Source: Fibrobacter sp. UWR3 (GTDB lineage Bacteria; Fibrobacterota; Fibrobacteria; Fibrobacterales; Fibrobacteraceae). Taken from it: DNA of 64,000 nucleotides. A program made the position numbers and the translations under genes. Where the stretch lies: assembly GCF_900143055.1 (NCBI RefSeq), contig NZ_FRCW01000003.1:186001-250000 (forward strand), read 5' to 3'. The notes below the pieces were generated by a model. That model was given only the letters and a program-made list of their open reading frames with translations, had not been told where the DNA came from and ran no database searches. Of this stretch, positions 1 through 64,000 are shown piece after piece; within the stretch, counting starts at the first letter, position 1; every line of letters begins with the position of its first letter.

Positions 1-1
1 A

Positions 2-382
2 CACCCGCGCATCACCGCCGAAGAGGCGAAGGCTTCCGTCAAGTTGCTCGAAGACTGCATGCTCATCAAGAAGGGCAAGAACGGCAAGTACGCGCTGACG
101 GAGAACGCGATTACCACGGGCGACCGCACGTCGAAACTCGCTCTCCGCGGGTTCCACCAGGATTGCCTGAAGCTCGCCGCCGATTCCATCGACCGCGACC
201 CGCCGGGCACACGCCACATTTCAGGGCTCACCCTCGGGATAAGCCAGGAAGGCTACGAGCGCATCGTGGAACGCATCAATGCATTCCGCAAGGAGATTGC
301 GCTTATTGCCGAAGAGGACGAGAACAGCGACAAGGTTTTCCAGCTGCAGTTCGCGCTGTTCCCTGTCGGCGGCAAAGACTAG
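2..382 (+). CDS. TIGR02147 family protein, C-terminal part (cut by window start)
   Basis: The reading frame is open to the window edge, so only the last 126 or so residues are present. The part seen matches the C-terminal half of the other TIGR02147 proteins here: a short winged-helix-like stretch (EEAKASVKLLEDCMLIKKG), then a Ser/Leu helix, a conserved LTLGIS turn, a long helix with a Glu-Asp pair, and the signature ending LQFALFPV. The family is a large paralogous group in Fibrobacter, with no proven function. Unlike the five complete copies, this one has no lipoprotein gene after it on the same strand. Its TAG stop overlaps the TAG of the next gene on the opposite strand, using the same CTAG. 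Assignment is firm; role unknown. Confidence 0.85.
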   Translation, partial: HPRITAEEAKASVKLLEDCMLIKKGKNGKYALTENAITTGDRTSKLALRGFHQDCLKLAADSIDRDPPGTRHISGLTLGISQEGYERIVERINAFRKEIALIAEEDENSDKVFQLQFALFPVGGKD

Positions 383-1545
383 GGAGCAGGCGCTTCTACA
401 GAATCTATTCCCTCAAACACGATCTCGTCGATTTCGAGGAAACTGCCGCTACTGGCAAAGATGCTCACGAACCCGATTTCGTGGGCGATATTTTTCCATT
501 CCACCTGGTACACGGATGCATTTAGCTTTTCCCTGCCGGGCCTGAACACGAATTCCTTCCAGGCGGTGTCGGCAGTCGCGTGCCAGAGCGATTTCTGGAA
601 GTTATTGTCGCCAAGATCCTTGTAGTGTTCCAGCGCGAAACTGAAATCGCAGTCCCCGCGAACCTTCATGCGGATGGCGGTGAGCGCGCTCAGGTCGTAA
701 TAGCCCGTGTCGAGCCCGAGATGCGTGCCGAGAAGCACGTAGCCAGAATCGCCCAAATCGAACTGCAGGGAAAGATGTTTCCCGCGGGCACCGTCCACGA
801 TGGCACCGCCGAACCCGCCTACAGAATCAGGCTTAATCCAGGTTGCCGTACCCGAGGCGATATAGTACCAGCCGTAGTTCTTGTAAGTCTTCGCGAGGTT
901 GTTCAGGCTGTCGCCATCGTCAAAATCCTCGAAGACGAATTCGCGGGTCTTTCCGGGAACGTTCACGAGCGTGTCGGCTTCGGCTCCTGCTTCGAGCGAG
1001 AACGTGGCGACAGCGGAATCTCCGGCGACCACGGTGAACATGCCTGCGGGGACGTGAGCGAATACGTAATCGCTTCCGGAGCGCGAGGCCATGTAGGGGG
1101 TAGATTCCAGGCGCAGGAATTCAAAGACCTCTTCGTCAGTCGTCGCTCCCGTACGCAGCGTGAGCGATGCCGACGGGGCGAGCTCGATTTGCGTCGCAAT
1201 TTCGGTCTCGGAAATGGCGGGCTTGAATTCGCTCCAGTTCATGAGTGCGGAATCTGCCCCGGCGATACCTTCGACAAAGCAGTTCCCGCTGGAACATTCT
1301 TCTGCGAGCGAATCGAAGTGGGCTAGTCCCGAATCGTTGGCGACGGCACTATTGACTACTGCAAAATCTGCCTTCGAATACAGGGTAACACGCGCCTGAG
1401 GAATCGGATCGCGATTTACATCATACACCGCGACGGCAATCCCGTTCGTCGTCTCGCTCGTGGCGCCTGCAGTCTCGGAGCCGCTGTCGGAACAACCGGC
1501 AAGCAAGGTCACGCCCAATATTAAACACTCCACAGCCCTTTTCAT
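379..1545 (-). CDS. Surface lipoprotein with galactose-binding-like C-terminal domain
   Basis: The 388-residue product starts with a lipoprotein signal (MKRAVECLILGVTLLAGC; lipobox LLAGC, lipid on Cys18). Residues about 35-200 look like carboxypeptidase-regulatory or Ig-like beta repeats (VYDVNRDPIPQARVTLYSK). The C-terminal 180 residues start with FEDFDDGDSLNN and resemble CIA30 or CBM-like jelly rolls, so a glycan-binding role is possible. The start at 1545 is chosen because its ATG overlaps the TGA of the upstream TIGR02147 gene as ATGA, which implies translational coupling; the longer start lacks a signal peptide at its N-terminus. It has the same architecture as the lipoprotein at 18994-20235, which also follows a TIGR02147 gene. 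Ligand unknown. Confidence 0.85.
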   Translation of the reverse strand: MKRAVECLILGVTLLAGCSDSGSETAGATSETTNGIAVAVYDVNRDPIPQARVTLYSKADFAVVNSAVANDSGLAHFDSLAEECSSGNCFVEGIAGADSALMNWSEFKPAISETEIATQIELAPSASLTLRTGATTDEEVFEFLRLESTPYMASRSGSDYVFAHVPAGMFTVVAGDSAVATFSLEAGAEADTLVNVPGKTREFVFEDFDDGDSLNNLAKTYKNYGWYYIASGTATWIKPDSVGGFGGAIVDGARGKHLSLQFDLGDSGYVLLGTHLGLDTGYYDLSALTAIRMKVRGDCDFSFALEHYKDLGDNNFQKSLWHATADTAWKEFVFRPGREKLNASVYQVEWKNIAHEIGFVSIFASSGSFLEIDEIVFEGIDSVEAPAP

Positions 1546-2390
1546 CGTTCTTCCTTTTTCATCATCGGGAACAACTGGAAATTTAACTGATAAACGCTGT
1601 CGCAAATTTGCGAAGGCATCGCATTGACCACATTTACGATGGATTTTCGCGTCTCGGCGAGGATTTCGCGGATTTTTTCAATCTGTTTCGAGTCGAGCGC
1701 CATCGTGAGCGTGCTGATATCGCGCTTTTCCTTGGGGGTATCGGCGATGGACTTGCGGGCAAGTTCCGCAATGCTCGCCTGGTAGTCGCTGATGCAGGCG
1801 CTCAGCCAGTGTTCCTTCGTCTTGAGGTGGGCCTCGGTAGGCACCACGCGGCCGTCCTTGCGGGTATGCGCGAGCCCGAGCTGCAACAGCGCGTCTACTG
1901 CGGCCTGTACCTGCGTGGCGGTGAGTTTCGGGACGCTGCTCTCGCCAAGCTTTGCGGCATCCTGCGGGCCACGGTAGTCGAACACGTCGAGGGCCGAACG
2001 TATCATCGGGTAGAACCACTGCTGAAAGTAGCGGTAGCGGGCCTCGTCCAGCTCGCGGCAGGCGGCAGGGCGCATCTTCTGCAGCGTCTCGAAATGCTTG
2101 CGCACCTGCTCGTCGGTTTTCGCCTTCCCGTAGGCGACCATCTCGCGGAAATACTCCGCCTTGGCTTCCTTGAACCGGAAGAACTGCACAAACGTCTCGA
2201 TGCACTTGGGCGAAACGTGGCGCTTGCCCTGCAAAATCTTTACCAGGAGGCTCGCATCCATGTTGACCGCAGTGGCAAACACGCGGTAGCTGAACGTCGG
2301 GTCCAGCGACTTTTCCAGTTCGTAGAACTCCTGCAAAAACTTGCGGTAGTCGGAATAGTCGTATATGTTGATCTTGTTTTTCGAAAACAT
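1542..2390 (-). CDS. TIGR02147 family protein (putative HTH regulator)
   Basis: This 282-residue protein has the full family layout: the N-terminal YDYSDYRKFLQEFYE motif, a helix-turn-helix-like stretch at about residues 34-70 (VFATAVNMDASLLVKILQGK, shaped like Cro/XRE), a central helical region, a winged-helix-like part near 150-190, and the terminal LNFQLFPM. The family corresponds to TIGR02147, with DUF4423 in its C-terminal part. A DNA-binding role is inferred from the HTH-like region and is not proven. The gene is coupled by an ATGA overlap to the downstream lipoprotein. No Shine-Dalgarno is evident; a TATATTTA box lies at 2406-2413, and a TTGAC-N6-GTCCA dyad lies about 85 bases upstream. 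Confidence 0.9.
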   Translation of the reverse strand: MFSKNKINIYDYSDYRKFLQEFYELEKSLDPTFSYRVFATAVNMDASLLVKILQGKRHVSPKCIETFVQFFRFKEAKAEYFREMVAYGKAKTDEQVRKHFETLQKMRPAACRELDEARYRYFQQWFYPMIRSALDVFDYRGPQDAAKLGESSVPKLTATQVQAAVDALLQLGLAHTRKDGRVVPTEAHLKTKEHWLSACISDYQASIAELARKSIADTPKEKRDISTLTMALDSKQIEKIREILAETRKSIVNVVNAMPSQICDSVYQLNFQLFPMMKKEER

Positions 2391-2473
2391 GGCGGGCCTG
2401 CCGGTATAAATATAGTTTCTCGCTATTAAATTTCCAATTTTTTCGGGTCAATTTGTAAATTTTTTCACAACAA

Positions 2474-2502
2474 TGTTGACTTTTTTGTCCACACCCGTGG
2501 AC
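2474..2502. promoter_or_regulatory. Candidate operator region between divergent TIGR02147 and mannanase genes
   Basis: Two dyads sit side by side. TTGAC (2476-2480), six bases, GTCCA (2487-2491) matches the box found before the xylanase genes. Overlapping it is a perfect inverted repeat GTCCAC-ACCC-GTGGAC (2487-2502). Both lie between the divergent starts at 2390 and 2560, so either gene could be controlled from here. Binding protein unknown. Confidence 0.5.
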
Positions 2503-2559
2503 ATTTTACTGGCGGCAACCCGCAAAACAAGGTATATTCAGTATAACCAAGGAGTTCTA

Positions 2560-4236
2560 ATGAATATCGGCCTTAAATTCGCAATTCTCGGTCTGTGCGT
2601 CTCGACGGCGGCATTTGCCACCAAGTACGAGGCGGAATCGGCAACGCTCTCCGGAGGTGCCAAAAATGTCAACGCCTCGGGTGTTTCAGGCACGGGGTAC
2701 GCCGACATGCAGGAAGGCAACATCACCTTCGCAGGCGTCACCGCAGAAAAGGCGGGCAAGTACCAGGTGACCATCCGCTACAAGGCGGGCGATTTCAAGG
2801 CGAACTACATCGTGGTCAACGGCGCCACCTCGGGCACCGTCGACTTCGAGGCAACCTCCAACTGGTCCGACGTCTCGACCGTCGTCACGCTCAAGGCGGG
2901 CACGAACACCATCTCGCTCGAAAAGTACTGGGGCTGGATTAGCGTAGACTATATCGACGTGGAGCCCTACGAATCCTCCCCCTTCAAGATTTCCGCGACC
3001 CCGGTCACCCCGAACGCGACCGAAAGCGCCGTGAAGCTCTACAGTTTCTTGCGCGAGAACTTCGGCAAGAAGACGATTAGCGGAATCATGACCGGCGACA
3101 TGAGCGGCTACACACTGGGCGCCGACTTCAAGACCCACGACGACGTGAAGTACATCTACACGCGCACGGGCAAGTACCCGGTACTCGTCGGCCTCGACTT
3201 CCTTTTTGCGACAGGCCCGAACGCTTCCGGCAGCTGGAACATGGAATACACCGACAAGGCTATCTCCATTGCAAAGGGCCTCTGGAAGGCTGGCGGCATT
3301 CCCGCATTCACCTGGCACTGGAAAGACCCGCTCGACAAGGATGACGCGTTCTATATCCAGGGCGCAGACAACGGCCAGGGATACACGACATTCGATTTTG
3401 CGACCGGATTCAAGGCCGGCACTACCGAATGGAACACCGAAAGTGCCGCCTACAAGGGAATCATCGCCGACATCGACCACATCGCCGACTACTTCCTCGA
3501 ACTGCAGAAAGAAGGCGTGGCGGGCATTTTCCGCCCCCTGCACGAAGCGGGCGGCAAGTGGTTCTGGTGGAGCATCAATTCGGGCGACCAGTTCGCGGCC
3601 CTCTACCGCCTTGTCTATGACCGCATGGTAAAGGTCAAAGGCGTAAAGAACATGATCTGGGTGTTCAACCCCGAAGGGAGTACCGTCACCTCCTGGAATC
3701 CGGGCAGCGAATATTACGACGTGCTCTCCATCGACATCTACAACAGCGCAAACGACCATTCTAGCAACGCAAGCGCCTTCGACAAGTTCAAGAGCGCATC
3801 GAACGGCACGAAGATTCTCGCACTCAGCGAAAACGGGCCTATCCCCGACGTGAACAACATGCATACCGACGAAGCGGTATGGAGCTGGTGGATGCCGTGG
3901 TATAGCACCTGGAACGGAACCTGGCCCGGCCAGACGAAGGACGCCGTGTGGAAGAGCAACATGGACGACGAGCGAATCCTTTCTCTCGAGGACATGCCCG
4001 GCTGGGACAACTACACGGCGGACGTCACCCCCGATACGACAGTAACGCCTCCCGACTCCGGCACGACCCGCATCGCGACAGTTCCGCGCCTGCTCGGCAC
4101 GGCCACGACCGTCGGCATCTTCGACATGAACGGCCACTACGTGGGACTCACTACGCAGGGGCTTCCGCAGGGCCGCTACATCGTGCGCCAGCAGGTGCAG
4201 GGCCACATCGTGAATACGGTTTACCTCAAGAAGTAA
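2560..4236 (+). CDS. Secreted GH26 endo-beta-1,4-mannanase with CBM35
   Basis: Predicted to hydrolyse beta-1,4-mannan outside the cell. A signal peptide covers residues 1-20 (cleavage after AAFA). A CBM35-like beta-sandwich follows at about 22-140 (YEAESATLSGG, then SVDYIDVEPYE). The GH26 barrel runs from about 150 to 490, with acid/base Glu329 in RPLHEAGGKW and nucleophile Glu424 in LSENGP, both present. After a Pro/Thr linker the last 65 residues form a C-terminal module ending GRYIVRQQVQG...LKK, like type IX secretion sorting domains. The start at 2560 has AAGGAG six bases or so upstream, unlike the longer start. The esterase gene begins 19 bases downstream, so the two probably form one transcript for acetylated mannan. 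Confidence 0.93.
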   Translation: MNIGLKFAILGLCVSTAAFATKYEAESATLSGGAKNVNASGVSGTGYADMQEGNITFAGVTAEKAGKYQVTIRYKAGDFKANYIVVNGATSGTVDFEATSNWSDVSTVVTLKAGTNTISLEKYWGWISVDYIDVEPYESSPFKISATPVTPNATESAVKLYSFLRENFGKKTISGIMTGDMSGYTLGADFKTHDDVKYIYTRTGKYPVLVGLDFLFATGPNASGSWNMEYTDKAISIAKGLWKAGGIPAFTWHWKDPLDKDDAFYIQGADNGQGYTTFDFATGFKAGTTEWNTESAAYKGIIADIDHIADYFLELQKEGVAGIFRPLHEAGGKWFWWSINSGDQFAALYRLVYDRMVKVKGVKNMIWVFNPEGSTVTSWNPGSEYYDVLSIDIYNSANDHSSNASAFDKFKSASNGTKILALSENGPIPDVNNMHTDEAVWSWWMPWYSTWNGTWPGQTKDAVWKSNMDDERILSLEDMPGWDNYTADVTPDTTVTPPDSGTTRIATVPRLLGTATTVGIFDMNGHYVGLTTQGLPQGRYIVRQQVQGHIVNTVYLKK

Positions 4237-4255
4237 AGGACAGAAAGGGAAGTGT

Positions 4256-5626
4256 ATGGGATGCATGAACAAAAAAGTCGTTGTCGCCTCAGTGGTGTGT
4301 TTCTGGGTTGGTTTGGCAAACGCCATAGTCCCGAACAAGCTGGTTTCTGGCGGTTTGCCGGCACATACGGGGGCGGCAACGACCGATTACTTGACAGACG
4401 GTTACCTCACGAACTGGAAGAGCAGCAGCGCCAAGGAAATCGCGCTGAACGTGGGCGAAGGCCCCACGAAACTGCGAATCAACTGGGAATCGTACGGCGA
4501 TTGCGCCTGGGCGACCGACTTCACGAGCGGCTGCGGACATAGCGGTGTGGCCCTTTCAAACTTCAAGATCCTGACATCGGCAAATTCCACCGACGGCAAC
4601 GACGGCGACTGGGAAGTGGCTGCCACCATCGAGAACAATCCCGTGATGGCGCGCGGTGTCGACATTGAATTTGCGGGAAAGTCGTGGTTCAAGTTCGTGA
4701 GCGAAGGCGACGTGGGCCAGATTCTCGAAATCGAGGCGTTCGACATGAGCGCGGGCGGAACCGACACGTGGTTCTTCATGGGCACGAGCATCAGCCAGAT
4801 GGGAATCAAGCAGCAGGATACCGACTCCACAACGGCGCAAATCATTCACGCGAAGTTCCCGGAATACACGCCCGCTATGCTCCGCGGGGGCATCGGTTGC
4901 ATCAACAGTTCCGAGGTCGTCGAGCACTTGGGCGAATACCTGGAGTACGCAGGCAACGTGAAGTTCTGGGCCATCGAGATGGGCACGAACGATGCCTGGG
5001 GCGGCGGCGACTGGAACCTCGCCACATACAAGAAGAACATGCAGACGATTATCGATTCGGCGAAGGCGCACGGAATTACGCCCATAATTGCGCGCATTAT
5101 CGCGACAGATTCTTCCAAGGCGGGCTGGCAGGTGAACCCCGCATTCCTCGAGGCCGTCGACAACCTGACCGAAGAAAACAATCTCCCGAAGGGTCCCGAC
5201 TTTTTCGCCTACTTCAAGGAGCATCCGGAACAGCTCGCGAGCGACGGCGTACACCCGAACGGCGACAAGAAGGGCGGGCAGGCGATGCACCACCTGTGGG
5301 CCGAAGCGCTCGCCCCGCTGTACGCCGCGGGCGATACCACCTGCAAGGATTGCGCAACGCCTCCCGACAGCACGGAACCGCAAGGCATCGCACAAGGAAT
5401 TAGATTCTCGGCACCCCGCATCTACGCGCAAGGCCGGAGCATCGTTATCGAGGGGCTAGGCGATGCACCCGCAAGCATCATCCTGGTTTCTGCGACGGGC
5501 AAGGCAGTCGCGCAGAGGAATTCCACAACAGGGAGCGAACGGTTCGAAAGACTCCCGATGGGGCAATACATTGCCATAATCCGAAGCAAAAATGCCGCCC
5601 AGACAAGCATAGTACAAGTAAAGTAA
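4256..5626 (+). CDS. Secreted SGNH/GDSL-type carbohydrate esterase
   Basis: Probably removes acetyl or similar esters from plant polysaccharide. The signal peptide is residues 1-26. Residues about 30-160 form an N-terminal beta domain, possibly ligand-binding. The hydrolase domain has the SGNH blocks: GTS (nucleophile Ser178; the usual Asp of GDS is Thr here), Gly in MLRGGIG, GTND (Asn245), and DGVHPN (Asp330, His333). The C-terminal 85 residues resemble a sorting or beta-sandwich module (IILVSATGKAV, then LPMGQYIAIIR). Start 4256 has AAGGGA five bases before it; ATG at 4265 is an alternative. It follows the GH26 gene by 19 bases, which suggests acetylmannan as substrate, though acetylxylan is equally possible from sequence alone. 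Confidence 0.88.
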   Translation: MGCMNKKVVVASVVCFWVGLANAIVPNKLVSGGLPAHTGAATTDYLTDGYLTNWKSSSAKEIALNVGEGPTKLRINWESYGDCAWATDFTSGCGHSGVALSNFKILTSANSTDGNDGDWEVAATIENNPVMARGVDIEFAGKSWFKFVSEGDVGQILEIEAFDMSAGGTDTWFFMGTSISQMGIKQQDTDSTTAQIIHAKFPEYTPAMLRGGIGCINSSEVVEHLGEYLEYAGNVKFWAIEMGTNDAWGGGDWNLATYKKNMQTIIDSAKAHGITPIIARIIATDSSKAGWQVNPAFLEAVDNLTEENNLPKGPDFFAYFKEHPEQLASDGVHPNGDKKGGQAMHHLWAEALAPLYAAGDTTCKDCATPPDSTEPQGIAQGIRFSAPRIYAQGRSIVIEGLGDAPASIILVSATGKAVAQRNSTTGSERFERLPMGQYIAIIRSKNAAQTSIVQVK

Positions 5627-5648
5627 ATAATTTCCTAAACCAAACAAA

Positions 5649-5672
5649 GAGGCATCCCGAACGGGGTGCCTC
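5649..5672. terminator. Bidirectional terminator hairpin between esterase and protease genes
   Basis: An 11-base-pair stem (GAGGCATCCCG, AA loop, CGGGGTGCCTC, one G-T pair) is flanked by A-rich sequence on the left and TTT on the right. It lies between two convergent genes, so it can end both transcripts. Confidence 0.8.
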
Positions 5673-5679
5673 TTTCCTG

Positions 5680-7830
5680 TTACAGGCGCTTCACTGCAAG
5701 AATGCGGTTCCCGGCAGTCAGCCGCACGACATGCGCCCCGCGGGCAAAGTCACCCAGCTGCAGCACAGTGGAATTACCCGCAAAGCGGCCCGCATAAAGC
5801 TGATGCCCCTGCACGTCAAACACGCGGATTTCCTTCTCGCCTTCAATGCGGGCAACAACTCGAAGCACGCCGCCTTCAAGCGTCATGTGCACCTGCGGGG
5901 CAAATGCACCCGCTACGACGCCCGTAATTTCTTCAGACGAACTCACGCCGAGCACGATGGCGGAACTGCTCGAAGATTCGCTGGAACTGGACTCTACAAT
6001 TTCGCTGGAACTGGAAGAACTTTCGGCCACCGACGAACTCGAAGGCCAGCCTTCCACGCCGTCCCACTTCACCTTGAAAGTGACTGCGGAATCCGTCTCG
6101 GCAATATCGTAAATGCGAAGCCCGAGGTTTTCGCGCGCATAAGTCACGAATTCGTCAAACTCCGTGACGTCCTTTATTCCGGGGAACGGATCACCCTTCA
6201 AGTATTCATCTTCAAGCGTAGGCGCCCGATAGGTATACCAGCCGTTCCTGACCGTTTGCAGGCCATCATCCTTGTCCGAGCGAATCAGGTTCATGCGGTA
6301 CGCGTCCTTCACGTTTACCTTGTTGTTGTCCCAGGCACTGGCGTTGTAACTCACGCGCCAGACAAGCAAGCCGCTATTCGGGAGAGGCGTTATTTCATCG
6401 TATTTTGCGCGATAGTCAAGAAAAAAGTATTCGTTCTTGTTCGTGGAGGGGATAAGAATGGCATCGTTCCGGTCAATCCCGTACAAAGTAATTTCTCCAT
6501 TCTGCTTTTCGAGCACGCGCGGGGTAAGCCACCCGAGCGAATAGCGTTCAAAGGCGGTGAGCCTCGGGGGAGCGGTCCCCGCAAGAAGGTCATTTTCGGC
6601 ATAGCTATTGTATTCGCCCATGTCCATCAGCGACCATATAAACGGCGTCGACTGGTCATTCATGTCTTCCGTGTTGTAGAAGTCGGGCAAGCCGAGCACA
6701 TGGCCATACTCATGGACAAACGTGCCTATCCCCGCAAGGATCTTGGTAGACTGGCCATACTGCGAGTAAGCATTCCCGCTTATCTCGTTGGAACACGCAT
6801 AATGGGAAACATAATAGCAGTTCCTGCTCCACCCACTACAATTTCCCGCAACAGCAATCGGATTTACGTAGGCCGCCTGCGGCCAGATAGCGTCCTCTAC
6901 ACCCGTATCGGCTTCACCGATACCCGCATAGATCATGTACACGAAATCCACATATTTGTCGCCATCGTTGTCGTACAGAGTAAAGTCAACGTCAGGACGC
7001 TGCTTGATTAGATTAATGGCCTCGGTAAATGCGGAATCCGGATAATCGTAGTAGTTGGCACCATCGTAGGTAATCTGGAGAGTCCCATAATAGGACCGGG
7101 TATTCGAAAGCGTTACCGGGGCCAACACGTCGAACGTGGGCTTGAACGCCCCCATGGAATTCGCGACATAGTAATCACGCACGCTCCAGTGCATTCCATT
7201 TTCGTGATAGCCCTCCTCGTTCATGTAGCGGCTGAAGTCGGCCTGCGGGTCGCTAGACTTGAACTTCACGTCACTAAACTGCACAAGGATTATGAGCCCG
7301 CGAATTTCGCCAGTGGTCATGCTCTGCGTAAACTTCGGGCGCGTCGCTATCTGCACCACATCGCCTGTCGGGGTCGCTACGGCAGCACGGAGGGGAGCCG
7401 CCCGAAAGGGTACAGCATTTAGGGAAGCCGTATCGGCCTCGCCTTCCTGAGGAACATCAAACCTGTGTGGCGGGCGCCTCCTATCGCGCCCCCTCTTCTG
7501 GAATTCCTTGAGGATTTTTTTCGAATCGCGAGTCTCGTTGAACTTGCGTTCCTTGTCACCGCGCTTGTCCCGATGGTGGAACCGCATTCCCGTAGGCTTC
7601 CCTTGTTCATCGGCGTAGTTCCAGTACCCGAGGGAGTCGCGCGCAATAAGTTCGCTATCCTCTGAAACGGTGTAATGGAAGTGCTCGTTTCCCATCACGC
7701 GGATCTGCACTACGGAACCATCAGGCTGCTTCGATTCGATGAGTCCCGGATAAGCGGGCACGGCAAACGCAGCGCCACAGAAAGAAAGCGCAAGAACCGC
7801 AAAAACGGGGAAAGACCTAAAAAAGTTCAT
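5680..7830 (-). CDS. Secreted M6 family metalloprotease (immune inhibitor A-like)
   Basis: A zinc peptidase predicted to act outside the cell. MNFFRSFPVFAVLALSFCGAAFA is the signal peptide. The propeptide region contains a basic Arg/Lys stretch (about 100-130). The catalytic domain has HEYGH (His373, Glu374, His377) followed by VLGLPDFY, the extended M6 zinc site. A Ser-rich linker (runs of SSSS, about 600-645) leads to a C-terminal domain of about 70 residues with EIRVFDVQGHQLY and GAHVVRL...VKRL, typical of type IX sorting domains. The start at 7830 puts the signal peptide at the N-terminus; the ORF can extend 27 bases further to 7857. Function is well supported; substrate unknown. Confidence 0.9.
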   Translation of the reverse strand: MNFFRSFPVFAVLALSFCGAAFAVPAYPGLIESKQPDGSVVQIRVMGNEHFHYTVSEDSELIARDSLGYWNYADEQGKPTGMRFHHRDKRGDKERKFNETRDSKKILKEFQKRGRDRRRPPHRFDVPQEGEADTASLNAVPFRAAPLRAAVATPTGDVVQIATRPKFTQSMTTGEIRGLIILVQFSDVKFKSSDPQADFSRYMNEEGYHENGMHWSVRDYYVANSMGAFKPTFDVLAPVTLSNTRSYYGTLQITYDGANYYDYPDSAFTEAINLIKQRPDVDFTLYDNDGDKYVDFVYMIYAGIGEADTGVEDAIWPQAAYVNPIAVAGNCSGWSRNCYYVSHYACSNEISGNAYSQYGQSTKILAGIGTFVHEYGHVLGLPDFYNTEDMNDQSTPFIWSLMDMGEYNSYAENDLLAGTAPPRLTAFERYSLGWLTPRVLEKQNGEITLYGIDRNDAILIPSTNKNEYFFLDYRAKYDEITPLPNSGLLVWRVSYNASAWDNNKVNVKDAYRMNLIRSDKDDGLQTVRNGWYTYRAPTLEDEYLKGDPFPGIKDVTEFDEFVTYARENLGLRIYDIAETDSAVTFKVKWDGVEGWPSSSSVAESSSSSSEIVESSSSESSSSSAIVLGVSSSEEITGVVAGAFAPQVHMTLEGGVLRVVARIEGEKEIRVFDVQGHQLYAGRFAGNSTVLQLGDFARGAHVVRLTAGNRILAVKRL

Positions 7831-7910
7831 AAGGCACCCAATACACTTATATGACATAATATATGTCAGAAAGTAGCCAAAAGAACCATGAAAACTTTTT
7901 TTTCTGTGTA

Positions 7911-7940
7911 AAAAAAGAGATCGGAGGCGAAATCGCCCCC
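7911..7940 (-). terminator. Terminator of the GH9 gene
   Basis: On the minus strand CGGGGGCG-type stem (hairpin at 7923-7940, seven pairs with one A-C mismatch) is followed by a T-rich run (7911-7920). It lies 25 bases after the GH9 stop codon. Confidence 0.65.
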
Positions 7941-7964
7941 GTTTCGTGCAAAAAAGCCCCGTTT

Positions 7965-10094
7965 TTAGCGGACAAGCACCTTCCTTGCGCCGAAGCCGTC
8001 AACCTTCACCAGGTAAGCACCGCTCTTCACGGATTCAAGGCCCAGCGTCGCGCGGCCCGCATTCAATGTACCCGAGGCGACCTTCGCGCCATCGAGCCCA
8101 AGCACCGTCACCGTAACGCCGTCCTTTGCGCCGGCGGCACTTACCGCAAGCACACGGCCCTGCAGGTTCACGACCATAGCACGCGTAGCCACCGTCGCCT
8201 TCCCCGGAATGGAGACCGGCGGCTCAATCGACTCCGGCTTTTCGTCATAGCGGGTGGCAAGTGCCATCAGGAACCACGTGGTATGCGGAATCCACTGTTC
8301 ATCCCAGCGCCACACCTGCCACGATTCCTTCATCGAATCAAATCCCACCGCGGCGACACCGTCATCGGTCCAGGCGATTCCGGAACCATCCTTGTTCTTG
8401 CCGGTAATGCCGTTCGCGATACCGCCCTTGAGCGTCGCGTCGTATTCAGACTGGCCGTCATATTTCTGGGGAACCTTCTTGCCAAAACCATACATCATGC
8501 ACGTGGCGTACGGGTTCTTGCCCAGAATCCAGTCGAGCTGGTCGGTCGCATATTTCTGCACGCTATCCGCAACATCCCCATCCAAGGCGTGGGCGGCATA
8601 CATCGCAGCAGTAGCAAGGCTTGCAAGGCGGGCATCCTCGCCCTGCCACCAGTAGTTGCTCTCGTTGTCATGCGGGATAAAGAAACCGTCCTTGATAGAG
8701 CCCTGCGTCTTGTAGGTCTGACGGGCATAGCCGAACGGGTTTTCTACCTTGTTCGTAATACCGACAAGCCAGTTCAAATGCGTCTTGATGGCATCCAAGG
8801 CCGCGACCGCATGGGGATTGTCGCAACTAACCCCAATCATGTCCACGCAGTACCAATCAATAAGTCCTCCTTGCATCGTCACAGTAATCTTACTTTCGAT
8901 TTCGGCATAGCGGACAAGCGCCACCAGCGGGAGACCCGCATCGCTTGCATGCCAGAACGGACGAGTCTTGGCATCGTCGCTCCAGAAGTACCCATCATCG
9001 CTCAGGCGTCCAATAAGGTTTGTCGCACGGGCGCGTGCATCCTTCAGGTAATCCACCTTCTCCGTCGCCACATAGAGTTCCGTTGCCGCAAGGAGTGCAG
9101 TGTAATCGTCAATAATGTTTTCCTTGTGGTCATCGCAGTACTCACAGGACTTGCCGATTCCCTGCTTTTCGGACAAATGAGCGTAGGCCTTCTCGGCTGC
9201 GGCAAGGTACTGTTCGCTAGTGAAGTCGCCCTTCACGCCAAGTTTCGATACACGCGCAAGGCCCGCAATCGCCATGCCACCGCCTTCGCGGAAGGCCGTC
9301 TGGTAATCCGTACTCTTGATGCCGTCGGAGCCCGAGAATGCGCAAAGTTCGCGCTTGCCCGTCGGGGAGCCCCAGTTGTCGAACACCGTCATGTAGAAGA
9401 AGCCCTGGTCATCGAGCATGCGCACCAGGAAATCCGCACCGAAGGCAGCCTCGTCCTCGGTCTTCGCCTTGGTGCTCGTCTGGCCCAGCAACTGCGGAAT
9501 ACGTTCCGCCGCAAACGCAAGCGACCACACCGTCAGCGGGATCTGCTGCGGGTTCAGGTAGTTCGCGTAGGAAAGGTGAGAAAGATACTTGCTCACGTCG
9601 CCGCTCGCATCGTACCAGCCACCGTGCACATCGAGTTTCTTGTCGGACTTGTACACCGGCATGCTCTTGTCCCAGTCCACGACAGGCGCCTTGTCGGCAC
9701 GGTCATTGTAGAAGTAGTCGAGCACCGCACCGAGTGTCAGCTTTGCAAGGGCATTGTCTTCCACCTTGAATTCGCCGGAAGTCGCAGGCTGTCCGTTTTC
9801 GGTTATCTGCAACGTATAGGTGCCGGCCGCGACACCCTTATCGAGATTCGCCACATAGAACTTGCCATTGTTCGTCCAGTTGTCCGGATTCGACCCTTTC
9901 GAAAGCGTTCCTGTCTGGACGGCGTTCCCGCCCGACATCAGCTTGAACTCGGCACCATCAAGCTGGGCGTCGCTCTTGACGATGATGCTGATGGGCATGC
10001 CCGCATCGTAACCGACCTGGTTGTAGTAGAAATTCGCAGCGAACGCCGAAGTGGCAACCGCCATGGATAGTGGGATAAGCGTTGTTCTCTTCAT
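7965..10094 (-). CDS. Secreted GH9 cellulase (endoglucanase) with N-terminal Ig-like domain
   Basis: Predicted to cleave beta-1,4-glucan. The signal peptide is residues 1-19 (ends AFA). An Ig-like CelD_N domain spans about 22-110 (FYYNQVGYDAGMPISIIVK). The GH9 alpha-toroid runs to about 640, with the nucleophile-side motif GGWYDASGD near residue 160 and the late motif region LASLATAAMYAAHAL. The C-terminal 75 residues form a sorting-like module (VTVTVLGLDGAKVASG, GAYLVKVDGFGARKVLVR). It stands alone, with a terminator after it and a 480-base upstream region. The late catalytic Asp/Glu motifs were not checked residue by residue, so activity is likely rather than shown. Confidence 0.9.
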   Translation of the reverse strand: MKRTTLIPLSMAVATSAFAANFYYNQVGYDAGMPISIIVKSDAQLDGAEFKLMSGGNAVQTGTLSKGSNPDNWTNNGKFYVANLDKGVAAGTYTLQITENGQPATSGEFKVEDNALAKLTLGAVLDYFYNDRADKAPVVDWDKSMPVYKSDKKLDVHGGWYDASGDVSKYLSHLSYANYLNPQQIPLTVWSLAFAAERIPQLLGQTSTKAKTEDEAAFGADFLVRMLDDQGFFYMTVFDNWGSPTGKRELCAFSGSDGIKSTDYQTAFREGGGMAIAGLARVSKLGVKGDFTSEQYLAAAEKAYAHLSEKQGIGKSCEYCDDHKENIIDDYTALLAATELYVATEKVDYLKDARARATNLIGRLSDDGYFWSDDAKTRPFWHASDAGLPLVALVRYAEIESKITVTMQGGLIDWYCVDMIGVSCDNPHAVAALDAIKTHLNWLVGITNKVENPFGYARQTYKTQGSIKDGFFIPHDNESNYWWQGEDARLASLATAAMYAAHALDGDVADSVQKYATDQLDWILGKNPYATCMMYGFGKKVPQKYDGQSEYDATLKGGIANGITGKNKDGSGIAWTDDGVAAVGFDSMKESWQVWRWDEQWIPHTTWFLMALATRYDEKPESIEPPVSIPGKATVATRAMVVNLQGRVLAVSAAGAKDGVTVTVLGLDGAKVASGTLNAGRATLGLESVKSGAYLVKVDGFGARKVLVR

Positions 10095-10578
10095 GACAAG
10101 GAATATAAGTTTTCAGGGCGGATTCTCCAAACGATAAATCGGAGAGGGCGATCAAAATCACAGGAGCAGGAGGCGGAGGACGCCCAGGGGATGGCAAGCC
10201 GAGGTTTTGCGCACTTTTAATTAACGCAAATAATGCGTAGATTACAAACCAAGTACATTTTCTGGGTAAGGGTGTCCCCCCGGGCAACCCTGACAACCCC
10301 CTCTTTCGGCGCCTCAGCAACCCTTATTTTTATCAAGACGCAAGTAAATGCCCGTAAATCAACACGCAATTTTTGAGCAAAAATCAGCATTTAGTTCATA
10401 TTTAACGCTAGATTTGCGTAAATTAAACCAGTTTTTAAATCAAGCTATCTTTTTCCCTTGACCATCGCTCTCGCAGAACCTATCTTTGCCTGCGAACCAA
10501 TCAACCTTAACCAACGACGATTGCGTCAGCCGCCAGAATAACTTCTTTCGTCTTTCGCCTTTCGTCATTCGCCTAAAT
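10095..10578. other. Divergent intergenic region with an inverted repeat and heptamer-like repeats
   Basis: This 484-base gap lies between the GH9 gene (minus) and the aldolase gene (plus). An inverted repeat sits at 10269-10291 (AGGGTGTCCC, CCC, GGGCAACCCT, with a two-by-two internal mismatch). The sequence is AT-rich at 10320-10440. Just before the aldolase start is a short repeat tract based on CTTTCGTC (about 10541-10573), also seen before the gene at 25917. No ORF here looks real. Promoters for both genes must be here, but I could not place them with confidence. Confidence 0.45.
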
Positions 10579-11520
10579 ATGTACTACGAAAGCATCAAAG
10601 TTCTCGACTGCACCATCCGCGACGGCGGCCTCGTCAACAAGCACGACTTCTCCCTGGAATTCGTCCGCCGCCTATACACACTCCTTTCCGCAGCCGGCAT
10701 CGACTACATGGAAATGGGTTACAAGAACTCTCCGGAACTCTTTGACCCCAAGGAATATGGTCCGTGGAAGTTCTGCGACGACGACCTGCTCTGGAAGGTG
10801 AAGGACGGCATTGAATCCAAGATGAAGATGGCCGTGATGGCCGACGTGGGCCGCGTGAACATGGACGCCGTGAAGCCCGCCAGCGAAAGCCCCTACCAGA
10901 TGTTCCGCGTGGCAAGCTACGTGAAGAACATCGACAAGGGCATCAGCATGGTGAACGCCTTCCATGACATGGGCTACGAGACGACCCTCAACATCATGGC
11001 CGTGAGCCGTGACCGCGGTCCGGAACTTGACGAAGCGCTCCACCAGGTGAACGAAGAATGCAAGGCCGACATCCTGTACCTCGTCGACAGCTTTGGCGCC
11101 TTCTACCAGGAAGACATCGACAAGGAAATCACGCGCTACAGGAACATCGTGAAGAACAAGAAGTTCGGCTTCCACGGGCACAACAACCAGCAGCTGGCTT
11201 TCTCCAACACGATCCAGGCCATCATCGACCACGTGGACTACCTCGACGGTTCCGTCTCGGGCATGGGCCGCGGCGCAGGCAACTGCACCACAGAACTCCT
11301 GCTCGGCTTCCTCAAGAATCCGAAGTACGACCTTCGCCCGGTGCTCGACGCCTACCAGGAACTGTTCTTGCCGCTCAAGGAAAAGTACGAATGGGGCTAC
11401 ATCATCCCGCAGATGATTACGGGCATGCTCAACCGCCACCCGCAGGATGCCATCGCCATCCGCAAGACCGAAGACAAGGACAACTACACCAAGTTCTACA
11501 ACCACATGATGAACGACTAA
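10579..11520 (+). CDS. DRE-TIM metallolyase family aldolase (HMGL-like)
   Basis: The 313-residue protein begins KVLDCTIRDGGLVNKHDF, the metal-binding and catalytic N-terminal block of the HMG-CoA lyase/4-hydroxy-2-oxovalerate aldolase group. It also has GFHGHNNQQLA (metal-binding His pair) and SVSGMGRGAGNCTTELLL, typical of aldolase members rather than isopropylmalate synthase. The expected reaction is carbon-carbon bond cleavage or formation with an oxo-acid; the true substrate cannot be told. The start at 10579 is chosen because the family motif starts six residues later; the longer ORF has an unrelated low-complexity leader. It is a single gene followed by a structured repeat and a terminator. 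Confidence 0.82.
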   Translation: MYYESIKVLDCTIRDGGLVNKHDFSLEFVRRLYTLLSAAGIDYMEMGYKNSPELFDPKEYGPWKFCDDDLLWKVKDGIESKMKMAVMADVGRVNMDAVKPASESPYQMFRVASYVKNIDKGISMVNAFHDMGYETTLNIMAVSRDRGPELDEALHQVNEECKADILYLVDSFGAFYQEDIDKEITRYRNIVKNKKFGFHGHNNQQLAFSNTIQAIIDHVDYLDGSVSGMGRGAGNCTTELLLGFLKNPKYDLRPVLDAYQELFLPLKEKYEWGYIIPQMITGMLNRHPQDAIAIRKTEDKDNYTKFYNHMMND

Positions 11521-11524
11521 TCAT

Positions 11525-11682
11525 GAGGCGAGTGCCGCGCAGGAATGCTTGCATTCCTGCATGGTTGAGCCGATGGATTAGGGTCTGCGAAGCAGACCCC
11601 TAGGAGGCGAATCCTGCACGAAAGTGCTCGCACTTTCGTATAGGTGAGCCGACGAGTTGTGGACTTGCGAAGCAAGTCCCAC
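11525..11682. repeat. Two tandem 79-base structured units with covarying stems
   Basis: Unit 1 starts at 11525 and unit 2 at 11604. Each has the same order: GAGGCGA, a first hairpin, a GAGCCGA block, and a second hairpin with a GAA loop. The first stems differ in sequence but stay paired (GCAGGAATGC/GCATTCCTGC at 11539-11560; ACGAAAGTGC/GCACTTTCGT at 11618-11639). The second stems also differ and stay paired (GGGTCTGC/GCAGACCC at 11581-11599; GGACTTGC/GCAAGTCC in 11659-11682). This is compensatory change, so the structure seems to matter. A related copy lies at 24050-24117. Role unknown. Confidence 0.75.
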
Positions 11683-11715
11683 GACTAAGGTCGAACACCA
11701 ACAATAAACCATTAG

Positions 11716-11752
11716 AAAAAGGGCCTCGGCGATTGCCGAGGTCCTTTTGTTT
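11716..11752. terminator. Bidirectional terminator between aldolase and GH30 genes
   Basis: A ten-pair stem GGGCCTCGGC-GATT-GCCGAGGTCC (11721-11744) has A-rich sequence to the left and TTTTGTTTT to the right. It fits both converging transcripts. Confidence 0.85.
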
Positions 11753-11781
11753 TCAACCAACCCAGTGTTCACTGAGATACT

Positions 11782-13899
11782 TTACTGAGTCACGCGGATG
11801 CGGAGAGCACCGGCAGCGGACTTCGCGATAAACATGCCTCCACGCTTGGCGAGGTCCGCAGCGCCCGCACGCAGTTCCTGCATTCCGGCAGCACGCACCG
11901 TTCCGAGGTAGCTACCGCCCATGTCGAAGATGCGGTATTCCATGGATTCGTTCGACATCTGGAACTTCGCACTCACAAACGTGGTGCTGGTATCGCCAAC
12001 GATCGGTTCGGGGTCTGTAGCGTCCTTGCCCTTCACGAAGGTGAAGTAGTCCACGTCCATCCAGTCACCGACCACCGTAAAGCGGAGGATATGTTCACCC
12101 GCAGGGAGCGTCACGTTCTTCTGTACCTTGTTGTAGTCGTCGTAGTTCTCTTCGCCGTCATTCTTCGGGACTGATATATCGCCCGTGAGTTCATTGCCAT
12201 CGAGAGTCATGTTGAAACCGGAGGTCGCATTGGCAGATGCAACCGCAGCAAAGAAGGTGTAGTCACCCGCTTCCTTCACGTTCACCGTGTATTCGAGCCA
12301 TTCGCCAGCCTGGTTGTAACCCACGATGTAGCCGGTCGCCTTCTTGTAGATATCGACACCCGTGCCTTCGCGGTAGTTGGTCTCGCCGTGGTCTTCGGAG
12401 TCATTTTCGTTGTAGGTCTTGTTTTCCTTGCCGGTACCCGGGATGTCGAAGTTTTCGGCCTCAATCTTGCCCGGCAAATCAATCGCCTTGCCGCCGAACG
12501 GTTCACGAGGTACGGGGTCAGCAGGAGTGCCCACGCCCACGAGCGTCACGATGCAGTCCTTGAATTCCGAGCTACCCGCATCCATGGTGATAGTCACGGA
12601 GCCGTTCTTCACTTCAACTTCGCCTTCATACTTTGCATTCTTTGCCTGGCTCGTCGTGTACACGTGGAAGGATTCCACATCGGCACCCTTCACGTTAACC
12701 GTCACGGTCTTGGAATTCTTGTAATCGCGGTTCACGAGCACCACGATGACGGAGTCGCCTTCGGAACTCTTGTAGGCACTGGCAAACAGGTTCGATTCGG
12801 GCTTGTCAGTCGCACCCACGCGGATTGCACCCGGACGAATAAAGCGGGCGAACTGGCTCATCACGTAGCCGCGCTTCGAGACCTTGCCGATTTCGTTGCT
12901 CGGTATCTGGAGTTTGTTGCCGAAGTCCTTCTCCATGATGAGGCCGTAGCAACGGCGGATATACCACCAGGTGTACTGATTGAAGTTGCCCACGACCATC
13001 GCGCGATGGATTTCGTAAGCCACGTCCATGGCGTTCACGGTATCGCGCTTGTTCTGGTTTGCCTGGTCACCCGTATTCGTGATTGTGCGCCAGTAGTTAC
13101 CGCTACCCTGGCTTTCGGTGTAGTGTTCTGTCATCCAGCGTTCCACGCCTTTCTGGTCAGCCAAAGAATACTGGAAGAAATTGTCCCCGGTGTTTCTGTC
13201 GCTTGCATAGAAGTGCGCTCCGAGAATATCCCAGTTCTTGAGGGCGTTGGCGTCGTTCAGCACCTTGTTGTAGAGGTTCTTGTCGTAGCGGAACGATTCG
13301 GTCGAAATCACCTTGGCACCGTTCTTGCGCATCTTGTCGGCATAGCCCTTGGTGAAGTTGTAGATTTCGTCAGCACTCCAGCAAGCCCATTCACCGCACC
13401 AGTCCGGTTCGTTACTGATGGAGATTGCATACAGGGGAACGCCCTGGTTCTTCATGTAATCGTTAAAGCCGTTCAGGTGATCTACGTACTTCTGGTAGTT
13501 CGAAGAAGACATGTGCTGGTTTGCACCCGCATAAGGAGAAGTCCACGGCGTTGCATACAAGATAAAGTCATCGCCGGCATACTTCTTGGCGTACTTGGCA
13601 GCCTGCACTTCCTTGTTGAAGTCGCTGGAGTTCGCATACACCGGAATACGCAGCGTGTTCAAGCCAATCTGGCCATCGCCCGTACCGAACGCGAGCTTGG
13701 CATCGGCCTCGGAAAGTCCGCCACCGCCCTGCCACTGGTTATGCACCATGCCGCCAAAGCCACGAATGACCTGGTGTTCTTCGGTCACATCGACATTGAC
13801 CGTCGATGCGAATGCGGTCGAAACCAACGCACCGCAACCCAGCGCGAGCGCAGTCTTCCACGCCCCCTTAACAACGCTGTTTTGATTCAAACTTTTCAT
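11782..13899 (-). CDS. Secreted GH30 glucuronoxylanase/xylanase with CBM6 and FPm-1-type module
   Basis: Predicted to cut the xylan backbone, most likely as a GH30 subfamily 8 glucuronoxylanase. The signal peptide ends near residue 32 (VSTAFA). The catalytic domain covers about 33-450: acid/base Glu164 in SISNEPDW and nucleophile Glu258 in RWMTEHY. A CBM6 domain follows (about 520-650; GKIEAENFDIPG, GEWLEYTVNV, DVDYFTF). The C-terminal 55 residues (YRIFDMGGSYLG...) are like the Fibrobacter-specific basic module found on the neighbouring GH43 enzymes. The start at 13899 has AAAGGGATG before it; the longer ORF adds 65 residues with no signal at the N-terminus. It is the last gene of a three-gene xylan cluster. 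Confidence 0.92.
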   Translation of the reverse strand: MKSLNQNSVVKGAWKTALALGCGALVSTAFASTVNVDVTEEHQVIRGFGGMVHNQWQGGGGLSEADAKLAFGTGDGQIGLNTLRIPVYANSSDFNKEVQAAKYAKKYAGDDFILYATPWTSPYAGANQHMSSSNYQKYVDHLNGFNDYMKNQGVPLYAISISNEPDWCGEWACWSADEIYNFTKGYADKMRKNGAKVISTESFRYDKNLYNKVLNDANALKNWDILGAHFYASDRNTGDNFFQYSLADQKGVERWMTEHYTESQGSGNYWRTITNTGDQANQNKRDTVNAMDVAYEIHRAMVVGNFNQYTWWYIRRCYGLIMEKDFGNKLQIPSNEIGKVSKRGYVMSQFARFIRPGAIRVGATDKPESNLFASAYKSSEGDSVIVVLVNRDYKNSKTVTVNVKGADVESFHVYTTSQAKNAKYEGEVEVKNGSVTITMDAGSSEFKDCIVTLVGVGTPADPVPREPFGGKAIDLPGKIEAENFDIPGTGKENKTYNENDSEDHGETNYREGTGVDIYKKATGYIVGYNQAGEWLEYTVNVKEAGDYTFFAAVASANATSGFNMTLDGNELTGDISVPKNDGEENYDDYNKVQKNVTLPAGEHILRFTVVGDWMDVDYFTFVKGKDATDPEPIVGDTSTTFVSAKFQMSNESMEYRIFDMGGSYLGTVRAAGMQELRAGAADLAKRGGMFIAKSAAGALRIRVTQ

Positions 13900-13998
13900 A
13901 ACATCCCTTTGCCAAACAGAAACCCGCAGGATTGCGGTCCCATAACCTAAAATTAGATGAAAAAGCTCAAAAAAACGCACATCGCGCCATTTTTTCCA

Positions 13999-14013
13999 TT
14001 GACGTTTTGGCAA
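13999..14013. promoter_or_regulatory. TTGAC-N5-GTCAA-type box upstream of GH30 gene
   Basis: TTGAC, GTTTT, GGCAA forms an imperfect dyad about 100 bases before the GH30 start. A TAATTTTA sequence on the minus strand (13948-13955) could be the core promoter element. The same box precedes two other xylanase genes and two TIGR02147 genes. Confidence 0.5.
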
Positions 14014-14033
14014 TAGAATCTCACAAAAAAACA

Positions 14034-14066
14034 CAAGAAAAGAGCTCCGGAGCGGGGCTCCGGGGC
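14034..14066 (-). terminator. Terminator of first GH43 gene
   Basis: The ten-pair stem GCTCCGGAGC-GGG-GCTCCGGGGC (14044-14066) is followed on the minus strand by CTCTTTTCTTG. It lies 65 bases after the stop of the GH43 gene, separating it from GH30. Confidence 0.75.
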
Positions 14067-14130
14067 ACTTCATGACGCTCTTGAGAAGCATCAATCTGGA
14101 TGTGTGGTGTTTAGGGACTCTTTTATGGTA

Positions 14131-16359
14131 TTACTTTGCCGTATTCACCATGAATTTCTTGTTGCCGGTCAGGGAACGGAGCATGTACACGCCCTGGTTG
14201 AAGCCAACCGCACGGAGGGCCTCGCCAGCAGTCGCACCGTCCAGACGGATCTTACCGACCATAGCGCCCTTCAGATCAAACACGCGGTAGGTTTCGTACG
14301 GTACGGCCTTGAACGCAACACCAGTCTCGATGGCATCCGTGCTAATCGGTTCCGTATCTTCAGCATCCTTGCCTTCGAGGATATTGAAGTAGTCAATATC
14401 GAACCAGGAACCGACAACCGTAAGCCTCAGGACATGTTCGCCTGCGGGGAGCTTGATGTTCGCCTTGACCTTGTTGTAATCGTCGTAGTTTTCTTCGCCT
14501 TCGGTGGCCGCGGGCACGGTGATTTCTTCGGTAATGTCCGTCCCGTCGAGGGAGAACTTGAAGCTGGAGGTGTTACCGGCGGCAGCAACTGCGGCATAGA
14601 GCGTGTAGTCGCCTTCCTTCGCCACATTGATGGTGTATTCAAGCCATTCGCCTTCGGTATTGTAGCCCACGATGATGCCCGTCGCCTTCTTGTAGAGGTC
14701 AACACCGGTGCCTTCGCGGAGGTTGCTATCGCCGTGGTTCTCGGAATCGGATTCGTTGTAGGAATCAATGTCGCCACCGCGACCCGTACCCGGTTCATCA
14801 AAGTTTTCGGCCTCGATCTTGCCCGGTACCGCCCAGGCCTTGCCACCGAACGGCTTCTGCGGTTCCGGCGGAGTCGTGCCGCTGCCTTCGAAGCCCCATG
14901 CCTTGATAGCCATGGTAGAATCCCTGCTGCCCTTGAATACGAGGAACACCTGTTCCACGATTCCCTTGAGGCCAGTGACTTCGCAGGAATTCTCGGCAAA
15001 GGTATTCTTGTTACCGGTATTCTTGAGCGTGCAGGTGCCGGCGAGCGTACCTGTCGCAGAACCCGTGTGGATTTCAACCTTGTCGCCATCCGCAGTGCTT
15101 GCGGCCTGCACCACGAAACCGGTGGCTGCAGTACCAAAGTCAACGCCACTCACGCGGATCCAGGATTCCTTCGTGGAAAGCGGGAGCAACAGGTGTTCGG
15201 CAACCTTGCCCGGAGTCCAGTTGGAACGGCTGCGAATGCCCTTCTGCTTGGAACTCGTGAGTGCCGGGTACCAATCGTACGGGTCAAAGTTCTCGATCTG
15301 TTTCGGGCCTTCCTTCGTGAAGGTCAGTTCCTTCATGGTGCCGTCGTTGTTGTAGAAGAACTCATCCACGCTCACGCTACGGTGGAATGCGGGTACCGGA
15401 TTCGCCTGGCCGTCATCGGCAGGAATCTTTTCCAGACCATCGTAACCGTTCGCAATGCGGCGGTCATGGTAGGCGACGTACCAGTGGCCCTTGAATTCGG
15501 CAATGCCATGGTGGTTGTTGTTGTTCGCGTTGATGTTCTGCCCGTTGATGTTCGGGTTACCCATGAATATTCCCTTGTATTCATAGGGACCCATCGGGTT
15601 CTTGGACATGCCGTAGGCAATACGCAGGTCTGCCGTACTGTAAGACAGGTAATAGTTGCCCTTGTACTTATGGATGTAAGAAGCTTCCATCGCCTTCGGG
15701 CCACCAATCTTCAGGTGAGTCTTGGTGCTCACATCAAAGCCCTTCATGTCCTTGTTGAGCTTGTAGATGTTGAAAATGTCGTTGTTGTTGTTATTTGCCG
15801 GGCGGCTATCGCTGCTGCCGCCACCAAACGTGAAGTAGCCCGTACCGTCGTCATCGAAGAAGATTGCCGGGTCAAAGCACCAGCCGATGCCGTCGCAGTC
15901 CGAAATACCGCCACCCCAGTTGTTGATGAGCTTCTTGTTGCCCGAAACAGGGTTCGTCCAGGGGCCAGCAATGCTGTCGGCGCCGATGAGGCCAATGCCG
16001 CCACCACCGCCATCGGGGAACACGATGTAAAGCCTGTGATCGTTGGGGTTCACTGCAATGCCGGATGCCCAAATATCGTTAATGCCGTTCACCTTGCGGG
16101 CATCGTAAATAATGCCGTAGTCAGTCCAGTTCTGCATATCCTTGCTGCGGAATGCATAGAGGGCGTAAATCTTGTAACCATTGGAATTGTACGGAGCCGG
16201 ATCGTCGGAGTCCGTGATGATGTAGAAGTATTCATCGTCGGCAGCGGCACCGGGGTCGGCCAGATAATGGTAGGTAGAAATCGGGTTATCGGCAAGTGCA
16301 GAACCAAAGAGACCGCACGCAAGAGCCAAGCCAAGCTTTCCCTTGGAAATCTTCTTCAT
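14131..16359 (-). CDS. Secreted GH43 arabinoxylan-active enzyme with CBM6 and FPm-1-type module
   Basis: Probably an alpha-L-arabinofuranosidase/arabinoxylan arabinofuranohydrolase or beta-xylosidase. The signal peptide ends near residue 23. The GH43 five-blade propeller has base Asp35 (YHYLADP), pKa-setting Asp near 161 (CFDPAIFF), and general acid Glu near 223 (AMEASYIHK). After it comes a CBM6-like sandwich (about 375-490; ESWIRVSGVDFG), then a typical CBM6 (about 505-650; PGKIEAENFDEPG), then the C-terminal basic module ending NKKFMVNTAK. F. succinogenes AXHs have this order. The start has GGGATG eight bases upstream. It is 47% or so like the next gene by eye, so the pair arose by duplication. 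Confidence 0.92.
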   Translation of the reverse strand: MKKISKGKLGLALACGLFGSALADNPISTYHYLADPGAAADDEYFYIITDSDDPAPYNSNGYKIYALYAFRSKDMQNWTDYGIIYDARKVNGINDIWASGIAVNPNDHRLYIVFPDGGGGGIGLIGADSIAGPWTNPVSGNKKLINNWGGGISDCDGIGWCFDPAIFFDDDGTGYFTFGGGSSDSRPANNNNNDIFNIYKLNKDMKGFDVSTKTHLKIGGPKAMEASYIHKYKGNYYLSYSTADLRIAYGMSKNPMGPYEYKGIFMGNPNINGQNINANNNNHHGIAEFKGHWYVAYHDRRIANGYDGLEKIPADDGQANPVPAFHRSVSVDEFFYNNDGTMKELTFTKEGPKQIENFDPYDWYPALTSSKQKGIRSRSNWTPGKVAEHLLLPLSTKESWIRVSGVDFGTAATGFVVQAASTADGDKVEIHTGSATGTLAGTCTLKNTGNKNTFAENSCEVTGLKGIVEQVFLVFKGSRDSTMAIKAWGFEGSGTTPPEPQKPFGGKAWAVPGKIEAENFDEPGTGRGGDIDSYNESDSENHGDSNLREGTGVDLYKKATGIIVGYNTEGEWLEYTINVAKEGDYTLYAAVAAAGNTSSFKFSLDGTDITEEITVPAATEGEENYDDYNKVKANIKLPAGEHVLRLTVVGSWFDIDYFNILEGKDAEDTEPISTDAIETGVAFKAVPYETYRVFDLKGAMVGKIRLDGATAGEALRAVGFNQGVYMLRSLTGNKKFMVNTAK

Positions 16360-16399
16360 ATTAACATCCCATATTCAACCGCGACACCGCAGTCTAACC

Positions 16400-16405
16400 A
16401 TTATA
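16400..16405 (-). promoter_or_regulatory. Candidate -10 box (TATAAT) of GH43 gene
   Basis: A perfect TATAAT on the minus strand 41 bases before the start codon at 16359. No good -35 is visible 17 bases away, which fits an activator-dependent promoter using the dyad at 16456-16470. Confidence 0.45.
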
Positions 16406-16455
16406 AAATTTACCATCCCCACATGCATTTTTAACAACCTTTCAAACAAAAACCA

Positions 16456-16470
16456 TTGACGTTTTGTCCA
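16456..16470. promoter_or_regulatory. TTGAC-N5-GTCAA-type box upstream of GH43 gene
   Basis: TTGAC, GTTTT, GTCCA. The flanks match the box at 13999 (CCATTGACGTTTTG in both). It is about 50 bases upstream of the candidate -10 box, a usual place for an activator. Confidence 0.55.
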
Positions 16471-16502
16471 CGGGCACCTTCGGTGCGTTTAACGTTTATT
16501 TA

Positions 16503-16535
16503 CAAAAAAAGGCACCCGGCGGTCTGCCGGGAGCC
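16503..16535 (-). terminator. Terminator of second GH43 gene
   Basis: On the minus strand the hairpin GGCTCCCGGC...GCCGGGTGCC (16511-16535) is followed by TTTTTTT. It lies 45 bases after the stop codon of the gene at 16581. Confidence 0.8.
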
Positions 16536-16580
16536 TTTCAAACACAAGAGAGAGTTTGTACGAACAAAGATTGAGCAGTT

Positions 16581-18833
16581 TTATTTCGTCACGCGGGCCA
16601 TAAACTTCTTGTTTCCGTTCACCTGCTTGAGCATGTAGGCGCCCTGCCTGTAGCCCGCAGCCTTGAGTACCTGGGCCGCAGAGGCACCGCTGGCAAGTTC
16701 CACCTTGCCGAGCATCGTACCCGCAAGGTCAAACACCTGGTAAGTAGCAGCACTGCTCACATGGAACTTAATCCCATTCGAAATCGCGGTGGTGCCAATC
16801 GGTTCCGGGTCCGTCGCATCCTTGCCTTCCACGAAGGTGAAGTAGTCGATATCGAACCAGTCGCCCGTAACCGTCATACGCAGGATATGTTTACCCGCAG
16901 TGAGCGTCACGTTCCTCTGTACCTTGGCATAGTCATCGAAGCTGCCCTCGACATCAGTCTTGGCGGCAAGGATAGTATCCGTAATGTCCTTGCCATCGAC
17001 CGACATCACGAAGCCCGCATTCTGGTTGTCCGTCGCCACGGCGGCAAAGAACGTGTAGTCGCCATCCTTCGCGACATCGATGGTGTATTCAAGCCATTCG
17101 CCGGACTGGTTGTAGCCCACGATAATTCCAGAGGCGTTCGCATAGAGGTCGACAGACGGAGCATCGTCCTTGCGGTAGGCGACCTTCGCGGAATCTGCAG
17201 CACTCTTCGCCTTTTCGAAGCCGTGGTTCTCGGAATCGTTGTCGCTGTAGGTATCGTTACCCGCACCGTAACCCGGCACGTCGAAGTCTTCGGCCTGGAT
17301 CTTGCCCGGAACGGCCCATGCCTTGCCGCCAAACGCAGTCTGCGGTTCAGGTTCACGCTTGGTGCCCTGGAATTCCCATTCAAGGATGCCCATGGTAGAA
17401 TCCTTTCCATTATTTTTGAACACAAAGAATAGCTGGTCCACAACGCCGCTAAGGCCCGTCATGGCACAGTCATTGTCCGTGAAAGTCATGTTGTTGCTGG
17501 TCTTCGCCAGTTCGCAGGTACCGGCAAGTGTTCCGGTGGCACTGCCCTTGTGAATTTCAATCTTGTTGCCATCGCCAACGTTCGCGGCCTTGATGCGGAG
17601 GTTCTCGGCACCGTTACCGAAGTCCACACCAGAAACACGGATCCAGGATTCGCTACGGCTCGTGAGCGGCAGCAGCACGTGCTTCACCGGCTGCCCCTTG
17701 GTCCAGTCGGTACGGCTACGGATGTTCATCTGCTTGGAACTCGTCGTTGCCTTGTAGGTCTTGTACGGGTCAAAGTTCTTGATTTGCTTCGGGCCTTCGC
17801 GGGTAAAGGTGAGCTTGTTCATCTTGTCGCCACTCCAGGTGAGTTCGTCGATGGACACGCTTCTGTGGTTTTCGTAGTTCGGATTTTCAGAACGCACGCC
17901 CTGTTGCGTCGTTGCGGCCGGATGGTTGTCGGAAGTCACCAAGCGGCGATCGTGATACACGGCATACCACTTGTCCTTAAAAGGAGCGAAGCCCTGGTGG
18001 TTGTTACCGCCTTCGCCATGAGCGTCTGGCACAGAGCCAATCCCCGGAATGACCGTACCCACAAAGGTATAGGGGCCCCAGATATTGTTAGACATACCAT
18101 AATCAATCACCTGACTACGGTTGTTGAAACTCAGGTAATAGGTGCTACCCTTCTTGTGCAGGTAAGGAGCTTCGAAGGAGTTCGGCAAAGAAACCTTCTT
18201 AAGAGAATTCTTGTCGAAAGTAATCTTGCCGTTGCTTTCGGTAAAACTGATAATGTCGAAGTTGTTGCCATACGGGCGGCTGGAACTTTCGCCACCACCG
18301 AAAATCACGTAACCCTTACCGTCGTCGTCAATCAAGATGCCCGGGTCAAAGCAATGCGCAATGCCGTCGCAGCCACCGATAAGGCTACCGCCACCTGCAA
18401 TTCTATTGACACCATGAGTTTCCTTGACAGGATCGATATAGGGGCCGTCAATCGCAGGCGCCGTAATCATGCCCACGCCGCTTGCACCATCGGGGTAGAC
18501 TATATAGACCTTGCCATTTTTGACGGCGATGCCCGATGCCCAGGTGTTGTTCGGGTAGTTGCCGAATTCACGCTTGGAACGGAATATCATGCCATGGTCG
18601 GTCCAGTTCTTCATGTCTTCGGAAGTGAAGGCATAGAGGCCGACAATGTCGTAGTTCCAGTTTGTCTGGTTATTGTAGTCGTCCACATCGGTCAGGATGT
18701 AGAAGGTATCACCATCGGAGGCGCAAGAGGGGTCCGCCAGGTAATGGTAAGAGGATATCGGGTTGTCGGCAAGGCCGAAGGTAGCAAGGCCTGCGCCCAA
18801 ACAAAGCGCGCCCACGCTTTTCCACACATTCAT
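16581..18833 (-). CDS. Secreted GH43 arabinoxylan-active enzyme with CBM6 and FPm-1-type module (paralogue)
   Basis: Same domain order as the gene at 14131: signal peptide (1-23), GH43 propeller with Asp35 (YHYLADP), Asp near 162 (HCFDPGILI) and Glu near 217 (FEAPYLHKK), a CBM6-like sandwich (ESWIRVSGVDFG), a CBM6 (GKIQAEDFDVPGYG), and the basic C-terminal module (NKKFMARVTK). The CBM6 carries an extra loop of about 20 residues (EKAKSAADSAKVAYRK) that the paralogue lacks. AAGGAG sits seven bases before the ATG. The two enzymes likely take different side chains or positions on arabinoxylan; sequence alone does not say which. Confidence 0.92.
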   Translation of the reverse strand: MNVWKSVGALCLGAGLATFGLADNPISSYHYLADPSCASDGDTFYILTDVDDYNNQTNWNYDIVGLYAFTSEDMKNWTDHGMIFRSKREFGNYPNNTWASGIAVKNGKVYIVYPDGASGVGMITAPAIDGPYIDPVKETHGVNRIAGGGSLIGGCDGIAHCFDPGILIDDDGKGYVIFGGGESSSRPYGNNFDIISFTESNGKITFDKNSLKKVSLPNSFEAPYLHKKGSTYYLSFNNRSQVIDYGMSNNIWGPYTFVGTVIPGIGSVPDAHGEGGNNHQGFAPFKDKWYAVYHDRRLVTSDNHPAATTQQGVRSENPNYENHRSVSIDELTWSGDKMNKLTFTREGPKQIKNFDPYKTYKATTSSKQMNIRSRTDWTKGQPVKHVLLPLTSRSESWIRVSGVDFGNGAENLRIKAANVGDGNKIEIHKGSATGTLAGTCELAKTSNNMTFTDNDCAMTGLSGVVDQLFFVFKNNGKDSTMGILEWEFQGTKREPEPQTAFGGKAWAVPGKIQAEDFDVPGYGAGNDTYSDNDSENHGFEKAKSAADSAKVAYRKDDAPSVDLYANASGIIVGYNQSGEWLEYTIDVAKDGDYTFFAAVATDNQNAGFVMSVDGKDITDTILAAKTDVEGSFDDYAKVQRNVTLTAGKHILRMTVTGDWFDIDYFTFVEGKDATDPEPIGTTAISNGIKFHVSSAATYQVFDLAGTMLGKVELASGASAAQVLKAAGYRQGAYMLKQVNGNKKFMARVTK

Positions 18834-18946
18834 AATAACTCCTTATGAGGGGAAGCCCGTGAGCAACATCCACACCACAAACATCCCTTTGGTAATAAAG
18901 ATACCCCCAAAAAACAAAAAATGTACCGCTCGTCACGGCACATTCA

Positions 18947-18961
18947 TTGATAAATTGTCAA
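18947..18961. promoter_or_regulatory. TTGAT-N5-GTCAA box upstream of second GH43 gene
   Basis: The most symmetric copy of the right arm: TTGAT, AAATT, GTCAA. It is 114 bases before the start codon, about 45 bases upstream of a TATCTTTA element on the minus strand (18893-18900). Confidence 0.45.
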
Positions 18962-18993
18962 GGCCAAACTGGCCAAATTCGGCTAAAAACGCA

Positions 18994-20235
18994 CTATTCA
19001 GGGTCCCTAGCGACAAACTTGGAATAACCGAACACCTCGATATCGTCGATCCAGAACTCACCGCCCGTACCGCCGAAGATGGATATGTCGGTAATGTTGC
19101 GCTTCGCGACATCCCAGCCGAGGTTTCCGCCGATATTGTTGCTATCGGGCTCAAGGAAATCGGAAGGCGTCACCACGAAGCGGTTCCAGACCGTATCCAC
19201 GTCCAGGTGAACCCAGGCCTTGCCGCTCTTAAGGCTTGACGTGCTATCTACATTCAGGTCAAGCGAGAAGGATATGTACTTGCGCTTCGAACTATCAACG
19301 ACATCGGTGCGGGCCCAGAACACGATGGAATCGAGATTGCTCATATCAACCATGCCACCGAGCGAGCGGCCCATCAGCACCCAGTTGTAGTTGGAGTCAT
19401 TCTCGCACGTGAAATGCGCAGCCTTGCCTTCCCGGCCAAGACCCGCATCCACAGTTTCAATACTGCCATTGGCATTTTCCGAATGCTGGACCTTCCACGC
19501 ATCGATGCTACCCTCGAAGTCCTCGAAAACAAACGACGGGAGGGAATCCTGCGGGCGGGTATCGATAACCACTGCACTTTCCTGACCGGCACGCACATTG
19601 GCAATGGAGGACCCGAGCTTGCGGATGACACGCACCTTGCCCTTCTTGCCCGAATCGTCCACGACAACGCTATCGGTCTGCACGAAGGCGACCATCTCGA
19701 AGTATCCCGCAGGGAGCGACTTGAACTCGAAGTTGCCCATACCATCGGCCATAACGCTGTAATCGAGACCCTGGACCGCCACCGTAACCTCGGAGGCATC
19801 CTCGTCATCCTCGACCAGCACTCGGCCCGAAACAAGACCAGGCTTGCCCAAGTGCAAGGACACACGGCCACCCTCGGTCTGCCACGACCTGTAGTTGAAC
19901 TTGGAAGCGCCCTTCAGGGAATCGCTCCTGGCCTCGACAATGTAGCTGCCGTAGCCCAGGTTATCCAGAATGAGTTTGCCCGTAGAATCCGTCTCGAAGT
20001 TCATGTTCTCGTCCACGAGAGAATCTTCGAGGGAATCAGCCCCGGCCAAGTAGCTGTCGGGGCGAACAATAACGCGAACACGAGCCGCCGGTGACCCATC
20101 GGCGAGCTGAACGGAAAGGGCGATGGAATTCTCAGTTTCCATCGATGATCCGGCGACACCGCTGTCTCCACCGGAACACGCGACAATGGCTCCACCCAGT
20201 GCCGCCAACCCTAATTTCCACACCCTATTCATCAT
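18994..20235 (-). CDS. Surface lipoprotein with galactose-binding-like C-terminal domain
   Basis: 413 residues. The signal MMNRVWKLGLAALGGAIVACS gives a lipobox IVAC with lipid on Cys20. Beta-rich repeats fill about 35-210, including VSLHLGKPGLVSGRVLVEDDE, which looks like a carboxypeptidase-regulatory fold. The C-terminal 190 residues begin FVFEDFEGSIDAWKV and end with WIDDIEVFG, matching the lipoprotein at 379-1545 and pointing to a CBM-like jelly roll. Its first ATG overlaps the TGA of the upstream TIGR02147 gene (ATGA). It sits next to the xylan cluster, so attachment to or sensing of plant polysaccharide is a reasonable guess. Confidence 0.85.
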   Translation of the reverse strand: MMNRVWKLGLAALGGAIVACSGGDSGVAGSSMETENSIALSVQLADGSPAARVRVIVRPDSYLAGADSLEDSLVDENMNFETDSTGKLILDNLGYGSYIVEARSDSLKGASKFNYRSWQTEGGRVSLHLGKPGLVSGRVLVEDDEDASEVTVAVQGLDYSVMADGMGNFEFKSLPAGYFEMVAFVQTDSVVVDDSGKKGKVRVIRKLGSSIANVRAGQESAVVIDTRPQDSLPSFVFEDFEGSIDAWKVQHSENANGSIETVDAGLGREGKAAHFTCENDSNYNWVLMGRSLGGMVDMSNLDSIVFWARTDVVDSSKRKYISFSLDLNVDSTSSLKSGKAWVHLDVDTVWNRFVVTPSDFLEPDSNNIGGNLGWDVAKRNITDISIFGGTGGEFWIDDIEVFGYSKFVARDPE

Positions 20236-21095
20236 TTTTTAACTCCTGCGCCTTCCCCCATTATAGCATTTTCAGGGAAGCCTCCTTTTCTGGCGACCGG
20301 GTAAAATGCCATAGAAAGTTGCATAACACGGTCAGAATTCTTGGCTTCGTCAACCCGTTTCTGCACTAATCTGCGGAATTCCCTCAGCATATCGCCCAAA
20401 TCCTCGAAACAGGCCTGGTCTACGGAGAGGGTAAGAGTGGACACGTTGCGCTCGGTAACGGGCACGTTATCCAGGGAATCGCTGGCAAGGGAGAGCACCT
20501 GACGCTGGAACTTGCGGACCGCCTGTGCCTTTTCGGGGCCACCTACCGTGAGGTGCGCATCCGTGAGGGCAAGTCGACCGCTGGCAAGTTTCTTCACCAG
20601 GCCCACCTCTTTCAGGATTTCAATAGCCTCGGTAACCTGCTCCTCCGAAATCGGGGGGCAGATGTCCTTTGCAATCTGCTTCACGTTCACCACGCCGCCG
20701 TTCAAGTCCAGGTAGGCACGCACGGCAGGGATCCACCAGTTCTCGAGCAGCTTGAGTTCGGCCGCCTGGAGGCTGTGGCGTTCGACATCGCGAAGGGAAA
20801 GCGCCTTCGCCATGAGTTCTTCTTTCTTCGCCTTGTCCTTGCTGACCGCGGCAGAGAAGAGCAAATCAAAGTATTCGGCCTCGCGACCGCTCAGGGCCAA
20901 AATCTCCTTGGCCGCCTGTAACGCATGGGCGGGGAGGTGCTGCTTCTTTTGCAACACGCGGTAGAGGTAGCTGGAATCCAGCCCCAGCTTATCGCCCATC
21001 ATGCGATAACTGTAGAAGGGCATCTCCGCCTTGCGGCGTTCGTAGTAGTCCTTCAAAAAATCGCGGTAGTCCGCTATGTCCGAAAAAGTAACCAT
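20232..21095 (-). CDS. TIGR02147 family protein (putative HTH regulator)
   Basis: Family features: DIADYRDFLKDYYERRKAE at the start, an HTH-like segment at about 30-60 (YRMMGDKLGLDSSYLYRVLQ), winged-helix-like SEEQVTEAIEILKEVGLVKK near 145-165, and the terminal MQLSMAFYPV. ATG 21095 matches the usual position of the start relative to the YRDF motif; a TTG at 21101 has AAAAGG at better spacing and is a fair alternative. It overlaps the lipoprotein start by four bases. A TTGAC-N5-ATCCA box lies 57 bases upstream, linking it to the adjacent xylanase genes by a shared motif. Confidence 0.88.
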   Translation of the reverse strand: MVTFSDIADYRDFLKDYYERRKAEMPFYSYRMMGDKLGLDSSYLYRVLQKKQHLPAHALQAAKEILALSGREAEYFDLLFSAAVSKDKAKKEELMAKALSLRDVERHSLQAAELKLLENWWIPAVRAYLDLNGGVVNVKQIAKDICPPISEEQVTEAIEILKEVGLVKKLASGRLALTDAHLTVGGPEKAQAVRKFQRQVLSLASDSLDNVPVTERNVSTLTLSVDQACFEDLGDMLREFRRLVQKRVDEAKNSDRVMQLSMAFYPVARKGGFPENAIMGEGAGVKK

Positions 21096-21151
21096 CAACA
21101 ATAAGATACCTTTTCCAAATTAGAAAAATTTACATTGCAGTCCATCTTTCA

Positions 21152-21166
21152 TTGACGTTTTATCCA
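21152..21166. promoter_or_regulatory. TTGAC-N5-GTCAA-type box upstream of TIGR02147 gene
   Basis: TTGAC, GTTTT, ATCCA, with CATTGACGTTTT shared with the GH30 and GH43 copies. It would fit autoregulation by the TIGR02147 protein or control by a common xylan regulator. Confidence 0.5.
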
Positions 21167-21315
21167 TAGCGGGCTTGACAAAAATCACATTTTTAATGAA
21201 TTTCTGCAATTTTCGGGACAAAAAGTGCCTTTTTTCCTAAGAAAAAAACGCGTTCCCCTCTATACAACAGGCCCTCAGTTTTTTACTATATGTAAACAAA
21301 AGACAAAAAAGGTGT

Positions 21316-22359
21316 ATGATGTCGGCCAACCTAGACGCAACAAATAATGACGTGATATCGCGGAACATCATCCGCGACATGGGGAACGGAGTCCTCGTGA
21401 TAGACAAGGCGAACAGGATAATCTCGTTCGTGAACGATTCCGCCGCAAAGATTCTCGACAAGACCAAGGAAGAGATGATTGGCCAGAAGTTCGCCGCGTG
21501 TTTCTTCGAGTACGAAGAGAACGACGCCTTCAACGACTGCGTCAACAAGGCCATCTACGAATCCGACGTGTCGCACAAGATGATGACGCCCTACTATACC
21601 GGCAAGGAAACCAAGACGCTCTACGTGACATCCTCGTACACCAAGGACGACAACGGGAAGCCGGTCGGCGTGGTGCTCATCCTCGACGACATTACCGAAA
21701 AGGCGCAACTGCAGGAACGCCTCATAAAGAACCAGCTCGGCACCATCATGATGATGGCCGAACTCGTAGAAAGCCGCGACGGCAACACGGGCGGACACAT
21801 CAAGCGCACGGCGGAGTACGTGAAGATTATCGCGCAGCAGCTCTTTGACGACAAGAAGTTCCCGGAAGAAATCGACGACAAGTTCCTGAACGACATCACC
21901 ACGGCGGCCCCGCTGCACGACGTGGGCAAGATAAGCGTATCCGACGCCATCCTCAACAAGCCGGGCAGGCTTACCGACGAGGAATTTGCCATCATGAAGA
22001 GCCACGCCGCCGTAGGGCGCAAGCTCCTGAAGGACGCCGTAGAGGCAACCGAGCACTCCTCGTTCCTCGATACCGCCATCGACATGGCGGGGGCGCACCA
22101 CGAATGGTGGAACGGCAGGGGCTACCCCGACGGCATTTCCGGCGATAAAATCCCCCTCAGCGCAAGAATCATGGCGATTGCCGACGTGTTCGACGCCCTG
22201 GTATCGAAGCGCGTCTATAAGCCGGGTATGCCGCTAGAGAAGGCTTACGCCATCATCCGCGAAGAGACGGGCACGCATTTCGACCCGGTTTGCGTGGAAG
22301 CGTTCTTCAAGGCGCAGGAAAAAATCGAGCGGGTGCTCAAGAGCCACGCGGATGACTAG
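21316..22359 (+). CDS. PAS domain HD-GYP protein (cyclic-di-GMP phosphodiesterase)
   Basis: 347 residues. A PAS domain covers about 15-135 (GNGVLVIDKANRIISFVNDSA...VVLILDDITE). A helical linker (AQLQERLIKNQLG) joins the HD-GYP domain (about 145-340), which has LHDVGK near 200, HHEWWNGRGYPDG near 260 and ADVFDALVSKR. The GYP motif is present, so c-di-GMP hydrolysis is likely. No membrane segment, so it is cytoplasmic and its PAS senses an internal or bound ligand. AAAAAGGTG lies just before the ATG; ATG 21319 is equally possible. Single gene. Confidence 0.93.
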   Translation: MMSANLDATNNDVISRNIIRDMGNGVLVIDKANRIISFVNDSAAKILDKTKEEMIGQKFAACFFEYEENDAFNDCVNKAIYESDVSHKMMTPYYTGKETKTLYVTSSYTKDDNGKPVGVVLILDDITEKAQLQERLIKNQLGTIMMMAELVESRDGNTGGHIKRTAEYVKIIAQQLFDDKKFPEEIDDKFLNDITTAAPLHDVGKISVSDAILNKPGRLTDEEFAIMKSHAAVGRKLLKDAVEATEHSSFLDTAIDMAGAHHEWWNGRGYPDGISGDKIPLSARIMAIADVFDALVSKRVYKPGMPLEKAYAIIREETGTHFDPVCVEAFFKAQEKIERVLKSHADD

Positions 22360-22387
22360 TTATTGGTCATTAGTTATTGGTTATTAG
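22357..22387. repeat. Short tandem repeat of TAGTTATTGG type
   Basis: TAGTTATTGGTCAT, TAGTTATTGG, TTATTAG follow one another starting at the stop codon of the HD-GYP gene. A similar run is at 59693-59712. These look like intergenic heptamer-type microsatellites. Confidence 0.6.
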
Positions 22388-22425
22388 AGGTTGCGGGTAT
22401 GGGGATGTTTATTTCGGGAAATTAG

Positions 22426-23013
22426 ATGCAACCGAAGGTTTTTCCCGTGCATCCAAATAGCAGAATGGACGAACAGGTTATTGCAAAAGGTATCCGTGAA
22501 GGCAGCCGGGAGGCACTTGGAATGCTGTGGAGAGAACACAGCACCAAGATGCTGAACCTCGCCTTCCGCATGCTCAAGGACCGCGACCGCGCCGAAGATA
22601 TCCTCATGGACGTATTTGTCGGCATTCCGGACGCCATCCGGGCATTCCGCGGGCAAAGCGCCCTCGGGACCTGGCTCTACCGGCTCACCGTGAACGCCTG
22701 CCTCATGAAGCTGCGGGCAGAAAAGCGCCACGGCGAACTCAAGGAACTGAACCTCGACACGATTGTCAAGGAAACCCTCGGGAAGCAGGATGCCCCCCGC
22801 AACGACCAGTTCGACCCGGAACTCTTGCAACTCGGGCTGAACGCACTCCCCGCCGAAACGCGGGGCATGCTCTGGCTCAAGGATGCCGAAGACCTCGACG
22901 TGAAGGACCTCGCCGAAATATATGGCATGCCGGACGGCACCATCAAGGCGCGTCTCAGCCGCGCAAGGCACTTCGTGAAGGACTACATAACGGAGAAACT
23001 GAAAAATGCTTGA
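22426..23013 (+). CDS. ECF-type RNA polymerase sigma factor
   Basis: 195 residues. Region 2 spans about 25-95 (LWREHSTKMLNLAFRMLKDR, AEDILMDVFVGI, ALGTWLYRLTVNACL). Region 4 spans about 140-190 (LPAETRGMLWLKDAEDLDV, then IYGMPDGTIKARLSRAR). It directs transcription of an extracytoplasmic stress regulon, probably including its own operon. The downstream gene overlaps by eight bases and encodes a single-pass membrane protein, as expected for an anti-sigma factor, and a His-rich sensor follows. An internal ATG at 22465 could also start a shorter protein that retains both regions. Confidence 0.92.
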   Translation: MQPKVFPVHPNSRMDEQVIAKGIREGSREALGMLWREHSTKMLNLAFRMLKDRDRAEDILMDVFVGIPDAIRAFRGQSALGTWLYRLTVNACLMKLRAEKRHGELKELNLDTIVKETLGKQDAPRNDQFDPELLQLGLNALPAETRGMLWLKDAEDLDVKDLAEIYGMPDGTIKARLSRARHFVKDYITEKLKNA

Positions 23014-23356
23014 CAAGATCGACTTCTCGAAAATGGAGCGCATTACGCCCCGGGAGGATTCCTGGAGCAAGGTATGCGCACGCCTCGACGCGAAGGCCAA
23101 CGCCAGCGCCCACAAGGGGAATATCTTGAGCATCAGGAGCCTGTACAGCGCCATCCCGCTCGCGGCAAGCCTCGTGCTGGTAAGCCTCACCGCAATTCTC
23201 CCCGCAATCGAAAGTTCCACCGAAGAAATCTCCCTCGAGAACGTCGCCTCGGAAGATATCACCAACTGGTACAACGGCCTCGGGAATTCAACAAACGACG
23301 ACGATTTCGAAACCCTCGAGGAAACTGTCGGGTTCAGCTATTTAACCAAGGAGTAA
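23006..23356 (+). CDS. Putative anti-sigma factor, single membrane helix
   Basis: 116 residues. A short N-terminal cytoplasmic part (1-50; KMERITPREDSWSKVCARLD) is followed by one hydrophobic helix (about 50-70; AIPLAASLVLVSLTAILPAI) and an acidic outside tail. No family is recognised with certainty. The role is inferred from the overlap with the sigma gene and the topology. The next gene starts three bases after its stop. Confidence 0.65.
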   Translation: MLDKIDFSKMERITPREDSWSKVCARLDAKANASAHKGNILSIRSLYSAIPLAASLVLVSLTAILPAIESSTEEISLENVASEDITNWYNGLGNSTNDDDFETLEETVGFSYLTKE

Positions 23357-23359
23357 TCT

Positions 23360-23941
23360 ATGAAAGATTCCAAACTATTCATCGCAGGTATAGTCGCGTT
23401 CGCGCTTGCCCTCGGGGTTATCCTCGGGAACTTCTGCAGCAAGAACAGCGCCTGCTGCTGCCAGAAGGCTGACATGTCGCAGTGCATGCGCCAAGGCATG
23501 ACGCCTCCCCCGCCTCCGGGACCGCATGGCGATTTTCACAAGGACCACCGCCCGCACGGTGACTTCCACAAGGGGCATAAGCACAGGGGGCACATGAACC
23601 CGGAAGTCATCGATTCGCTCCTGCAGGTGACTCCCGAGCAGAAGGCCGCTCTCGATGCCAACCGCGCGAAGGGAGATTCCATATTCAAGGAACTGCGCAA
23701 ACAGAAGCACGACGCAGAGAAGGCACTGGGCGAAGCGCTCGAAAGCGGCGACCAGGCCGCAACCGAAAACGCGAAGGCCAAGGTGCTCGATGCCGACAAG
23801 GCCCTGCTCGAACACCGCATCAACGGCGTGCAGTCCCTCGCGAAAGTGCTTTCCAAGGAACAGCTGGAAAAGTTCAATCAGTTCCACAAGGAGCGCATGA
23901 AGGAATTCAAGGACCGCAGGAAAAAGGGCCCGCAGGAATAA
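23360..23941 (+). CDS. Membrane-anchored Spy/CpxP/CnrX-like metal- or stress-sensing protein
   Basis: 193 residues with an N-terminal membrane anchor (about 8-25), a Cys-rich patch (CSKNSACCCQK), a His/Asp/Lys-rich stretch (about 50-78; repeats of PHGDFHK) and a long helical domain with the LTPEQ-like motif VTPEQKAALDANRAK. This is the layout of Spy/CpxP chaperones and CnrX/ZraP-type metal sensors. Placed third after sigma and anti-sigma genes, it may give the periplasmic metal signal, as CnrX does in Cupriavidus. AAGGAG lies before the ATG. Metal binding is inferred from residue content. Confidence 0.75.
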   Translation: MKDSKLFIAGIVAFALALGVILGNFCSKNSACCCQKADMSQCMRQGMTPPPPPGPHGDFHKDHRPHGDFHKGHKHRGHMNPEVIDSLLQVTPEQKAALDANRAKGDSIFKELRKQKHDAEKALGEALESGDQAATENAKAKVLDADKALLEHRINGVQSLAKVLSKEQLEKFNQFHKERMKEFKDRRKKGPQE

Positions 23942-23967
23942 CTTTTAGACAAACTTGTCGTAAATAG

Positions 23968-24000
23968 CAAAAAACCGCGGCTTAAACCGCGGTTTTTTAA
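23968..24000 (+). terminator. Strong terminator after the sigma operon
   Basis: AAAAAACCGCGG, CTTAAA, CCGCGGTTTTTT: a stem of 12 with a T-run, 27 bases after the stop. Symmetric, so it can also work on the minus strand. Confidence 0.92.
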
Positions 24001-24007
24001 GTTCCTG

Positions 24008-24043
24008 GATTCTATCGTGTCCTTACGGACACTCCAGAATGAC
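24008..24043. repeat. REP-like palindrome
   Basis: ATTCT, ATC, GTGTCC, TTAC, GGACAC, TCC, AGAAT, then GAC. Read on the minus strand it begins GTCATTCTGGA and ends AGAATCC, the common layout of REP elements in many bacteria. It lies between convergent genes. Confidence 0.6.
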
Positions 24044-24049
24044 ATGCTA

Positions 24050-24117
24050 GGTTATACAGCGCGGGTGCTTGCACACGCATTGGATAACCGACGCAGTCAT
24101 GCACGAAGTGCAATGAC
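24050..24117. repeat. Third copy of the two-hairpin structured unit
   Basis: Same order as the units at 11525: an outer pair GGTTAT (24050-24055)/ATAACC (24084-24089) around a first hairpin with the TGCTTGCA tip (24061-24078), then CCGACG, then a second hairpin with a GAA loop (GTCATGCAC, GAA, GTGCAATGAC with one bulge, 24096-24117). The stems share almost no sequence with the other copies but pair. It ends eight bases from the pgi stop codon. Confidence 0.6.
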
Positions 24118-24124
24118 ATTCAAC

Positions 24125-25789
24125 TTACTTCTGGTGAGCCTTATACCACTTGATGAGCCCGTTGGTAGAGCTGTCGTGGTTCAGTTCGGCATCAGCCTTG
24201 GCAAGTTCCGGGAGGATCTTCTTCGCGAGCTGCTTGCCGAGTTCAACACCCCACTGGTCGTAGCTGTTGATGTTCCAGATAACGCCCTGCGTGAAGATCT
24301 TGTGTTCGTACATGGCGATGAGGGCGCCGAGCGTTTCCGGAGAAACGTAGTCCATCATGATGGAGTTGGTCGGCTTGTTGCCTTCGAACACCTTGTGCGG
24401 GGCAAGGAATGCGATTTCTTCTTCGCTCTTACCGTCCTTGCGGAGTTCTTCCTGGGCCTGGGCGAGCGTCTTGCCGTTCATCAAGGCTTCGGGCTGTGCA
24501 AAGAAGTTGCTGAGCAGCTTCTGGTGGTGATCGCCAATCTTGTTGTGGCTGTTTGCCGGGGCGATGAAGTCGCAAGGAATCATCTTGGTGCCCTGGTGGA
24601 TGAGCTGGTAGAAGGCGTGCTGGCCGTTCGTACCCGGTTCGCCCCAGAGGATCGGGCCCGTCTGGTAGTTCACGCGCTTGGAATCGCGGTCGACGGTCTT
24701 GCCGTTCGATTCCATGTCGGCCTGCTGGAAGTAGGCAGCAAGGCGGTGCAGGTACTGGTCGTACGGGAGCATCGCATAGCTCGAAGCGCCGAAGAAGTTG
24801 TTGTACCACACGCCGATGAGGGCGAGGATAACCGGCATGTTCTTGTCGGCCGGGGCGGTCTTGAAGTGCTGATCCATTTCGTAGGCGCCCTGGTGCAGCT
24901 TCATGTAGTTCTCGAAGCCGATGCGGAGAGCGATGGAGAGGCCGATGGCAGACCACAGGGAGTAGCGGCCGCCGACCCAGTTCCAGAATTCGAACATGTT
25001 GGCAGTGTCGATACCGAAGGCAGCGACGGCCTCGGTGTTGGTGGAGAGCGCAACGAAGTGCTTGGCGATGGACTTTTCGTCGCCATTGAAAGCCTTGAGG
25101 ACGGCAGCCTTGGCGGTTTCGGCGTTCGTCATGGTTTCAAGAGTGGTGAAAGTCTTGGAAGCGACAATGAAGAGCGTTTCTTCGATGTTCACCTTCTTGA
25201 GGGTCTCGGCCATGTGCGTGCCGTCGATGTTAGAAACGAAGTAAACTTCCGGGGAGTATTCGCCGGCAATCGGCTTGTCTGCATAGGGCTTGAGGGCTTC
25301 GGTCACCATCACGGGGCCGAGGTCAGAACCGCCGATACCGATGTTCACCACGTACTTGATGGACTTGCCGGTGTGGCCTTTCCACTTGCCGCTGCGGACG
25401 AGGTGGGTGAAGTCTTCCATGTGCTTGAGAACTGCGCGAACTTCGGGCATCACGTCCTTGCCGTCGACGCAAATCGGATCGTTACCCTTGTAGCGGAGAG
25501 CGGTGTGGAGCACGGCGCGCTTTTCGGTGGTGTTAATCTTTTCGCCGGCGAAGTACTTCTTGCGCATGTCGTCGAAGTTGGCGGACTTGAGCAAGTCCTG
25601 GAGCTTGGCCATGGTCTCGTCGGTGATGATGTTCTTGGAGTAGTCCAGGAAGAGTCCGCAGGCTTCCAGGCTGAACTTCTCGGCACGGGCCGGGTCCTTC
25701 GCGAAGAGTTCCTTCATGTGCCAAGTCTTGGCGACTTCGGCGTGGGCCTCGAGGGCCTTCCATTCCTGAGAATCAGTCAGTTTCGACAT
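24125..25789 (-). CDS. pgi: Glucose-6-phosphate isomerase
   Basis: Interconverts glucose 6-phosphate and fructose 6-phosphate in glycolysis, in the cytoplasm. 554 residues, the usual length of the long bacterial form. Family signatures are intact: [43 protein letters not shown] (active-site region) and [20 protein letters not shown] lies eight bases before the ATG. It stands alone; downstream are the structured unit and the REP-like element rather than a standard minus-strand terminator, apart from the symmetric one at 23968. Confidence 0.98.
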
Positions 25790-25916
25790 AGATTAATCCT
25801 TTCCGCTACACGCGGGTTCATGTTTCGTGCGAAAAGTTAGAAAAAAGGCTCTCTTTCGTCTTTCGTCTGTAGGGCCGAAGGTCCGTTCTTTCGTCTAATA
25901 TGCTACATTCAAAAGC

Positions 25917-27317
25917 ATGGATACTTCATTACTTGACAAGGCAATCGTCTTCGCCGTAAAGGCGCACCAGGGCGTAGAGCGCCGGGGCAAGGACTTCCCG
26001 TACATTGTCCACCCGATGGAGGCAGTCTCGATTGCCGCCACCATGACCGGCGACCAGGAACTCCTGGCGGCAGCCGCACTGCACGATACGGTCGAAGATA
26101 CCGATGTCACACTCGACGACATCCGCCGTGAATTCGGCGAGCGCGTCGCGAAACTGGTAGAAGAGGAATCCGACGTATTTATGGAAGGGGTCTCCGAGGA
26201 AGCTTCCTGGCATGCCCGCAAGCAGGCCTCGATGGAGCGTCTCTCAAAAGCAAGCCGCGACGCGAAAATCGTAGCGCTTTCCGACAAGCTCAGTAACGCC
26301 CGTGCCATCTACCGCGATTTCAAGGAAAAGGGTGACGCCATCTGGAATATATTCCACGTGAAGGATGTTGCCGAACACGAATGGCACTACCGCGGGCTCC
26401 AGCGCGCACTGCACGAACTGGCGGGCACATTCGCCTTTACCGAATTCGGGCAACTCGTCCGCGAAATCTTTGGCGAACCCAAGCCCGAACGCATCAACAT
26501 GGACGACTACGAGGAAAGTGGCGACGGCTATACTGCGATAAGCTACAACCACAAGAACGGCAAGACGATGATGAAGCTCTACGCGCCGTTTGTCCCGATA
26601 AGCGAGCCCCACCGCGAACTCGAAGTGTCATGGAACCTTGCCGACAAAGGCCTGAACATCCCGCACGCGCACCGCCTGGTAACGGACGGCACCCGCATCG
26701 GCGTGGAATTCGAGCGCATCTCGCCCAAGAAGTCCTTTGCCCGCGCGATTTCGCAGGAACCGGAGACTCTCCGGCGCTATGCGGAGGAATTCGCCCGCGA
26801 ATGCAAGAAACTCCACGCGATTCCCTGCGACACGAAACTGTTCAGCCCGACAGAGAACCGCTTCCGCGCGGCAATCACCAAGCTCAAGGAATACTCCGAC
26901 GAGGAAAAGGCGAAAATCTCGGCGTTTATCGACAGCGTACCGAAGGCGACCACCTGCATCCACGGTGACATGCACATCGGGAACATCATCACGAACGGCG
27001 AAAAGAACTTCTGGATAGACCTTTCCGCCTTCAGTTACGGGAACCCGCTCTACGACGTGGGCATGCTCTATTTTGTTTCGCACACGGGCGACGACGAACT
27101 AGCGCAGAAGCTGTTCCATATCAGCGCGGCGCAGATGCTCGAGGTCTGGACCTACTTCGTTCCCGAATATTTCGGCAAGGAAGAGCCGCTCGCAAGCATC
27201 GACGAGAAGGTAAAGCCCTTCGCGGCACTCCTCATGCTCATGTACTACACCTGGACGGGAAACCCGCCTGCGGGAATGTTCGAACTCGTGAAACATTCCA
27301 TCCTGGAAAAATTCTAA
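25917..27317 (+). CDS. (p)ppGpp hydrolase-type HD domain fused to APH-like kinase
   Basis: 466 residues in two parts. Residues 1-185 are a Rel/SpoT/MESH1-type HD domain: KAHQGVERRGKDFPYIVHP, AALHDTVEDTDVTLDDI, and ALSDKLSNAR, so the metal ligands are in place. Residues about 195-466 are an aminoglycoside phosphotransferase-like kinase of the kind modelled as TIGR02172 in Fibrobacter: TTCIHGDMHIGNII (catalytic Asp and metal Asn) and FWIDLSAF, where the Asp replaces the usual DFG-like Asp. The fusion is unusual. It is followed after 15 bases by an alarmone synthetase gene, so it may be the detoxifying or balancing partner. What the kinase half phosphorylates is unknown. Confidence 0.85.
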   Translation: MDTSLLDKAIVFAVKAHQGVERRGKDFPYIVHPMEAVSIAATMTGDQELLAAAALHDTVEDTDVTLDDIRREFGERVAKLVEEESDVFMEGVSEEASWHARKQASMERLSKASRDAKIVALSDKLSNARAIYRDFKEKGDAIWNIFHVKDVAEHEWHYRGLQRALHELAGTFAFTEFGQLVREIFGEPKPERINMDDYEESGDGYTAISYNHKNGKTMMKLYAPFVPISEPHRELEVSWNLADKGLNIPHAHRLVTDGTRIGVEFERISPKKSFARAISQEPETLRRYAEEFARECKKLHAIPCDTKLFSPTENRFRAAITKLKEYSDEEKAKISAFIDSVPKATTCIHGDMHIGNIITNGEKNFWIDLSAFSYGNPLYDVGMLYFVSHTGDDELAQKLFHISAAQMLEVWTYFVPEYFGKEEPLASIDEKVKPFAALLMLMYYTWTGNPPAGMFELVKHSILEKF

Positions 27318-27332
27318 CCGGAGACTTGCCCC

Positions 27333-28445
27333 ATGCCTGTTGTTCCTGTAGAAAGTTACGGCCTGCATCCGCAGGGTACATTCATTATCGAGGAATTCCG
27401 CGAGAAGCACGCGATGTTCGAGAAACTGCTCACGGTCGTGCGCGGGATTCTTGAAAACGCAATGGCAGAAAACCACATCTACGTGAATGCCATCGAGGCG
27501 CGCGTCAAGGACGAGAAGAGCCTCGTGGGCAAGCTCGAACGCAAGGGCGAAAAGTACCACACGCTCAGCGACCTTACCGACATTTTGGGTGCGCGCGTCA
27601 TCACGTTCTACTACGACGAGGTCGACAAGATTGCGGCAATCGTCGGGAACACTTTCGAGGTGGACTGGGAAAACAGCATCGACAAGCGCAAGATGCACGA
27701 CCTGCACAGTTTCGGCTACAGTTCGCTACACTACATCTGCCGCGTCCCGAAAAAAATTTTCTTTGACCCGGAATTCCCCGAGATAAACGACATACGGTTC
27801 GAAGTGCAGATGCGTACCGCATTGCAACACGTATGGTCGGTGCTCGACCACGATACCGGATACAAGTCAGGGGTCGAAATCCCGAAGGAATACCTGCGCA
27901 GCATCAACAGGCTCGCGGGCCTGCTGGAACTTGCCGACGAGCAGTTCTGCCAGATACGCACGGGCATCAACGAATACCGGCGCCGCGTGCAGTCGCTCGT
28001 GAGTACCGGAAACTTCGAGGAGGTCTCGCTCGACGGCGATTCGTATGCGAACTACCTGAAGCTCAAGCCCTTCGACGCGCTCAACAACCGCATCGCATCC
28101 ATAAACCAGGCCGAAATCAGCAAGTCCCCGCTGCGCCAGTACCTGGACGTGTTCAAGCATCTGGGGTTCAAGACCCTCGGCGATTTGGACAGGTTCATCA
28201 AGGAAAATTCCGACGACGCCTTCCAGCTGGCGGCATTCCAGCTCGCGAATACCGACCTGGACATCATCAGTTCATCGCTCGGGGTAATGAGTCTCATTAC
28301 CGTCTACGCGCTCAAGTCGGGCTCGGGCCCGCTCGGGCTCAAGGACATATTCGATATCCTGTACGGTGAATCCGACGGCAACAAGCAGCGGGCCGAACGC
28401 CTTTACGAGAAGGCATCGCAGCTCTCGTTCATGCAGAAGAAATAG
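27333..28445 (+). CDS. Small alarmone synthetase-like protein (RelA/SpoT nucleotidyltransferase domain)
   Basis: 370 residues. The synthetase domain (about 20-200) has the expected blocks: LTDILGARVI, FGYSSLHYI, and FEVQMRTALQHVWSVLDHD. No HD, TGS or ACT domain is present, so it is of the SAS class. The C-terminal 150 residues are helical and not recognised. Predicted to transfer pyrophosphate from ATP to GDP/GTP, or, as in toxic SAS enzymes, to make (pp)pApp or modify tRNA. It has GGAG before the ATG and lies 15 bases after the HD-kinase gene. The pairing of a lone synthetase with a lone hydrolase looks like a toxSAS-antidote module or a split Rel system. Confidence 0.85.
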   Translation: MPVVPVESYGLHPQGTFIIEEFREKHAMFEKLLTVVRGILENAMAENHIYVNAIEARVKDEKSLVGKLERKGEKYHTLSDLTDILGARVITFYYDEVDKIAAIVGNTFEVDWENSIDKRKMHDLHSFGYSSLHYICRVPKKIFFDPEFPEINDIRFEVQMRTALQHVWSVLDHDTGYKSGVEIPKEYLRSINRLAGLLELADEQFCQIRTGINEYRRRVQSLVSTGNFEEVSLDGDSYANYLKLKPFDALNNRIASINQAEISKSPLRQYLDVFKHLGFKTLGDLDRFIKENSDDAFQLAAFQLANTDLDIISSSLGVMSLITVYALKSGSGPLGLKDIFDILYGESDGNKQRAERLYEKASQLSFMQKK

Positions 28446-28475
28446 CGGGATTGCCAAGGAACAGCGGATTTGAAC

Positions 28476-28931
28476 ATGTCTGAAATTGAAGCGCTCATCA
28501 AGAAACTTTCACCGCTCATGGAAGAAGGGTCCGAGATTTTCAAGGAACTGGCGGTCTTTTTCGGGCCCGGCTCAAAAATCGCGACGCACCAGGGCGACCT
28601 CGCGAAGTTCCTGGGGCGAAAGCGCCTTTACCGCGTGCTGAGGCTTTCGGGCAGCAGCTACAAGGATTGCGTGTACCAGCTGGTCGACGATCATCCCGAA
28701 TCGATGGAGGCGCTCGGGATGCTGCGCTACTACACATCGCCCGGCGGGAGCATCAAGTGGGAAGACATTGAGTCGGCAGAAATCGCCCTCGGGAAGGAAC
28801 TGACGACAAACGCCTACGGGTGGATGCCCGACGCATGGACCGCTTTTGAAGGCGCAGACGGCGAAGGGCAGGGTTCCGGCGAAAAAACGCACGGGCTTGT
28901 CGCCATCCTGGCATTCGATTACGGGGACTAG
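28476..28931 (+). CDS. Hypothetical protein in the alarmone operon
   Basis: 151 residues. Not recognised. It has an N-terminal helix (EIEALIKKLSPLMEEG), a stretch GDLAKFLGRKRLYRVLRLSG, and a C-terminal Gly-rich tail; no signal peptide or membrane segment. It starts 30 bases after the synthetase stop, so it is probably in the same transcript. The start is uncertain: ATG 28476, or TTG 28470, which has AAGGA at the better spacing. Confidence 0.6.
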   Translation: MSEIEALIKKLSPLMEEGSEIFKELAVFFGPGSKIATHQGDLAKFLGRKRLYRVLRLSGSSYKDCVYQLVDDHPESMEALGMLRYYTSPGGSIKWEDIESAEIALGKELTTNAYGWMPDAWTAFEGADGEGQGSGEKTHGLVAILAFDYGD

Positions 28932-28934
28932 ACT

Positions 28935-29008
28935 GTCATACCGCAGCCGGACTTTGTCCAGCAAGAGTATCTATGGACACCCTTGCGCCGAGGGCGCTTC
29001 GGTGTGAC
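28935..29008. repeat. Three-stem intergenic structure between convergent genes
   Basis: An outer stem GTCATACCG (28935-28943)/CGGTGTGAC (29000-29008) encloses two hairpins: GTCCA/TGGAC (within 28956-28977) and GCGCC/GGCGC (within 28985-28996). The ends GTCAT...GTGAC recall REP elements. It fills most of the 85-base gap and may serve as terminator for both genes. Confidence 0.6.
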
Positions 29009-29016
29009 GAGCAGGA

Positions 29017-31203
29017 TTACGGCGCAATAAATTCGAACAAGGTAATGCCGGGAAGTTTCCCCTTGCGGCTTACGAGATATTCGGCAAAAGGCTGGTCCAC
29101 AACGCGTTTCTTCTGGGACGATGCATGGCGCAGTCTGGGCGCCTCTCCCGGATTTAGCACGACAAACCCGGTGTGGGTCGCATCGATTTTTTCGGACTTC
29201 GCGACAAAGGCAACGCCAAGCACCTTCAGGCTATCGGAATGCGGGACCTTCGCCCATTCGAGCGCCTTGTCGTAGGGCAGGTAACGAATTTCCACCTGCG
29301 GGTCATCGGCTTCCTTGCCATCGACCAGGTACTTCATGCGTTTCGCCTTGAAAAAGTCCTTCTTCGGGAGCGTGCGCGATATTACCGTATCACCTTCCAC
29401 GGGGAGCACGCGGGCAAACATGCCCTCGCCCACCCAGTCGGCAAGCAGGTAGTGCTTGCGGGTGCGGTAACTTATTTCCCCGCCAAGATAGCGGATTTTC
29501 TGCAGTACGTTAAACAGCGAATCCTCGCTCGGGGCAAGAGCCATCGCCAGCGTGTGTTCCAGGAAGGTCACGCAGTCCACGGAATCCAGATAAACGAGCG
29601 GCTTGGGCTCAATCGGGTCAAGCGTTCCCTCGCCCATGGGCCCGAGACGGTAGGGCGTTCCCTGCAATTTCTTGGAGAAGTATTCCAGGCGGGCATCGAG
29701 GCCCTTCACGCCCTGCGCGGCAATCCACATGTCCTTCATGCGCACAAGCGACGGGAAGCCCTCATTCGCCCACTCGACAAGCTTGACCCACAGGGTATCC
29801 ATCACGTCCTTGCAGTCGCCGTCCTTGTTCTTGCCTGTCTTGTTCAGGTACATCGCCACGGCAAGCGTATCGCCCTGCGCAAATATGTAACCCGCAAGGC
29901 CATGCACCTCCGCAATATAACCCGTCTTGAAGCGCGTCGCCCACGGGTACTGCAGCGTGTACATGCGCTTGCTGCCGGAACCGATCTTGGGGCTCGCGAA
30001 GGAATTGATGTAGTATTCGTGCTTGGGGTGGCGCGCCATAGCGGCAAGCATCTGCGATTCGGCGGAGGGTTTCAGTTTATTCTTTGGAGCAAGCCCGCAA
30101 CCGTCGTACACTTCGAACCCGCTGGAATCCACCCCGATGGCGGCAAGGAACCTGCGTTCAAGCATCTTGCCCGTCTCGACGCTCCCCACCCCGAACTCGC
30201 GGGCGGCGGCGTTGCGGAAAAGCGTTTCGGCATGCAGGTTCTGGCTCCGCTGGTTAATCTCGTCGAGCATGCTGAGCAACGGCGCGGTAGAGAACGCATA
30301 CTGTTTCACGAGAGGGTTCGCAGGAGCCGTCGTATCTTCGCGGAAGGCTACCCCGCGGTCACGGAGCGCGGTAAGCATCGCCGCACGGAAATACCCGATA
30401 CCGCCACGGACGGGAATCACGAACTGGCTCGAGTCGGAATCGATATCGAACTCGCCCTCTACGGTAACTACGGGTTCTACCGGGTCAAGAGAACGGTTCC
30501 ACTTGAGTCTCATCTTGCGCCCGCGCTTGTTCAAGGGCGCCTTCGTCGTAATTAACTTGTTCACAACACGCACATAACCCACGTCGGGCAACACGGAAAC
30601 ACGCACCGTATCCCCCTCGTTTACACCGGGCCTAATACGCACTACAGCACTGTTGTCGTTGAACTGGAGCGGAGTCACCTCGGCCCCGTACCAGAAATCA
30701 TAAAAGTCGCTGCGCCAGTGTTCCGGCTTCCAAGGCGGCTGGTAATAGGAAGTATCAAGAACGAGCCTTCCCCTGAGGGTATCGATGCCGAGCGCCTTGA
30801 TGGAATCGGCAATACCGTAGAGCCACATGAGCGGATCAGTGTAGTAACGTGCCGAAATGTTCGGGTCACCCTCGCCGCGGACGTTCAGCGTGCCTCTAAA
30901 CACATTTCCTTCCTGCGCCCCCATAAGCGAGAACTTCGTCTCGGGTTCATAATCGAGCGGCAAGAAATGGAGCGCCGTCGCCGTGGAGAGCGTCTTCATG
31001 GTGCTCGCGGGCGTAAACAGTTCGTTCCCGTTGATGTTCGCCAGTTCCTTGCCCGTATTCACGGAACGCACGGATAACCCGAAGCTCACCTCGGGCAACA
31101 AGGAATCCACGTAGGCCTGGTATTCCGCGACATCCAGCCCCGCGCCAACCGCAGGCAGTACCGCCCAAAGGGCAAGGGAAACCAACCTCGCGAAAAACTT
31201 CAT
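29017..31203 (-). CDS. Fusion of PBP4-type DD-carboxypeptidase/endopeptidase (S13) and DUF1460 amidase-like domain
   Basis: 728 residues with a signal peptide (1-20). The first 470 residues are a penicillin-binding protein 4-type enzyme: STMK (SxxK, near residue 68), SQN in NQRSQNLHAETLF (SxN), and KTG in RFKTGYI. The DGSG motif of the family reads DGCG here. The last 230 residues match DUF1460, an NlpC/P60-related amidase fold: VDCVTFLEHTL (Cys nucleophile), THTGFVV and RLRHASS (His). So one periplasmic chain may cut both the peptide cross-link and the stem. Its start codon overlaps the upstream stop by one base (TGATG), so it is translated with the solute-binding protein gene. Confidence 0.85.
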   Translation of the reverse strand: MKFFARLVSLALWAVLPAVGAGLDVAEYQAYVDSLLPEVSFGLSVRSVNTGKELANINGNELFTPASTMKTLSTATALHFLPLDYEPETKFSLMGAQEGNVFRGTLNVRGEGDPNISARYYTDPLMWLYGIADSIKALGIDTLRGRLVLDTSYYQPPWKPEHWRSDFYDFWYGAEVTPLQFNDNSAVVRIRPGVNEGDTVRVSVLPDVGYVRVVNKLITTKAPLNKRGRKMRLKWNRSLDPVEPVVTVEGEFDIDSDSSQFVIPVRGGIGYFRAAMLTALRDRGVAFREDTTAPANPLVKQYAFSTAPLLSMLDEINQRSQNLHAETLFRNAAAREFGVGSVETGKMLERRFLAAIGVDSSGFEVYDGCGLAPKNKLKPSAESQMLAAMARHPKHEYYINSFASPKIGSGSKRMYTLQYPWATRFKTGYIAEVHGLAGYIFAQGDTLAVAMYLNKTGKNKDGDCKDVMDTLWVKLVEWANEGFPSLVRMKDMWIAAQGVKGLDARLEYFSKKLQGTPYRLGPMGEGTLDPIEPKPLVYLDSVDCVTFLEHTLAMALAPSEDSLFNVLQKIRYLGGEISYRTRKHYLLADWVGEGMFARVLPVEGDTVISRTLPKKDFFKAKRMKYLVDGKEADDPQVEIRYLPYDKALEWAKVPHSDSLKVLGVAFVAKSEKIDATHTGFVVLNPGEAPRLRHASSQKKRVVDQPFAEYLVSRKGKLPGITLFEFIAP

Positions 31204-32795
31204 CAGGACTTCGTCCCTTTTTTCTTGCGGTTATGGACAAAATAAACAACCAGCCGCGCGAAAAGGGCAATCATCACGAGCCCCGCGGCAATACCCGCAA
31301 AGAACACCATGCGCCACGCCGGCTGCGGAGTCGGGAGCGGTTCGAACTGCAGGTCTTCGGGTTCGATTTCCTGTATTTCTGTCGCAAAGGCAGTTTCCGC
31401 GCGCGCAACCAGGTCAGCTTCCTTTTCAGTTTCCTTCTGGCCCAGTATCTCCATTATCCTGAAATGCGCCTGCACCAGGAGTTCCGCGAGTTCATGGTTG
31501 CGGGCAGCCTTGTCTTCCGTCACGGCGAACATGGAGCCCATGTCGTTTGCAAACTTGATAAGCACGCCCTCGATGGCGCCCCACTGAGGAATGTTCGGGA
31601 AGCTCTTGCCGCTTTCGAGGCTCTGCACCAACTGCGAGTAACGGCGGTCCTGGTTCCAGATGCTTATGAGCCCGCGGTCGGAAGGCAAAAAGCCCACGGC
31701 ACGGCAGTACGCGTCCAGGTTGTCGGTACGCAACAGGTAAGCAAGCAGGGACTGCGCCGCGGCAAACTTCGTCGAATCGCCCCCTGTCGGCAAGACAAGG
31801 TGGCTCCCGCCCACGAACGTGGACTTGAACGAGGACGCAAGGAAGGGAAGGATGATGATGCCGTCATCGGCAATCGCGCTGGAACGCAGCCCGCCCGCCT
31901 CTTCGGAAAACTCCAGCTGGCGGATAAGTTCGGAGGTACCGTAATGGATAAGCAGTTCGGAATTGATGAACCGCACCGCGTTCTGCTGGGAATTTTCGTG
32001 CAGGCTTTGCGGGGCCAGTTCCTCGTCACCGAGAATCGCCGCATACACGGCAAGCCCGTCAAGCGTCTTCTGGTCAAGCAGGGCACTCGTGCATGCGCCC
32101 TGCCTGCAGTCCAGGAAATCACCACCGAAATTCCAGATAAACGGAGCCATCTGCTGGGGGCCGGTCCAATCCTCGTGACCGGGCAGAGCGAACGCCGCCA
32201 CGCGCTTCATCTCGGAATTCTTGAGTTCACCACGATTGATGGCACGGAGCGCACCCATGAACTTGGAATACGACGCGATGTCCGATTCCTCGATACCGAG
32301 CGTATGCCACAGCCACTCGTTCGCAAAAAGTGCACGCACGTCGAGGAACCACGGGAACGAGTACACTTCCTTGCCTGCGCCGATGTGACTTGCGCGGAAC
32401 GCTTCCGCATAGAATCGGGACGAATCGACCTGCGCAATGAGGGAATCGAGCGGGCGTATGCTGCCTACCGACGCAAAGTGGGGAACCCAGGTAGACCCCA
32501 ACTGGATAACATCCGGGAAATCCGCGACAGAATCGGGACTCGCAAAGGCCTTCGTAATGACATCGTACGCCTCGCCCCAGTTGAGCACGCGCACTTCTAC
32601 AGGAATACCCGTGTCACGCTGGAACTTCTTCACGAGTTTCTTGACCGCCTTCTGCGAGCCGAGCCCGTTATCCATCATCCACAAGTGGAGAGTATCCGCG
32701 TCAGCACTCCTCAATTCCGGCACCGCAACCGCCGCCGTCGCCACCAGGGCAACCGCAACTGCTGCACGCACGATATGTCGGGACAAACGGATCAT
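31203..32795 (-). CDS. Family 1 extracellular solute-binding protein with C-terminal membrane anchor
   Basis: 530 residues. A signal or signal-anchor (RAAVAVALVATAAVAV) is followed by an ABC-type sugar-binding-protein fold (LHLWMMDNGLG...VKKLVKKFQRDTGIPVEV; later VGGSHLVLPTG). Unusually, after a Glu/Pro-rich stretch (EPEDLQFEPLPTPQP) the protein ends in a hydrophobic helix (about 497-520) and a basic tail (HNRKKKGTKS), so it is tethered in the inner membrane. No permease or ATPase gene is near. It overlaps aroA by four bases (ATGA) and the PBP4 fusion by one. Sensing rather than transport is possible; this is inference. Confidence 0.8.
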   Translation of the reverse strand: MIRLSRHIVRAAVAVALVATAAVAVPELRSADADTLHLWMMDNGLGSQKAVKKLVKKFQRDTGIPVEVRVLNWGEAYDVITKAFASPDSVADFPDVIQLGSTWVPHFASVGSIRPLDSLIAQVDSSRFYAEAFRASHIGAGKEVYSFPWFLDVRALFANEWLWHTLGIEESDIASYSKFMGALRAINRGELKNSEMKRVAAFALPGHEDWTGPQQMAPFIWNFGGDFLDCRQGACTSALLDQKTLDGLAVYAAILGDEELAPQSLHENSQQNAVRFINSELLIHYGTSELIRQLEFSEEAGGLRSSAIADDGIIILPFLASSFKSTFVGGSHLVLPTGGDSTKFAAAQSLLAYLLRTDNLDAYCRAVGFLPSDRGLISIWNQDRRYSQLVQSLESGKSFPNIPQWGAIEGVLIKFANDMGSMFAVTEDKAARNHELAELLVQAHFRIMEILGQKETEKEADLVARAETAFATEIQEIEPEDLQFEPLPTPQPAWRMVFFAGIAAGLVMIALFARLVVYFVHNRKKKGTKS

Positions 32796-34096
32796 TTTGC
32801 GAGTCGGGTAAAGTCTTCGAAGAAGTGGGGGTAAGTCTTGTTTACGCAGGCGGGGTCCATGATCTTCACCGCAACACCACCGAGCGAGACCAGGCTAAAG
32901 CACATCGCCATGCGGTGGTCGTTGTATGTCTCGACTGTCGCGGGCACAAGTTTTTCCGGAGGCACAATCGTGATGCTGTCCATGTCGGTCGTCACGCGCG
33001 CGCCGAACTTCTGGAGTTCCGCAGAAATCGCCGCAATGCGGTCGGTTTCCTTCACGCGCCAGCTCGCGATACCGCTTATCTTCGAGGGGCTGTCGGCAAA
33101 CAGTGCAAGCACCGATACCGTCATCGCCGCGTCGGGAATGTCGTTCAGGTTCAGGTCCACTCCGTGGAGGCTGCACCCGTTACCGTCGCACTCGATCCAA
33201 TCCGGACCAACTTCCACCCTTGCCCCCATCTTGCGGAGGACATCCACAAACGCGACATCGCCCTGGATGCTGTCCTTGCCCACGCCGAGCACGCGCACCT
33301 TGCCGCGAGCAATGGCAGCAGCTGCCAGCGGGTAGCTTGCCGAACTCGCGTCGCCCTCCACGTCGTAATCGGCGGGAGCAGTGTACACGCCCTGCGGCAC
33401 GTAGAAGTCGCGCAGGTTTTCGTGCCTGACCTCGATACCGAAACTGCGCATGACATCCATCGTCAGTTCGATATACGGAGCAGAAATAAGTTCACCCTTC
33501 ACGTGAATGTGGAGTGGAACCTTGCAATACGGCGCACAAATGAGGAGCGCCGTCAGGTACTGGCTCGAAATATTGCCGTTTACCTCCACATAGCCGCCCG
33601 CAAGGCCCGAGGCCTTGATATGCACCGGCGGGTAGCCTTCCGTCTCGCGATACTCGATGCTTGCCCCGAGCGAACGGAGAGCGTCCACCAGGTCGCGTAT
33701 CGGGCGTTCGCTCATGCGTTCTTCGCCCCCGAGGGAAAATTCCCCGCAGCCGAGCGTGAGCGCCGCCGTAAGCGAGCGCATCGCCGTGCCCGCATTGCCG
33801 AGGTACAAATCTACCACGCCCTCAACCGAAATCGGGCCCGCGTTCCCGGTCACCACCGCCTCGGAATAGTCATCCGAAAAATCAATCTTCACGCCGAGTT
33901 TCTGGAGCGCCTCGCCCATGTAGCGGGTATCGTCGCTTTTCAGCAGGTTATGGAGCCGGGTTGTGCCGCGCGCGAGGGCCGCAATCAAAAAAGCCCTGTT
34001 GGTAATGCTCTTGGAGCCCGGGAGCCGGACTTCACCGCTAAACGTACTAAATGCCGGTAACTGTATATAAGAGGGGCGGAACTGAAACTCATCCAT
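32792..34096 (-). CDS. aroA: 3-phosphoshikimate 1-carboxyvinyltransferase (EPSP synthase)
   Basis: Transfers enolpyruvate from PEP to shikimate 3-phosphate in aromatic amino acid synthesis. 434 residues. Signatures: LPGSKSITNRAFLIAALARG near residue 26, GNAGTAMRSLTAAL (PEP site) and VKETDRIAAIS. No Shine-Dalgarno precedes the ATG. Instead TAATTTTG (34101-34108) ends four bases before it, so the message may be leaderless. It is the first gene of an overlapping three-gene operon with a solute-binding protein and a cell-wall enzyme, an odd set of partners. Confidence 0.97.
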   Translation of the reverse strand: MDEFQFRPSYIQLPAFSTFSGEVRLPGSKSITNRAFLIAALARGTTRLHNLLKSDDTRYMGEALQKLGVKIDFSDDYSEAVVTGNAGPISVEGVVDLYLGNAGTAMRSLTAALTLGCGEFSLGGEERMSERPIRDLVDALRSLGASIEYRETEGYPPVHIKASGLAGGYVEVNGNISSQYLTALLICAPYCKVPLHIHVKGELISAPYIELTMDVMRSFGIEVRHENLRDFYVPQGVYTAPADYDVEGDASSASYPLAAAAIARGKVRVLGVGKDSIQGDVAFVDVLRKMGARVEVGPDWIECDGNGCSLHGVDLNLNDIPDAAMTVSVLALFADSPSKISGIASWRVKETDRIAAISAELQKFGARVTTDMDSITIVPPEKLVPATVETYNDHRMAMCFSLVSLGGVAVKIMDPACVNKTYPHFFEDFTRLAK

Positions 34097-34100
34097 ATTT

Positions 34101-34108
34101 CAAAATTA
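34101..34108 (-). promoter_or_regulatory. Candidate TAnnTTTG promoter element of aroA
   Basis: TAATTTTG matches the -7 consensus TAnnTTTG known from Bacteroidetes promoters. At four bases from the ATG it implies transcription starting at or next to the start codon. No ribosome-binding site is visible. Confidence 0.4.
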
Positions 34109-34199
34109 TACATTTTTACAAGATAACCGTAAATCAGCCCGTTCCAAAAACGGGCCATTTGACGGCACCGGCAATCACATACAACGTGCAGGTAAAAAC

Positions 34200-34997
34200 A
34201 TGGAACAAGGCATCACGACCAAAGACTTTGAAATCCGCTTCTCGGACTGCGACCACCACAGCCGCCTGAAACTTTCAAACCTGTTCCTGTTCATGGAAGA
34301 GACCGCCATCGCCGATGCCGAGGCGAACGGGTTCGGGCTCTGGAAAATGATGAAGGCGGGCTACACCACCGTCATCACGCGCATCAAGATACGCATACTG
34401 CACCAGCCCGTGTGGGGCGAGAAGATTTCGATATCCACCTGGGCGAAGGACTTCTACAAGGACAAGGTCGTCCTGAAGGACTACTCCATCGTGGATTCGC
34501 AGGGGCATTCCATCGCGCAGGCGACATCGAGCTGGCTGCTCGTGAACATGAAGACCGGCAAGTCGGAAAACCCGGCGAACAGCCCCTACCCCATCCCGCT
34601 ATTTGCGGGCAAGAACGCGCTCCCCGAGATGATGGACATTTTGAGCCCCGAAATAGAACCGCGGGTACTGCGCACCGAGCAGGCGCACTACAGCGACCTC
34701 GACATGAACAACCACGTGAACCACTGCCGCTACGTGGACTGGGTTATGGACTCGCTCGATGCCGACGAGGTCAAGAGCCGTCGCATCCGTTCCATACAAA
34801 TGAATTTCATCTCGCAGGTCCCGCTCGGAGGGAACGTCGCCATAGTGCGCTTCAAGAACACGAACCACCACGCCTATATATTCGGGATGAACGAAGACGA
34901 CATGCAAGCCGCGCAGACCGCAGGAGGTTTGCTAGCCACGGGGAATGCGCAACCTCCACGCTGCCATTTCCAGGCACGCATCGGGTTCGCTGACTAG
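34200..34997 (+). CDS. Acyl-ACP thioesterase
   Basis: 265 residues, double hot-dog type of PF01643 (FatA/FatB-like). The N-terminal half begins FEIRFSDCDHHSRLKLSNLF with MEETAIADAEANG. The C-terminal half has the catalytic stretch HYSDLDMNNHVNHCRYVDW (Asp/Asn/His). It should release free fatty acids from acyl-ACP in the cytoplasm. AGG lies before the ATG at a fair spacing. Single gene, convergent with the MBL-fold gene. The last 25 residues are poorly conserved in appearance. Confidence 0.88.
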   Translation: MEQGITTKDFEIRFSDCDHHSRLKLSNLFLFMEETAIADAEANGFGLWKMMKAGYTTVITRIKIRILHQPVWGEKISISTWAKDFYKDKVVLKDYSIVDSQGHSIAQATSSWLLVNMKTGKSENPANSPYPIPLFAGKNALPEMMDILSPEIEPRVLRTEQAHYSDLDMNNHVNHCRYVDWVMDSLDADEVKSRRIRSIQMNFISQVPLGGNVAIVRFKNTNHHAYIFGMNEDDMQAAQTAGGLLATGNAQPPRCHFQARIGFAD

Positions 34998-35029
34998 GGT
35001 AAAGACTGCGGGGGGATTTTTTGAGGTTC

Positions 35030-35249
35030 GGCAGACCCAGCAAGGCTTTTTCCAGCACTAGGTCTGCCGTTTATTAGTTTGTATTCAACAAGAAACCACA
35101 ATTCTATCCCCGCGAGCAGACCTTTTCCCACTATACAGGCGATTTGGTCTGCCGAAAAGCCCCCTCAGGGCACCATCGCAAGCATATTTCCTCCGATTTT
35201 CGCTACTTCCAGCAGACCCACAGAGCATTCTGCAGCAATCTGGTCTGCC
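35030..35249. repeat. Three inverted repeats GCAGACC-N23-GGTCTGC
   Basis: Dyads at 35030-35068, 35115-35153 and 35211-35249. In all three the arms are (G/A)GCAGACC and GGTCTGCC, and the gap between them is exactly 23 bases, although the gap sequences differ. The last few bases before each right arm are alike (GCACTA, GCGATTT, GCAATCT). The dyads start 85 and 96 bases apart. They fill the space between two convergent genes, so they are not promoter operators. A REPIN-like element or a structured 3' RNA is possible. Not a CRISPR array: arms are inverted and short. Confidence 0.8.
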
Positions 35250-35267
35250 AAAACAACAAAACCGCCA

Positions 35268-36401
35268 TCATTCATCAACCACCACACCGATATCGGGCCA
35301 CATTTCAAACCCGACGCTCCCCTGCAGGTCGGTGCGGAAGAACCGCGCCGTATCGCCAAGCACGTAGGCATACTTGCGCACGACTTCTTCGCGGGGGTGC
35401 CCGTAGGCGTTGCCCGCACCCACACTCACCACGGCGTAATCCGGCGCAACACGCGAAATGAACCGGAGCGAACTGCTGCCCGCAGACCCGTGGTGCGGCA
35501 CCTGCAACAAGCCCGCGGAGAGCGTGGGTGAAAGTTCCAGCAGGCGGCGTTCTCCCGCAGAGTCCAGGTCGCCCGTCAGCAGGAGGGAGGCCGCCCCGAA
35601 TTCCACCCGCACAACCACACTTGCAGGGTTCCCGCCCTCCCGCACGTAGTCCGGCGGCCAGAGCACGTCGAACCGCGGGGCATCACCGATGTTCGAAGAC
35701 AGCCCGCGCGAACCTTCCCCGTCGCCCGAAGGCAACCCGCCGACATCCCCGATGCCCGCAACCGCCCCGCACGCAGCAAGCCCGAGCGACATGCCCCGCA
35801 CCAGCGTATCCACCGGAATGCCAAACCCGCGGGCCACCCGCAGCACGCTATCCCGAATGAAGCCGCCCGAGGTATCGGGCCCGACGTACAGGCGGCGCAC
35901 GTACACCCGCGGCGCATCTCCAGCCCGCGATAAACGCCCCTCGGCCCGCGATAAACGCTCCTCGACCAGCGATAAACCTTCCACCCGCGATAAACTATCC
36001 CCGACCCGCGGCGCAGTTCCGCCCAGAAACAAGCCATTTCCAGCCCGCGACAAACCTCCCCCGACCCGAGCGAAACCCGAACCCCCACCGCGACCCGCAA
36101 GTTCCATGAACCCGCCCGCATGGTCCCTGTGGTTGTGGCTCACCACCACCCACTCGAGCGTATCGACCCCGCGGGCGACAAGCGAATCCACCACACCCAC
36201 AGAATCGGGCCCCATGTCGTACATCGCGTACCGCCCCCCGCAATCGAGCAGCACCGCAAGTCCCTGCCCCACGTCCAGGAACGTAACCCGCAGGGGCGAA
36301 GGTTCCGGCGACCCCTCCTCGATAACGAACCCGCACGATGCCACCAGGGCGAAAATGGCCACGAAGGCCAGCATTTTTGCTTGCAAAAAGAAGTATCTCA
36401 T
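35268..36401 (-). CDS. Lipoprotein with ComEC/Rec2-like metallo-beta-lactamase domain
   Basis: 377 residues. The start at 36401 puts a lipoprotein signal at the N-terminus (LAFVAIFALVASC, lipid on the Cys). The hydrolase has LRVTFLDVGQGLAVLL, the metal motif SHNHRDHAGG, LLLTGDLDSAGERRLL and LQVPHHGSAGSS. In ComEC such a domain follows a membrane channel; here it stands alone and outside, like free extracellular nucleases or phosphodiesterases. A repeat-rich insertion follows the metal motif (residues about 125-180; LSRAE-type units). The substrate may be DNA, but this is by analogy only. Confidence 0.8.
   Translation of the reverse strand: MRYFFLQAKMLAFVAIFALVASCGFVIEEGSPEPSPLRVTFLDVGQGLAVLLDCGGRYAMYDMGPDSVGVVDSLVARGVDTLEWVVVSHNHRDHAGGFMELAGRGGGSGFARVGGGLSRAGNGLFLGGTAPRVGDSLSRVEGLSLVEERLSRAEGRLSRAGDAPRVYVRRLYVGPDTSGGFIRDSVLRVARGFGIPVDTLVRGMSLGLAACGAVAGIGDVGGLPSGDGEGSRGLSSNIGDAPRFDVLWPPDYVREGGNPASVVVRVEFGAASLLLTGDLDSAGERRLLELSPTLSAGLLQVPHHGSAGSSSLRFISRVAPDYAVVSVGAGNAYGHPREEVVRKYAYVLGDTARFFRTDLQGSVGFEMWPDIGVVVDE
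35921..36056. repeat. Degenerate 18-21-base tandem repeat inside the MBL gene
   Basis: GCGATAAAC occurs at 35927, 35948, 35969 and 35987, with a near copy GCGACAAAC at 36047, each preceded by CCCGC or CCAGC. In protein this gives LSRAE/LSRVE/LSRAG units. All steps are multiples of three, so the frame is kept. Confidence 0.75.
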
Positions 36402-36467
36402 ACCTATATATACGGGATTACCCCCCAAAATGAGCCAAAACGCCACTTTTTTTGCTATCTTTACAGC

Positions 36468-36830
36468 ATGCAGTTACCCAAATACAAGAAAAAGAAGCGT
36501 ATCAAGCTCAAAATCTGCCAGGAACCCGGCTGCGGCCGCGAGTTCTGGGGACACCCGATTGCCAAGTACTGCGAACTGCACCGCGACATCAAGTTGCGCC
36601 AGAAGCAGAAAAAGAACGTGGAGAGCATCGAGTCCAAGAACATCATCTTCCGCCACAACTACACGGAATCGATGGACCTGACCTTCAAGTGCTGTCTGGA
36701 AGGCTGCAACGAGCTGTTCACCATCAAGGTCTTCCCCAAGCAGACCGTGTATCCTCGTTTCTGCATGGAACACCGCAACGACTTCAAGCGCGAGAACTTC
36801 ATCCGCGTCATGCAGAAAAAGAACGCGTAA
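36468..36830 (+). CDS. Small protein with two Cys/His zinc-ribbon-like motifs
   Basis: 120 residues. Basic N-terminus (KYKKKKRIKLK), then CQEPGCGREFWGHPIAKYCELH and, later, CCLEGCNELF...RFCMEH: two C-x4-C ... C-x2-H sets, likely zinc sites. Family not recognised; nucleic-acid binding is plausible from the charge and zinc sites. ATG 36468 is chosen because the basic, Cys/His part starts there. No Shine-Dalgarno; TATCTTTA ends four bases before the ATG, as in a leaderless message. Confidence 0.75.
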   Translation: MQLPKYKKKKRIKLKICQEPGCGREFWGHPIAKYCELHRDIKLRQKQKKNVESIESKNIIFRHNYTESMDLTFKCCLEGCNELFTIKVFPKQTVYPRFCMEHRNDFKRENFIRVMQKKNA

Positions 36831-36877
36831 AACCGCTACCGGCGGCGCATTTTCGCCTTTTTTACCAAAAAATTCAC

Positions 36878-36908
36878 GCCATCCCTTGAAATTTGGGATG
36901 GCTTTTTT
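36878..36908 (+). terminator. Terminator after the zinc-ribbon-like gene
   Basis: GCCATCCC, TTGAAATTT, GGGATGGC, TTTTTT. About 50 bases after the stop codon and 20 before the tRNA. Confidence 0.9.
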
Positions 36909-36927
36909 ATATTTGGTCTCGCTACAT

Positions 36928-37002
36928 GGTGGATGTAGCTCAATTGGTTAGAGTCCCAGATTGTGATTCTGGATGTTGCCGGTTCGAGTCCGGTCATCCA
37001 CC
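36928..37002 (+). tRNA. tRNA-His (anticodon GTG)
   Basis: Acceptor arms GTGGATG (36929-36935) and CATCCAC (36995-37001) pair fully. The anticodon loop is TTGTGAT within CCAGA-TTGTGAT-TCTGG, reading GTG. GGTTCGAGTCC forms the T arm. The extra 5' G at 36928 pairs with C at 37002, the tRNA-His identity feature. CCA is not encoded. Confidence 0.96.
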
Positions 37003-37003
37003 C

Positions 37004-37035
37004 GAAAAAAGGCCCCGCAATTTGCGGGGCCTTCT
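37004..37035. terminator. Terminator after tRNA-His, also after the FISUMP gene
   Basis: GGCCCCGC, AATTT, GCGGGGCC (37011-37031), with AAAAAA on the left and TTCTTC on the right. Converging transcripts can both use it. Confidence 0.85.
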
Positions 37036-37073
37036 TCGTTCTCCTCCTAACAGCCTCCTCCTTACAGACTGCT

Positions 37074-38876
37074 TCAGTTCCTTACGCAGCGGACTCGCCC
37101 TGCCTTCCGTCGATTGTCGGTCATCACGCCGTAATCAATCGAAATTTCGAAAGCGTAATTATCATAAATCCTGTAGTTTGCGTACGAATTCGCATATTCA
37201 AGGATCCATTCAACGTCCTCGGTGTCCTTATGCTCCTCGTAGTAATCCCACCACTCTGAACGCTCTTTTTCTATATCTCCGACAAACGACTTGTGCGTAT
37301 ACGTGTGGTAGTATAGGTCCAGGTACTTGCTGTCCATCGGGTAAAGGTTGAAGTCGAACCTGTTATAGAATACGCCCACCAGGTCTTTATCAGATGCGGT
37401 TTCGGAGTCTGTCCTCCAGGATTCATTGAGTAGATTGTTGACTCCCCCGACATAGGTAATCAAGGCTTCCCAGTCCAGGCTATTGGATATATGCCAGCCG
37501 GCCGGGCAAATTCCCTGATGCAGCGAATCTATCAAGCCATCCTTGATAGGCCTCGACATATAGCTTTCGTTCAACCCCATGGCAGTCGTCCAATTATAGA
37601 TTCCGGTCGGAGTCACATCTACGCCACCCCTCCTGGAATGCTTGACCGTAGTTTCACCACTGTACATCAGGTCCTCGGCCATCCATTCATACTTCTTCCC
37701 GTTGAACTCGAAACTTACCGTCTTGTATTCCCGGCCGTCGCGCGGATCCTTCATAGTTCCCGACCCGTGAGGTATCGGCATCTTGAGGGAATCGAGGTGC
37801 CCCTTAGTCGTGAACTTCCAGCTATGTCCATCGCAAAGGAAGTAGGCAGGGTTCACATACGTCATCCAATCATCATTGTCATCTACGAACGGTTTGTCAA
37901 GTCTTCTTGATTCCCCCCAATGGTCTTCATCGCAGGTTTCAAAGCCAAGATAATGATCTAGTACCAAATGGTGGAAATAACGCCTCTCCGCCATAAGGTC
38001 GTACTCGTCCCTACCAATCAAGCCGGTTTCGCCAGAGTGCATCACATTGCCCAAGGAATTGTATAAATAGGCAGTGTAAGCAAGAGGCGCAATCAAGGAA
38101 TCGCTGAGGGTTCCGTCTTCTTCCAGGTCATCGGCGTATCCATCCACATAATCCTGTAACATGCCACAGTCCGTATTGGCCGGGTCCATCCTATATTCCC
38201 ACTCGTTTCCTTCGCCATTCCAAGGAATAATGAAGTCTCGAGTATCCACAAAAATACTGATATGATAAAGAGCCATGTCCGCAGCGGATGTACTGAAGAT
38301 GTTCAGGTCTTCCGCGGAATTTACGGGAATGAAGACACCGAATGCGGCGAGCACTTCCGCAGCAGCCTGTTTCTTGGCCTGGGCAAAGGGCACGCCATCC
38401 TTGACCAACTTCAATACACGCTTGTATTCAAAATGCGTCAGCAAGTTGATATTTGCGGTAATACGTTTTTCCATGTTGGTAATGGCATTAAGGTGCAAGA
38501 CGCACACAGAACGTTCGCCACTGACATCACGAATATAGTGGCCTTCGGCGGAAAGAAGCGCATACGGGCTTTCCAAATCAAGACTATCGAATTCGAAGTC
38601 ACCCTTGTCGTTGATGACCGTGGTATTGAATTCCTTGCCCGTGGGTTCCAGGTTCCCTTCCGCAGATGTTTCCCGGAGTACGACGCTGGAGCCCTCCACA
38701 AACGGGCCCTTCTGCACCGCACCCGAAAGCTTTTTGCCCGCGAGGGCGACAATGCCGGCATCTTCCGAGGTTCCTCCCGCGACATCCCTGCCATCGGAAC
38801 AAGCGTCAAGCACAAACACACAGGCCGGAGCCAAAACAATTCGAAGGCACGTCCTTAATTTTTCATACAAATTCAT
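37074..38876 (-). CDS. FISUMP-domain lipoprotein
   Basis: 600 residues, lipobox near LDAC-S (lipid on Cys26 or so). The N-terminal module (about 45-180) has QKGPFVEGSSVVLRE, GDFEFDSLDLESPY, INLLTHFEYKRVLKLVKDG and QAAAEVLAAFG, shared with other lipoproteins here. The C-terminal part is a FISUMP domain (TIGR02145): DGREYKTVSFEFNGKKYEWMAE, GICPAGWHISN and final GRVRCVRN. FISUMP is a major paralogous surface domain of Fibrobacter, function unproven. It follows the TIGR02147 stop by two bases, with AAGGAG inside the end of that gene. Confidence 0.88.
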   Translation of the reverse strand: MNLYEKLRTCLRIVLAPACVFVLDACSDGRDVAGGTSEDAGIVALAGKKLSGAVQKGPFVEGSSVVLRETSAEGNLEPTGKEFNTTVINDKGDFEFDSLDLESPYALLSAEGHYIRDVSGERSVCVLHLNAITNMEKRITANINLLTHFEYKRVLKLVKDGVPFAQAKKQAAAEVLAAFGVFIPVNSAEDLNIFSTSAADMALYHISIFVDTRDFIIPWNGEGNEWEYRMDPANTDCGMLQDYVDGYADDLEEDGTLSDSLIAPLAYTAYLYNSLGNVMHSGETGLIGRDEYDLMAERRYFHHLVLDHYLGFETCDEDHWGESRRLDKPFVDDNDDWMTYVNPAYFLCDGHSWKFTTKGHLDSLKMPIPHGSGTMKDPRDGREYKTVSFEFNGKKYEWMAEDLMYSGETTVKHSRRGGVDVTPTGIYNWTTAMGLNESYMSRPIKDGLIDSLHQGICPAGWHISNSLDWEALITYVGGVNNLLNESWRTDSETASDKDLVGVFYNRFDFNLYPMDSKYLDLYYHTYTHKSFVGDIEKERSEWWDYYEEHKDTEDVEWILEYANSYANYRIYDNYAFEISIDYGVMTDNRRKAGRVRCVRN

Positions 38877-38878
38877 CT

Positions 38879-39727
38879 TTACTTATTCTCCTTTCCAAAT
38901 TTCTTTTCCTTGTCCAGTTTTTCGGTCATCGGGAACAGTTGCAAGTTCAGGCGATACACCTGTTCCGTCTCGTCGTCTTCCGCGGCAATCGCCACGATGC
39001 GCCGGCGGCAATCCGCCAGTTCCTTCCGAATCCGTTCGTAAGCACGGCGCGTAAGCCCGAGGGTCAGCCCCGACATGTCGCGTTCCGAAAGCGGCAGTTC
39101 CAGGGCCTTTACCGCAAACTCCCCCATTTGTCGCTGCATGTCGCGGGCCGCCACGGGGACCGCATCTACCGAGCCCATCGAGATGGACTTGTCCGTCTGG
39201 CGGTAGTTCCCGCTCCTGTCCTTCTTCAGGAGCTTCGCACGCACCAGAAAGTCAAGCGTCTCGCTCACTTCGGCAGCGGAAATCTTTTGCTTGCAGGCAC
39301 GCGCAATCTCGAGCGGCTTTGCACCCGGCATGTGCGGGGCAAGTTCGCGCAGCACCGGATTCTTCCACGACTTGAAGTAGTCGAACTCCTCTTTCCCGAG
39401 TACGCGCACCTTGTGGGCCCTCGCCAGCGCACAGCGTTCCTCGAACGCGGCACGCTTCGCCTCATCCCCCTTTGCATGGGCGTACGAAACCATCAGGACA
39501 AAATATGTGCTCTCGAAACCGGCGAGGCCCATCGCGGCGGCGACAGAACCTGCAGCCCCAACACTCAGGTTCTTCTTCCCCTCGCAAACGTACTTCAGGT
39601 AAATCGGCGACGAGAACCCGGCATCGCGCGCAAAGTCTCGCCACGTGAATGCCGAATTGCGCTTGCGTTCATCGTAGTAGTCCTGGATGAACTTGCGGTA
39701 GTCTGTATATTCAATGATCTCCTTCAT
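38879..39727 (-). CDS. TIGR02147 family protein (putative HTH regulator)
   Basis: 282 residues from ATG 39727, which gives MKEIIEYTDYRKF as in the copy at 45027; a GTG at 39733 is an alternative. HTH-like segment near 28-60 (WRDFARDAGFSSPIYLKYVC). Winged-helix-like SAAEVSETLDFLVRAKLLKK near 160. Ends LNLQLFPM. It is about 75% like the copy at 45027 by eye. No Shine-Dalgarno; TATATTTG ends five bases before the ATG. The next gene is a FISUMP lipoprotein two bases downstream. Confidence 0.9.
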   Translation of the reverse strand: MKEIIEYTDYRKFIQDYYDERKRNSAFTWRDFARDAGFSSPIYLKYVCEGKKNLSVGAAGSVAAAMGLAGFESTYFVLMVSYAHAKGDEAKRAAFEERCALARAHKVRVLGKEEFDYFKSWKNPVLRELAPHMPGAKPLEIARACKQKISAAEVSETLDFLVRAKLLKKDRSGNYRQTDKSISMGSVDAVPVAARDMQRQMGEFAVKALELPLSERDMSGLTLGLTRRAYERIRKELADCRRRIVAIAAEDDETEQVYRLNLQLFPMTEKLDKEKKFGKENK

Positions 39728-39732
39728 GTGCA

Positions 39733-39795
39733 CAAATATAGGTATTTTTTGCTATTCTAGAACACAAAATTGCCTTTTTTATGCAAATTTTACCA
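39733..39795 (-). promoter_or_regulatory. Candidate promoter/operator of the FISUMP-linked TIGR02147 gene
   Basis: TATATTTG (39733-39740) fits a TAnnTTTG promoter element. Upstream the box at 39771-39795 reads, on the minus strand, TGGTAAAATTTGCATAAAA, nearly the same as the box at 45920. Both are about 45 bases before the start. Confidence 0.5.
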
Positions 39796-39893
39796 TTTTT
39801 GTAGAATTTTGGCAAATTTTAGCAATTTAGAATACAAAATACGTATTCCAGGAATACAACAAAAAAAGACAAGGGAAGGCTCCGCCCTCCCTA

Positions 39894-39950
39894 TTGACAT
39901 TTCACTATACTTTTAGTATATTACTTAAAGTATATTACCAAAAGTATAGT
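39894..39950 (+). promoter_or_regulatory. Strong promoter inside a palindrome, upstream of AAA ATPase gene
   Basis: TTGACA (39894-39899), 17 bases, TATATT (39917-39922): a near-consensus promoter. A perfect 11-base inverted repeat ACTATACTTTT (39904-39914)/AAAAGTATAGT (39940-39950) brackets the -10, with two more AGTATATTAC copies inside (39915, 39929). This looks like an operator with several half-sites. Confidence 0.75.
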
Positions 39951-39959
39951 GAGGTTATC

Positions 39960-41078
39960 ATGATAAACCCCTTTTTGCTAGAACCATACACATCAAAGGA
40001 ACTGTTCTGCGACCGCGAACTGGAACTCAAAGAAATTGTCTCTCTATTAACGAATGGTTCCAACGTGACACTCATTTCGCCTAGACGTTACGGGAAAACA
40101 GGTCTGATTTTCAGGGCTTTTGATGATCTCCGCGAAAAAAAATGCACCTGCATATATGCCGACATTTTCTCAGCTCAAAATCTAGACGACTTTCTCAAAA
40201 TTCTTTCCGAAGCAATCGTTAGCGCAGTAACAAGCGAATCCATAATAAAAAAATTCTTCAACGCTCTTAAAAACGCGAGACCCTCACTCAGCTACGATCC
40301 TGTTTCCGGCAGTCCACAGGTATCGCTTTCGTTCCTGATGGACTCACAAAAACCACCAACTCTAAAATCCATTTTTGATTTTCTAGAAAAGCAAGAAACA
40401 CAAATCATTTTCGCGATTGACGAATTTCAGCAAATAAGAGAATTCAAAGAAACAAATACCGAAGCCCTACTGCGGACATACATCCAACAATTACACCATG
40501 TAAAATTCATTTTCTGCGGAAGCAAAAAACATTTAATGGCAGACATGTTTACCAACGTAAAGAAACCTTTTTATGAAAGTTCAAGAACAATCTATATCAA
40601 CCGTATAGATGCAGATAAATACAAGGCATTTATTACAGGTCTCTTCAAAAAGGCAGGCAAATCCATTGACGACGACGCCGTCGATTTTATCTTGGGTTGG
40701 ACAAAACGGCACACTTATTACACTCAATTCGTCTGCAACCAGGTTTTTGCGGATTCATCCCAAAGGATTACGTTAGAAGATGTAAAAAACGTCGCATCCA
40801 GAATTCTTCGGTTCGAAACAACAAACTTCATAGAGCGTCGCAATCTGATTACCGAGAAACAGTGGAAATACCTCGTCGCAGTCGCCAAAGAAGGCGAAGT
40901 CAAAAAGCCGACCGCGGCAGATTTCTTGATGAAATACAAAATCGGAAACGCGGCCACCGCAAAGAAAATCCTCACTGCCCTTGTCGAAAAGGAACTACTG
41001 CTAGAGCAAAGCGACTTAAGCGGGAAAAGCTACAGCGTGTACAACGTATTCATGTCCCGCTGGATGGAATCGCTTTAA
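39960..41078 (+). CDS. AAA/STAND-type ATPase (archaeal ATPase family), AT-rich
   Basis: 372 residues. An N-terminal ATPase module of the PF01637 type: NPFLLEPYTSKELFCDRELE, Walker A variant SPRRYGKTGL near residue 45, Walker B IIFAIDEFQQI near 160, and FIFCGSKKHLM. The C-terminal part has a winged-helix-like end (AATAKKILTALVEKELL). Function not known; such proteins can act in defence or regulation. The start at 39960 has GAGG before it; the longer start runs into the promoter. The gene is clearly AT-richer than its neighbours, uses AAA/AAT/TTT codons, and has its own operator and terminator, so horizontal transfer is likely. It splits the FISUMP cluster. Confidence 0.85.
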   Translation: MINPFLLEPYTSKELFCDRELELKEIVSLLTNGSNVTLISPRRYGKTGLIFRAFDDLREKKCTCIYADIFSAQNLDDFLKILSEAIVSAVTSESIIKKFFNALKNARPSLSYDPVSGSPQVSLSFLMDSQKPPTLKSIFDFLEKQETQIIFAIDEFQQIREFKETNTEALLRTYIQQLHHVKFIFCGSKKHLMADMFTNVKKPFYESSRTIYINRIDADKYKAFITGLFKKAGKSIDDDAVDFILGWTKRHTYYTQFVCNQVFADSSQRITLEDVKNVASRILRFETTNFIERRNLITEKQWKYLVAVAKEGEVKKPTAADFLMKYKIGNAATAKKILTALVEKELLLEQSDLSGKSYSVYNVFMSRWMESL

Positions 41079-41084
41079 ACAGAA

Positions 41085-41114
41085 GACCCCGCTAAAAAGC
41101 GGGGTCTTTTTTTC
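41085..41114. terminator. Terminator after the AAA ATPase gene
   Basis: GACCCCGCT, AAAA, AGCGGGGTC, then TTTTTTT. Seven bases after the stop codon. The next gene converges from the right and may use it too. Confidence 0.92.
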
Positions 41115-41133
41115 TCCTCCTAACAAAATCTTC

Positions 41134-42075
41134 CTAGTCCCTTACGCAGCGGACAGAGAACCCGGAGTTCTTGTGGAAGCCATACTCACTCACCCCTTTG
41201 CTGTTGTAGTTCATGGTCTTAGCATCCGCATAGTAGTCGTCGTCGCCATCAGAAGTCCAAAAGGTTGTGCAGAAGCCCTCACCTACGTACCCTTCAATTG
41301 GAATCTTGATGCCAACAGGCAATACGGCAAAGGAATAGATATCGGAGCCATTTCCATTATCGGCCCAACCACTTGCCGATTTGAGTCTCTCTGCCGCCGT
41401 CGATGTATACCCGTCTAATATAAATAACATACCCCACTCTATTCCCGTTGGCAGGTGCCAGCCCTCGGGGCAAATACCACGCACCGGGTATGTCGGCGAG
41501 CACATCGTTTCATCGCCGCAACCTTTGCCATTCGTGCTCCACCTGCCCACGCTATCCATTGCGGCGGACCACGTGTAAAGGCGACCGTATTTGGCGCAGT
41601 TGGCAGGATCGTTGTCATAGCACCAACTCGTGGAATCGAAGGTAATATCGCCACTTTCAAAGGGAACACCTGTGTAGGCGTAGTTCAAATTCTCCGCCAT
41701 CCAGATTTGTCTGCCGATTTTTACAATCTTGTATATTTGCCCGTCACGCCCATCAGTCATAGTTCCTGTAACTCCATCTTCAAAGAAACTGATACTCGAC
41801 GCATCACTTGACAACGATTCCGCAGAACTACTACTTGACTTGGCATCGCCGTTTTTACTGCTACTCGATTTCGCAGAAGAACTGCTGGACACACTTGTCT
41901 CGCTTTCGCTCGACTGCGGTGTGACGCTAGAGGAACTACTTGAACCGTCGCAGTCCTCGCAAACAGACGAAGAAGAATCCTCGTCGGGGCGGGTTGTGAA
42001 ACCGCTGCTCTCGTCATCGCCGCAAGCCGCAAGCAGGAATGCGGACATGGCACATATTGCTAAAACTCTTTTCAT
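41134..42075 (-). CDS. FISUMP-domain lipoprotein, single domain
   Basis: 313 residues. Lipobox LLAAC (lipid on Cys18). A Ser-rich linker (about 30-95, runs of SSSS) is followed by one complete FISUMP domain: DGRDGQIYKIVKIGRQIWMA, CYDNDPANCAKYGRLYTW, GICPEGWHLPTGIEW, ending GFSVRCVRD. It lacks the KGPF helical module of the longer FISUMP proteins. It lies 24 bases downstream of the broken FISUMP gene and is probably the third gene of the TIGR02147 operon starting at 45875. Confidence 0.9.
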   Translation of the reverse strand: MKRVLAICAMSAFLLAACGDDESSGFTTRPDEDSSSSVCEDCDGSSSSSSVTPQSSESETSVSSSSSAKSSSSKNGDAKSSSSSAESLSSDASSISFFEDGVTGTMTDGRDGQIYKIVKIGRQIWMAENLNYAYTGVPFESGDITFDSTSWCYDNDPANCAKYGRLYTWSAAMDSVGRWSTNGKGCGDETMCSPTYPVRGICPEGWHLPTGIEWGMLFILDGYTSTAAERLKSASGWADNGNGSDIYSFAVLPVGIKIPIEGYVGEGFCTTFWTSDGDDDYYADAKTMNYNSKGVSEYGFHKNSGFSVRCVRD

Positions 42076-42099
42076 TGTTTTCGCCTCTCTACCCTAAAA

Positions 42100-45012
42100 T
42101 TAATCCTTCACGCAGCGGACGGAATGAATAGAGAACATGGGGTGGCCATTCAGAATCGCATTGTCATTGTTGTAAATCAAGATTACGCTGTGCACGTAGT
42201 TATCAATCATCACAGAAGACGTCCAGAAGTACGCGTAGCCGCCCTTAGCGTAGTAAACCCCATCGTTTTCCCTGTAACCAGAAGGCAACGCTGCAAAGGA
42301 ATAACCATCCATTCCGGTAGCTCCGTTGCCGCTACGGTTCCAGCCGCTGGTAGTCTTGAGCATCGCGCCTGCAATCTAATCCCCCCCGACTGTCGTAAAC
42401 AAAGTTCTGAACTCCTCCTCTGTCGGCAAATGCCAGCCACTTGGACACACTCCCTGTACCGGATAAGTCGGTGAACAGGCCTTGCCATAGCCGCAACCCT
42501 TACTATTTTCAGTCCATGCACCCACGCTGTCCATAGCCGCCGCCCATGTATAAAGGCGGCCATACTTGGCGCAGTAGGCAGGGTCGTTGCCATAGCACCA
42601 ACTTATAGAATCAGAGGCATCGTTCTCATATTTATAGGGAACACCAGTGTATGCATAGTTAAGATTCTCCGCCATCCAAGTCTGTGTACCAATGATGACC
42701 GTCCTGTAAGTCTGGCCGTCGCGCTCGTCCTTAAAGCAATTCCCGTCTGTATCAACATCACATTGTTCTCTTTTAAGTTCCGAACTCGAAGAGTTCCCGG
42801 AACTAGAAGACGGCGAGATAGAGCCGTCATCATCCATGACACAGCGGACAGAAAGCCCAGCGGTCTCATCGCAGTTGGAAAATCTCGCTTCGTCTTTGTA
42901 ATCCAAGTACACGTAATACGAGCTGTTTTTGTCGCGTTCAGTAGAACTCGCGAAGAACGCTACGGTGCCGGCTTTGCCATCGAGCCCCTCAACACTGGTA
43001 TAGTGGCCAGCAGGGAGTGCCGAGAATCCGAAATCATCCGTACCCGTATTATCGCCTCGGCCACTCCAGCCGGAAATAGACTTGAGCACCTTACCAGCGA
43101 TTGATGAGCCACCAACTTCCTCGAACAGGACCGTCCAATCCATTTGAGTCGGCACGTGCCAACCACTGGGACAGACTCCGCGTACAGGGTATTTCGACGG
43201 GCATGTCGAACCAAAGCCGCAACCCTTGCCGTTCGCACCCCATATTCCCATGCTGTCCATCGCGACACTCCACGGATACAAACGACCGTACTTCGCACAG
43301 TATTCAGCAGAATCATGATAACAGAGACTACCTTTCGTTTCAAAGTTCAGGTTTTCCGCCATCCAAGTCTGAACGCCGAGTTGCATGGTCCTGTAGACCT
43401 TGCCATCGCGCAGGTCCTTGAGCGTATTTGCAGTTGCATCGTATTCACTGCCGTCCGCCTTTGCGGAACTGCTAGATGTTTCGACAGGCTTTGAGCTGCT
43501 GCTGGATGGTGGAACAGCAGTATCATCATTCAAACAGCGAACAGACATCGCGTCGTGCCTGCCGCTGGCCTCGAATACATCGAAGTAATAGTACAAAATT
43601 ATGTTGGTCGCCATATCACTACTACGCTCAGTAGAACTCCAAAATTTTGCAGTACCACCTTCGCGAGAGAAAAGCCCACCCCTTTCGTCCCTGAAGCCAG
43701 CAGGCAACGCCGCGAAGCCGTAATTATCCGTTCCATTGGTAGCTTCTCCCTTATTACCAACCCAGCCACTTGTAGACTTGAGCACTTCTCCCGCTGTCGA
43801 TTTTCCACCAACAGCAGAGAACAATGTATTCCACTCTGTTGAATCCGGCAAGTGCCAGCCATCAGGGCAAGCATCCATCGCCGCATCCCATATATAAAGG
43901 CGGCCATACTTTGCACAATATTCAGCAGAATCATTATAGCAGAAACTGGAATCAGTTTCAAAGTTCAGGTTTTCCGCCATCCACACCTGATCGCCGATTT
44001 TTACGGTTCTATAAGTCTGGCCATCGCGGGAGTCCGTAAGTGTTCCTTCGGCAGGCTCAGAACTGCTGCTGGACAGATCCTCGACCGGAGTCGAGGATGA
44101 CGACTGACGGGAACCGCTGCTAGATTCCTCGCTGCTATCGCTGCTCAGGATGACGGTGTCGCCAAAGGCTTCAATGTACTTCTCGAATGCGGGCACTTCG
44201 TCGGCATAGCCCAAGTGTTCGACGTTCTTGCGGATTGAATCGAGCGTGCCGTCGGCCGTAGCGGCAATCTGCCACTCTTCAATCGCGGCCTTCGTCTTGT
44301 CATCGCTCCACTTGCCGGTTTCCGCAAACGAATCCTTAAACCCGTCCATGCGCTTCTCGAGCCCAGGCACATCCGTCCCAGCCTGCATCAACACGCTCAC
44401 GGCAAGCAGCGCAGCGTTGCCGTCGCCACTTTCATAGATGGTCAAGTCTTCGGAATTATCGAAGTCACCCGCAATGCCGAATGCAGCGAGTACTTCCTTC
44501 TCGGCCTGCTTCTTCGCATCCGCGAACTTCTTGCTCTTCTCGGTCACGAGGTACAACACGCGCTTGCATTCCAGGTCGGTGAGCATGTTTACGTTCACAT
44601 GCCCGCGGTCCTTCAGGTCGCTCAGCGCAAAGAGCGTCACCGACTCCGACGTTGTATTGCCGGTAATTTCGTTGCGGTAAATGCCCGAAACTTCGAACAG
44701 CGCGCACGTAGACGAAAGCGTCACGTCGTCAAACGCGAAGTCGCCCTTGTCGCTATTGATTTTGCCTTCGAAAATCTCATCCGTCAGTTCAAGCGTCTTG
44801 CAGTCGATTCCCTGCACCGTCACCTTGGAGCCCTTCACGAACGGGCCCTTCTGCGCCAAGCCCGCGATATCCTTCGCGACAATGCCCATGTCTCCCGAGG
44901 CACCGCCAACGAAATCATCTGACTCGTCATCGGAACACGCCGCCGTCAAGATAGCCATGGCGGCAAGCGCACAGGCCGGAATAAGCCGAGCCATAAAACT
45001 CCTGTTCATCAT
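42100..45012 (-). pseudogene. Three-domain FISUMP lipoprotein interrupted by in-frame TAG
   Basis: The frame is continuous from 45012 to the TAA at 42100 except for a TAG at 42376-42378. The product up to the TAG holds a lipobox (LTAAC), the KGPF helical module (about 45-200), two full FISUMP domains and two-thirds of a third. After the stop the same frame goes on with IAGAMLKTTSGWN to SVRCVKD, the expected end. Aligned with VGGSSIAGKVLKSISGW of domain 2, the stop replaces a Ser; TCG to TAG is one change. Domains are joined by Ser-rich linkers. Start 45012 is preferred: AAGGAG lies nine bases before it, but touches the ATG at 45021. The shortened 878-residue protein may still be made. Confidence 0.85.
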
Positions 45013-45026
45013 GTTCCTCATCTCCT

Positions 45027-45875
45027 TTACCTCTTTTTAACTTTAAAAACTTTCTTGGTTTCGATCCGCTTGCTCAGCGGGAACAGTTGCATATTCATGC
45101 GATAAACGCGCTCCGTCTCGTCATCTTCGGTAGCAATCGCCACAACACGGCGGTAAAAATCCGCCATTTCCTTGCGGATGCGTTCGTACGAGCGTTCCGT
45201 AAGGCCGAGCACGAACCCCGACATAGTGCGTTCAGAAAGCGGCAGGTCGATGGCTTTAATCGCGAATTCCCCCATCTGGCGCTGCAGTTCGCGAGCCGCC
45301 ACGGGCACCACATCCATGTTACCCATCGTAATCGTCTTGTCCGTCTGGTGGTAGTTTCCGTCCCTGTCCTTCTTCAGGAGCTTCATCCTTACCAAAAAGT
45401 TCAGCGTCTCTGTCACCTCGGCAGCGGTAATCGACGGGCTGCAGGCGCGCGCCATCTCGAGAGGCTTGGCGCCCGGCATGTGCGGGGCAAGTTCTCGCAG
45501 CACCGGATTCTTCCACGACTTGAAATAGTCAAACTCATCGTTACCCAGCACGCGCATCTTGTGCGCCTTCGCGAGCGCACAGCGTTCCTCGAACGCGGCA
45601 CGCTTGGCCTTGTCGCTTTTCGCGTGCGCATACGAGACCATCAGTACAAAATAAGTCTGTTCGTAACCGGCGAGCCCCATGGCGCTCGCGACAGAACCTG
45701 CGGAACCGACGCTCAGGTTCTTTTTACCCTCACAAACATATTTCAGAAACACCGCCGACGAAAATCCGGCATCCTGGGCAAACTTCTGCCACGAAAAGAC
45801 GGAACTACGCTTGCGCTCTTCGTAGTAGTCCAGGATATACTTGCGGTAATCCGTATATTCAACGATTTCCTTCAT
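45027..45875 (-). CDS. TIGR02147 family protein (putative HTH regulator)
   Basis: 282 residues: MKEIVEYTDYRKYILDYYEE, HTH-like WQKFAQDAGFSSAVFLKYVC near 28-48, ITAAEVTETLNFLVRMKLLKK near 160, LSERTMSGFVLGLTERSYE, and the terminal MNMQLFPL. It is close to the copy at 38879, so one arose by duplication. No Shine-Dalgarno; TATATTTG (45881-45888) ends five bases before the ATG. It heads an operon with the broken FISUMP gene (14-base gap to 45012) and the FISUMP gene at 41134. Confidence 0.9.
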   Translation of the reverse strand: MKEIVEYTDYRKYILDYYEERKRSSVFSWQKFAQDAGFSSAVFLKYVCEGKKNLSVGSAGSVASAMGLAGYEQTYFVLMVSYAHAKSDKAKRAAFEERCALAKAHKMRVLGNDEFDYFKSWKNPVLRELAPHMPGAKPLEMARACSPSITAAEVTETLNFLVRMKLLKKDRDGNYHQTDKTITMGNMDVVPVAARELQRQMGEFAIKAIDLPLSERTMSGFVLGLTERSYERIRKEMADFYRRVVAIATEDDETERVYRMNMQLFPLSKRIETKKVFKVKKR

Positions 45876-45880
45876 AGGTA

Positions 45881-45970
45881 CAAATATACCCTCTTTTCGT
45901 GCATTTAGGACATAAATATGGCGATTTTAGCCAAATTTTACCACTTTTGGCTAAATTTTGAAAAATTTAG
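45881..45970 (-). promoter_or_regulatory. Candidate promoter/operator of TIGR02147 gene, with inverted repeats
   Basis: TATATTTG at 45881-45888. The box at 45920-45943 reads TGGTAAAATTTGGCTAAAA on the minus strand. TTTAGCCAAA (45926-45935) is repeated inverted as TTTGGCTAAA just upstream (about 45946-45955), giving a dyad. The same TTTTGGC-AAA words occur before the gene at 39727. Confidence 0.5.
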
Positions 45971-46009
45971 CATTTTAGAACATGGCGTTATGTTCTGAGG
46001 ACATGAGAG

Positions 46010-46032
46010 ATCCTCGCCTTCGCGAGGATGAC
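46010..46032. repeat. REP-like palindrome
   Basis: ATCCTCGC, CTTC, GCGAGGAT, GAC. On the minus strand GTCATCCTCGC...GATCTC, a common REP layout. It lies upstream of the minus-strand TIGR02147 promoter and downstream of the FISUMP gene at 46093. Confidence 0.7.
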
Positions 46033-46042
46033 AAGCACAAAA

Positions 46043-46064
46043 GCCCCGCCATTCCTGGCGGGGC
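46043..46064 (-). terminator. Terminator of the FISUMP gene at 46093
   Basis: GCCCCGCC, ATTCCT, GGCGGGGC, followed on the minus strand by TTTTGTG. About 30 bases after the stop. Confidence 0.75.
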
Positions 46065-46092
46065 CTTCCTCTTTTCCCCCTTACAGACTTTC

Positions 46093-47850
46093 TTAGTTCT
46101 TTACGCAGCGCACAAAGCCTTTTGGCTGTACTTCCGTGTCGGACACGTAATTCCAGTTAATCGAAATCTCGATGGTTACGAAATCCGTTTTCGTCAAGGG
46201 ATAGTCGATAAATTCATCCCGTGTAAAGAATTCCCGGTTCCACACATCGTCATTGGGACTGGTTGGCTGGAAGGACATCCTTGGAGCATAGGTATGGAAA
46301 TAGGCTTCCAGGAATTGCTTATCTAGCGGAACGAGATTGAAGTCCAGCCTATTGTAGAACACTCCCGTCAGGCCCTTCGCAATGGCGGTTTCCCTGTCAG
46401 TCCTCCAATTTTCGTCGAGCAGGTTGTTGGGATTGCCGTCCACGTAATCTAGCAGGGTTTTCCACTCCTCGCTATTCGCCACGTGCCAGCCGTCGGGGCA
46501 GATTCCCTGATGGAGAGAATCGATCAGGCCTTCGCGCACATACCTCGTCATGTAGCCCTCGTTAAGGCGCATGGCCTCGGTCCAGCTATATACACCCGGC
46601 TGGCGACGACTCACCCTACCTCCCCTTGGACGTGTTTCCGGATCAACAACACTATACATAAGGTTTTCCGCCATCCATTCGTACCTTTTCCCTTCGTACT
46701 CAAAGCTTATCGTCTTGTATTCCCGTCCATCACGCGGGTCAATCATAGTGCCATTTTCATGTTCAAACATCGTTGTGAGCGAATCGATGTACCCCCTTGT
46801 CTTTATATCCCACTTAAAGCCATCGCAAAGGACGTAGCCGGAATCCAAGATACGCTGTTCCCCCTCCTGATAGTCATAGACCTCTATGGGCTTGTGAAAC
46901 GCCGTATATTCGCCCCAGCGATTCTCGGTGCATGCATCTATCTCCAGATGGTGCAAGAGCACCAGCTTGCTGAACTCGTATTCCTTTTTCATGACCACCA
47001 AATCATCATACGACCCTGGGTCAGCGGCTTCCTTTTCCCACATGTCGTCTTCATCGACATACTCCATATGGGTGTACATACGGGTGACTTCGTAGGCCCC
47101 GCCTGCGATAACCTGCATAATGGAATCAGCGAGTTCCCCGTCATCGGCAAAATCTTCCGCAAAACCATCGAGATAATTCTGCAATTTCGGGCAATCTTCT
47201 TTTTCATCATCAACCCAATAAGTCCATTCCGGGGTATTATCGATAAGAAGACTGATATTGAACAGGGTCCTGTCCCCTTCGGACGTATTGAATATATTCA
47301 AGTCCTCCGCAGAGGAGACATCAATATCAACCCCGAATGCAGCGAGAACTTCCCTGGAAGCCTGCTTCTTGGCTTCGGCGAAAGGCACGCCTTCCTTAAC
47401 CAGTTTCAATACGCGCTTGTACTCGAAATGCGTCAGGATGTTGACGTTAGCCGTACTGCGGTTATTCAGGTTCGTGACCGCATCAAGGCGCATGGGGCAT
47501 TCTGAACGTTCACCGTCGTATTCGTGAGCATAGTAACCTTCGGCAGAAAGCAGCGCATACTGGCTTTCCAGATCAAGCTCGCCAAACTGGAATTCACCCT
47601 TGTCGTTCACAGTCGTCGTATGGAATTCCCTGCCCGTGGGCTCAAGGCTCCCTTCTGCCGACGTTTCGCGGAGCACGACGTCCGAGCCCTTTACGAGCGG
47701 GCCCTTCTGCGCAGCGCCCTTGATTCCCTTACCCGCAAGAGCAACAATGCCTTCGGATTCCTCGCTCGTGCCCGCCGTCTGAGTGGAACACGCACAAAGC
47801 GCGAGGCTCAAGGCAGATACACCCATAAAAATATTCTTTCGCATAAACAT
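46093..47850 (-). CDS. FISUMP-domain lipoprotein
   Basis: 585 residues. Lipobox in LALCACS. The helical module has QKGPLVKGSDVVLRE, GEFQFGELDLESQYAL, VNILTHFEYKRVLKLVKEG and ASREVLAAFGV. The C-terminal FISUMP domain has DPRDGREYKTISFEYEGKRY, GICPDGWHVANSEEW and the end GFVRCVKN. By eye it is a clear paralogue of the gene at 37074. ATG 47850 is chosen: AAAGGAG lies seven bases before it, within the end of the TIGR02147 gene; a GTG at 47856 would overlap the stop as GTGA. Confidence 0.88.
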   Translation of the reverse strand: MFMRKNIFMGVSALSLALCACSTQTAGTSEESEGIVALAGKGIKGAAQKGPLVKGSDVVLRETSAEGSLEPTGREFHTTTVNDKGEFQFGELDLESQYALLSAEGYYAHEYDGERSECPMRLDAVTNLNNRSTANVNILTHFEYKRVLKLVKEGVPFAEAKKQASREVLAAFGVDIDVSSAEDLNIFNTSEGDRTLFNISLLIDNTPEWTYWVDDEKEDCPKLQNYLDGFAEDFADDGELADSIMQVIAGGAYEVTRMYTHMEYVDEDDMWEKEAADPGSYDDLVVMKKEYEFSKLVLLHHLEIDACTENRWGEYTAFHKPIEVYDYQEGEQRILDSGYVLCDGFKWDIKTRGYIDSLTTMFEHENGTMIDPRDGREYKTISFEYEGKRYEWMAENLMYSVVDPETRPRGGRVSRRQPGVYSWTEAMRLNEGYMTRYVREGLIDSLHQGICPDGWHVANSEEWKTLLDYVDGNPNNLLDENWRTDRETAIAKGLTGVFYNRLDFNLVPLDKQFLEAYFHTYAPRMSFQPTSPNDDVWNREFFTRDEFIDYPLTKTDFVTIEISINWNYVSDTEVQPKGFVRCVKN

Positions 47851-47852
47851 AT

Positions 47853-48716
47853 TCACTCTCCTTTACCCGATGTGGACTTGCCACGATTCTTGCCACTGTT
47901 CAAGTTTTCCGTCAGCGGGAAAAACTGGAAATTGAGTCTGCACACCTTATCCGGATGCGGCTCGTCGGCGACTATCGACACGATGCGCTTGCGGCACTTC
48001 GCAAGTTCATCCACGACCTTCTTGTAGCTTTCTTCCGTCACGCCCATAGTAATTCCGCTAAAGTGACGTTCCGAAATGGGCAACTTGTCAAGCGCCTCGA
48101 GCGCGAACTCGCCCATCTGGCGCAAGAGCGAATGCACCGCGACGGCAACCACGTTCAGGCGCCCCGTAGTAAGCGAGCGGTTCGTCTGGTGGTAATTGCC
48201 CTTGATGTCGCGCGTGATGAGCCCCGCCTTCATGAGAAAGTTCAGGCTCGCGCTCACGTCCGCCGCAGAAATCGCGGGCCTGCAGGCCTTCGCAATCTCG
48301 TGCGGTTTCGCTCCCGGCATGGCAACCGCCAGCTCGCGCACCACGGAATGCTTCCAGGTTTCGTAGAACGTGTAGAGTTCGTTCCCCAGAATCTTCACGT
48401 GGTGTGCGGCGCTCAGCGCCTGCATTTCCTCGAAACACTTCTTCTTTTCGCGATCCGTCTTCGCGCTTTCGTAGCGCACCATCAAAATAAAGTAGTCGTA
48501 CTCGAAGCCGAGCAACCCCATAGCAAGCGCAGTTTTCTTCGCTCCTTCTTCCCGAAGACGCGTCTTGCCGTCGCATACAAGCTTCAGGTACGATCCGGAG
48601 GCGAACCCCGCAAGTTTCGCAAATTCTCGCCAGGTAAATGCGGAACTACGCTTGCGTTCGCTGTAGTAGTCCAGGATATACTGGCGATAGTCCTTATATT
48701 CGACAACTGATTTCAT
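47853..48716 (-). CDS. TIGR02147 family protein (putative HTH regulator)
   Basis: 287 residues from ATG 48716 (MKSVVEYKDYRQYILDYYSE, the usual start position; ATG 48719 is just before it). HTH-like segment WREFAKLAGFASGSYLKLVC near 28-48; ISAADVSASLNFLMKAGLI near 160; HFSGITMGVTEESYKKV; and the end LNFQFFPL. More distant from the copies at 38879 and 45027 than they are from each other. It heads the pair with the FISUMP gene two bases downstream. No clear Shine-Dalgarno. Confidence 0.9.
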   Translation of the reverse strand: MKSVVEYKDYRQYILDYYSERKRSSAFTWREFAKLAGFASGSYLKLVCDGKTRLREEGAKKTALAMGLLGFEYDYFILMVRYESAKTDREKKKCFEEMQALSAAHHVKILGNELYTFYETWKHSVVRELAVAMPGAKPHEIAKACRPAISAADVSASLNFLMKAGLITRDIKGNYHQTNRSLTTGRLNVVAVAVHSLLRQMGEFALEALDKLPISERHFSGITMGVTEESYKKVVDELAKCRKRIVSIVADEPHPDKVCRLNFQFFPLTENLNSGKNRGKSTSGKGE

Positions 48717-48774
48717 CATGACAATAAAATAGATAATCAAATTGTCCGATGCAACATTTTCTAAAAAACAAATT

Positions 48775-48798
48775 TGGCGATTTTAAGCAAATTTTGGA
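48775..48798 (-). promoter_or_regulatory. AT-rich box upstream of TIGR02147 gene
   Basis: Minus strand TCCAAAATTTGCTTAAAATCGCCA, 59 bases before the ATG. It shares AAAATTTG, TAAAA and GCCA with the boxes at 39771 and 45920. Confidence 0.5.
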
Positions 48799-48887
48799 GG
48801 TTTTATATCCACCCAAAAGATTTTTGTTAAAGTAAAAAACAAAAACAGGGATTCTATAGAACAAACCGCACAAGGCATAAAAACGGA

Positions 48888-48910
48888 GCCCCCGGCGCAT
48901 TGCCGAGGGC
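48888..48910 (-). terminator. Candidate terminator of the decarboxylase operon
   Basis: On the minus strand GCCCTCGGC, AATGC, GCCGGGGGC (one mismatch), then TCCGTTTTTA. It is about 100 bases after the beta-subunit stop codon. Confidence 0.65.
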
Positions 48911-48925
48911 ATTCCTTTGCTCAAA

Positions 48926-49000
48926 GATCCTCGCCTTCTCCCCAAAGAGGATAACTCTACTGAGGCAACAAGTTGCCAAGTATCGTATAGCGAGGATGAC
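48926..49000. repeat. REP-like palindrome with a 55-base insert in its loop
   Basis: The arms ATCCTCGC (48927-48934) and GCGAGGATGAC (48990-49000) are the same as in the element at 46010, as is CTTC after the left arm. The four-base loop is replaced by about 55 bases, which hold a small hairpin (GGCAAC-AA-GTTGCC, 48964-48977). Confidence 0.65.
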
Positions 49001-49010
49001 GTATTGTCGG

Positions 49011-50171
49011 CTAGCTCAGGCGGCTAATCATGTAACCGGCGCAGACTGCGGTACCGATCACGCCGGCCACGTTCGGGCCCATGGCGTGCATCAGGAGGAA
49101 GTTCTGCGGGTCATACTTGGCACCTTCCACCTGGGAAACACGTGCGGCCATCGGCACGGCGGACACGCCAGCAGAACCGATAAGCGGGTTCACGGGGTTC
49201 TTCGGAGAGCACCAGTTCATGATCTTCGCGAGGAAGAGGCCGGCCGCGGTCGAGAAACCGAAGGCGACAACGCCCATGGCGATAATCATGAGGGTCTGCG
49301 GCTTCAGGAAGATGTCGGCAGACATCGTGAGGCCCACGGAAGTACCGAGGAAGATAGTCACGATGTTCATAAGTTCGTTGGAAGAAGTCTTCACGAGACG
49401 TTCCACGACGCCGGCTTCCTTGAAGATGTTGCCGAGCATGAGCATGATGATAAGTGCAGAAGCATCGGGCACCACGAGGATGCAGACGATCATCACCATC
49501 ACGGCGAAAACGATGCGTTCGGCCTTGCTCACCTGGCGGAGAGCCTTCATGCGGATCTTGCGTTCCTTGTCGTTGGTCATCAGGCGCATGATAGGCGGCT
49601 GGATGAGCGGAACGAGAGCCATGTAGGTGTAGGCCGCCACGGCGATAGGTCCGATGAGGTGCTTTGCGAGTTTGTTCGCAGTGAAGATGGAGGTCGGACC
49701 GTCGGCGCCGCCGATGATACCGATGGAGGCCGCTTCACCGAGAGTAAAGCCACCGAGGGCCACGGCACAGAACATGGTCGCGAACACGCCGAACTGGGCG
49801 CCACCGCCGAGAAGCAGCGTACGCGGGTTGGCGATAAGCGGTCCGAAGTCCGTCATGGCACCCACGCCCAAGAAGATGATGGGCGGGAAGAGTTCCAGGT
49901 GGATACCCTGGCTAATGTAGTAGTAGAGGCCGGCAGTCGGCGTGAACATACCTTCGATGCTCCAGCCGCCATCGTAGAACCCGGCGCTCGGGATATTCAC
50001 CGCCAGTGCGCCGAGCGAAATCGGCAAGAGCAGCAGCGGCTCATACTTTTTGACAATCGCCAAGTACATCAGCACGAAACTCACGATCCACATAATCACC
50101 ATGGGTCCGGTGACGTATGCGAATCCGGTATCGCAAGCGAACTCGACGACCGAATTTAAGAGTGAACTCAT
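49011..50171 (-). CDS. Sodium ion-translocating decarboxylase, beta subunit
   Basis: 386 residues, polytopic (about nine to eleven helices). Family blocks: [38 protein letters not shown] (the conserved Asp of the Na+ path), and [14 protein letters not shown]. It couples decarboxylation of carboxybiotin to Na+ export in the inner membrane. Which acid is decarboxylated (oxaloacetate, methylmalonyl-CoA or other) depends on the alpha subunit, which is absent here. In Fibrobacter, which makes succinate, methylmalonyl-CoA decarboxylase is a reasonable guess. Third gene of a delta-gamma-beta operon, 13 bases after the biotin protein gene. Confidence 0.93.
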
Positions 50172-50184
50172 TTATCTGTACCTC

Positions 50185-50544
50185 TTAGGCGATGGTCATG
50201 AGGGTCTGGCCGTCGACGACGGTATCGGTTTCCTTGACGGAGATGGAGTTGACGGTGCCGGCGCACGGAGCGACGACCGGGTTTTCCATCTTGAGGGCTT
50301 CGATGATGGCCACTTCCTGGTTGGCTTCGACCTTGTCACCGACCTTGACCTTCAGCTTGAACACGGAACCGGCGAGCGGGCACTTCACTTCGGTACCACC
50401 GGCTGCGACGGGAGCTGCGGCAGGAGCGGCAGCGGGGGCAGCGGCGACCGGGGCTGCCGGAGCGGCGGCGACGGCGGAATCAAGAACTTCTACTTCGACG
50501 TCGTAGGTCTTGCCTTCGAAACTGATACGGACTGTTTTCTTCAT
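50185..50544 (-). CDS. Biotin carboxyl carrier subunit of the decarboxylase
   Basis: 119 residues. An N-terminal short beta domain (KKTVRISFEGKTYDVEVEVL), an Ala/Pro-rich hinge (about 25-50), and a biotinyl domain with EALKMENPVVAP, where Lys is the biotin site (the usual AMKM reads ALKM). It ferries CO2 from the alpha to the beta subunit. Start has an AG-rich sequence before it. It lies between the delta-like and beta genes. Confidence 0.93.
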   Translation of the reverse strand: MKKTVRISFEGKTYDVEVEVLDSAVAAAPAAPVAAAPAAAPAAAPVAAGGTEVKCPLAGSVFKLKVKVGDKVEANQEVAIIEALKMENPVVAPCAGTVNSISVKETDTVVDGQTLMTIA

Positions 50545-50591
50545 TTTGATTTTTCCTGGCTTATAAGCCTGTTAAGTTTTAAAAGTTGACC

Positions 50592-51446
50592 TTACTTGAC
50601 AATCGTCCAAGCAGGGGAGTTAATGTTCTTGTAGGCGGTCACGCGGCAGGGCTGACCGATGGCCTGGGTCGCAGCGGCGGTCACCAGGGCAAGGAACGTA
50701 TCGTTGCTCATGCCGGGGTGTTCTTCCAGGGCGGCCACGGCGGCAATGCCGAGGAAGGCCTGGAGCTGCTTGTTGGTGAAGCCCGGGTGGACGCTCTTCG
50801 CGTTCGGGTCCCAGTCGCAGTGGGCCGGGGCGATCGTCTTCGGAGCGGCGGCGGCAGCAGGAGCAGCCTTGACCGCTGGTGCCGGAGCCTTGATCTTGTT
50901 GAGGCCGAGCTTCGCCATGATAAAGTTCATGAGGTAGCAGAGCACCGTGAGGCCGATAATCACCACCATCACCACTATGAGGCCGGTAGCCTGGAATTCA
51001 ACCAGGGAACCGATGCCGAACGTGTCGGATTCGCCCTTGCAGCCCTGTTCGGTGGAGTATTCGCCCTTGCAGTAGGTGGTCCCGAGCTTCGCCTTCGCGA
51101 TGGGGAGGACCTTGTGGCCGGCGGCGTTCTCGATGGAATCGCGCACGTCGCGGGCAAGCACTGCCTGGTCGTAAGTCTTGTAGAGAACCGCATGGTTACC
51201 GCCGTGGGTTTCCACGATCTTGTAAACCATGTCATCGCTCATGCCCGGCATGGAAAGCTGCGCCTGGACCTGGGCTGCGTCGGAGGGGAGCATGAGCCCG
51301 AGCTGTTCGTCGAACTTGCCCTTCACCTTGGCAGCCGGTTCGCTTGCAACGATAGCCGGTTGCTGCACAGCTTCTTCGGCGACAGGGGCCGCGGCGGGGG
51401 CCGGGGCTACTGCGGAATCGGCTGCATTCTGTACTGTTTCATTCAT
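50592..51446 (-). CDS. Putative decarboxylase gamma/delta (OadG-like) membrane subunit
   Basis: 284 residues. An N-terminal Ala/Pro-rich region (about 1-45), a region with CKGEYSTEQGCKGES (two Cys), one hydrophobic helix (about 150-172; GLIVVMVVIIGLTVLCYL), another Ala/Pro hinge, and a C-terminal OadG/delta-type stretch (ALEEHP...NINSPAWTIVK). The C-terminal TAYKNINSPAW resembles the end of decarboxylase delta subunits. Longer than usual for the family because of the N-terminal 130 residues, which I do not recognise. First gene of the operon. Confidence 0.75.
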   Translation of the reverse strand: MNETVQNAADSAVAPAPAAAPVAEEAVQQPAIVASEPAAKVKGKFDEQLGLMLPSDAAQVQAQLSMPGMSDDMVYKIVETHGGNHAVLYKTYDQAVLARDVRDSIENAAGHKVLPIAKAKLGTTYCKGEYSTEQGCKGESDTFGIGSLVEFQATGLIVVMVVIIGLTVLCYLMNFIMAKLGLNKIKAPAPAVKAAPAAAAAPKTIAPAHCDWDPNAKSVHPGFTNKQLQAFLGIAAVAALEEHPGMSNDTFLALVTAAATQAIGQPCRVTAYKNINSPAWTIVK

Positions 51447-51587
51447 ATAGGAATGTGTCCATTTAATTAAGTGAACTGTTTGATAAAATCAACGCGGGAT
51501 AATTTAGAATTTTTTTTCGGAGAAGGCTGTAAAAACCCTTGCCACATGGCCGAATTTTTCTATAATTGAGCCCGTCGAAAGACCTTC

Positions 51588-51660
<73 letters not shown>

Positions 51661-51666
51661 CGAAAG

Positions 51667-51692
51667 CCTCTCCCCAGCGGAGAGGTTTTTTT
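51667..51692 (+). terminator. Terminator after tRNA-Lys
   Basis: CCTCTCC, CCAGC, GGAGAGG, TTTTTTT. Confidence 0.93.
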
Positions 51693-51718
51693 GTACCCTG
51701 TACATATTGCGCCTGCGG

Positions 51719-53266
51719 CTACATCGTGCCCGTTTCGAGACCCTTCACGGGAATATAGCGCACGGATCCGTCGGCAGAAATAATCATCGCCACGCCCGCC
51801 ATGTAGTTGACCCAGCGATTCTTCTCGTAGTAGCGCACGTTCGCATGGCCGTCAGTCGTGTAGGCAAGGAGCGGAACCACCAGGTAATCGTGCGTGCACA
51901 TCACGTTCACGCGCTTCATGCTCCCGATGTTCGCAAGAATCTGGTCCTTGAGCAGTTGCTCGCTGCGCGTTTCCAAATCGTAGAACGCATCCGGGTAGGC
52001 GCCGGTGAACCCGTACTTGGAATACACCACCCAGCCGCCGCCATCGGAATTCGTGTAGGCCTCCGCCTTGTCGGCATCCTTCACGTACCACGCGCCATCC
52101 ATGTACGGAAGCTCCACGATGCTGTAGTTCACCTGGCCCTTGCCCTGCGCAATGTTCTCGCACGTCTCGTACGTGCGCGTGTAGCCCGAATACCCGAAGT
52201 AGAAATCCTCCGTCCCGACTTTCGCAAGGCGCGCGCCCAGCTCGCGGGCATATTTCTTCCCGTTGTCGGTCAGGTGGCCGCTCGGTCCTGTATCGTTCGT
52301 GCGCTCGCTGTGCCGGATGATGAACACCACCTTCTCGCTCGACTTGAGATTCGCGTAGACATCTACGAGATCGGTAAAGCCGTCGGCCTCCTGCGGGGTC
52401 GCAACGCGCCAGTTGCCCGCATCGAATATGTAGTAGTTGTCGTGGTTCACGCGGCCTTCGCGCACCTCGCGGTCGTACTCGCCCGCGCCGAAGCCCGCGG
52501 TATCCTTCTCGATGGCATTTGCGACGCGCCACTGGAATCCATTTGCATCGCAGATGAACCGCACCCGCGATTGGTCCGCATGCTCATAGTTGTTCGCGAA
52601 ATAAACGCTCTGGCCCTGGTTCACGTACGTGACCGCACCCGCATTCGAGGCGCCACACGGTTCAAAACCGTAGGCAATCGGGAAAAACTCGCGCATGTAC
52701 CTCTCGAAATAAGGCACGTTCCCGCCATAGTACGGAGCCGCGTTGTTGCGCACATCGTTATACCGCCAGCTGGAATCAAGCCCCACGACCCAGTCCGCAA
52801 TCCTGATTTTCCAGTTCGGGTCGTTCCACACGCCATCGCCCTTCAGGTCCTCCCCCAGATTGCGGATAAAGTTCTGCGTCTCTTCCTTGCTGGCACGGTT
52901 CTGCACCATCGCCGAGACGGCGAGCATCACTGCACCGGAATCGCTTGCGAGCTGCACGGAATCTATCCCGAAGGCGGCGGCCGCTTCGCGTTTCGCCTGC
53001 ACGTGCACCAGTTCCTCGGGCACGTGGTTCATCAGGAGCTGTTCCACGCGCGGTTCAGACAACATGTCCAGAATGTCGATAGAGGTCGAATCCGCCGCCA
53101 TCCGGTCTGCGAGAATTTCATAGACAAAGAGCGGCGCGTCAATCGTCTCGTAAGCCTCGGGGGAACCCGACGCGTTTACAGGGCCATGACCATCGCTACA
53201 GCCCGCGACAAGAGCGCCAGCCAAGGCGGCCACCAAGCATCCAACAAACCATACAACCTGTTTCAC
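51719..53266 (-). CDS. Lipoprotein with histidine phosphatase domain (third of three)
   Basis: 515 residues. Lipobox LVAGC (lipid on Cys23). Residues about 40-240 are a helical part related to the module of the other lipoproteins (VHVQAKREAAAAFGI). The C-terminal 190 residues form a histidine phosphatase domain: FIIRHSERTNDTG (phospho-acceptor His) and VMCTHDYLVVPL (second His). All three tandem genes end with LAGVA...IPVKGL. GTG start, with AGGTG before it, seven bases after the upstream stop. A periplasmic or surface phosphatase is expected; substrate unknown. Confidence 0.85.
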   Translation of the reverse strand: MKQVVWFVGCLVAALAGALVAGCSDGHGPVNASGSPEAYETIDAPLFVYEILADRMAADSTSIDILDMLSEPRVEQLLMNHVPEELVHVQAKREAAAAFGIDSVQLASDSGAVMLAVSAMVQNRASKEETQNFIRNLGEDLKGDGVWNDPNWKIRIADWVVGLDSSWRYNDVRNNAAPYYGGNVPYFERYMREFFPIAYGFEPCGASNAGAVTYVNQGQSVYFANNYEHADQSRVRFICDANGFQWRVANAIEKDTAGFGAGEYDREVREGRVNHDNYYIFDAGNWRVATPQEADGFTDLVDVYANLKSSEKVVFIIRHSERTNDTGPSGHLTDNGKKYARELGARLAKVGTEDFYFGYSGYTRTYETCENIAQGKGQVNYSIVELPYMDGAWYVKDADKAEAYTNSDGGGWVVYSKYGFTGAYPDAFYDLETRSEQLLKDQILANIGSMKRVNVMCTHDYLVVPLLAYTTDGHANVRYYEKNRWVNYMAGVAMIISADGSVRYIPVKGLETGTM

Positions 53267-53273
53267 CGAACAC

Positions 53274-55571
53274 CTACATCGTCATAGTCGCCTTGTCGAG
53301 CCCCTTCACCGGCACATAGCGGATGTTGCCCTTCGAATCCATGATGACGGCAAGCCCTGCCAGGTAGTAAATCCACTGCTTGGTATCGAAGTAGCGCAGG
53401 TTTACCTTCTTGTTCGAGCCGTAAACCGTTATGGGTACCACGAACGTATCGTGCGAAATCCACACGCCCACGCGGTTAACCTTTGCAAATTCAGGCTTGA
53501 CAATGTCCGAAATAAACGCCTCGCTCCGGGAATCGAAATCGTAGTAGACGCCCGGGCAAATGCCGCCCTTGTAGGCATACGCAGAAGTCGCCTGCCAGCC
53601 ACCGCCGTTTTCACTCTTGCAGGATTCGTACTTGGATTCGTCCTTCACGTACCATTCGCCGTCCAGGTCTGCAATGGTGTTCTCGGTATAGGTCACGCCC
53701 GCACCCGAAGCCACGCCCTCGCAGGTTTCCATGCTGCGAGTGTAGGTAGAATTCGCGAAATAAATCTGCTCGCCCTTGAGCTTTTCACCCACGGTCTTCG
53801 ACTGCTTCTTGCCGCCATCCGTCAGGTGGCCCTTCTTGCCCGTATCGTCGGTGCGTTCCGCATGGCGCAAGATGAATATGACTTTCTCGTCCGGAGCAAG
53901 GCCCGCCATGACTTCCGCGATATCCACGAATTCCATGATGTCGTCGCCAGTCGCCGCGCGCCACTTGCCCTTACTTTGCTCGTAGACGTAATACTTTTCC
54001 GCGTTAATCTTGCCGTTCTTGATTTGCCCGTCGTAATCGCCCTTGCCAAAGCCAACCGTATCCTTCTCGATATCGGTCGCCGCGCGCCACAGGTGCGTCT
54101 CGGCATCGCAAATGAATCGCGTGCGCGGGCCATCGGGCTGTTCGTAATACGAGATGAAGAACTTGCTCAGGCTGTTGTTCACGTGCTTCACGGTCCCCGC
54201 AGTCATGGAGTTGCAGGCCCCGAACTGGTAGATGCTTGTCCAGAAGTTGCGCAGGTGCTTCTCGAAATCGGGAACCTCGCCCAACTTCCAGCTTGCAATG
54301 TTGTTCCTGATAGTCGCATACGAGCCGCTCGTATCGAGCACCATGAGCCAGTCCGCAAGGTCCGCCTTCGCGTTGTTGTCGTCCCAGTTGCCATTGCCCT
54401 TGATACGTTCGGCAATGCCCGAGGTGTACTGGAGCATGTCATTGCCGGAACCGTTCCTCTGCATCATGATAGAAACCGCAAGGAGCGCCGCGCTGTACTC
54501 GTCACCATCGAACAGGCTGATGTCTTCGGCAAAGCGGCCATCGGTCGAAGTCGTTGTCTGCTGTTGCTGGCCCCATCCCCAACCCGGGAAAGCGCTGTTA
54601 CCGCCCGAAGAGCCCCCCAGGCTAATCTCGAACGAGCCGAGAATCTCCTTCAGGGCCTGAGCCTTCACCGAACGTATCGGCTGGTTGTTGCCGCTATTCT
54701 CCACAAGTTTCAAGACGCGCGGGGCTTCCATGTGGGTAAGCATGTTCACGTTTACCGTATCGCGGTCCGTCACGTCTACAATCGCCTTGAGCGTTACCAT
54801 GTGCGAAGAAAGCCCGCCGGTCAGTTCGTTCTGGAAATACCCGTTCGCCTCCACGCGCAGGTACGGCGACACCAGGTCGACGCTATCGAAACTGAAGTTG
54901 CCCGCAGCCTCGGTAATGCAGGTCTTGTGCGTCTTCCTGGAATCGGCAAGCCTCTGCGTGCTGTCGAGTTCGATAATCTTCACGGAAGCGCCGTAACGGA
55001 ACGGTCCCTTCTCGGCAATGCCCACAATGTGCGCACCGGGGCGACGCGCGGGCATCGTGTCGAGCGCCGAAGAAGTGCTGCCACCGCCAAAGCTGAAGTT
55101 ACCGCCCCACGGGTTCGTCTGCCCCTGGCTGGGCGATTCTTCCTCCTCTTCCTCGCCAGTCATGTTCAGCGTCAAGACGCCATTGTGGCAACCAACCTGG
55201 AAAACTTCCGTCACCGTTTCGGAGGGGTGCCATTCCGACCCGATGCAGAAATAGAGAGTCTGTTCACCTTCGACATAGAAAGACTCGCCTTCCTTGTCGG
55301 GCGTACAGGCCGGCAGGTCGCTCTTGCTTGCCACCGCAGTCGTGTCCTCAATCAGCGTGTCCGTCACCGCAGAGATGGGCTCCACCTTCATGGAACTCGA
55401 ACTGCCCGAATGATGGCCTCCGCTCGAATGCCCTCCGGAATGCTCGCCGCCGGAATAGGCGATATCCCCGCCAGACGGATCGTCGACAGCGGGGTCTTCG
55501 GATGCAGGATTGTCAGAACCACAGCATACGAGAAAAAAGGCGAGCAGTACTAGGGGCCATGTCGTCTTCAT
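53274..55571 (-). CDS. Lipoprotein with KGPF module and histidine phosphatase domain (second of three)
   Basis: 765 residues. Lipid signal MKTTWPLVLLAFFLVCC. A His/Ser-rich stretch (GGEHSGGHSSGGHHSG) follows. The KGPF module at about 185-320 (EKGPFRYGASVKIIE, GNFSFDSVDLVSPYL, VNVNMLTHMEAPRVLKLVE) is the one found on FISUMP lipoproteins. The C-terminal phosphatase domain has FILRHAERTDDTG and ISHDTFVVPI. ATG 55571 is used; the longer frame needs a TTG. It lies 36 bases after the first gene of the trio, likely one operon. Confidence 0.85.
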   Translation of the reverse strand: MKTTWPLVLLAFFLVCCGSDNPASEDPAVDDPSGGDIAYSGGEHSGGHSSGGHHSGSSSSMKVEPISAVTDTLIEDTTAVASKSDLPACTPDKEGESFYVEGEQTLYFCIGSEWHPSETVTEVFQVGCHNGVLTLNMTGEEEEEESPSQGQTNPWGGNFSFGGGSTSSALDTMPARRPGAHIVGIAEKGPFRYGASVKIIELDSTQRLADSRKTHKTCITEAAGNFSFDSVDLVSPYLRVEANGYFQNELTGGLSSHMVTLKAIVDVTDRDTVNVNMLTHMEAPRVLKLVENSGNNQPIRSVKAQALKEILGSFEISLGGSSGGNSAFPGWGWGQQQQTTTSTDGRFAEDISLFDGDEYSAALLAVSIMMQRNGSGNDMLQYTSGIAERIKGNGNWDDNNAKADLADWLMVLDTSGSYATIRNNIASWKLGEVPDFEKHLRNFWTSIYQFGACNSMTAGTVKHVNNSLSKFFISYYEQPDGPRTRFICDAETHLWRAATDIEKDTVGFGKGDYDGQIKNGKINAEKYYVYEQSKGKWRAATGDDIMEFVDIAEVMAGLAPDEKVIFILRHAERTDDTGKKGHLTDGGKKQSKTVGEKLKGEQIYFANSTYTRSMETCEGVASGAGVTYTENTIADLDGEWYVKDESKYESCKSENGGGWQATSAYAYKGGICPGVYYDFDSRSEAFISDIVKPEFAKVNRVGVWISHDTFVVPITVYGSNKKVNLRYFDTKQWIYYLAGLAVIMDSKGNIRYVPVKGLDKATMTM

Positions 55572-55607
55572 AATGAGGAACAATAGTAAAATAAACCGGA
55601 ATTACGG

Positions 55608-57629
55608 CTACATGTAGGCCGAATCGAGCCCCTTGACGGGCACATAGCGCCTGTTTCCGAGTTCGTCAATGATAATGGCGACCCCCGCGAGGTAATTGAG
55701 CCACTTCCCGCCGTCATGCTTCTTGAGGTTCACCTTGCCCTGCGTGCAGTAGACCACCAGCGGGACCATCACCTTGTCGTGCGAACTGAGCATCACGAAC
55801 CGCTGTGACGGGTCGTTGTACTTCGCGAGGAGCACATAAACAATCAGTTCCACGGAGCGTTCGTCCAGCGCATAGAACGCCGCCTTGTCGCCAGACGTGT
55901 AGGCACCCGTGTAGGCATACTTGGAAGTCAGTTCCCAGCCGCCACAATTACAGTCGGACTTCGCCTTGTCATTCGCTTCCTGGCTAAACGTGTACCAGTC
56001 GTCGTTGAGTTCGGGGAAAGTGTCGCGTACATCGTACTGCTGACCACGCCCCCTCGCGATGTATTCTACCGTCTGGTGCGCCCGCTTGAATTCAGAACCG
56101 CCCAGCAGGAAGGGTTCCTCGAACTTGGTGAGTTTTTCGCCGACTGCCTTCGATTGTGCCTTGCCATTGTCCGTAAGCGAACCGCCCTTGCTCGTATCAT
56201 CGCCACGTTCCGCATGGCGGAGCACGAAAATCACGCGTTCATTCGGCTTGATTCCTTCGTAGACATCCTTGATATCGGTAAAGGTCGACGTTGCCGACAT
56301 TTGAACAAAGTAAGAGTCCTTCTCCACCTCGGTAGAGGGCACCCAAGCGTTCTTCGAAGAACTGTAAGTGTAGTAGCGGTTCTTGGTGAATGCGCCCTGG
56401 CGCACTTCGCCAGCCTTACCTTCACCGAACGCATAAACATCCTTCAGGGAATCCGAGGCGAGTTCTATGCCACCTGCAGCATTGCAGGTAAACCGCTCGG
56501 AGACCTTCGAAAAATCCGATTCGTCCGTAACAAAGTAGCGGCTCGCGACATTCCCCACGTGAAGCATCGTCCCCGCATTTTCGCTACTGCACTCGGGTAT
56601 CCCGAGTTCTTTCTGGTAGAACAGGCGCAGGTTCTTTTCGAAACCGGGAACAGACGGAGCCCGATCCGAAAGCCACTTGCGGACACCGGCAAAGGCATCT
56701 TCCGCATCCGCGCGCAGAGCCCAGTCGGCAACTGACGCACGTGCAGCCGAATCATTCCAGAGTCCGTCATCCGCAATGTCGCGGGCAATATCTGCAAACG
56801 TAAATCCATCGCCCACCGCCACGCGCGAAGAAACAAGCAGGTGGATGGCGAGGAAATGTGCAGCCACATCCTCTTCAGGCAAGTCGGTAAAATCGTCCAT
56901 GTGGAACACACGCAGAACCTCTGTTGCCGCCTGCCCCACCGCTTCGGCCAGGGGTTGCCCTGCAGCTACAAGGGTTTCAGCACGCGAAAGTTCAGCGGTC
57001 GAAACAAAGTCCACGTTCACCGTATCGCTCGAAATCAAATCGCCCAATGCCGAAAGAGAAATCCCTGTAACCGCCGATGCACCCGGGAAATCGAGAGCGA
57101 TACCATCGATCGACACCCTGACATAGGGCTTCCAGTAAGTGATCGGTAAAAAAGCCTCGATAACGGAAGCACTTCCAGAATCCACCCCATTCACGGAGAA
57201 GTCGGTTAGCGTCTGCAGATATTCAATCCTCATCGAGGAGTTCGGAGTCAGGCCGAATAACGCGGACACGCGGCCATCAATAGCAAGACGGCTAAAATAA
57301 TAGATGGAATCCGGATTCCTGACCCAGTCCGTATCGTGCGAAAGGGTATCGTCCGACACAAGAGTATCACCTACCGTAACCGTATCGGAGGTCTGCACGG
57401 AACTGCTGCTGGCGCTGACCGAAGACGAATAAGAAATTGCCGGGTCCGGGGCATCGGCCTTAAAATCAGAAGACGAGGATTCCGGAACCTGCTCGTCGGA
57501 AGAGGAATCCTGAACCTGTTCTTCGGGCGAGGCAGATGAGGAATCGCCGCCACAGGCAACAAGCCCGAAGGCCAGCGCACACACAAATGCCCAAAAAGTA
57601 GCAAGTCTATTTTCTTTTCGTGTACCCAT
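55608..57629 (-). CDS. Lipoprotein with histidine phosphatase domain (first of three)
   Basis: 673 residues from ATG 57629; the longer frame starts with a GTG and has no signal at its N-terminus. Lipobox LVACG. Ser/Glu-rich linker (about 25-75). A diverged form of the helical module: VNVDFVSTAELSRAETLVAAG and AATEVLRVFHM. C-terminal phosphatase: FVLRHAERGDDTS and LSSHDKVMVPLV, ending IPVKGLDSAYM. It begins the trio. No Shine-Dalgarno stands out. Confidence 0.85.
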   Translation of the reverse strand: MGTRKENRLATFWAFVCALAFGLVACGGDSSSASPEEQVQDSSSDEQVPESSSSDFKADAPDPAISYSSSVSASSSSVQTSDTVTVGDTLVSDDTLSHDTDWVRNPDSIYYFSRLAIDGRVSALFGLTPNSSMRIEYLQTLTDFSVNGVDSGSASVIEAFLPITYWKPYVRVSIDGIALDFPGASAVTGISLSALGDLISSDTVNVDFVSTAELSRAETLVAAGQPLAEAVGQAATEVLRVFHMDDFTDLPEEDVAAHFLAIHLLVSSRVAVGDGFTFADIARDIADDGLWNDSAARASVADWALRADAEDAFAGVRKWLSDRAPSVPGFEKNLRLFYQKELGIPECSSENAGTMLHVGNVASRYFVTDESDFSKVSERFTCNAAGGIELASDSLKDVYAFGEGKAGEVRQGAFTKNRYYTYSSSKNAWVPSTEVEKDSYFVQMSATSTFTDIKDVYEGIKPNERVIFVLRHAERGDDTSKGGSLTDNGKAQSKAVGEKLTKFEEPFLLGGSEFKRAHQTVEYIARGRGQQYDVRDTFPELNDDWYTFSQEANDKAKSDCNCGGWELTSKYAYTGAYTSGDKAAFYALDERSVELIVYVLLAKYNDPSQRFVMLSSHDKVMVPLVVYCTQGKVNLKKHDGGKWLNYLAGVAIIIDELGNRRYVPVKGLDSAYM

Positions 57630-57760
57630 CAAAACGCCCCATGAACGTATAAACGTGGAGTCACACACCCGTTCTAAAGATATAATAATTTTCTTACATG
57701 CGCAAAAATATGCCGCAAATCGGGCATTCCAAATGCGAATGATGCGAAAGCCGAGCTTTC

Positions 57761-59248
57761 CTAGAGCATTTTCCCGGTTTCGAGGAAGCGGTTGTGCATC
57801 TCGAAGGCGCGTTCGAGCGCGAGCGGCAGGTGCCTACCCTTTGCATGCTTCAGGCCGTATTCCAAGAAATCGGTCAGCGGTTCGCGGAAGTCGGGGTGGG
57901 CGCAGTTCTTGATAATGAGTCGCGCGCGGTCTTCCGAGGCGAGCCCGCGGAGGTCGGCAAGGCCCTGCTCCGTCACGAAAATCTGCGTGTCGTGTTCCGT
58001 GTGGTCCACGTGGCTCACGTAGGGCACGATGCTGCTGATGGCGCCACCCTTCGCGACAGACGGCGTGAGGAAGAATCCGAGGGCGCAGTTGCGGGCAAAG
58101 TCCGCCGAGCCGCCGATGCCGTTCATCATGGCCGAGCCGCACACGAGACTGCTGTTCACGTTACCAAAAATGTCAGCTTCGAGGGCAGTGTTCATCGAGA
58201 TGACGCCCACGCGGCGGATGATGTCGGGGCTATTGCTCACTTCCTGCTGGCGGAGCACGAAATGCTTTTTCCAGTCGGCGGCGTTCTGCACGAACTCCTG
58301 CTGCGCGGCCTGCGACAGCGTGAGCGCCGTACCGGAGGCGACACCGAGCTTGCCCTTCTTCAACAGAGGGAGCACCGCCTCCTGAATGACCTCGGTAAAC
58401 AGGTCGATGCGCCCGAGACGCTCGTCGTTCGCCATCGCGCAGAGGACCGCATTCGCAACCTTCCCGACTCCGCTCTGGTAGGCCATTCCCTTCGGGAGCC
58501 TGCCGTGCGATTCCTCGAACCGGATAAAATCGAGAATGCGCTCGCCGATATTGCGCGAAACGTCGTCGGGTTCTACAAACGGGGTCACCTCGTCGTACGC
58601 ATCGTTCTCGACAATTGCAATTACTTTATTCGTATCAATCTTGACAAATTCGCTACCCACGCGGTCACCTGCGGAATAGACCGGCAGGGGTTTCGCATGC
58701 GGGGGCAGTTCCGGGAGGGCGTCGTCGTGCATGCCCACACAGCTCTCGCCCAGGCGTGTATTGAGTTCCAGGATGATTTTCGGCGCCATGTCGAGGTAGC
58801 AGACCGAATTGCCTCCCGAAGTAGAAAGGCACACGCGTCCATCGGGGAGAATTGCGCTCACTTCTATCACGGCGACAGTGGGCGCAGGGACTGCGCCCGT
58901 GCGCACAAGGTAACCCATCTTGCCGAGGTGCGCGTCGATATAGCGGATGCTCCCGTCGTTGATGCCCTTGCGGAGGCTCGGGTTGCTCTGGTAGGGCATG
59001 CGCAACTTGAGCGCACCTGCGCGGGAGAGCGCCCCGTCGCAGCTGTCGCCGGTCGATGCGCCCGCATAGAGCGTCACCTGGAAAGGCGTGCCGACAGCGT
59101 GCAGTTTTTCGGCGCGGGCGGCAAGCGCGAGGGGAACCGCCTTCGGGTAACCCGCGAGCGTAAAGCCCGAAACGCCAAGAATATCGCCATCCTGAATCAT
59201 CGCCGCGGCATCTTCCGCGGAACACTTCTTGCCTTCAATCCAATTCAT
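57761..59248 (-). CDS. Acetyl-CoA hydrolase/transferase family (succinate/acetate CoA-transferase-like)
   Basis: 495 residues. N-terminal half begins GKKCSAEDAAAMIQDGDILG; the C-terminal half has FTEVIQEAV (Glu that carries CoA in class I CoA-transferases of this family), GNVNSSLVCGSAMMNGIGGSADFARNC, and VTEQGLADLRGLASEDRA. It should move CoA between acetate and succinate or a similar acid, fitting the succinate- and acetate-forming metabolism of Fibrobacter. ATG 59248 has GGTGG eight bases before it; a GTG at 59260 is also in frame. It starts 15 bases after the GtrA stop. Confidence 0.92.
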   Translation of the reverse strand: MNWIEGKKCSAEDAAAMIQDGDILGVSGFTLAGYPKAVPLALAARAEKLHAVGTPFQVTLYAGASTGDSCDGALSRAGALKLRMPYQSNPSLRKGINDGSIRYIDAHLGKMGYLVRTGAVPAPTVAVIEVSAILPDGRVCLSTSGGNSVCYLDMAPKIILELNTRLGESCVGMHDDALPELPPHAKPLPVYSAGDRVGSEFVKIDTNKVIAIVENDAYDEVTPFVEPDDVSRNIGERILDFIRFEESHGRLPKGMAYQSGVGKVANAVLCAMANDERLGRIDLFTEVIQEAVLPLLKKGKLGVASGTALTLSQAAQQEFVQNAADWKKHFVLRQQEVSNSPDIIRRVGVISMNTALEADIFGNVNSSLVCGSAMMNGIGGSADFARNCALGFFLTPSVAKGGAISSIVPYVSHVDHTEHDTQIFVTEQGLADLRGLASEDRARLIIKNCAHPDFREPLTDFLEYGLKHAKGRHLPLALERAFEMHNRFLETGKML

Positions 59249-59263
59249 GCTATAAACCACCAG

Positions 59264-59704
59264 TCATTTCTTAAAAACCCACTTCTTGTACAGCATAAAG
59301 CTCGCCAGCACGTAGACAATGTTCGCGACAATGTTCGCAAAGTACGTAGGCTTCATGAACTGCGAAATCCACACGGTAAACGACCTGCACCACTGCGCGT
59401 TCTCGAGCAGGTACGCAGTGCCCTCGAGCGCCGCGAGATTGAGCGCGTAGCTCAGCAAAAAGACAACGAGGAACCGCACGACTTCCGTCCGCTTGCGGTT
59501 ATGGCTCTTGAAATTCCAGATGCGGTTCATGAGGTAGCTGTTGACGCCGCCCGCGACGAACCCCAGAAAGTTCGAGACTTCCTTGCCCCAGTCCAGCCAC
59601 TGGTGCAACACCCACACCACGGCAAGCGTGATGAGCGTGTTTATGATGCCAATGGCATTGTACTTGATGAAATGGAGCACGGGTATAATATAGTTATTGG
59701 TCAT
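59264..59704 (-). CDS. GtrA family membrane protein
   Basis: 146 residues with four membrane helices (about 10-32, 42-60, 73-95, 118-140). The family (PF04138) includes flippase-like partners in O-antigen glucosylation and teichoic acid or polysaccharide assembly. FLGFVAGGVNSYLMNRIWNF is the typical middle motif. The start is uncertain: ATG 59704 lies inside a TTATTGGTCATTGG repeat, and a GTG at 59680 would avoid it. Possibly in one transcript with the CoA-transferase, with no obvious functional link. Confidence 0.85.
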   Translation of the reverse strand: MTNNYIIPVLHFIKYNAIGIINTLITLAVVWVLHQWLDWGKEVSNFLGFVAGGVNSYLMNRIWNFKSHNRKRTEVVRFLVVFLLSYALNLAALEGTAYLLENAQWCRSFTVWISQFMKPTYFANIVANIVYVLASFMLYKKWVFKK

Positions 59705-59712
59705 TGGTTATT
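59693..59712. repeat. TAGTTATTGGTCATTGGTTA short repeat
   Basis: The same words as at 22357-22387 (TAGTTATTGGTCATT, then GGTTATT). It forms the first codons of GtrA if ATG 59704 is used. Confidence 0.55.
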
Positions 59713-59720
59713 TCCATATA

Positions 59721-59748
59721 CAAAAAGAGCACCTGCATTTGCAGGTGC
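59721..59748 (-). terminator. Terminator of the OmpA-TSP3 gene
   Basis: GCACCTGC, ATTT, GCAGGTGC (59729-59748); on the minus strand it is followed by TCTTTTTG. 25 bases after the stop. Confidence 0.88.
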
Positions 59749-59773
59749 CCTTAAGCTTTATCTCAGCAGTCTA

Positions 59774-62419
59774 TTACTTTTCGAACGGAACGAATTCCAC
59801 GCGACGGTTCTGCTTACGACCCTTCTTGGTGGAGTTGCTGGCAATCGGCTTGTCCGGACCGAAACCGACAGCGCGGAAACGGTCGGCGGCGATGCCACCC
59901 TTCTTCACAAAGTAGTCAACCACAGCCTGAGCACGCTTCTGAGAGAGAGCCTTGTTCTTCTTGGCGGAGCCGACGTTGTCGGTGTGGCCCTGAACTTCAA
60001 GGTTCACGTTCGGGTACTGCTTCAGGAGGTTCACGAGGTCGTTCAACTTGCCGTAGCTGTTCTTGGTGAACTTGGTGGAGTTCGTCTGGAACTCGATACC
60101 GTGCTTCAGTTCGTTGAGGTCCTGCTTCTTGTCGAGCGGGCAGCCCTTCTCGTCGACCTTCACGCCTTCGAGCGTGTAGGCACACTTGTCGAGGTAGTCG
60201 GCAACGCCATCCTTATCGGTATCCATCGGGCAACCGACAGAGTCAACAGAGACGTCAGCCGGAGTTTCCTGGCACTGGTCAAGGCCATCGAACACGCCGT
60301 CCTTGTCGCTATCCTGCGGGCAACCGGTAGAGTCGACAGTGATACCCGGCTTGGTGTTCGGGCACTTGTCGTTGTCATCGGGCACGCCGTCCTTGTCGTA
60401 GTCCATCGGGCAACCGGTGTTGTCAACGGTGGTGCCGGCCGGAGTATTCGGGCACTTGTCGTTCACGTCAAACACGCCGTCCTTGTCGCTATCGGCCGGG
60501 CAGCCGGTAGAATCGACAGGCACGCCCTGCTTGGTGTTCGGGCACTGGTCAGCATCGTCCGGTACGCCGTCACCATCGTAGTCGCCTTCGCAACCTTCAG
60601 CATTCACCTGAGCACCCTGCTTGGTGTTCGGGCACTTGTCGAGAGCATCAGCAACGCCATCCTTGTCAGCATCAGCCGGGCAGCCGAGAGAGTCAACCGG
60701 GAGGCCAGCCGGAGTGTTGAGGCACTTGTCGAGAGCATCGGGCACGCCGTCCTTGTCGCTATCCATCGGGCAACCGAGAGAGTCAACCGAGAAGCCGGCC
60801 GGAGTGTCGGCACACTTGTCGAGGTCATCCGTCACGCCGTCCTTGTCAGCATCAGCCGGGCAGCCGAGAGAGTCAACCGGGAGGCCAGCCGGAGTGTTGA
60901 GGCACTTGTCGAGAGCATCGGGCACGCCGTCCTTGTCGCTATCCATCGGGCAACCGAGAGAGTCAACCGAGAAGCCGGCCGGAGTGTCGGCACACTTGTC
61001 GAGGTCATCCGTCACGCCGTCCTTGTCGGTATCCTTCGGGCAACCCGTGGTATCGACAGAAACGCCCTTCGGGGTATTCGGGCAGCGGTCGAAGGAATCT
61101 TCCACGCCGTCACCGTCGAAGTCACCTTCGCAGCCGTTGATGCCGACCTGGTGGCCTTCCGGAGTTTCGTTGCACTTGTCAATGCCGTCATACACGCCAT
61201 CCTTGTCGGTGTCGAACGGGCAGCCGACAGAGTCGATGGTAGCGCCTTCCGGAGTACCCGGGCACTTGTCGAATCCATCGAGAACGCCGTCCTTGTCGCC
61301 ATCGAGCGGGCAGCCGAGGGAATCAACCACGGCACCCTTCGGGGTGTTGGCGCAGGAATCCTTCTTGTCGACAACGCCATCTTCATCGGTGTCCTTATCC
61401 TTGCCGCCGAAGCGCCAGACGAGGGCGGCAGTACCGGCATAGCGCGGAGTCGGGACGTAGCCGTAGGTAACCTTGTTGCCACGTTCATCCATGTAGCGGA
61501 CCGTGTAGAGGTTGGCCGTTTCCATTTCGTCCTTCATGTCGTAACCGAAGTTCTTGAGGGCACGGACGGCAATGTCGAGGCCCATGGCAAAGTCGATGTT
61601 CCAAGGCAGGTGGAAGCGCAGACCCGGAGTAATGAGCATCGGGTCTTCGATAGCTTCGCGCGGGTAACCCGTCTTCTGCACGCGGAATTCGCCGGAGTAT
61701 TCTACGAAGGCATCCATCCAGGAGAGCGGGAGCCAGTTGATACCCGTACCGTAGACGAGCGTGTTGGCCTGACCATCACCCGTTGCAAGCACGAAGCCCG
61801 CATGGGTGTTCCAGCGGATGGGGATGTTCTTCTTGGTGAGGTCCAAGGTGAACTCGAGAGTACCGGCCATCGCGAATGCGTCGGCAGAGAACGGCTGGGT
61901 AAAGCCTTCGTCGTTCAAGTACCAGGCGTGGCGGGGGCGAGTACCCACGGAATTTTCACCGGTCGGAATATAGAAGTCGAACATGGCGGCAAGGCCGAAG
62001 ATGCTCTCGTCGCTGAACGGCACGCCAACCTTGAACCAGAGATCAAGGTCGCCACGGCTCGTGGTCCACATGTCCAGGTAACCGGACGGACCTTCGTCAT
62101 CGTTTGCGTGGTCGTAGTAGAGCGGAAGGCTCACACCGACATCCAAGAAGTCGAGAAGACCAATCGCGGCATTGAAGTTGCCGGCGAGAGTCCAGTCCCA
62201 CTGGTTGAGGTCATAGGTCTTGCCCTTGTAGGTGTAGAGGCCACCACGGGTAAGGGACCAGGAATCCAGAGTAATGTCACCACCCGTGCCAATGGAGAAA
62301 TTCCACTGGCCAAGAGTACTGGCATTGTGCTGGTGGATACCGTCCACACCGCCCATCAACCCACTTTGGGCGAAGGCCATGCTACCGGCAAGTAGAGAAA
62401 GAGCGATTGCTTTTTTCAT
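59774..62419 (-). CDS. OmpA family protein with 14 thrombospondin type 3 repeats
   Basis: 881 residues. Signal peptide 1-17 (ends AFA). An N-terminal beta-barrel-like region covers about 20-340. Then come 14 repeats of 30 residues (about 343-765), each with a calcium-binding DxDxDGV core and a Cys pair (DKC...GCP). The last 115 residues are an OmpA peptidoglycan-binding domain: IEFQTNSTKF, VQGHTDNVGSAKKN, LSQKRAQAVVDYF, and NRRVEFVPF. It anchors the outer membrane to the wall; related Fibrobacter OmpA/TSP3 proteins are reported in the cellulose-binding outer membrane fraction. AAGGAG precedes the ATG. The repeat region includes an exact 180-base duplication. Confidence 0.94.
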   Translation of the reverse strand: MKKAIALSLLAGSMAFAQSGLMGGVDGIHQHNASTLGQWNFSIGTGGDITLDSWSLTRGGLYTYKGKTYDLNQWDWTLAGNFNAAIGLLDFLDVGVSLPLYYDHANDDEGPSGYLDMWTTSRGDLDLWFKVGVPFSDESIFGLAAMFDFYIPTGENSVGTRPRHAWYLNDEGFTQPFSADAFAMAGTLEFTLDLTKKNIPIRWNTHAGFVLATGDGQANTLVYGTGINWLPLSWMDAFVEYSGEFRVQKTGYPREAIEDPMLITPGLRFHLPWNIDFAMGLDIAVRALKNFGYDMKDEMETANLYTVRYMDERGNKVTYGYVPTPRYAGTAALVWRFGGKDKDTDEDGVVDKKDSCANTPKGAVVDSLGCPLDGDKDGVLDGFDKCPGTPEGATIDSVGCPFDTDKDGVYDGIDKCNETPEGHQVGINGCEGDFDGDGVEDSFDRCPNTPKGVSVDTTGCPKDTDKDGVTDDLDKCADTPAGFSVDSLGCPMDSDKDGVPDALDKCLNTPAGLPVDSLGCPADADKDGVTDDLDKCADTPAGFSVDSLGCPMDSDKDGVPDALDKCLNTPAGLPVDSLGCPADADKDGVADALDKCPNTKQGAQVNAEGCEGDYDGDGVPDDADQCPNTKQGVPVDSTGCPADSDKDGVFDVNDKCPNTPAGTTVDNTGCPMDYDKDGVPDDNDKCPNTKPGITVDSTGCPQDSDKDGVFDGLDQCQETPADVSVDSVGCPMDTDKDGVADYLDKCAYTLEGVKVDEKGCPLDKKQDLNELKHGIEFQTNSTKFTKNSYGKLNDLVNLLKQYPNVNLEVQGHTDNVGSAKKNKALSQKRAQAVVDYFVKKGGIAADRFRAVGFGPDKPIASNSTKKGRKQNRRVEFVPFEK
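60661..61020. repeat. Exact 180-base tandem duplication within TSP3 repeats
   Basis: Bases 60661-60840 and 60841-61020 are identical without a single mismatch; the next seven bases also match. This encodes two copies of a two-repeat, 60-residue block (TPAGFSVDSLGCP and TPAGLPVDSLGCP types). The other repeats are only partly alike, so the duplication is recent. Confidence 0.97.
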
Positions 62420-62439
62420 CTATACTCCTTATTGTGTTG

Positions 62440-63999
62440 TTAATACTTCTTGTAGCCATAGTAGCCGTAGTAGCCACCATAGCCGTAACCCGAATGGCGT
62501 TCGCACTTGTTGAACACGAAGGCCTTCGGCAAAGGTGTTTCGGTACTGCGGTCGAAGGTAGAGAGCGCTTCCTGGATGTTATCCATGCTATGCGCCGACT
62601 GCTTCAGCACGCACAAAAGGTAATCCGCATACTTTTCGACCAGGAGCGCATCGCTGCACTGGAATACAGGCGGGGTATCAAGAATAATCAGGTCGTACTT
62701 CTTACGGAACGTGTCGAGGAACGTACCGAAGCGGTTCTTGTTCAAGAGGTCGCCCGGGTTCACCACGCGCTTGCCCGAACCGATGATGTGGTAGTTCTCG
62801 CTAACCATCTCGATGTACTCGTCGTCAAACTTTTCGGCACGGAGCATTTCGCAGAGGCCCTTGTGGCCCTTCTTGAACATGCGGCCACGGCGCAGGTCCA
62901 TATCCACAAGCAAAACCTTCTTGCCCGACATGGCAAAGGAACAGGCGAGGTTCGTCGAGACAAACGACTTGCCCACGCCCTCTATGAGGCCCGATACCAT
63001 AAGGACCTTCTTGCCGTCGGCAAAGAGCGAGAACTCGAGCGCCGTCCTGAGTGCGCGGACCGCCTCGGCAAACGGTTCGTCGGGCTTTTCGTGCACGACC
63101 GGATCGAGCACGTTGTTCTCGGTGCCCTTGCCGAGCATCGGGAGCTTTCCGTACACGCCGATACCCGTAGCCTGCTCGACCTCGGTACTGCTCGCGACAC
63201 CGTTATGCGACATGCGACGCACGAGCACGATGGCACAGCCAAGGAGGAGGAACGCCAGGGCGACACCGCCAAAAATCAGCTTGCGGTTCGGCTTCGCGGG
63301 CTTTATGGGCACATAGGCCTGGTCCACGATACGCACGTTACCGACTTCACCCGCCTGCACCACGCGGAGCTGCTGGATGTTGTTCAGGAGGTTCGTGTAA
63401 AGCTTGTTGTTGACCTCGACTTCTTCCTGCAGGGAAAGGAATTCCTGCTGGGTCTTGGGGAGCTTGTCCGCCGCCTTCTTCTGCTTTGCGATTTCGCCGT
63501 AGAGCCTTGCCTGCTGCTGCTCGATGGTACGGACCGTCGGGTGTTCCGCCTGGAACAGGCGCAGGGCTTCCTGCTTCTTCTGTTCAAGTTCGAGCAGGCG
63601 CTGCTGGAGGCTCACGTCCTTCTCGAGGTGCACGCGTGTTTCGCCCGAGAGGTCGATGGTCCCGTTCGCGTTACGGAACGAGGTAAGTTTCTGTTCAGAG
63701 GAATCGAGCTTGGCCTTCACGCTCGGGAGCTGCTCCTCGAGGAAGTCGAGGGTTTTCTTCGCTTCGGCGCTACGCATCTCAATGTTCTGCTTGAGGTAGG
63801 TATTCGCGATAGAATTCAGGATGTCCGCCACGCGGTCCGGGTAGGCGTGCTGCATCGAGACGCGGATAATCCCGGAATTCTTGCCCTCTTCCGAGACGCT
63901 CAGTCCACCCAGGAGACCGGCGACCGCCATCTGCGGATGGGTCGCCCCCAGGAGGAAGGTCTGGCCCGGACGGGCCTTCATGGAACGCACGCAAATAGC
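62440..63999 (-). CDS. Wzc-like tyrosine autokinase for polysaccharide export (N-terminus cut by window end)
   Basis: About 520 residues seen; the frame is open to the window end, so the start of the Wzz/GNVR part is missing. It has a periplasmic coiled coil (LPSVKAKLDSSEQKL to about 170), a GNVR-type stretch before the second membrane helix (KLIFGGVALAFLLLGCAIVLV), then the BY-kinase: Walker A GLIEGVGKSFVSTN, Walker A' VLLVDMDLRRG, and Walker B LIILDTPPV. The Tyr-rich tail (YGYGGYYGYYGYKKY) is the autophosphorylation cluster. It controls the length and export of capsule or exopolysaccharide. It lies 20 bases before the OmpA gene. Confidence 0.92.
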   Translation of the reverse strand, partial: AICVRSMKARPGQTFLLGATHPQMAVAGLLGGLSVSEEGKNSGIIRVSMQHAYPDRVADILNSIANTYLKQNIEMRSAEAKKTLDFLEEQLPSVKAKLDSSEQKLTSFRNANGTIDLSGETRVHLEKDVSLQQRLLELEQKKQEALRLFQAEHPTVRTIEQQQARLYGEIAKQKKAADKLPKTQQEFLSLQEEVEVNNKLYTNLLNNIQQLRVVQAGEVGNVRIVDQAYVPIKPAKPNRKLIFGGVALAFLLLGCAIVLVRRMSHNGVASSTEVEQATGIGVYGKLPMLGKGTENNVLDPVVHEKPDEPFAEAVRALRTALEFSLFADGKKVLMVSGLIEGVGKSFVSTNLACSFAMSGKKVLLVDMDLRRGRMFKKGHKGLCEMLRAEKFDDEYIEMVSENYHIIGSGKRVVNPGDLLNKNRFGTFLDTFRKKYDLIILDTPPVFQCSDALLVEKYADYLLCVLKQSAHSMDNIQEALSTFDRSTETPLPKAFVFNKCERHSGYGYGGYYGYYGYKKY

Positions 64000-64000
64000 A

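What the first reader, a model, noticed from the sequence alone, without database searches (positions are those of the whole stretch)
25917..28931. Alarmone hydrolase-kinase fusion next to a lone alarmone synthetase
The first gene joins a Rel-type HD hydrolase domain with intact motifs to an APH-like kinase (TIGR02172 type). The second is a small alarmone synthetase with intact motifs but no HD, TGS or ACT part. A third gene is unknown. Known: toxSAS toxins can be neutralised by hydrolases, and small synthetase-hydrolase pairs exist. The added kinase is not part of any such system I know. It may be a toxin-antidote or phage-defence module, or a split housekeeping Rel.
Basis: partly seen in the sequence, partly recalled or inferred. 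Interest (0 to 1): 0.7.

Follow-up and report, generated by a model that had tools for sequence, protein, structure and literature searches.

The report
Alarmone maker-breaker pair with a kinase
A gut Fibrobacter carries a spare pair of enzymes that make and destroy a bacterial stress-signal nucleotide, the destroyer being welded to an unknown kinase; relatives in two phyla place the same genes beside a sensor-phosphatase switch, which suggests a previously undescribed, sensor-controlled stress-signal circuit rather than a toxin-antidote pair.

Summary
P0001 (25917-27317 +) is a RelH-type alarmone hydrolase (SAH) fused to a TIGR02172 kinase. P0002 (27333-28445 +) is a RelP/RelQ-like synthetase (SAS) with a ~150-aa extra C-terminal domain. 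Catalytic motifs are intact and the gap is 15 nt. The third gene is a dacB-side neighbour, not a member. The genome has a full-length Rel, so this is not a split housekeeping Rel.

The pair is old and recurrent. In 111 Fibrobacteraceae genomes SAS occurs in 55, with SAH in 54. The kinase is a real partner: separate kinase lineages (fused or unfused) joined SAS/SAH in Fibrobacterota and Bacteroidota; the fused kinases form one clade.

The unexpected result is context. In Bacteroidales the SAS sits in operons with partner-switching genes (Cache-HAMP-SpoIIE phosphatase, RsbW-like HATPase, STAS). STAS lies directly upstream of SAS in 26/61 loci; switch genes are within ~6 kb in 31/39 full-flank loci. 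Some Fibrobacter loci are the same, and other family kinases are fused to STAS. The window genome encodes homologues of these switch proteins elsewhere.

Best reading: an accessory alarmone cycle gated by partner switching. Toxin-antidote is not excluded; phage defence has little support. Control, alarmone identity and kinase substrate are inferred.

The parts
25917..27317 (+). P0001: small alarmone hydrolase fused to TIGR02172 kinase (466 aa)
   Evidence: fusion conserved in 6 Fibrobacter genomes and 13 Bacteroidota-type loci
25917..26480 (+). Hydrolase (HD, SAH/RelH-like) domain, residues 1-188
   Evidence: PF13328 2.6e-21; VIA Z 25.4, rmsd 1.5, 179 aligned to C. glutamicum RelH 7qoc; metal and catalytic residues invariant
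26493..27314 (+). APH-fold kinase domain (TIGR02172 match at residues 193-418; domain to 466)
   Evidence: TIGR02172 240.6 bits; VIA Z 16-18 to aminoglycoside/choline kinases, 12-17% identity; catalytic residues invariant in relatives
27333..28445 (+). P0002: small alarmone synthetase (370 aa), 15 nt downstream, own GGAG ribosome-binding site
   Evidence: PF04607 7.2e-16; gap and leader sequence
27459..27980 (+). Synthetase catalytic domain (residues ~43-216)
   Evidence: YjbM-type match; VIA Z 17.5 to RelQ/RelP, 12.4 to CapRel, 10.5 to Tas1, 7.5 to FaRel2
28005..28442 (+). Extra, mostly helical C-terminal domain of the synthetase (residues ~225-370), possible regulatory or partner-binding part
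   Evidence: Conserved in 26 relatives across phyla; pLDDT about 81-95; no Pfam match; role inferred

Best explanation
The two genes encode an accessory alarmone cycle. P0002 pyrophosphorylates a purine nucleotide, most likely to (p)ppGpp; the hydrolase half of P0001 removes it again. The cell keeps its own Rel. I infer that the output is gated by a partner-switching relay. A membrane Cache-HAMP-SpoIIE phosphatase and an RsbW-like HATPase kinase set the phosphorylation of a STAS protein. That protein, or the HATPase, then binds the synthetase, perhaps through its C-terminal domain, and turns it on or off. The APH-fold kinase is a second arm of the same pathway, probably phosphorylating a small molecule, and in some species is opposed by the linked Y_phosphatase3. 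Shown by sequence and comparison: the enzyme families, intact active sites, gene linkage in two phyla, independent kinase recruitment, co-occurrence with the STAS protein. Inferred: which alarmone is made, that STAS/HATPase touches the synthetase, and what the kinase phosphorylates. In this genome the switch genes lie at other loci, so control there would act in trans.
For: (1) Enzyme identity: SAS profile hits RelQ/RelP at E 1e-18 to 1e-15 and CapRel only at 3e-4; VIA Z 17.5 vs 12.4 (CapRel) vs 10.5 (Tas1). SAH: RelH Z 25.4. All motifs intact. (2) Pairing: in 111 Fibrobacteraceae SAS in 55, SAH in 54 of those; independent pairs on a Rel tree 7-8 with, 0 against, sign test p 0.008. (3) Kinase: of 61 Bacteroidota-type loci, 13 have SAS>SAH-KIN, 5 SAS>SAH>KIN (one with KIN 3.4 kb away), 6 SAS>KIN>SAH, 3 SAS>KIN. 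Fused kinases form one clade (97/85); Bacteroidales separate-linked and genus-g6-linked kinases lie elsewhere; one clade for all linked kinases is rejected, p-AU 4.6e-5. (4) Partner switch: STAS directly upstream of SAS in 26/61 loci; STAS, HATPase or SpoIIE within ~6 kb in 31/39 full-flank loci. Fibrobacter: G046 SAS>SAH-KIN>HATPase>STAS, G020 and G027 SAS>SpoIIE-HATPase>STAS, G091 STAS>SAS. 54/55 SAS+ genomes hold this STAS type against 13/56 SAS-. Kinase-STAS fusions in G055, G100, G108. (5) Window genome: HATPase>STAS at C8 and SpoIIE-HATPase at C6, 64-78% identical to SAS-linked copies. (6) Full-length Rel present.
Against: No switch gene lies beside SAS in the window or in most Fibrobacter loci examined. 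SAS-STAS co-occurrence is strong in counts (Fisher 7e-18) but the phylogeny-corrected test has only 4-5 informative pairs (p 0.06-0.125). STAS proteins of this type also occur in genomes without SAS (13/56), so they have other roles. Eight of 39 full-flank Bacteroidota loci have no switch gene. No interaction was modelled. The alarmone made and the kinase substrate are unknown. The 61 loci are the best-scoring of at least 576 and are mostly gut MAGs.
Confidence: 0.5

Rival explanations
1. Toxin-antidote module: the synthetase is a toxSAS-like growth inhibitor; the SAH-kinase fusion is the antidote, destroying the toxic nucleotide (as ATfaRel does for FaRel) while the kinase inactivates the synthetase or aids detoxification.
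For: In Fibrobacteraceae SAS is never seen without SAH except at a contig edge, while SAH without SAS occurs in 9 genomes. SAH antidotes are known next to FaRel (PMC11782079). Distant, solitary SAS relatives of similar size sit on prophages, a filamentous phage and a 3.5-kb plasmid.
Against: Sequence and fold are closer to RelP/RelQ than to CapRel, Tas1 or FaRel2. A Prevotella lineage keeps SAS with no SAH or kinase hit, only long Rel. No pZFD, Tis1 or PanA-type antitoxin was recognised beside SAS. Linkage is to sensor-phosphatase regulators. No close relative on phages or plasmids.
Confidence: 0.2
2. Plain accessory stress enzymes: a spare ppGpp synthetase-hydrolase pair acting by transcriptional control alone, with the kinase a metabolic passenger and the partner-switch genes merely co-expressed neighbours.
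For: Most Fibrobacter loci are just SAH>SAS beside pgi. The kinase family has many free paralogues in Fibrobacter, some next to GNAT genes. RelP/RelQ-type SAS are often transcriptionally controlled (established knowledge).
Against: Kinases joined the module from at least two or three separate lineages. STAS abuts SAS in 26 loci, with varied gene orders at the locus level. Kinase-STAS fusions exist. STAS is present in 54/55 SAS+ genomes even when unlinked.
Confidence: 0.22
3. Anti-phage defence unit: infection releases the synthetase, whose product stops growth; hydrolase and kinase restrain it.
For: PADLOC candidate model PDC-S33 matches the synthetase domain (60 bits). CapRel, a related enzyme, is a phage sensor (PMC11782079). 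Distant relatives are solitary prophage cargo.
Against: PDC-S33 matches only the catalytic part and scores the same (48-63 bits) for quite different SAS, so it is not diagnostic. Most Fibrobacter loci lie at one stable chromosomal place beside pgi. No close relative in IMG/VR.
Confidence: 0.06
4. Split housekeeping Rel: the pair together replaces the bifunctional Rel.
For: Treponema denticola lives with one SAS and one SAH and no long Rel (PMC10434055).
Against: This genome has an intact 714-aa Rel, as have 110 of 111 family genomes.
Confidence: 0.01

Closest known systems
RelP/RelQ (SAS1/SAS2) small alarmone synthetases
   Same: Same synthetase fold (VIA Z 17.5, rmsd 2.4-2.6, about 180 aligned) and all catalytic motifs
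   Different: Extra ~150-aa C-terminal domain; lacks the RelQ EFVT and LAMNFWAT allosteric motifs (reads YVNA and TALQHVWS there, motifs from PMC10434055); paired with SAH and kinase
RelH/MixSpo small alarmone hydrolases (C. glutamicum 7qoc, L. levettii 7qoe)
   Same: Fold Z 24-25, 30-33% identity, intact HD motifs
   Different: Fused to a TIGR02172 kinase; operonic with a synthetase
Tde-SAS/Tde-SAH of Treponema denticola (DsRel with TPR brake, ActSpo2)
   Same: One SAS with a C-terminal regulatory domain and one SAH
   Different: There no long Rel exists, the C-terminal domain is TPR and no kinase is described (PMC10434055); here Rel is present and no TPR was detected
FaRel-ATfaRel toxSAS with SAH antidote (Cellulomonas marina)
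   Same: SAS and SAH encoded together
   Different: FaRel makes toxic (pp)pApp and also has a type II antitoxin (PMC11782079); here RelP/Q-like SAS, no such antitoxin seen, kinase and partner switch instead
Rsb/SpoII partner-switching systems
   Same: SpoIIE phosphatase, HATPase_c_2 kinase and STAS protein with the conserved SSxGLR phospho-site motif in linked loci
   Different: The adjacent gene is an alarmone synthetase, not a sigma factor
TIGR02172 (Fibrobacter APH-like paralogous family)
   Same: Kinase domain above the family cut-off
   Different: Fused to an alarmone hydrolase; family function unknown

Membership tests
Small alarmone hydrolase (RelH type) | HD-domain fold with metal and catalytic residues | tested here: met
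Small alarmone hydrolase (RelH type) | Mn-dependent alarmone hydrolysis | not testable with these tools
   Needs enzyme assay
Small alarmone synthetase | RelA_SpoT synthetase domain with intact catalytic motifs, no HD/TGS/ACT in the same chain | tested here: met
RelQ subfamily | EFVT and LAMNFWAT allosteric motifs | tested here: not met
   YVNA and TALQHVWS at these places; motif definition from PMC10434055
DsRel (SAS-TPR) | C-terminal TPR repeats | tested here: inconclusive
   No TPR in Pfam scan; C-terminal domain helical with short strands but not searched alone
toxSAS toxin-antitoxin | Adjacent dedicated antitoxin (pZFD, Tis1-like, PanA) or SAH antidote | tested here: inconclusive
   SAH adjacent; no specific antitoxin recognised among the neighbours that were annotated
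toxSAS toxin-antitoxin | Growth inhibition via (pp)pApp or tRNA-CCA pyrophosphorylation | not testable with these tools
   Needs expression and nucleotide/tRNA assays
CapRel fused toxSAS | C-terminal pZFD antitoxin domain | tested here: inconclusive
   CapRel aligns only over the synthetase part (VIA Z 12.4; model 5-203); C-terminal domain not searched alone
PADLOC PDC-S33 | Match to the full 349-position model | tested here: not met
   Only model positions 36-175 match, 60 bits; similar partial scores for unrelated-context SAS
TIGR02172 | Score over the curated cut-off | tested here: met
   240.6 vs 228.2 bits over all 226 positions
Partner-switching-controlled system | SpoIIE/PP2C, HATPase_c_2 and STAS with phospho-site, linked to the output gene | tested here: inconclusive
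   Met in many related loci but not linked in the window; homologues elsewhere in the genome
Partner-switching-controlled system | Phosphorylation-dependent binding of STAS/HATPase to the output protein | not testable with these tools
   Needs binding assay or complex prediction

The most novel reading that the evidence does not exclude
A partner-switching pathway whose output is a nucleotide second messenger, not a sigma factor: a Cache-sensing SpoIIE phosphatase, HATPase and STAS protein directly gate an alarmone synthetase, with two opposed enzyme pairs (synthetase/hydrolase and APH-like kinase/Y_phosphatase3) forming the effector layer, in gut Fibrobacterota and Bacteroidota.
Probability: 0.38. 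Interest if true: 0.85.

Novelty: new variant of a known kind. Interest (0 to 1): 0.66.

Why it matters
Most small alarmone synthetases have no known input. If the linkage means what it suggests, this family would receive an extracytoplasmic signal through a partner switch, adding a protein-level input route into (p)ppGpp signalling in dominant fibre-degrading gut bacteria. It also gives the orphan TIGR02172 kinase family a pathway in which its substrate can be sought.

Tried and rejected
Split housekeeping Rel: rejected, full-length Rel present. Third gene as a module member: rejected, it stays with DacB/SBP. PDC-S33 as proof of defence: rejected, partial and unspecific. Chance adjacency of the kinase: rejected by recruitment from separate lineages. 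IMG/VR scan with the SAS profile found nothing. Phage and plasmid hits are at most 40% identical; only one plasmid record covers 80% of the query; the six loci examined carry no SAH or kinase hit. Pfam and NCBIfam searches for P0003 gave nothing useful. Structure search gave no known fold for the SAS C-terminal domain, but it was not searched alone. Paper searches for SAS plus APH, SpoIIE, partner switching or TIGR02172 found no description; only open-licence papers are held. Labels: L120 and L122 are Fibrobacter loci that my script tagged 'Bac'; this does not affect the kinase tree.
Full report
THE OBSERVATION. P0001 joins an HD hydrolase (residues 1-188; PF13328 E 2.6e-21) to an APH-type kinase that passes the TIGR02172 cut-off (240.6 against 228.2 bits). 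P0002 is a synthetase (PF04607 7.2e-16) of 370 aa. Motifs of all three enzymes are intact and invariant or nearly so among relatives. P0002 starts 15 nt after P0001 behind a GGAG.

NOT A SPLIT REL. The window is contig C3 of a 3.5-Mb genome that also encodes a full-length Rel (714 aa, C8) and another divergent SAS (C13). Long Rel is in 110 of 111 family genomes. Matching contigs in genome contigs are titled Fibrobacter. A 2011 survey already listed Rel, two divergent synthetases and a Mesh1-like hydrolase in Fibrobacteres (PMC3153485), so the separate parts, though not the arrangement, were on record.

HOW OLD IS THE PAIR. Among 111 Fibrobacteraceae genomes SAS is in 55 and the matching SAH in 54 of those; the exception, G085, is cut by a contig end. 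SAH occurs without SAS in nine. On a Rel tree SAS changes state 13 times, and in independent pairs SAH goes the same way 7-8 times and never the other way (sign test p 0.008). Some absences may be MAG gaps. In most Fibrobacter the order is SAH>SAS beside pgi; in G044 and G046 it is SAS>SAH-KIN; in genus g6 SAS>SAH>KIN or SAS>KIN. The fusion is in six Fibrobacter genomes (G000, G037, G043, G044, G046, G080; in G044 a contig end splits it). P0003 stays beside DacB, not SAS.

BEYOND FIBROBACTER. A scan of 84,980 species genomes gave at least 576 relatives of the SAS; the best 80 loci were kept, 19 of them titled Fibrobacter or Fibrobacterales and the other 61 nearly all Bacteroidales gut MAGs (one titled Lachnospiraceae, perhaps mis-binned). 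Of these 61: 13 SAS>SAH-KIN fusion, 10 SAS>SAH, 5 SAS>SAH>KIN, 6 SAS>KIN>SAH, 3 SAS>KIN, 3 SAH>KIN...SAS, 2 with KIN upstream of SAS, 19 SAS with neither in view. Of 24 genomes whose loci lacked a linked SAH, ten have SAH elsewhere; the Prevotella lineage (L151, L155, L158, L161, L165 and kin) shows only long-Rel HD hits, and the five of these tested for kinase have none. SAS is therefore tolerated without SAH in that lineage.

THE KINASE IS A REAL PARTNER. In a 68-row kinase tree all fused kinases of both phyla form one clade (97/85), pointing to one fusion that then moved or was inherited and was often lost again; the separate kinases linked in Bacteroidales and those linked in genus g6 lie in other clades, among free paralogues. 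Holding all linked kinases as one clade is rejected (p-AU 4.6e-5), as is fused plus Bacteroidales-linked (8.4e-4). Kinases therefore joined SAS/SAH more than once. Its fold is that of aminoglycoside and choline kinases (VIA Z 16-18, rmsd about 4, 12-17% identity), which favours a small-molecule substrate but does not show it. Free members in Fibrobacter often precede a GNAT acetyltransferase gene.

THE SYNTHETASE TYPE. A profile search of the PDB gives RelQ/RelP at E 1e-18 to 1e-15 and CapRel at 3e-4. The model aligns to RelQ/RelP at Z 17.5 (rmsd 2.4-2.6, about 180 residues), CapRel 12.4, an exported SAS 11.3, Tas1 10.5 and FaRel2 7.5. This favours a (p)ppGpp-type enzyme over a toxSAS but is not a test of specificity. 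Distant relatives of similar size (303-378 aa, 23-30% full-length identity) are solitary genes on a Bacteroides plasmid-prophage, a Vibrio filamentous phage, a Mycobacterium prophage and a Klebsiella Col plasmid. The wider family can therefore be mobile cargo.

THE UNEXPECTED CONTEXT. Flanking genes in Bacteroidales are a SpoIIE phosphatase with Cache and usually HAMP domains, an RsbW-like HATPase, a ~100-aa STAS protein, and often an NMT1-like binding protein and a Y_phosphatase3. Profiles built from these show STAS directly upstream of SAS (-13 to 55 nt) in 26 of 61 loci and at least one switch gene in 31 of 39 loci with full flanks. Most Prevotella SAS without SAH still have HATPase>STAS>SAS. 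Fibrobacter shows the same in G046, G044, G020, G027, G026, G070, G091 and G040, and after SAH in G036, G081 and G087, where SAS is gone. Twenty loci around free kinases hold only two STAS hits, both being kinase-STAS fusions; the same fusion, with or without a Y_phosphatase3 beside it, is in G100 and G055. STAS of this type is in 54 of 55 SAS-bearing family genomes and 13 of 56 others; after correction for ancestry the trend is 4-5 to 0 but has too few events to be significant. The nine SAH-only genomes show no STAS hit at the threshold used.

THE WINDOW'S OWN GENOME has no switch gene at the SAS locus, but it encodes HATPase>STAS on C8 and one Cache-HAMP-SpoIIE-HATPase protein on C6. They are 78% (STAS) and 64% (HATPase) identical to the SAS-linked copies in G046, and 65% (SpoIIE-HATPase) to that in G020.

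INTERPRETATION. Best reading (0.5): an accessory alarmone cycle gated by partner switching, with the kinase as a second effector. Enzyme classes, linkage and repeated recruitment are shown; binding, product and kinase substrate are inferred. Rivals are a plain accessory pair with passenger neighbours (0.22), toxin-antidote (0.2) and phage defence (0.06). I found no paper that links partner switching or this kinase family to a small alarmone synthetase, with the limit that only open-licence papers are held. Parts are known kinds; the combination is a new variant.

Noticed in passing
L201:3629-4828, L202:3500-4690, L372:921-2108, L374:4522-5775: TIGR02172-like kinases carry an N-terminal STAS domain; in L202 and L372 a Y_phosphatase3 gene is beside them, and the L202 copy is divergent from the full-length Rel gene.
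   Followed up: partly
L184, L185, L189-L194 (Fibrobacter loci): Free TIGR02172 kinases, sometimes in tandem, are repeatedly followed by a ~205-225-aa gene; three of these were scanned and are GNAT acetyltransferases. A possible second kinase partnership.
   Followed up: partly
G000:C13:76861-77241 (L003, L371:6415-7335): Another, divergent SAS-like protein (306 aa) in the same genome, 2 nt downstream of a 709-aa gene without a Pfam match in its last 450 residues; could be a conflict-type system.
   Followed up: partly
window:28470-28931: Third gene of the finding: 153-aa protein with no family match, syntenic with DacB and a solute-binding protein in five genomes.
   Followed up: partly
L239:3989-5062, L240:3959-4969, L242:2447-3466, L238:436-1572: Distant SAS relatives (336-378 aa) as solitary cargo on a Bacteroides plasmid-prophage, a Vibrio filamentous phage, a Mycobacterium prophage and a 3.5-kb Klebsiella Col plasmid; possible untested defence or fused toxin genes.
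   Followed up: partly
L094:7783-8838 (G091): A divergent SAS (38% identical) with a STAS gene directly upstream in a Fibrobacter genome, apart from that genome's SAH.
   Followed up: no
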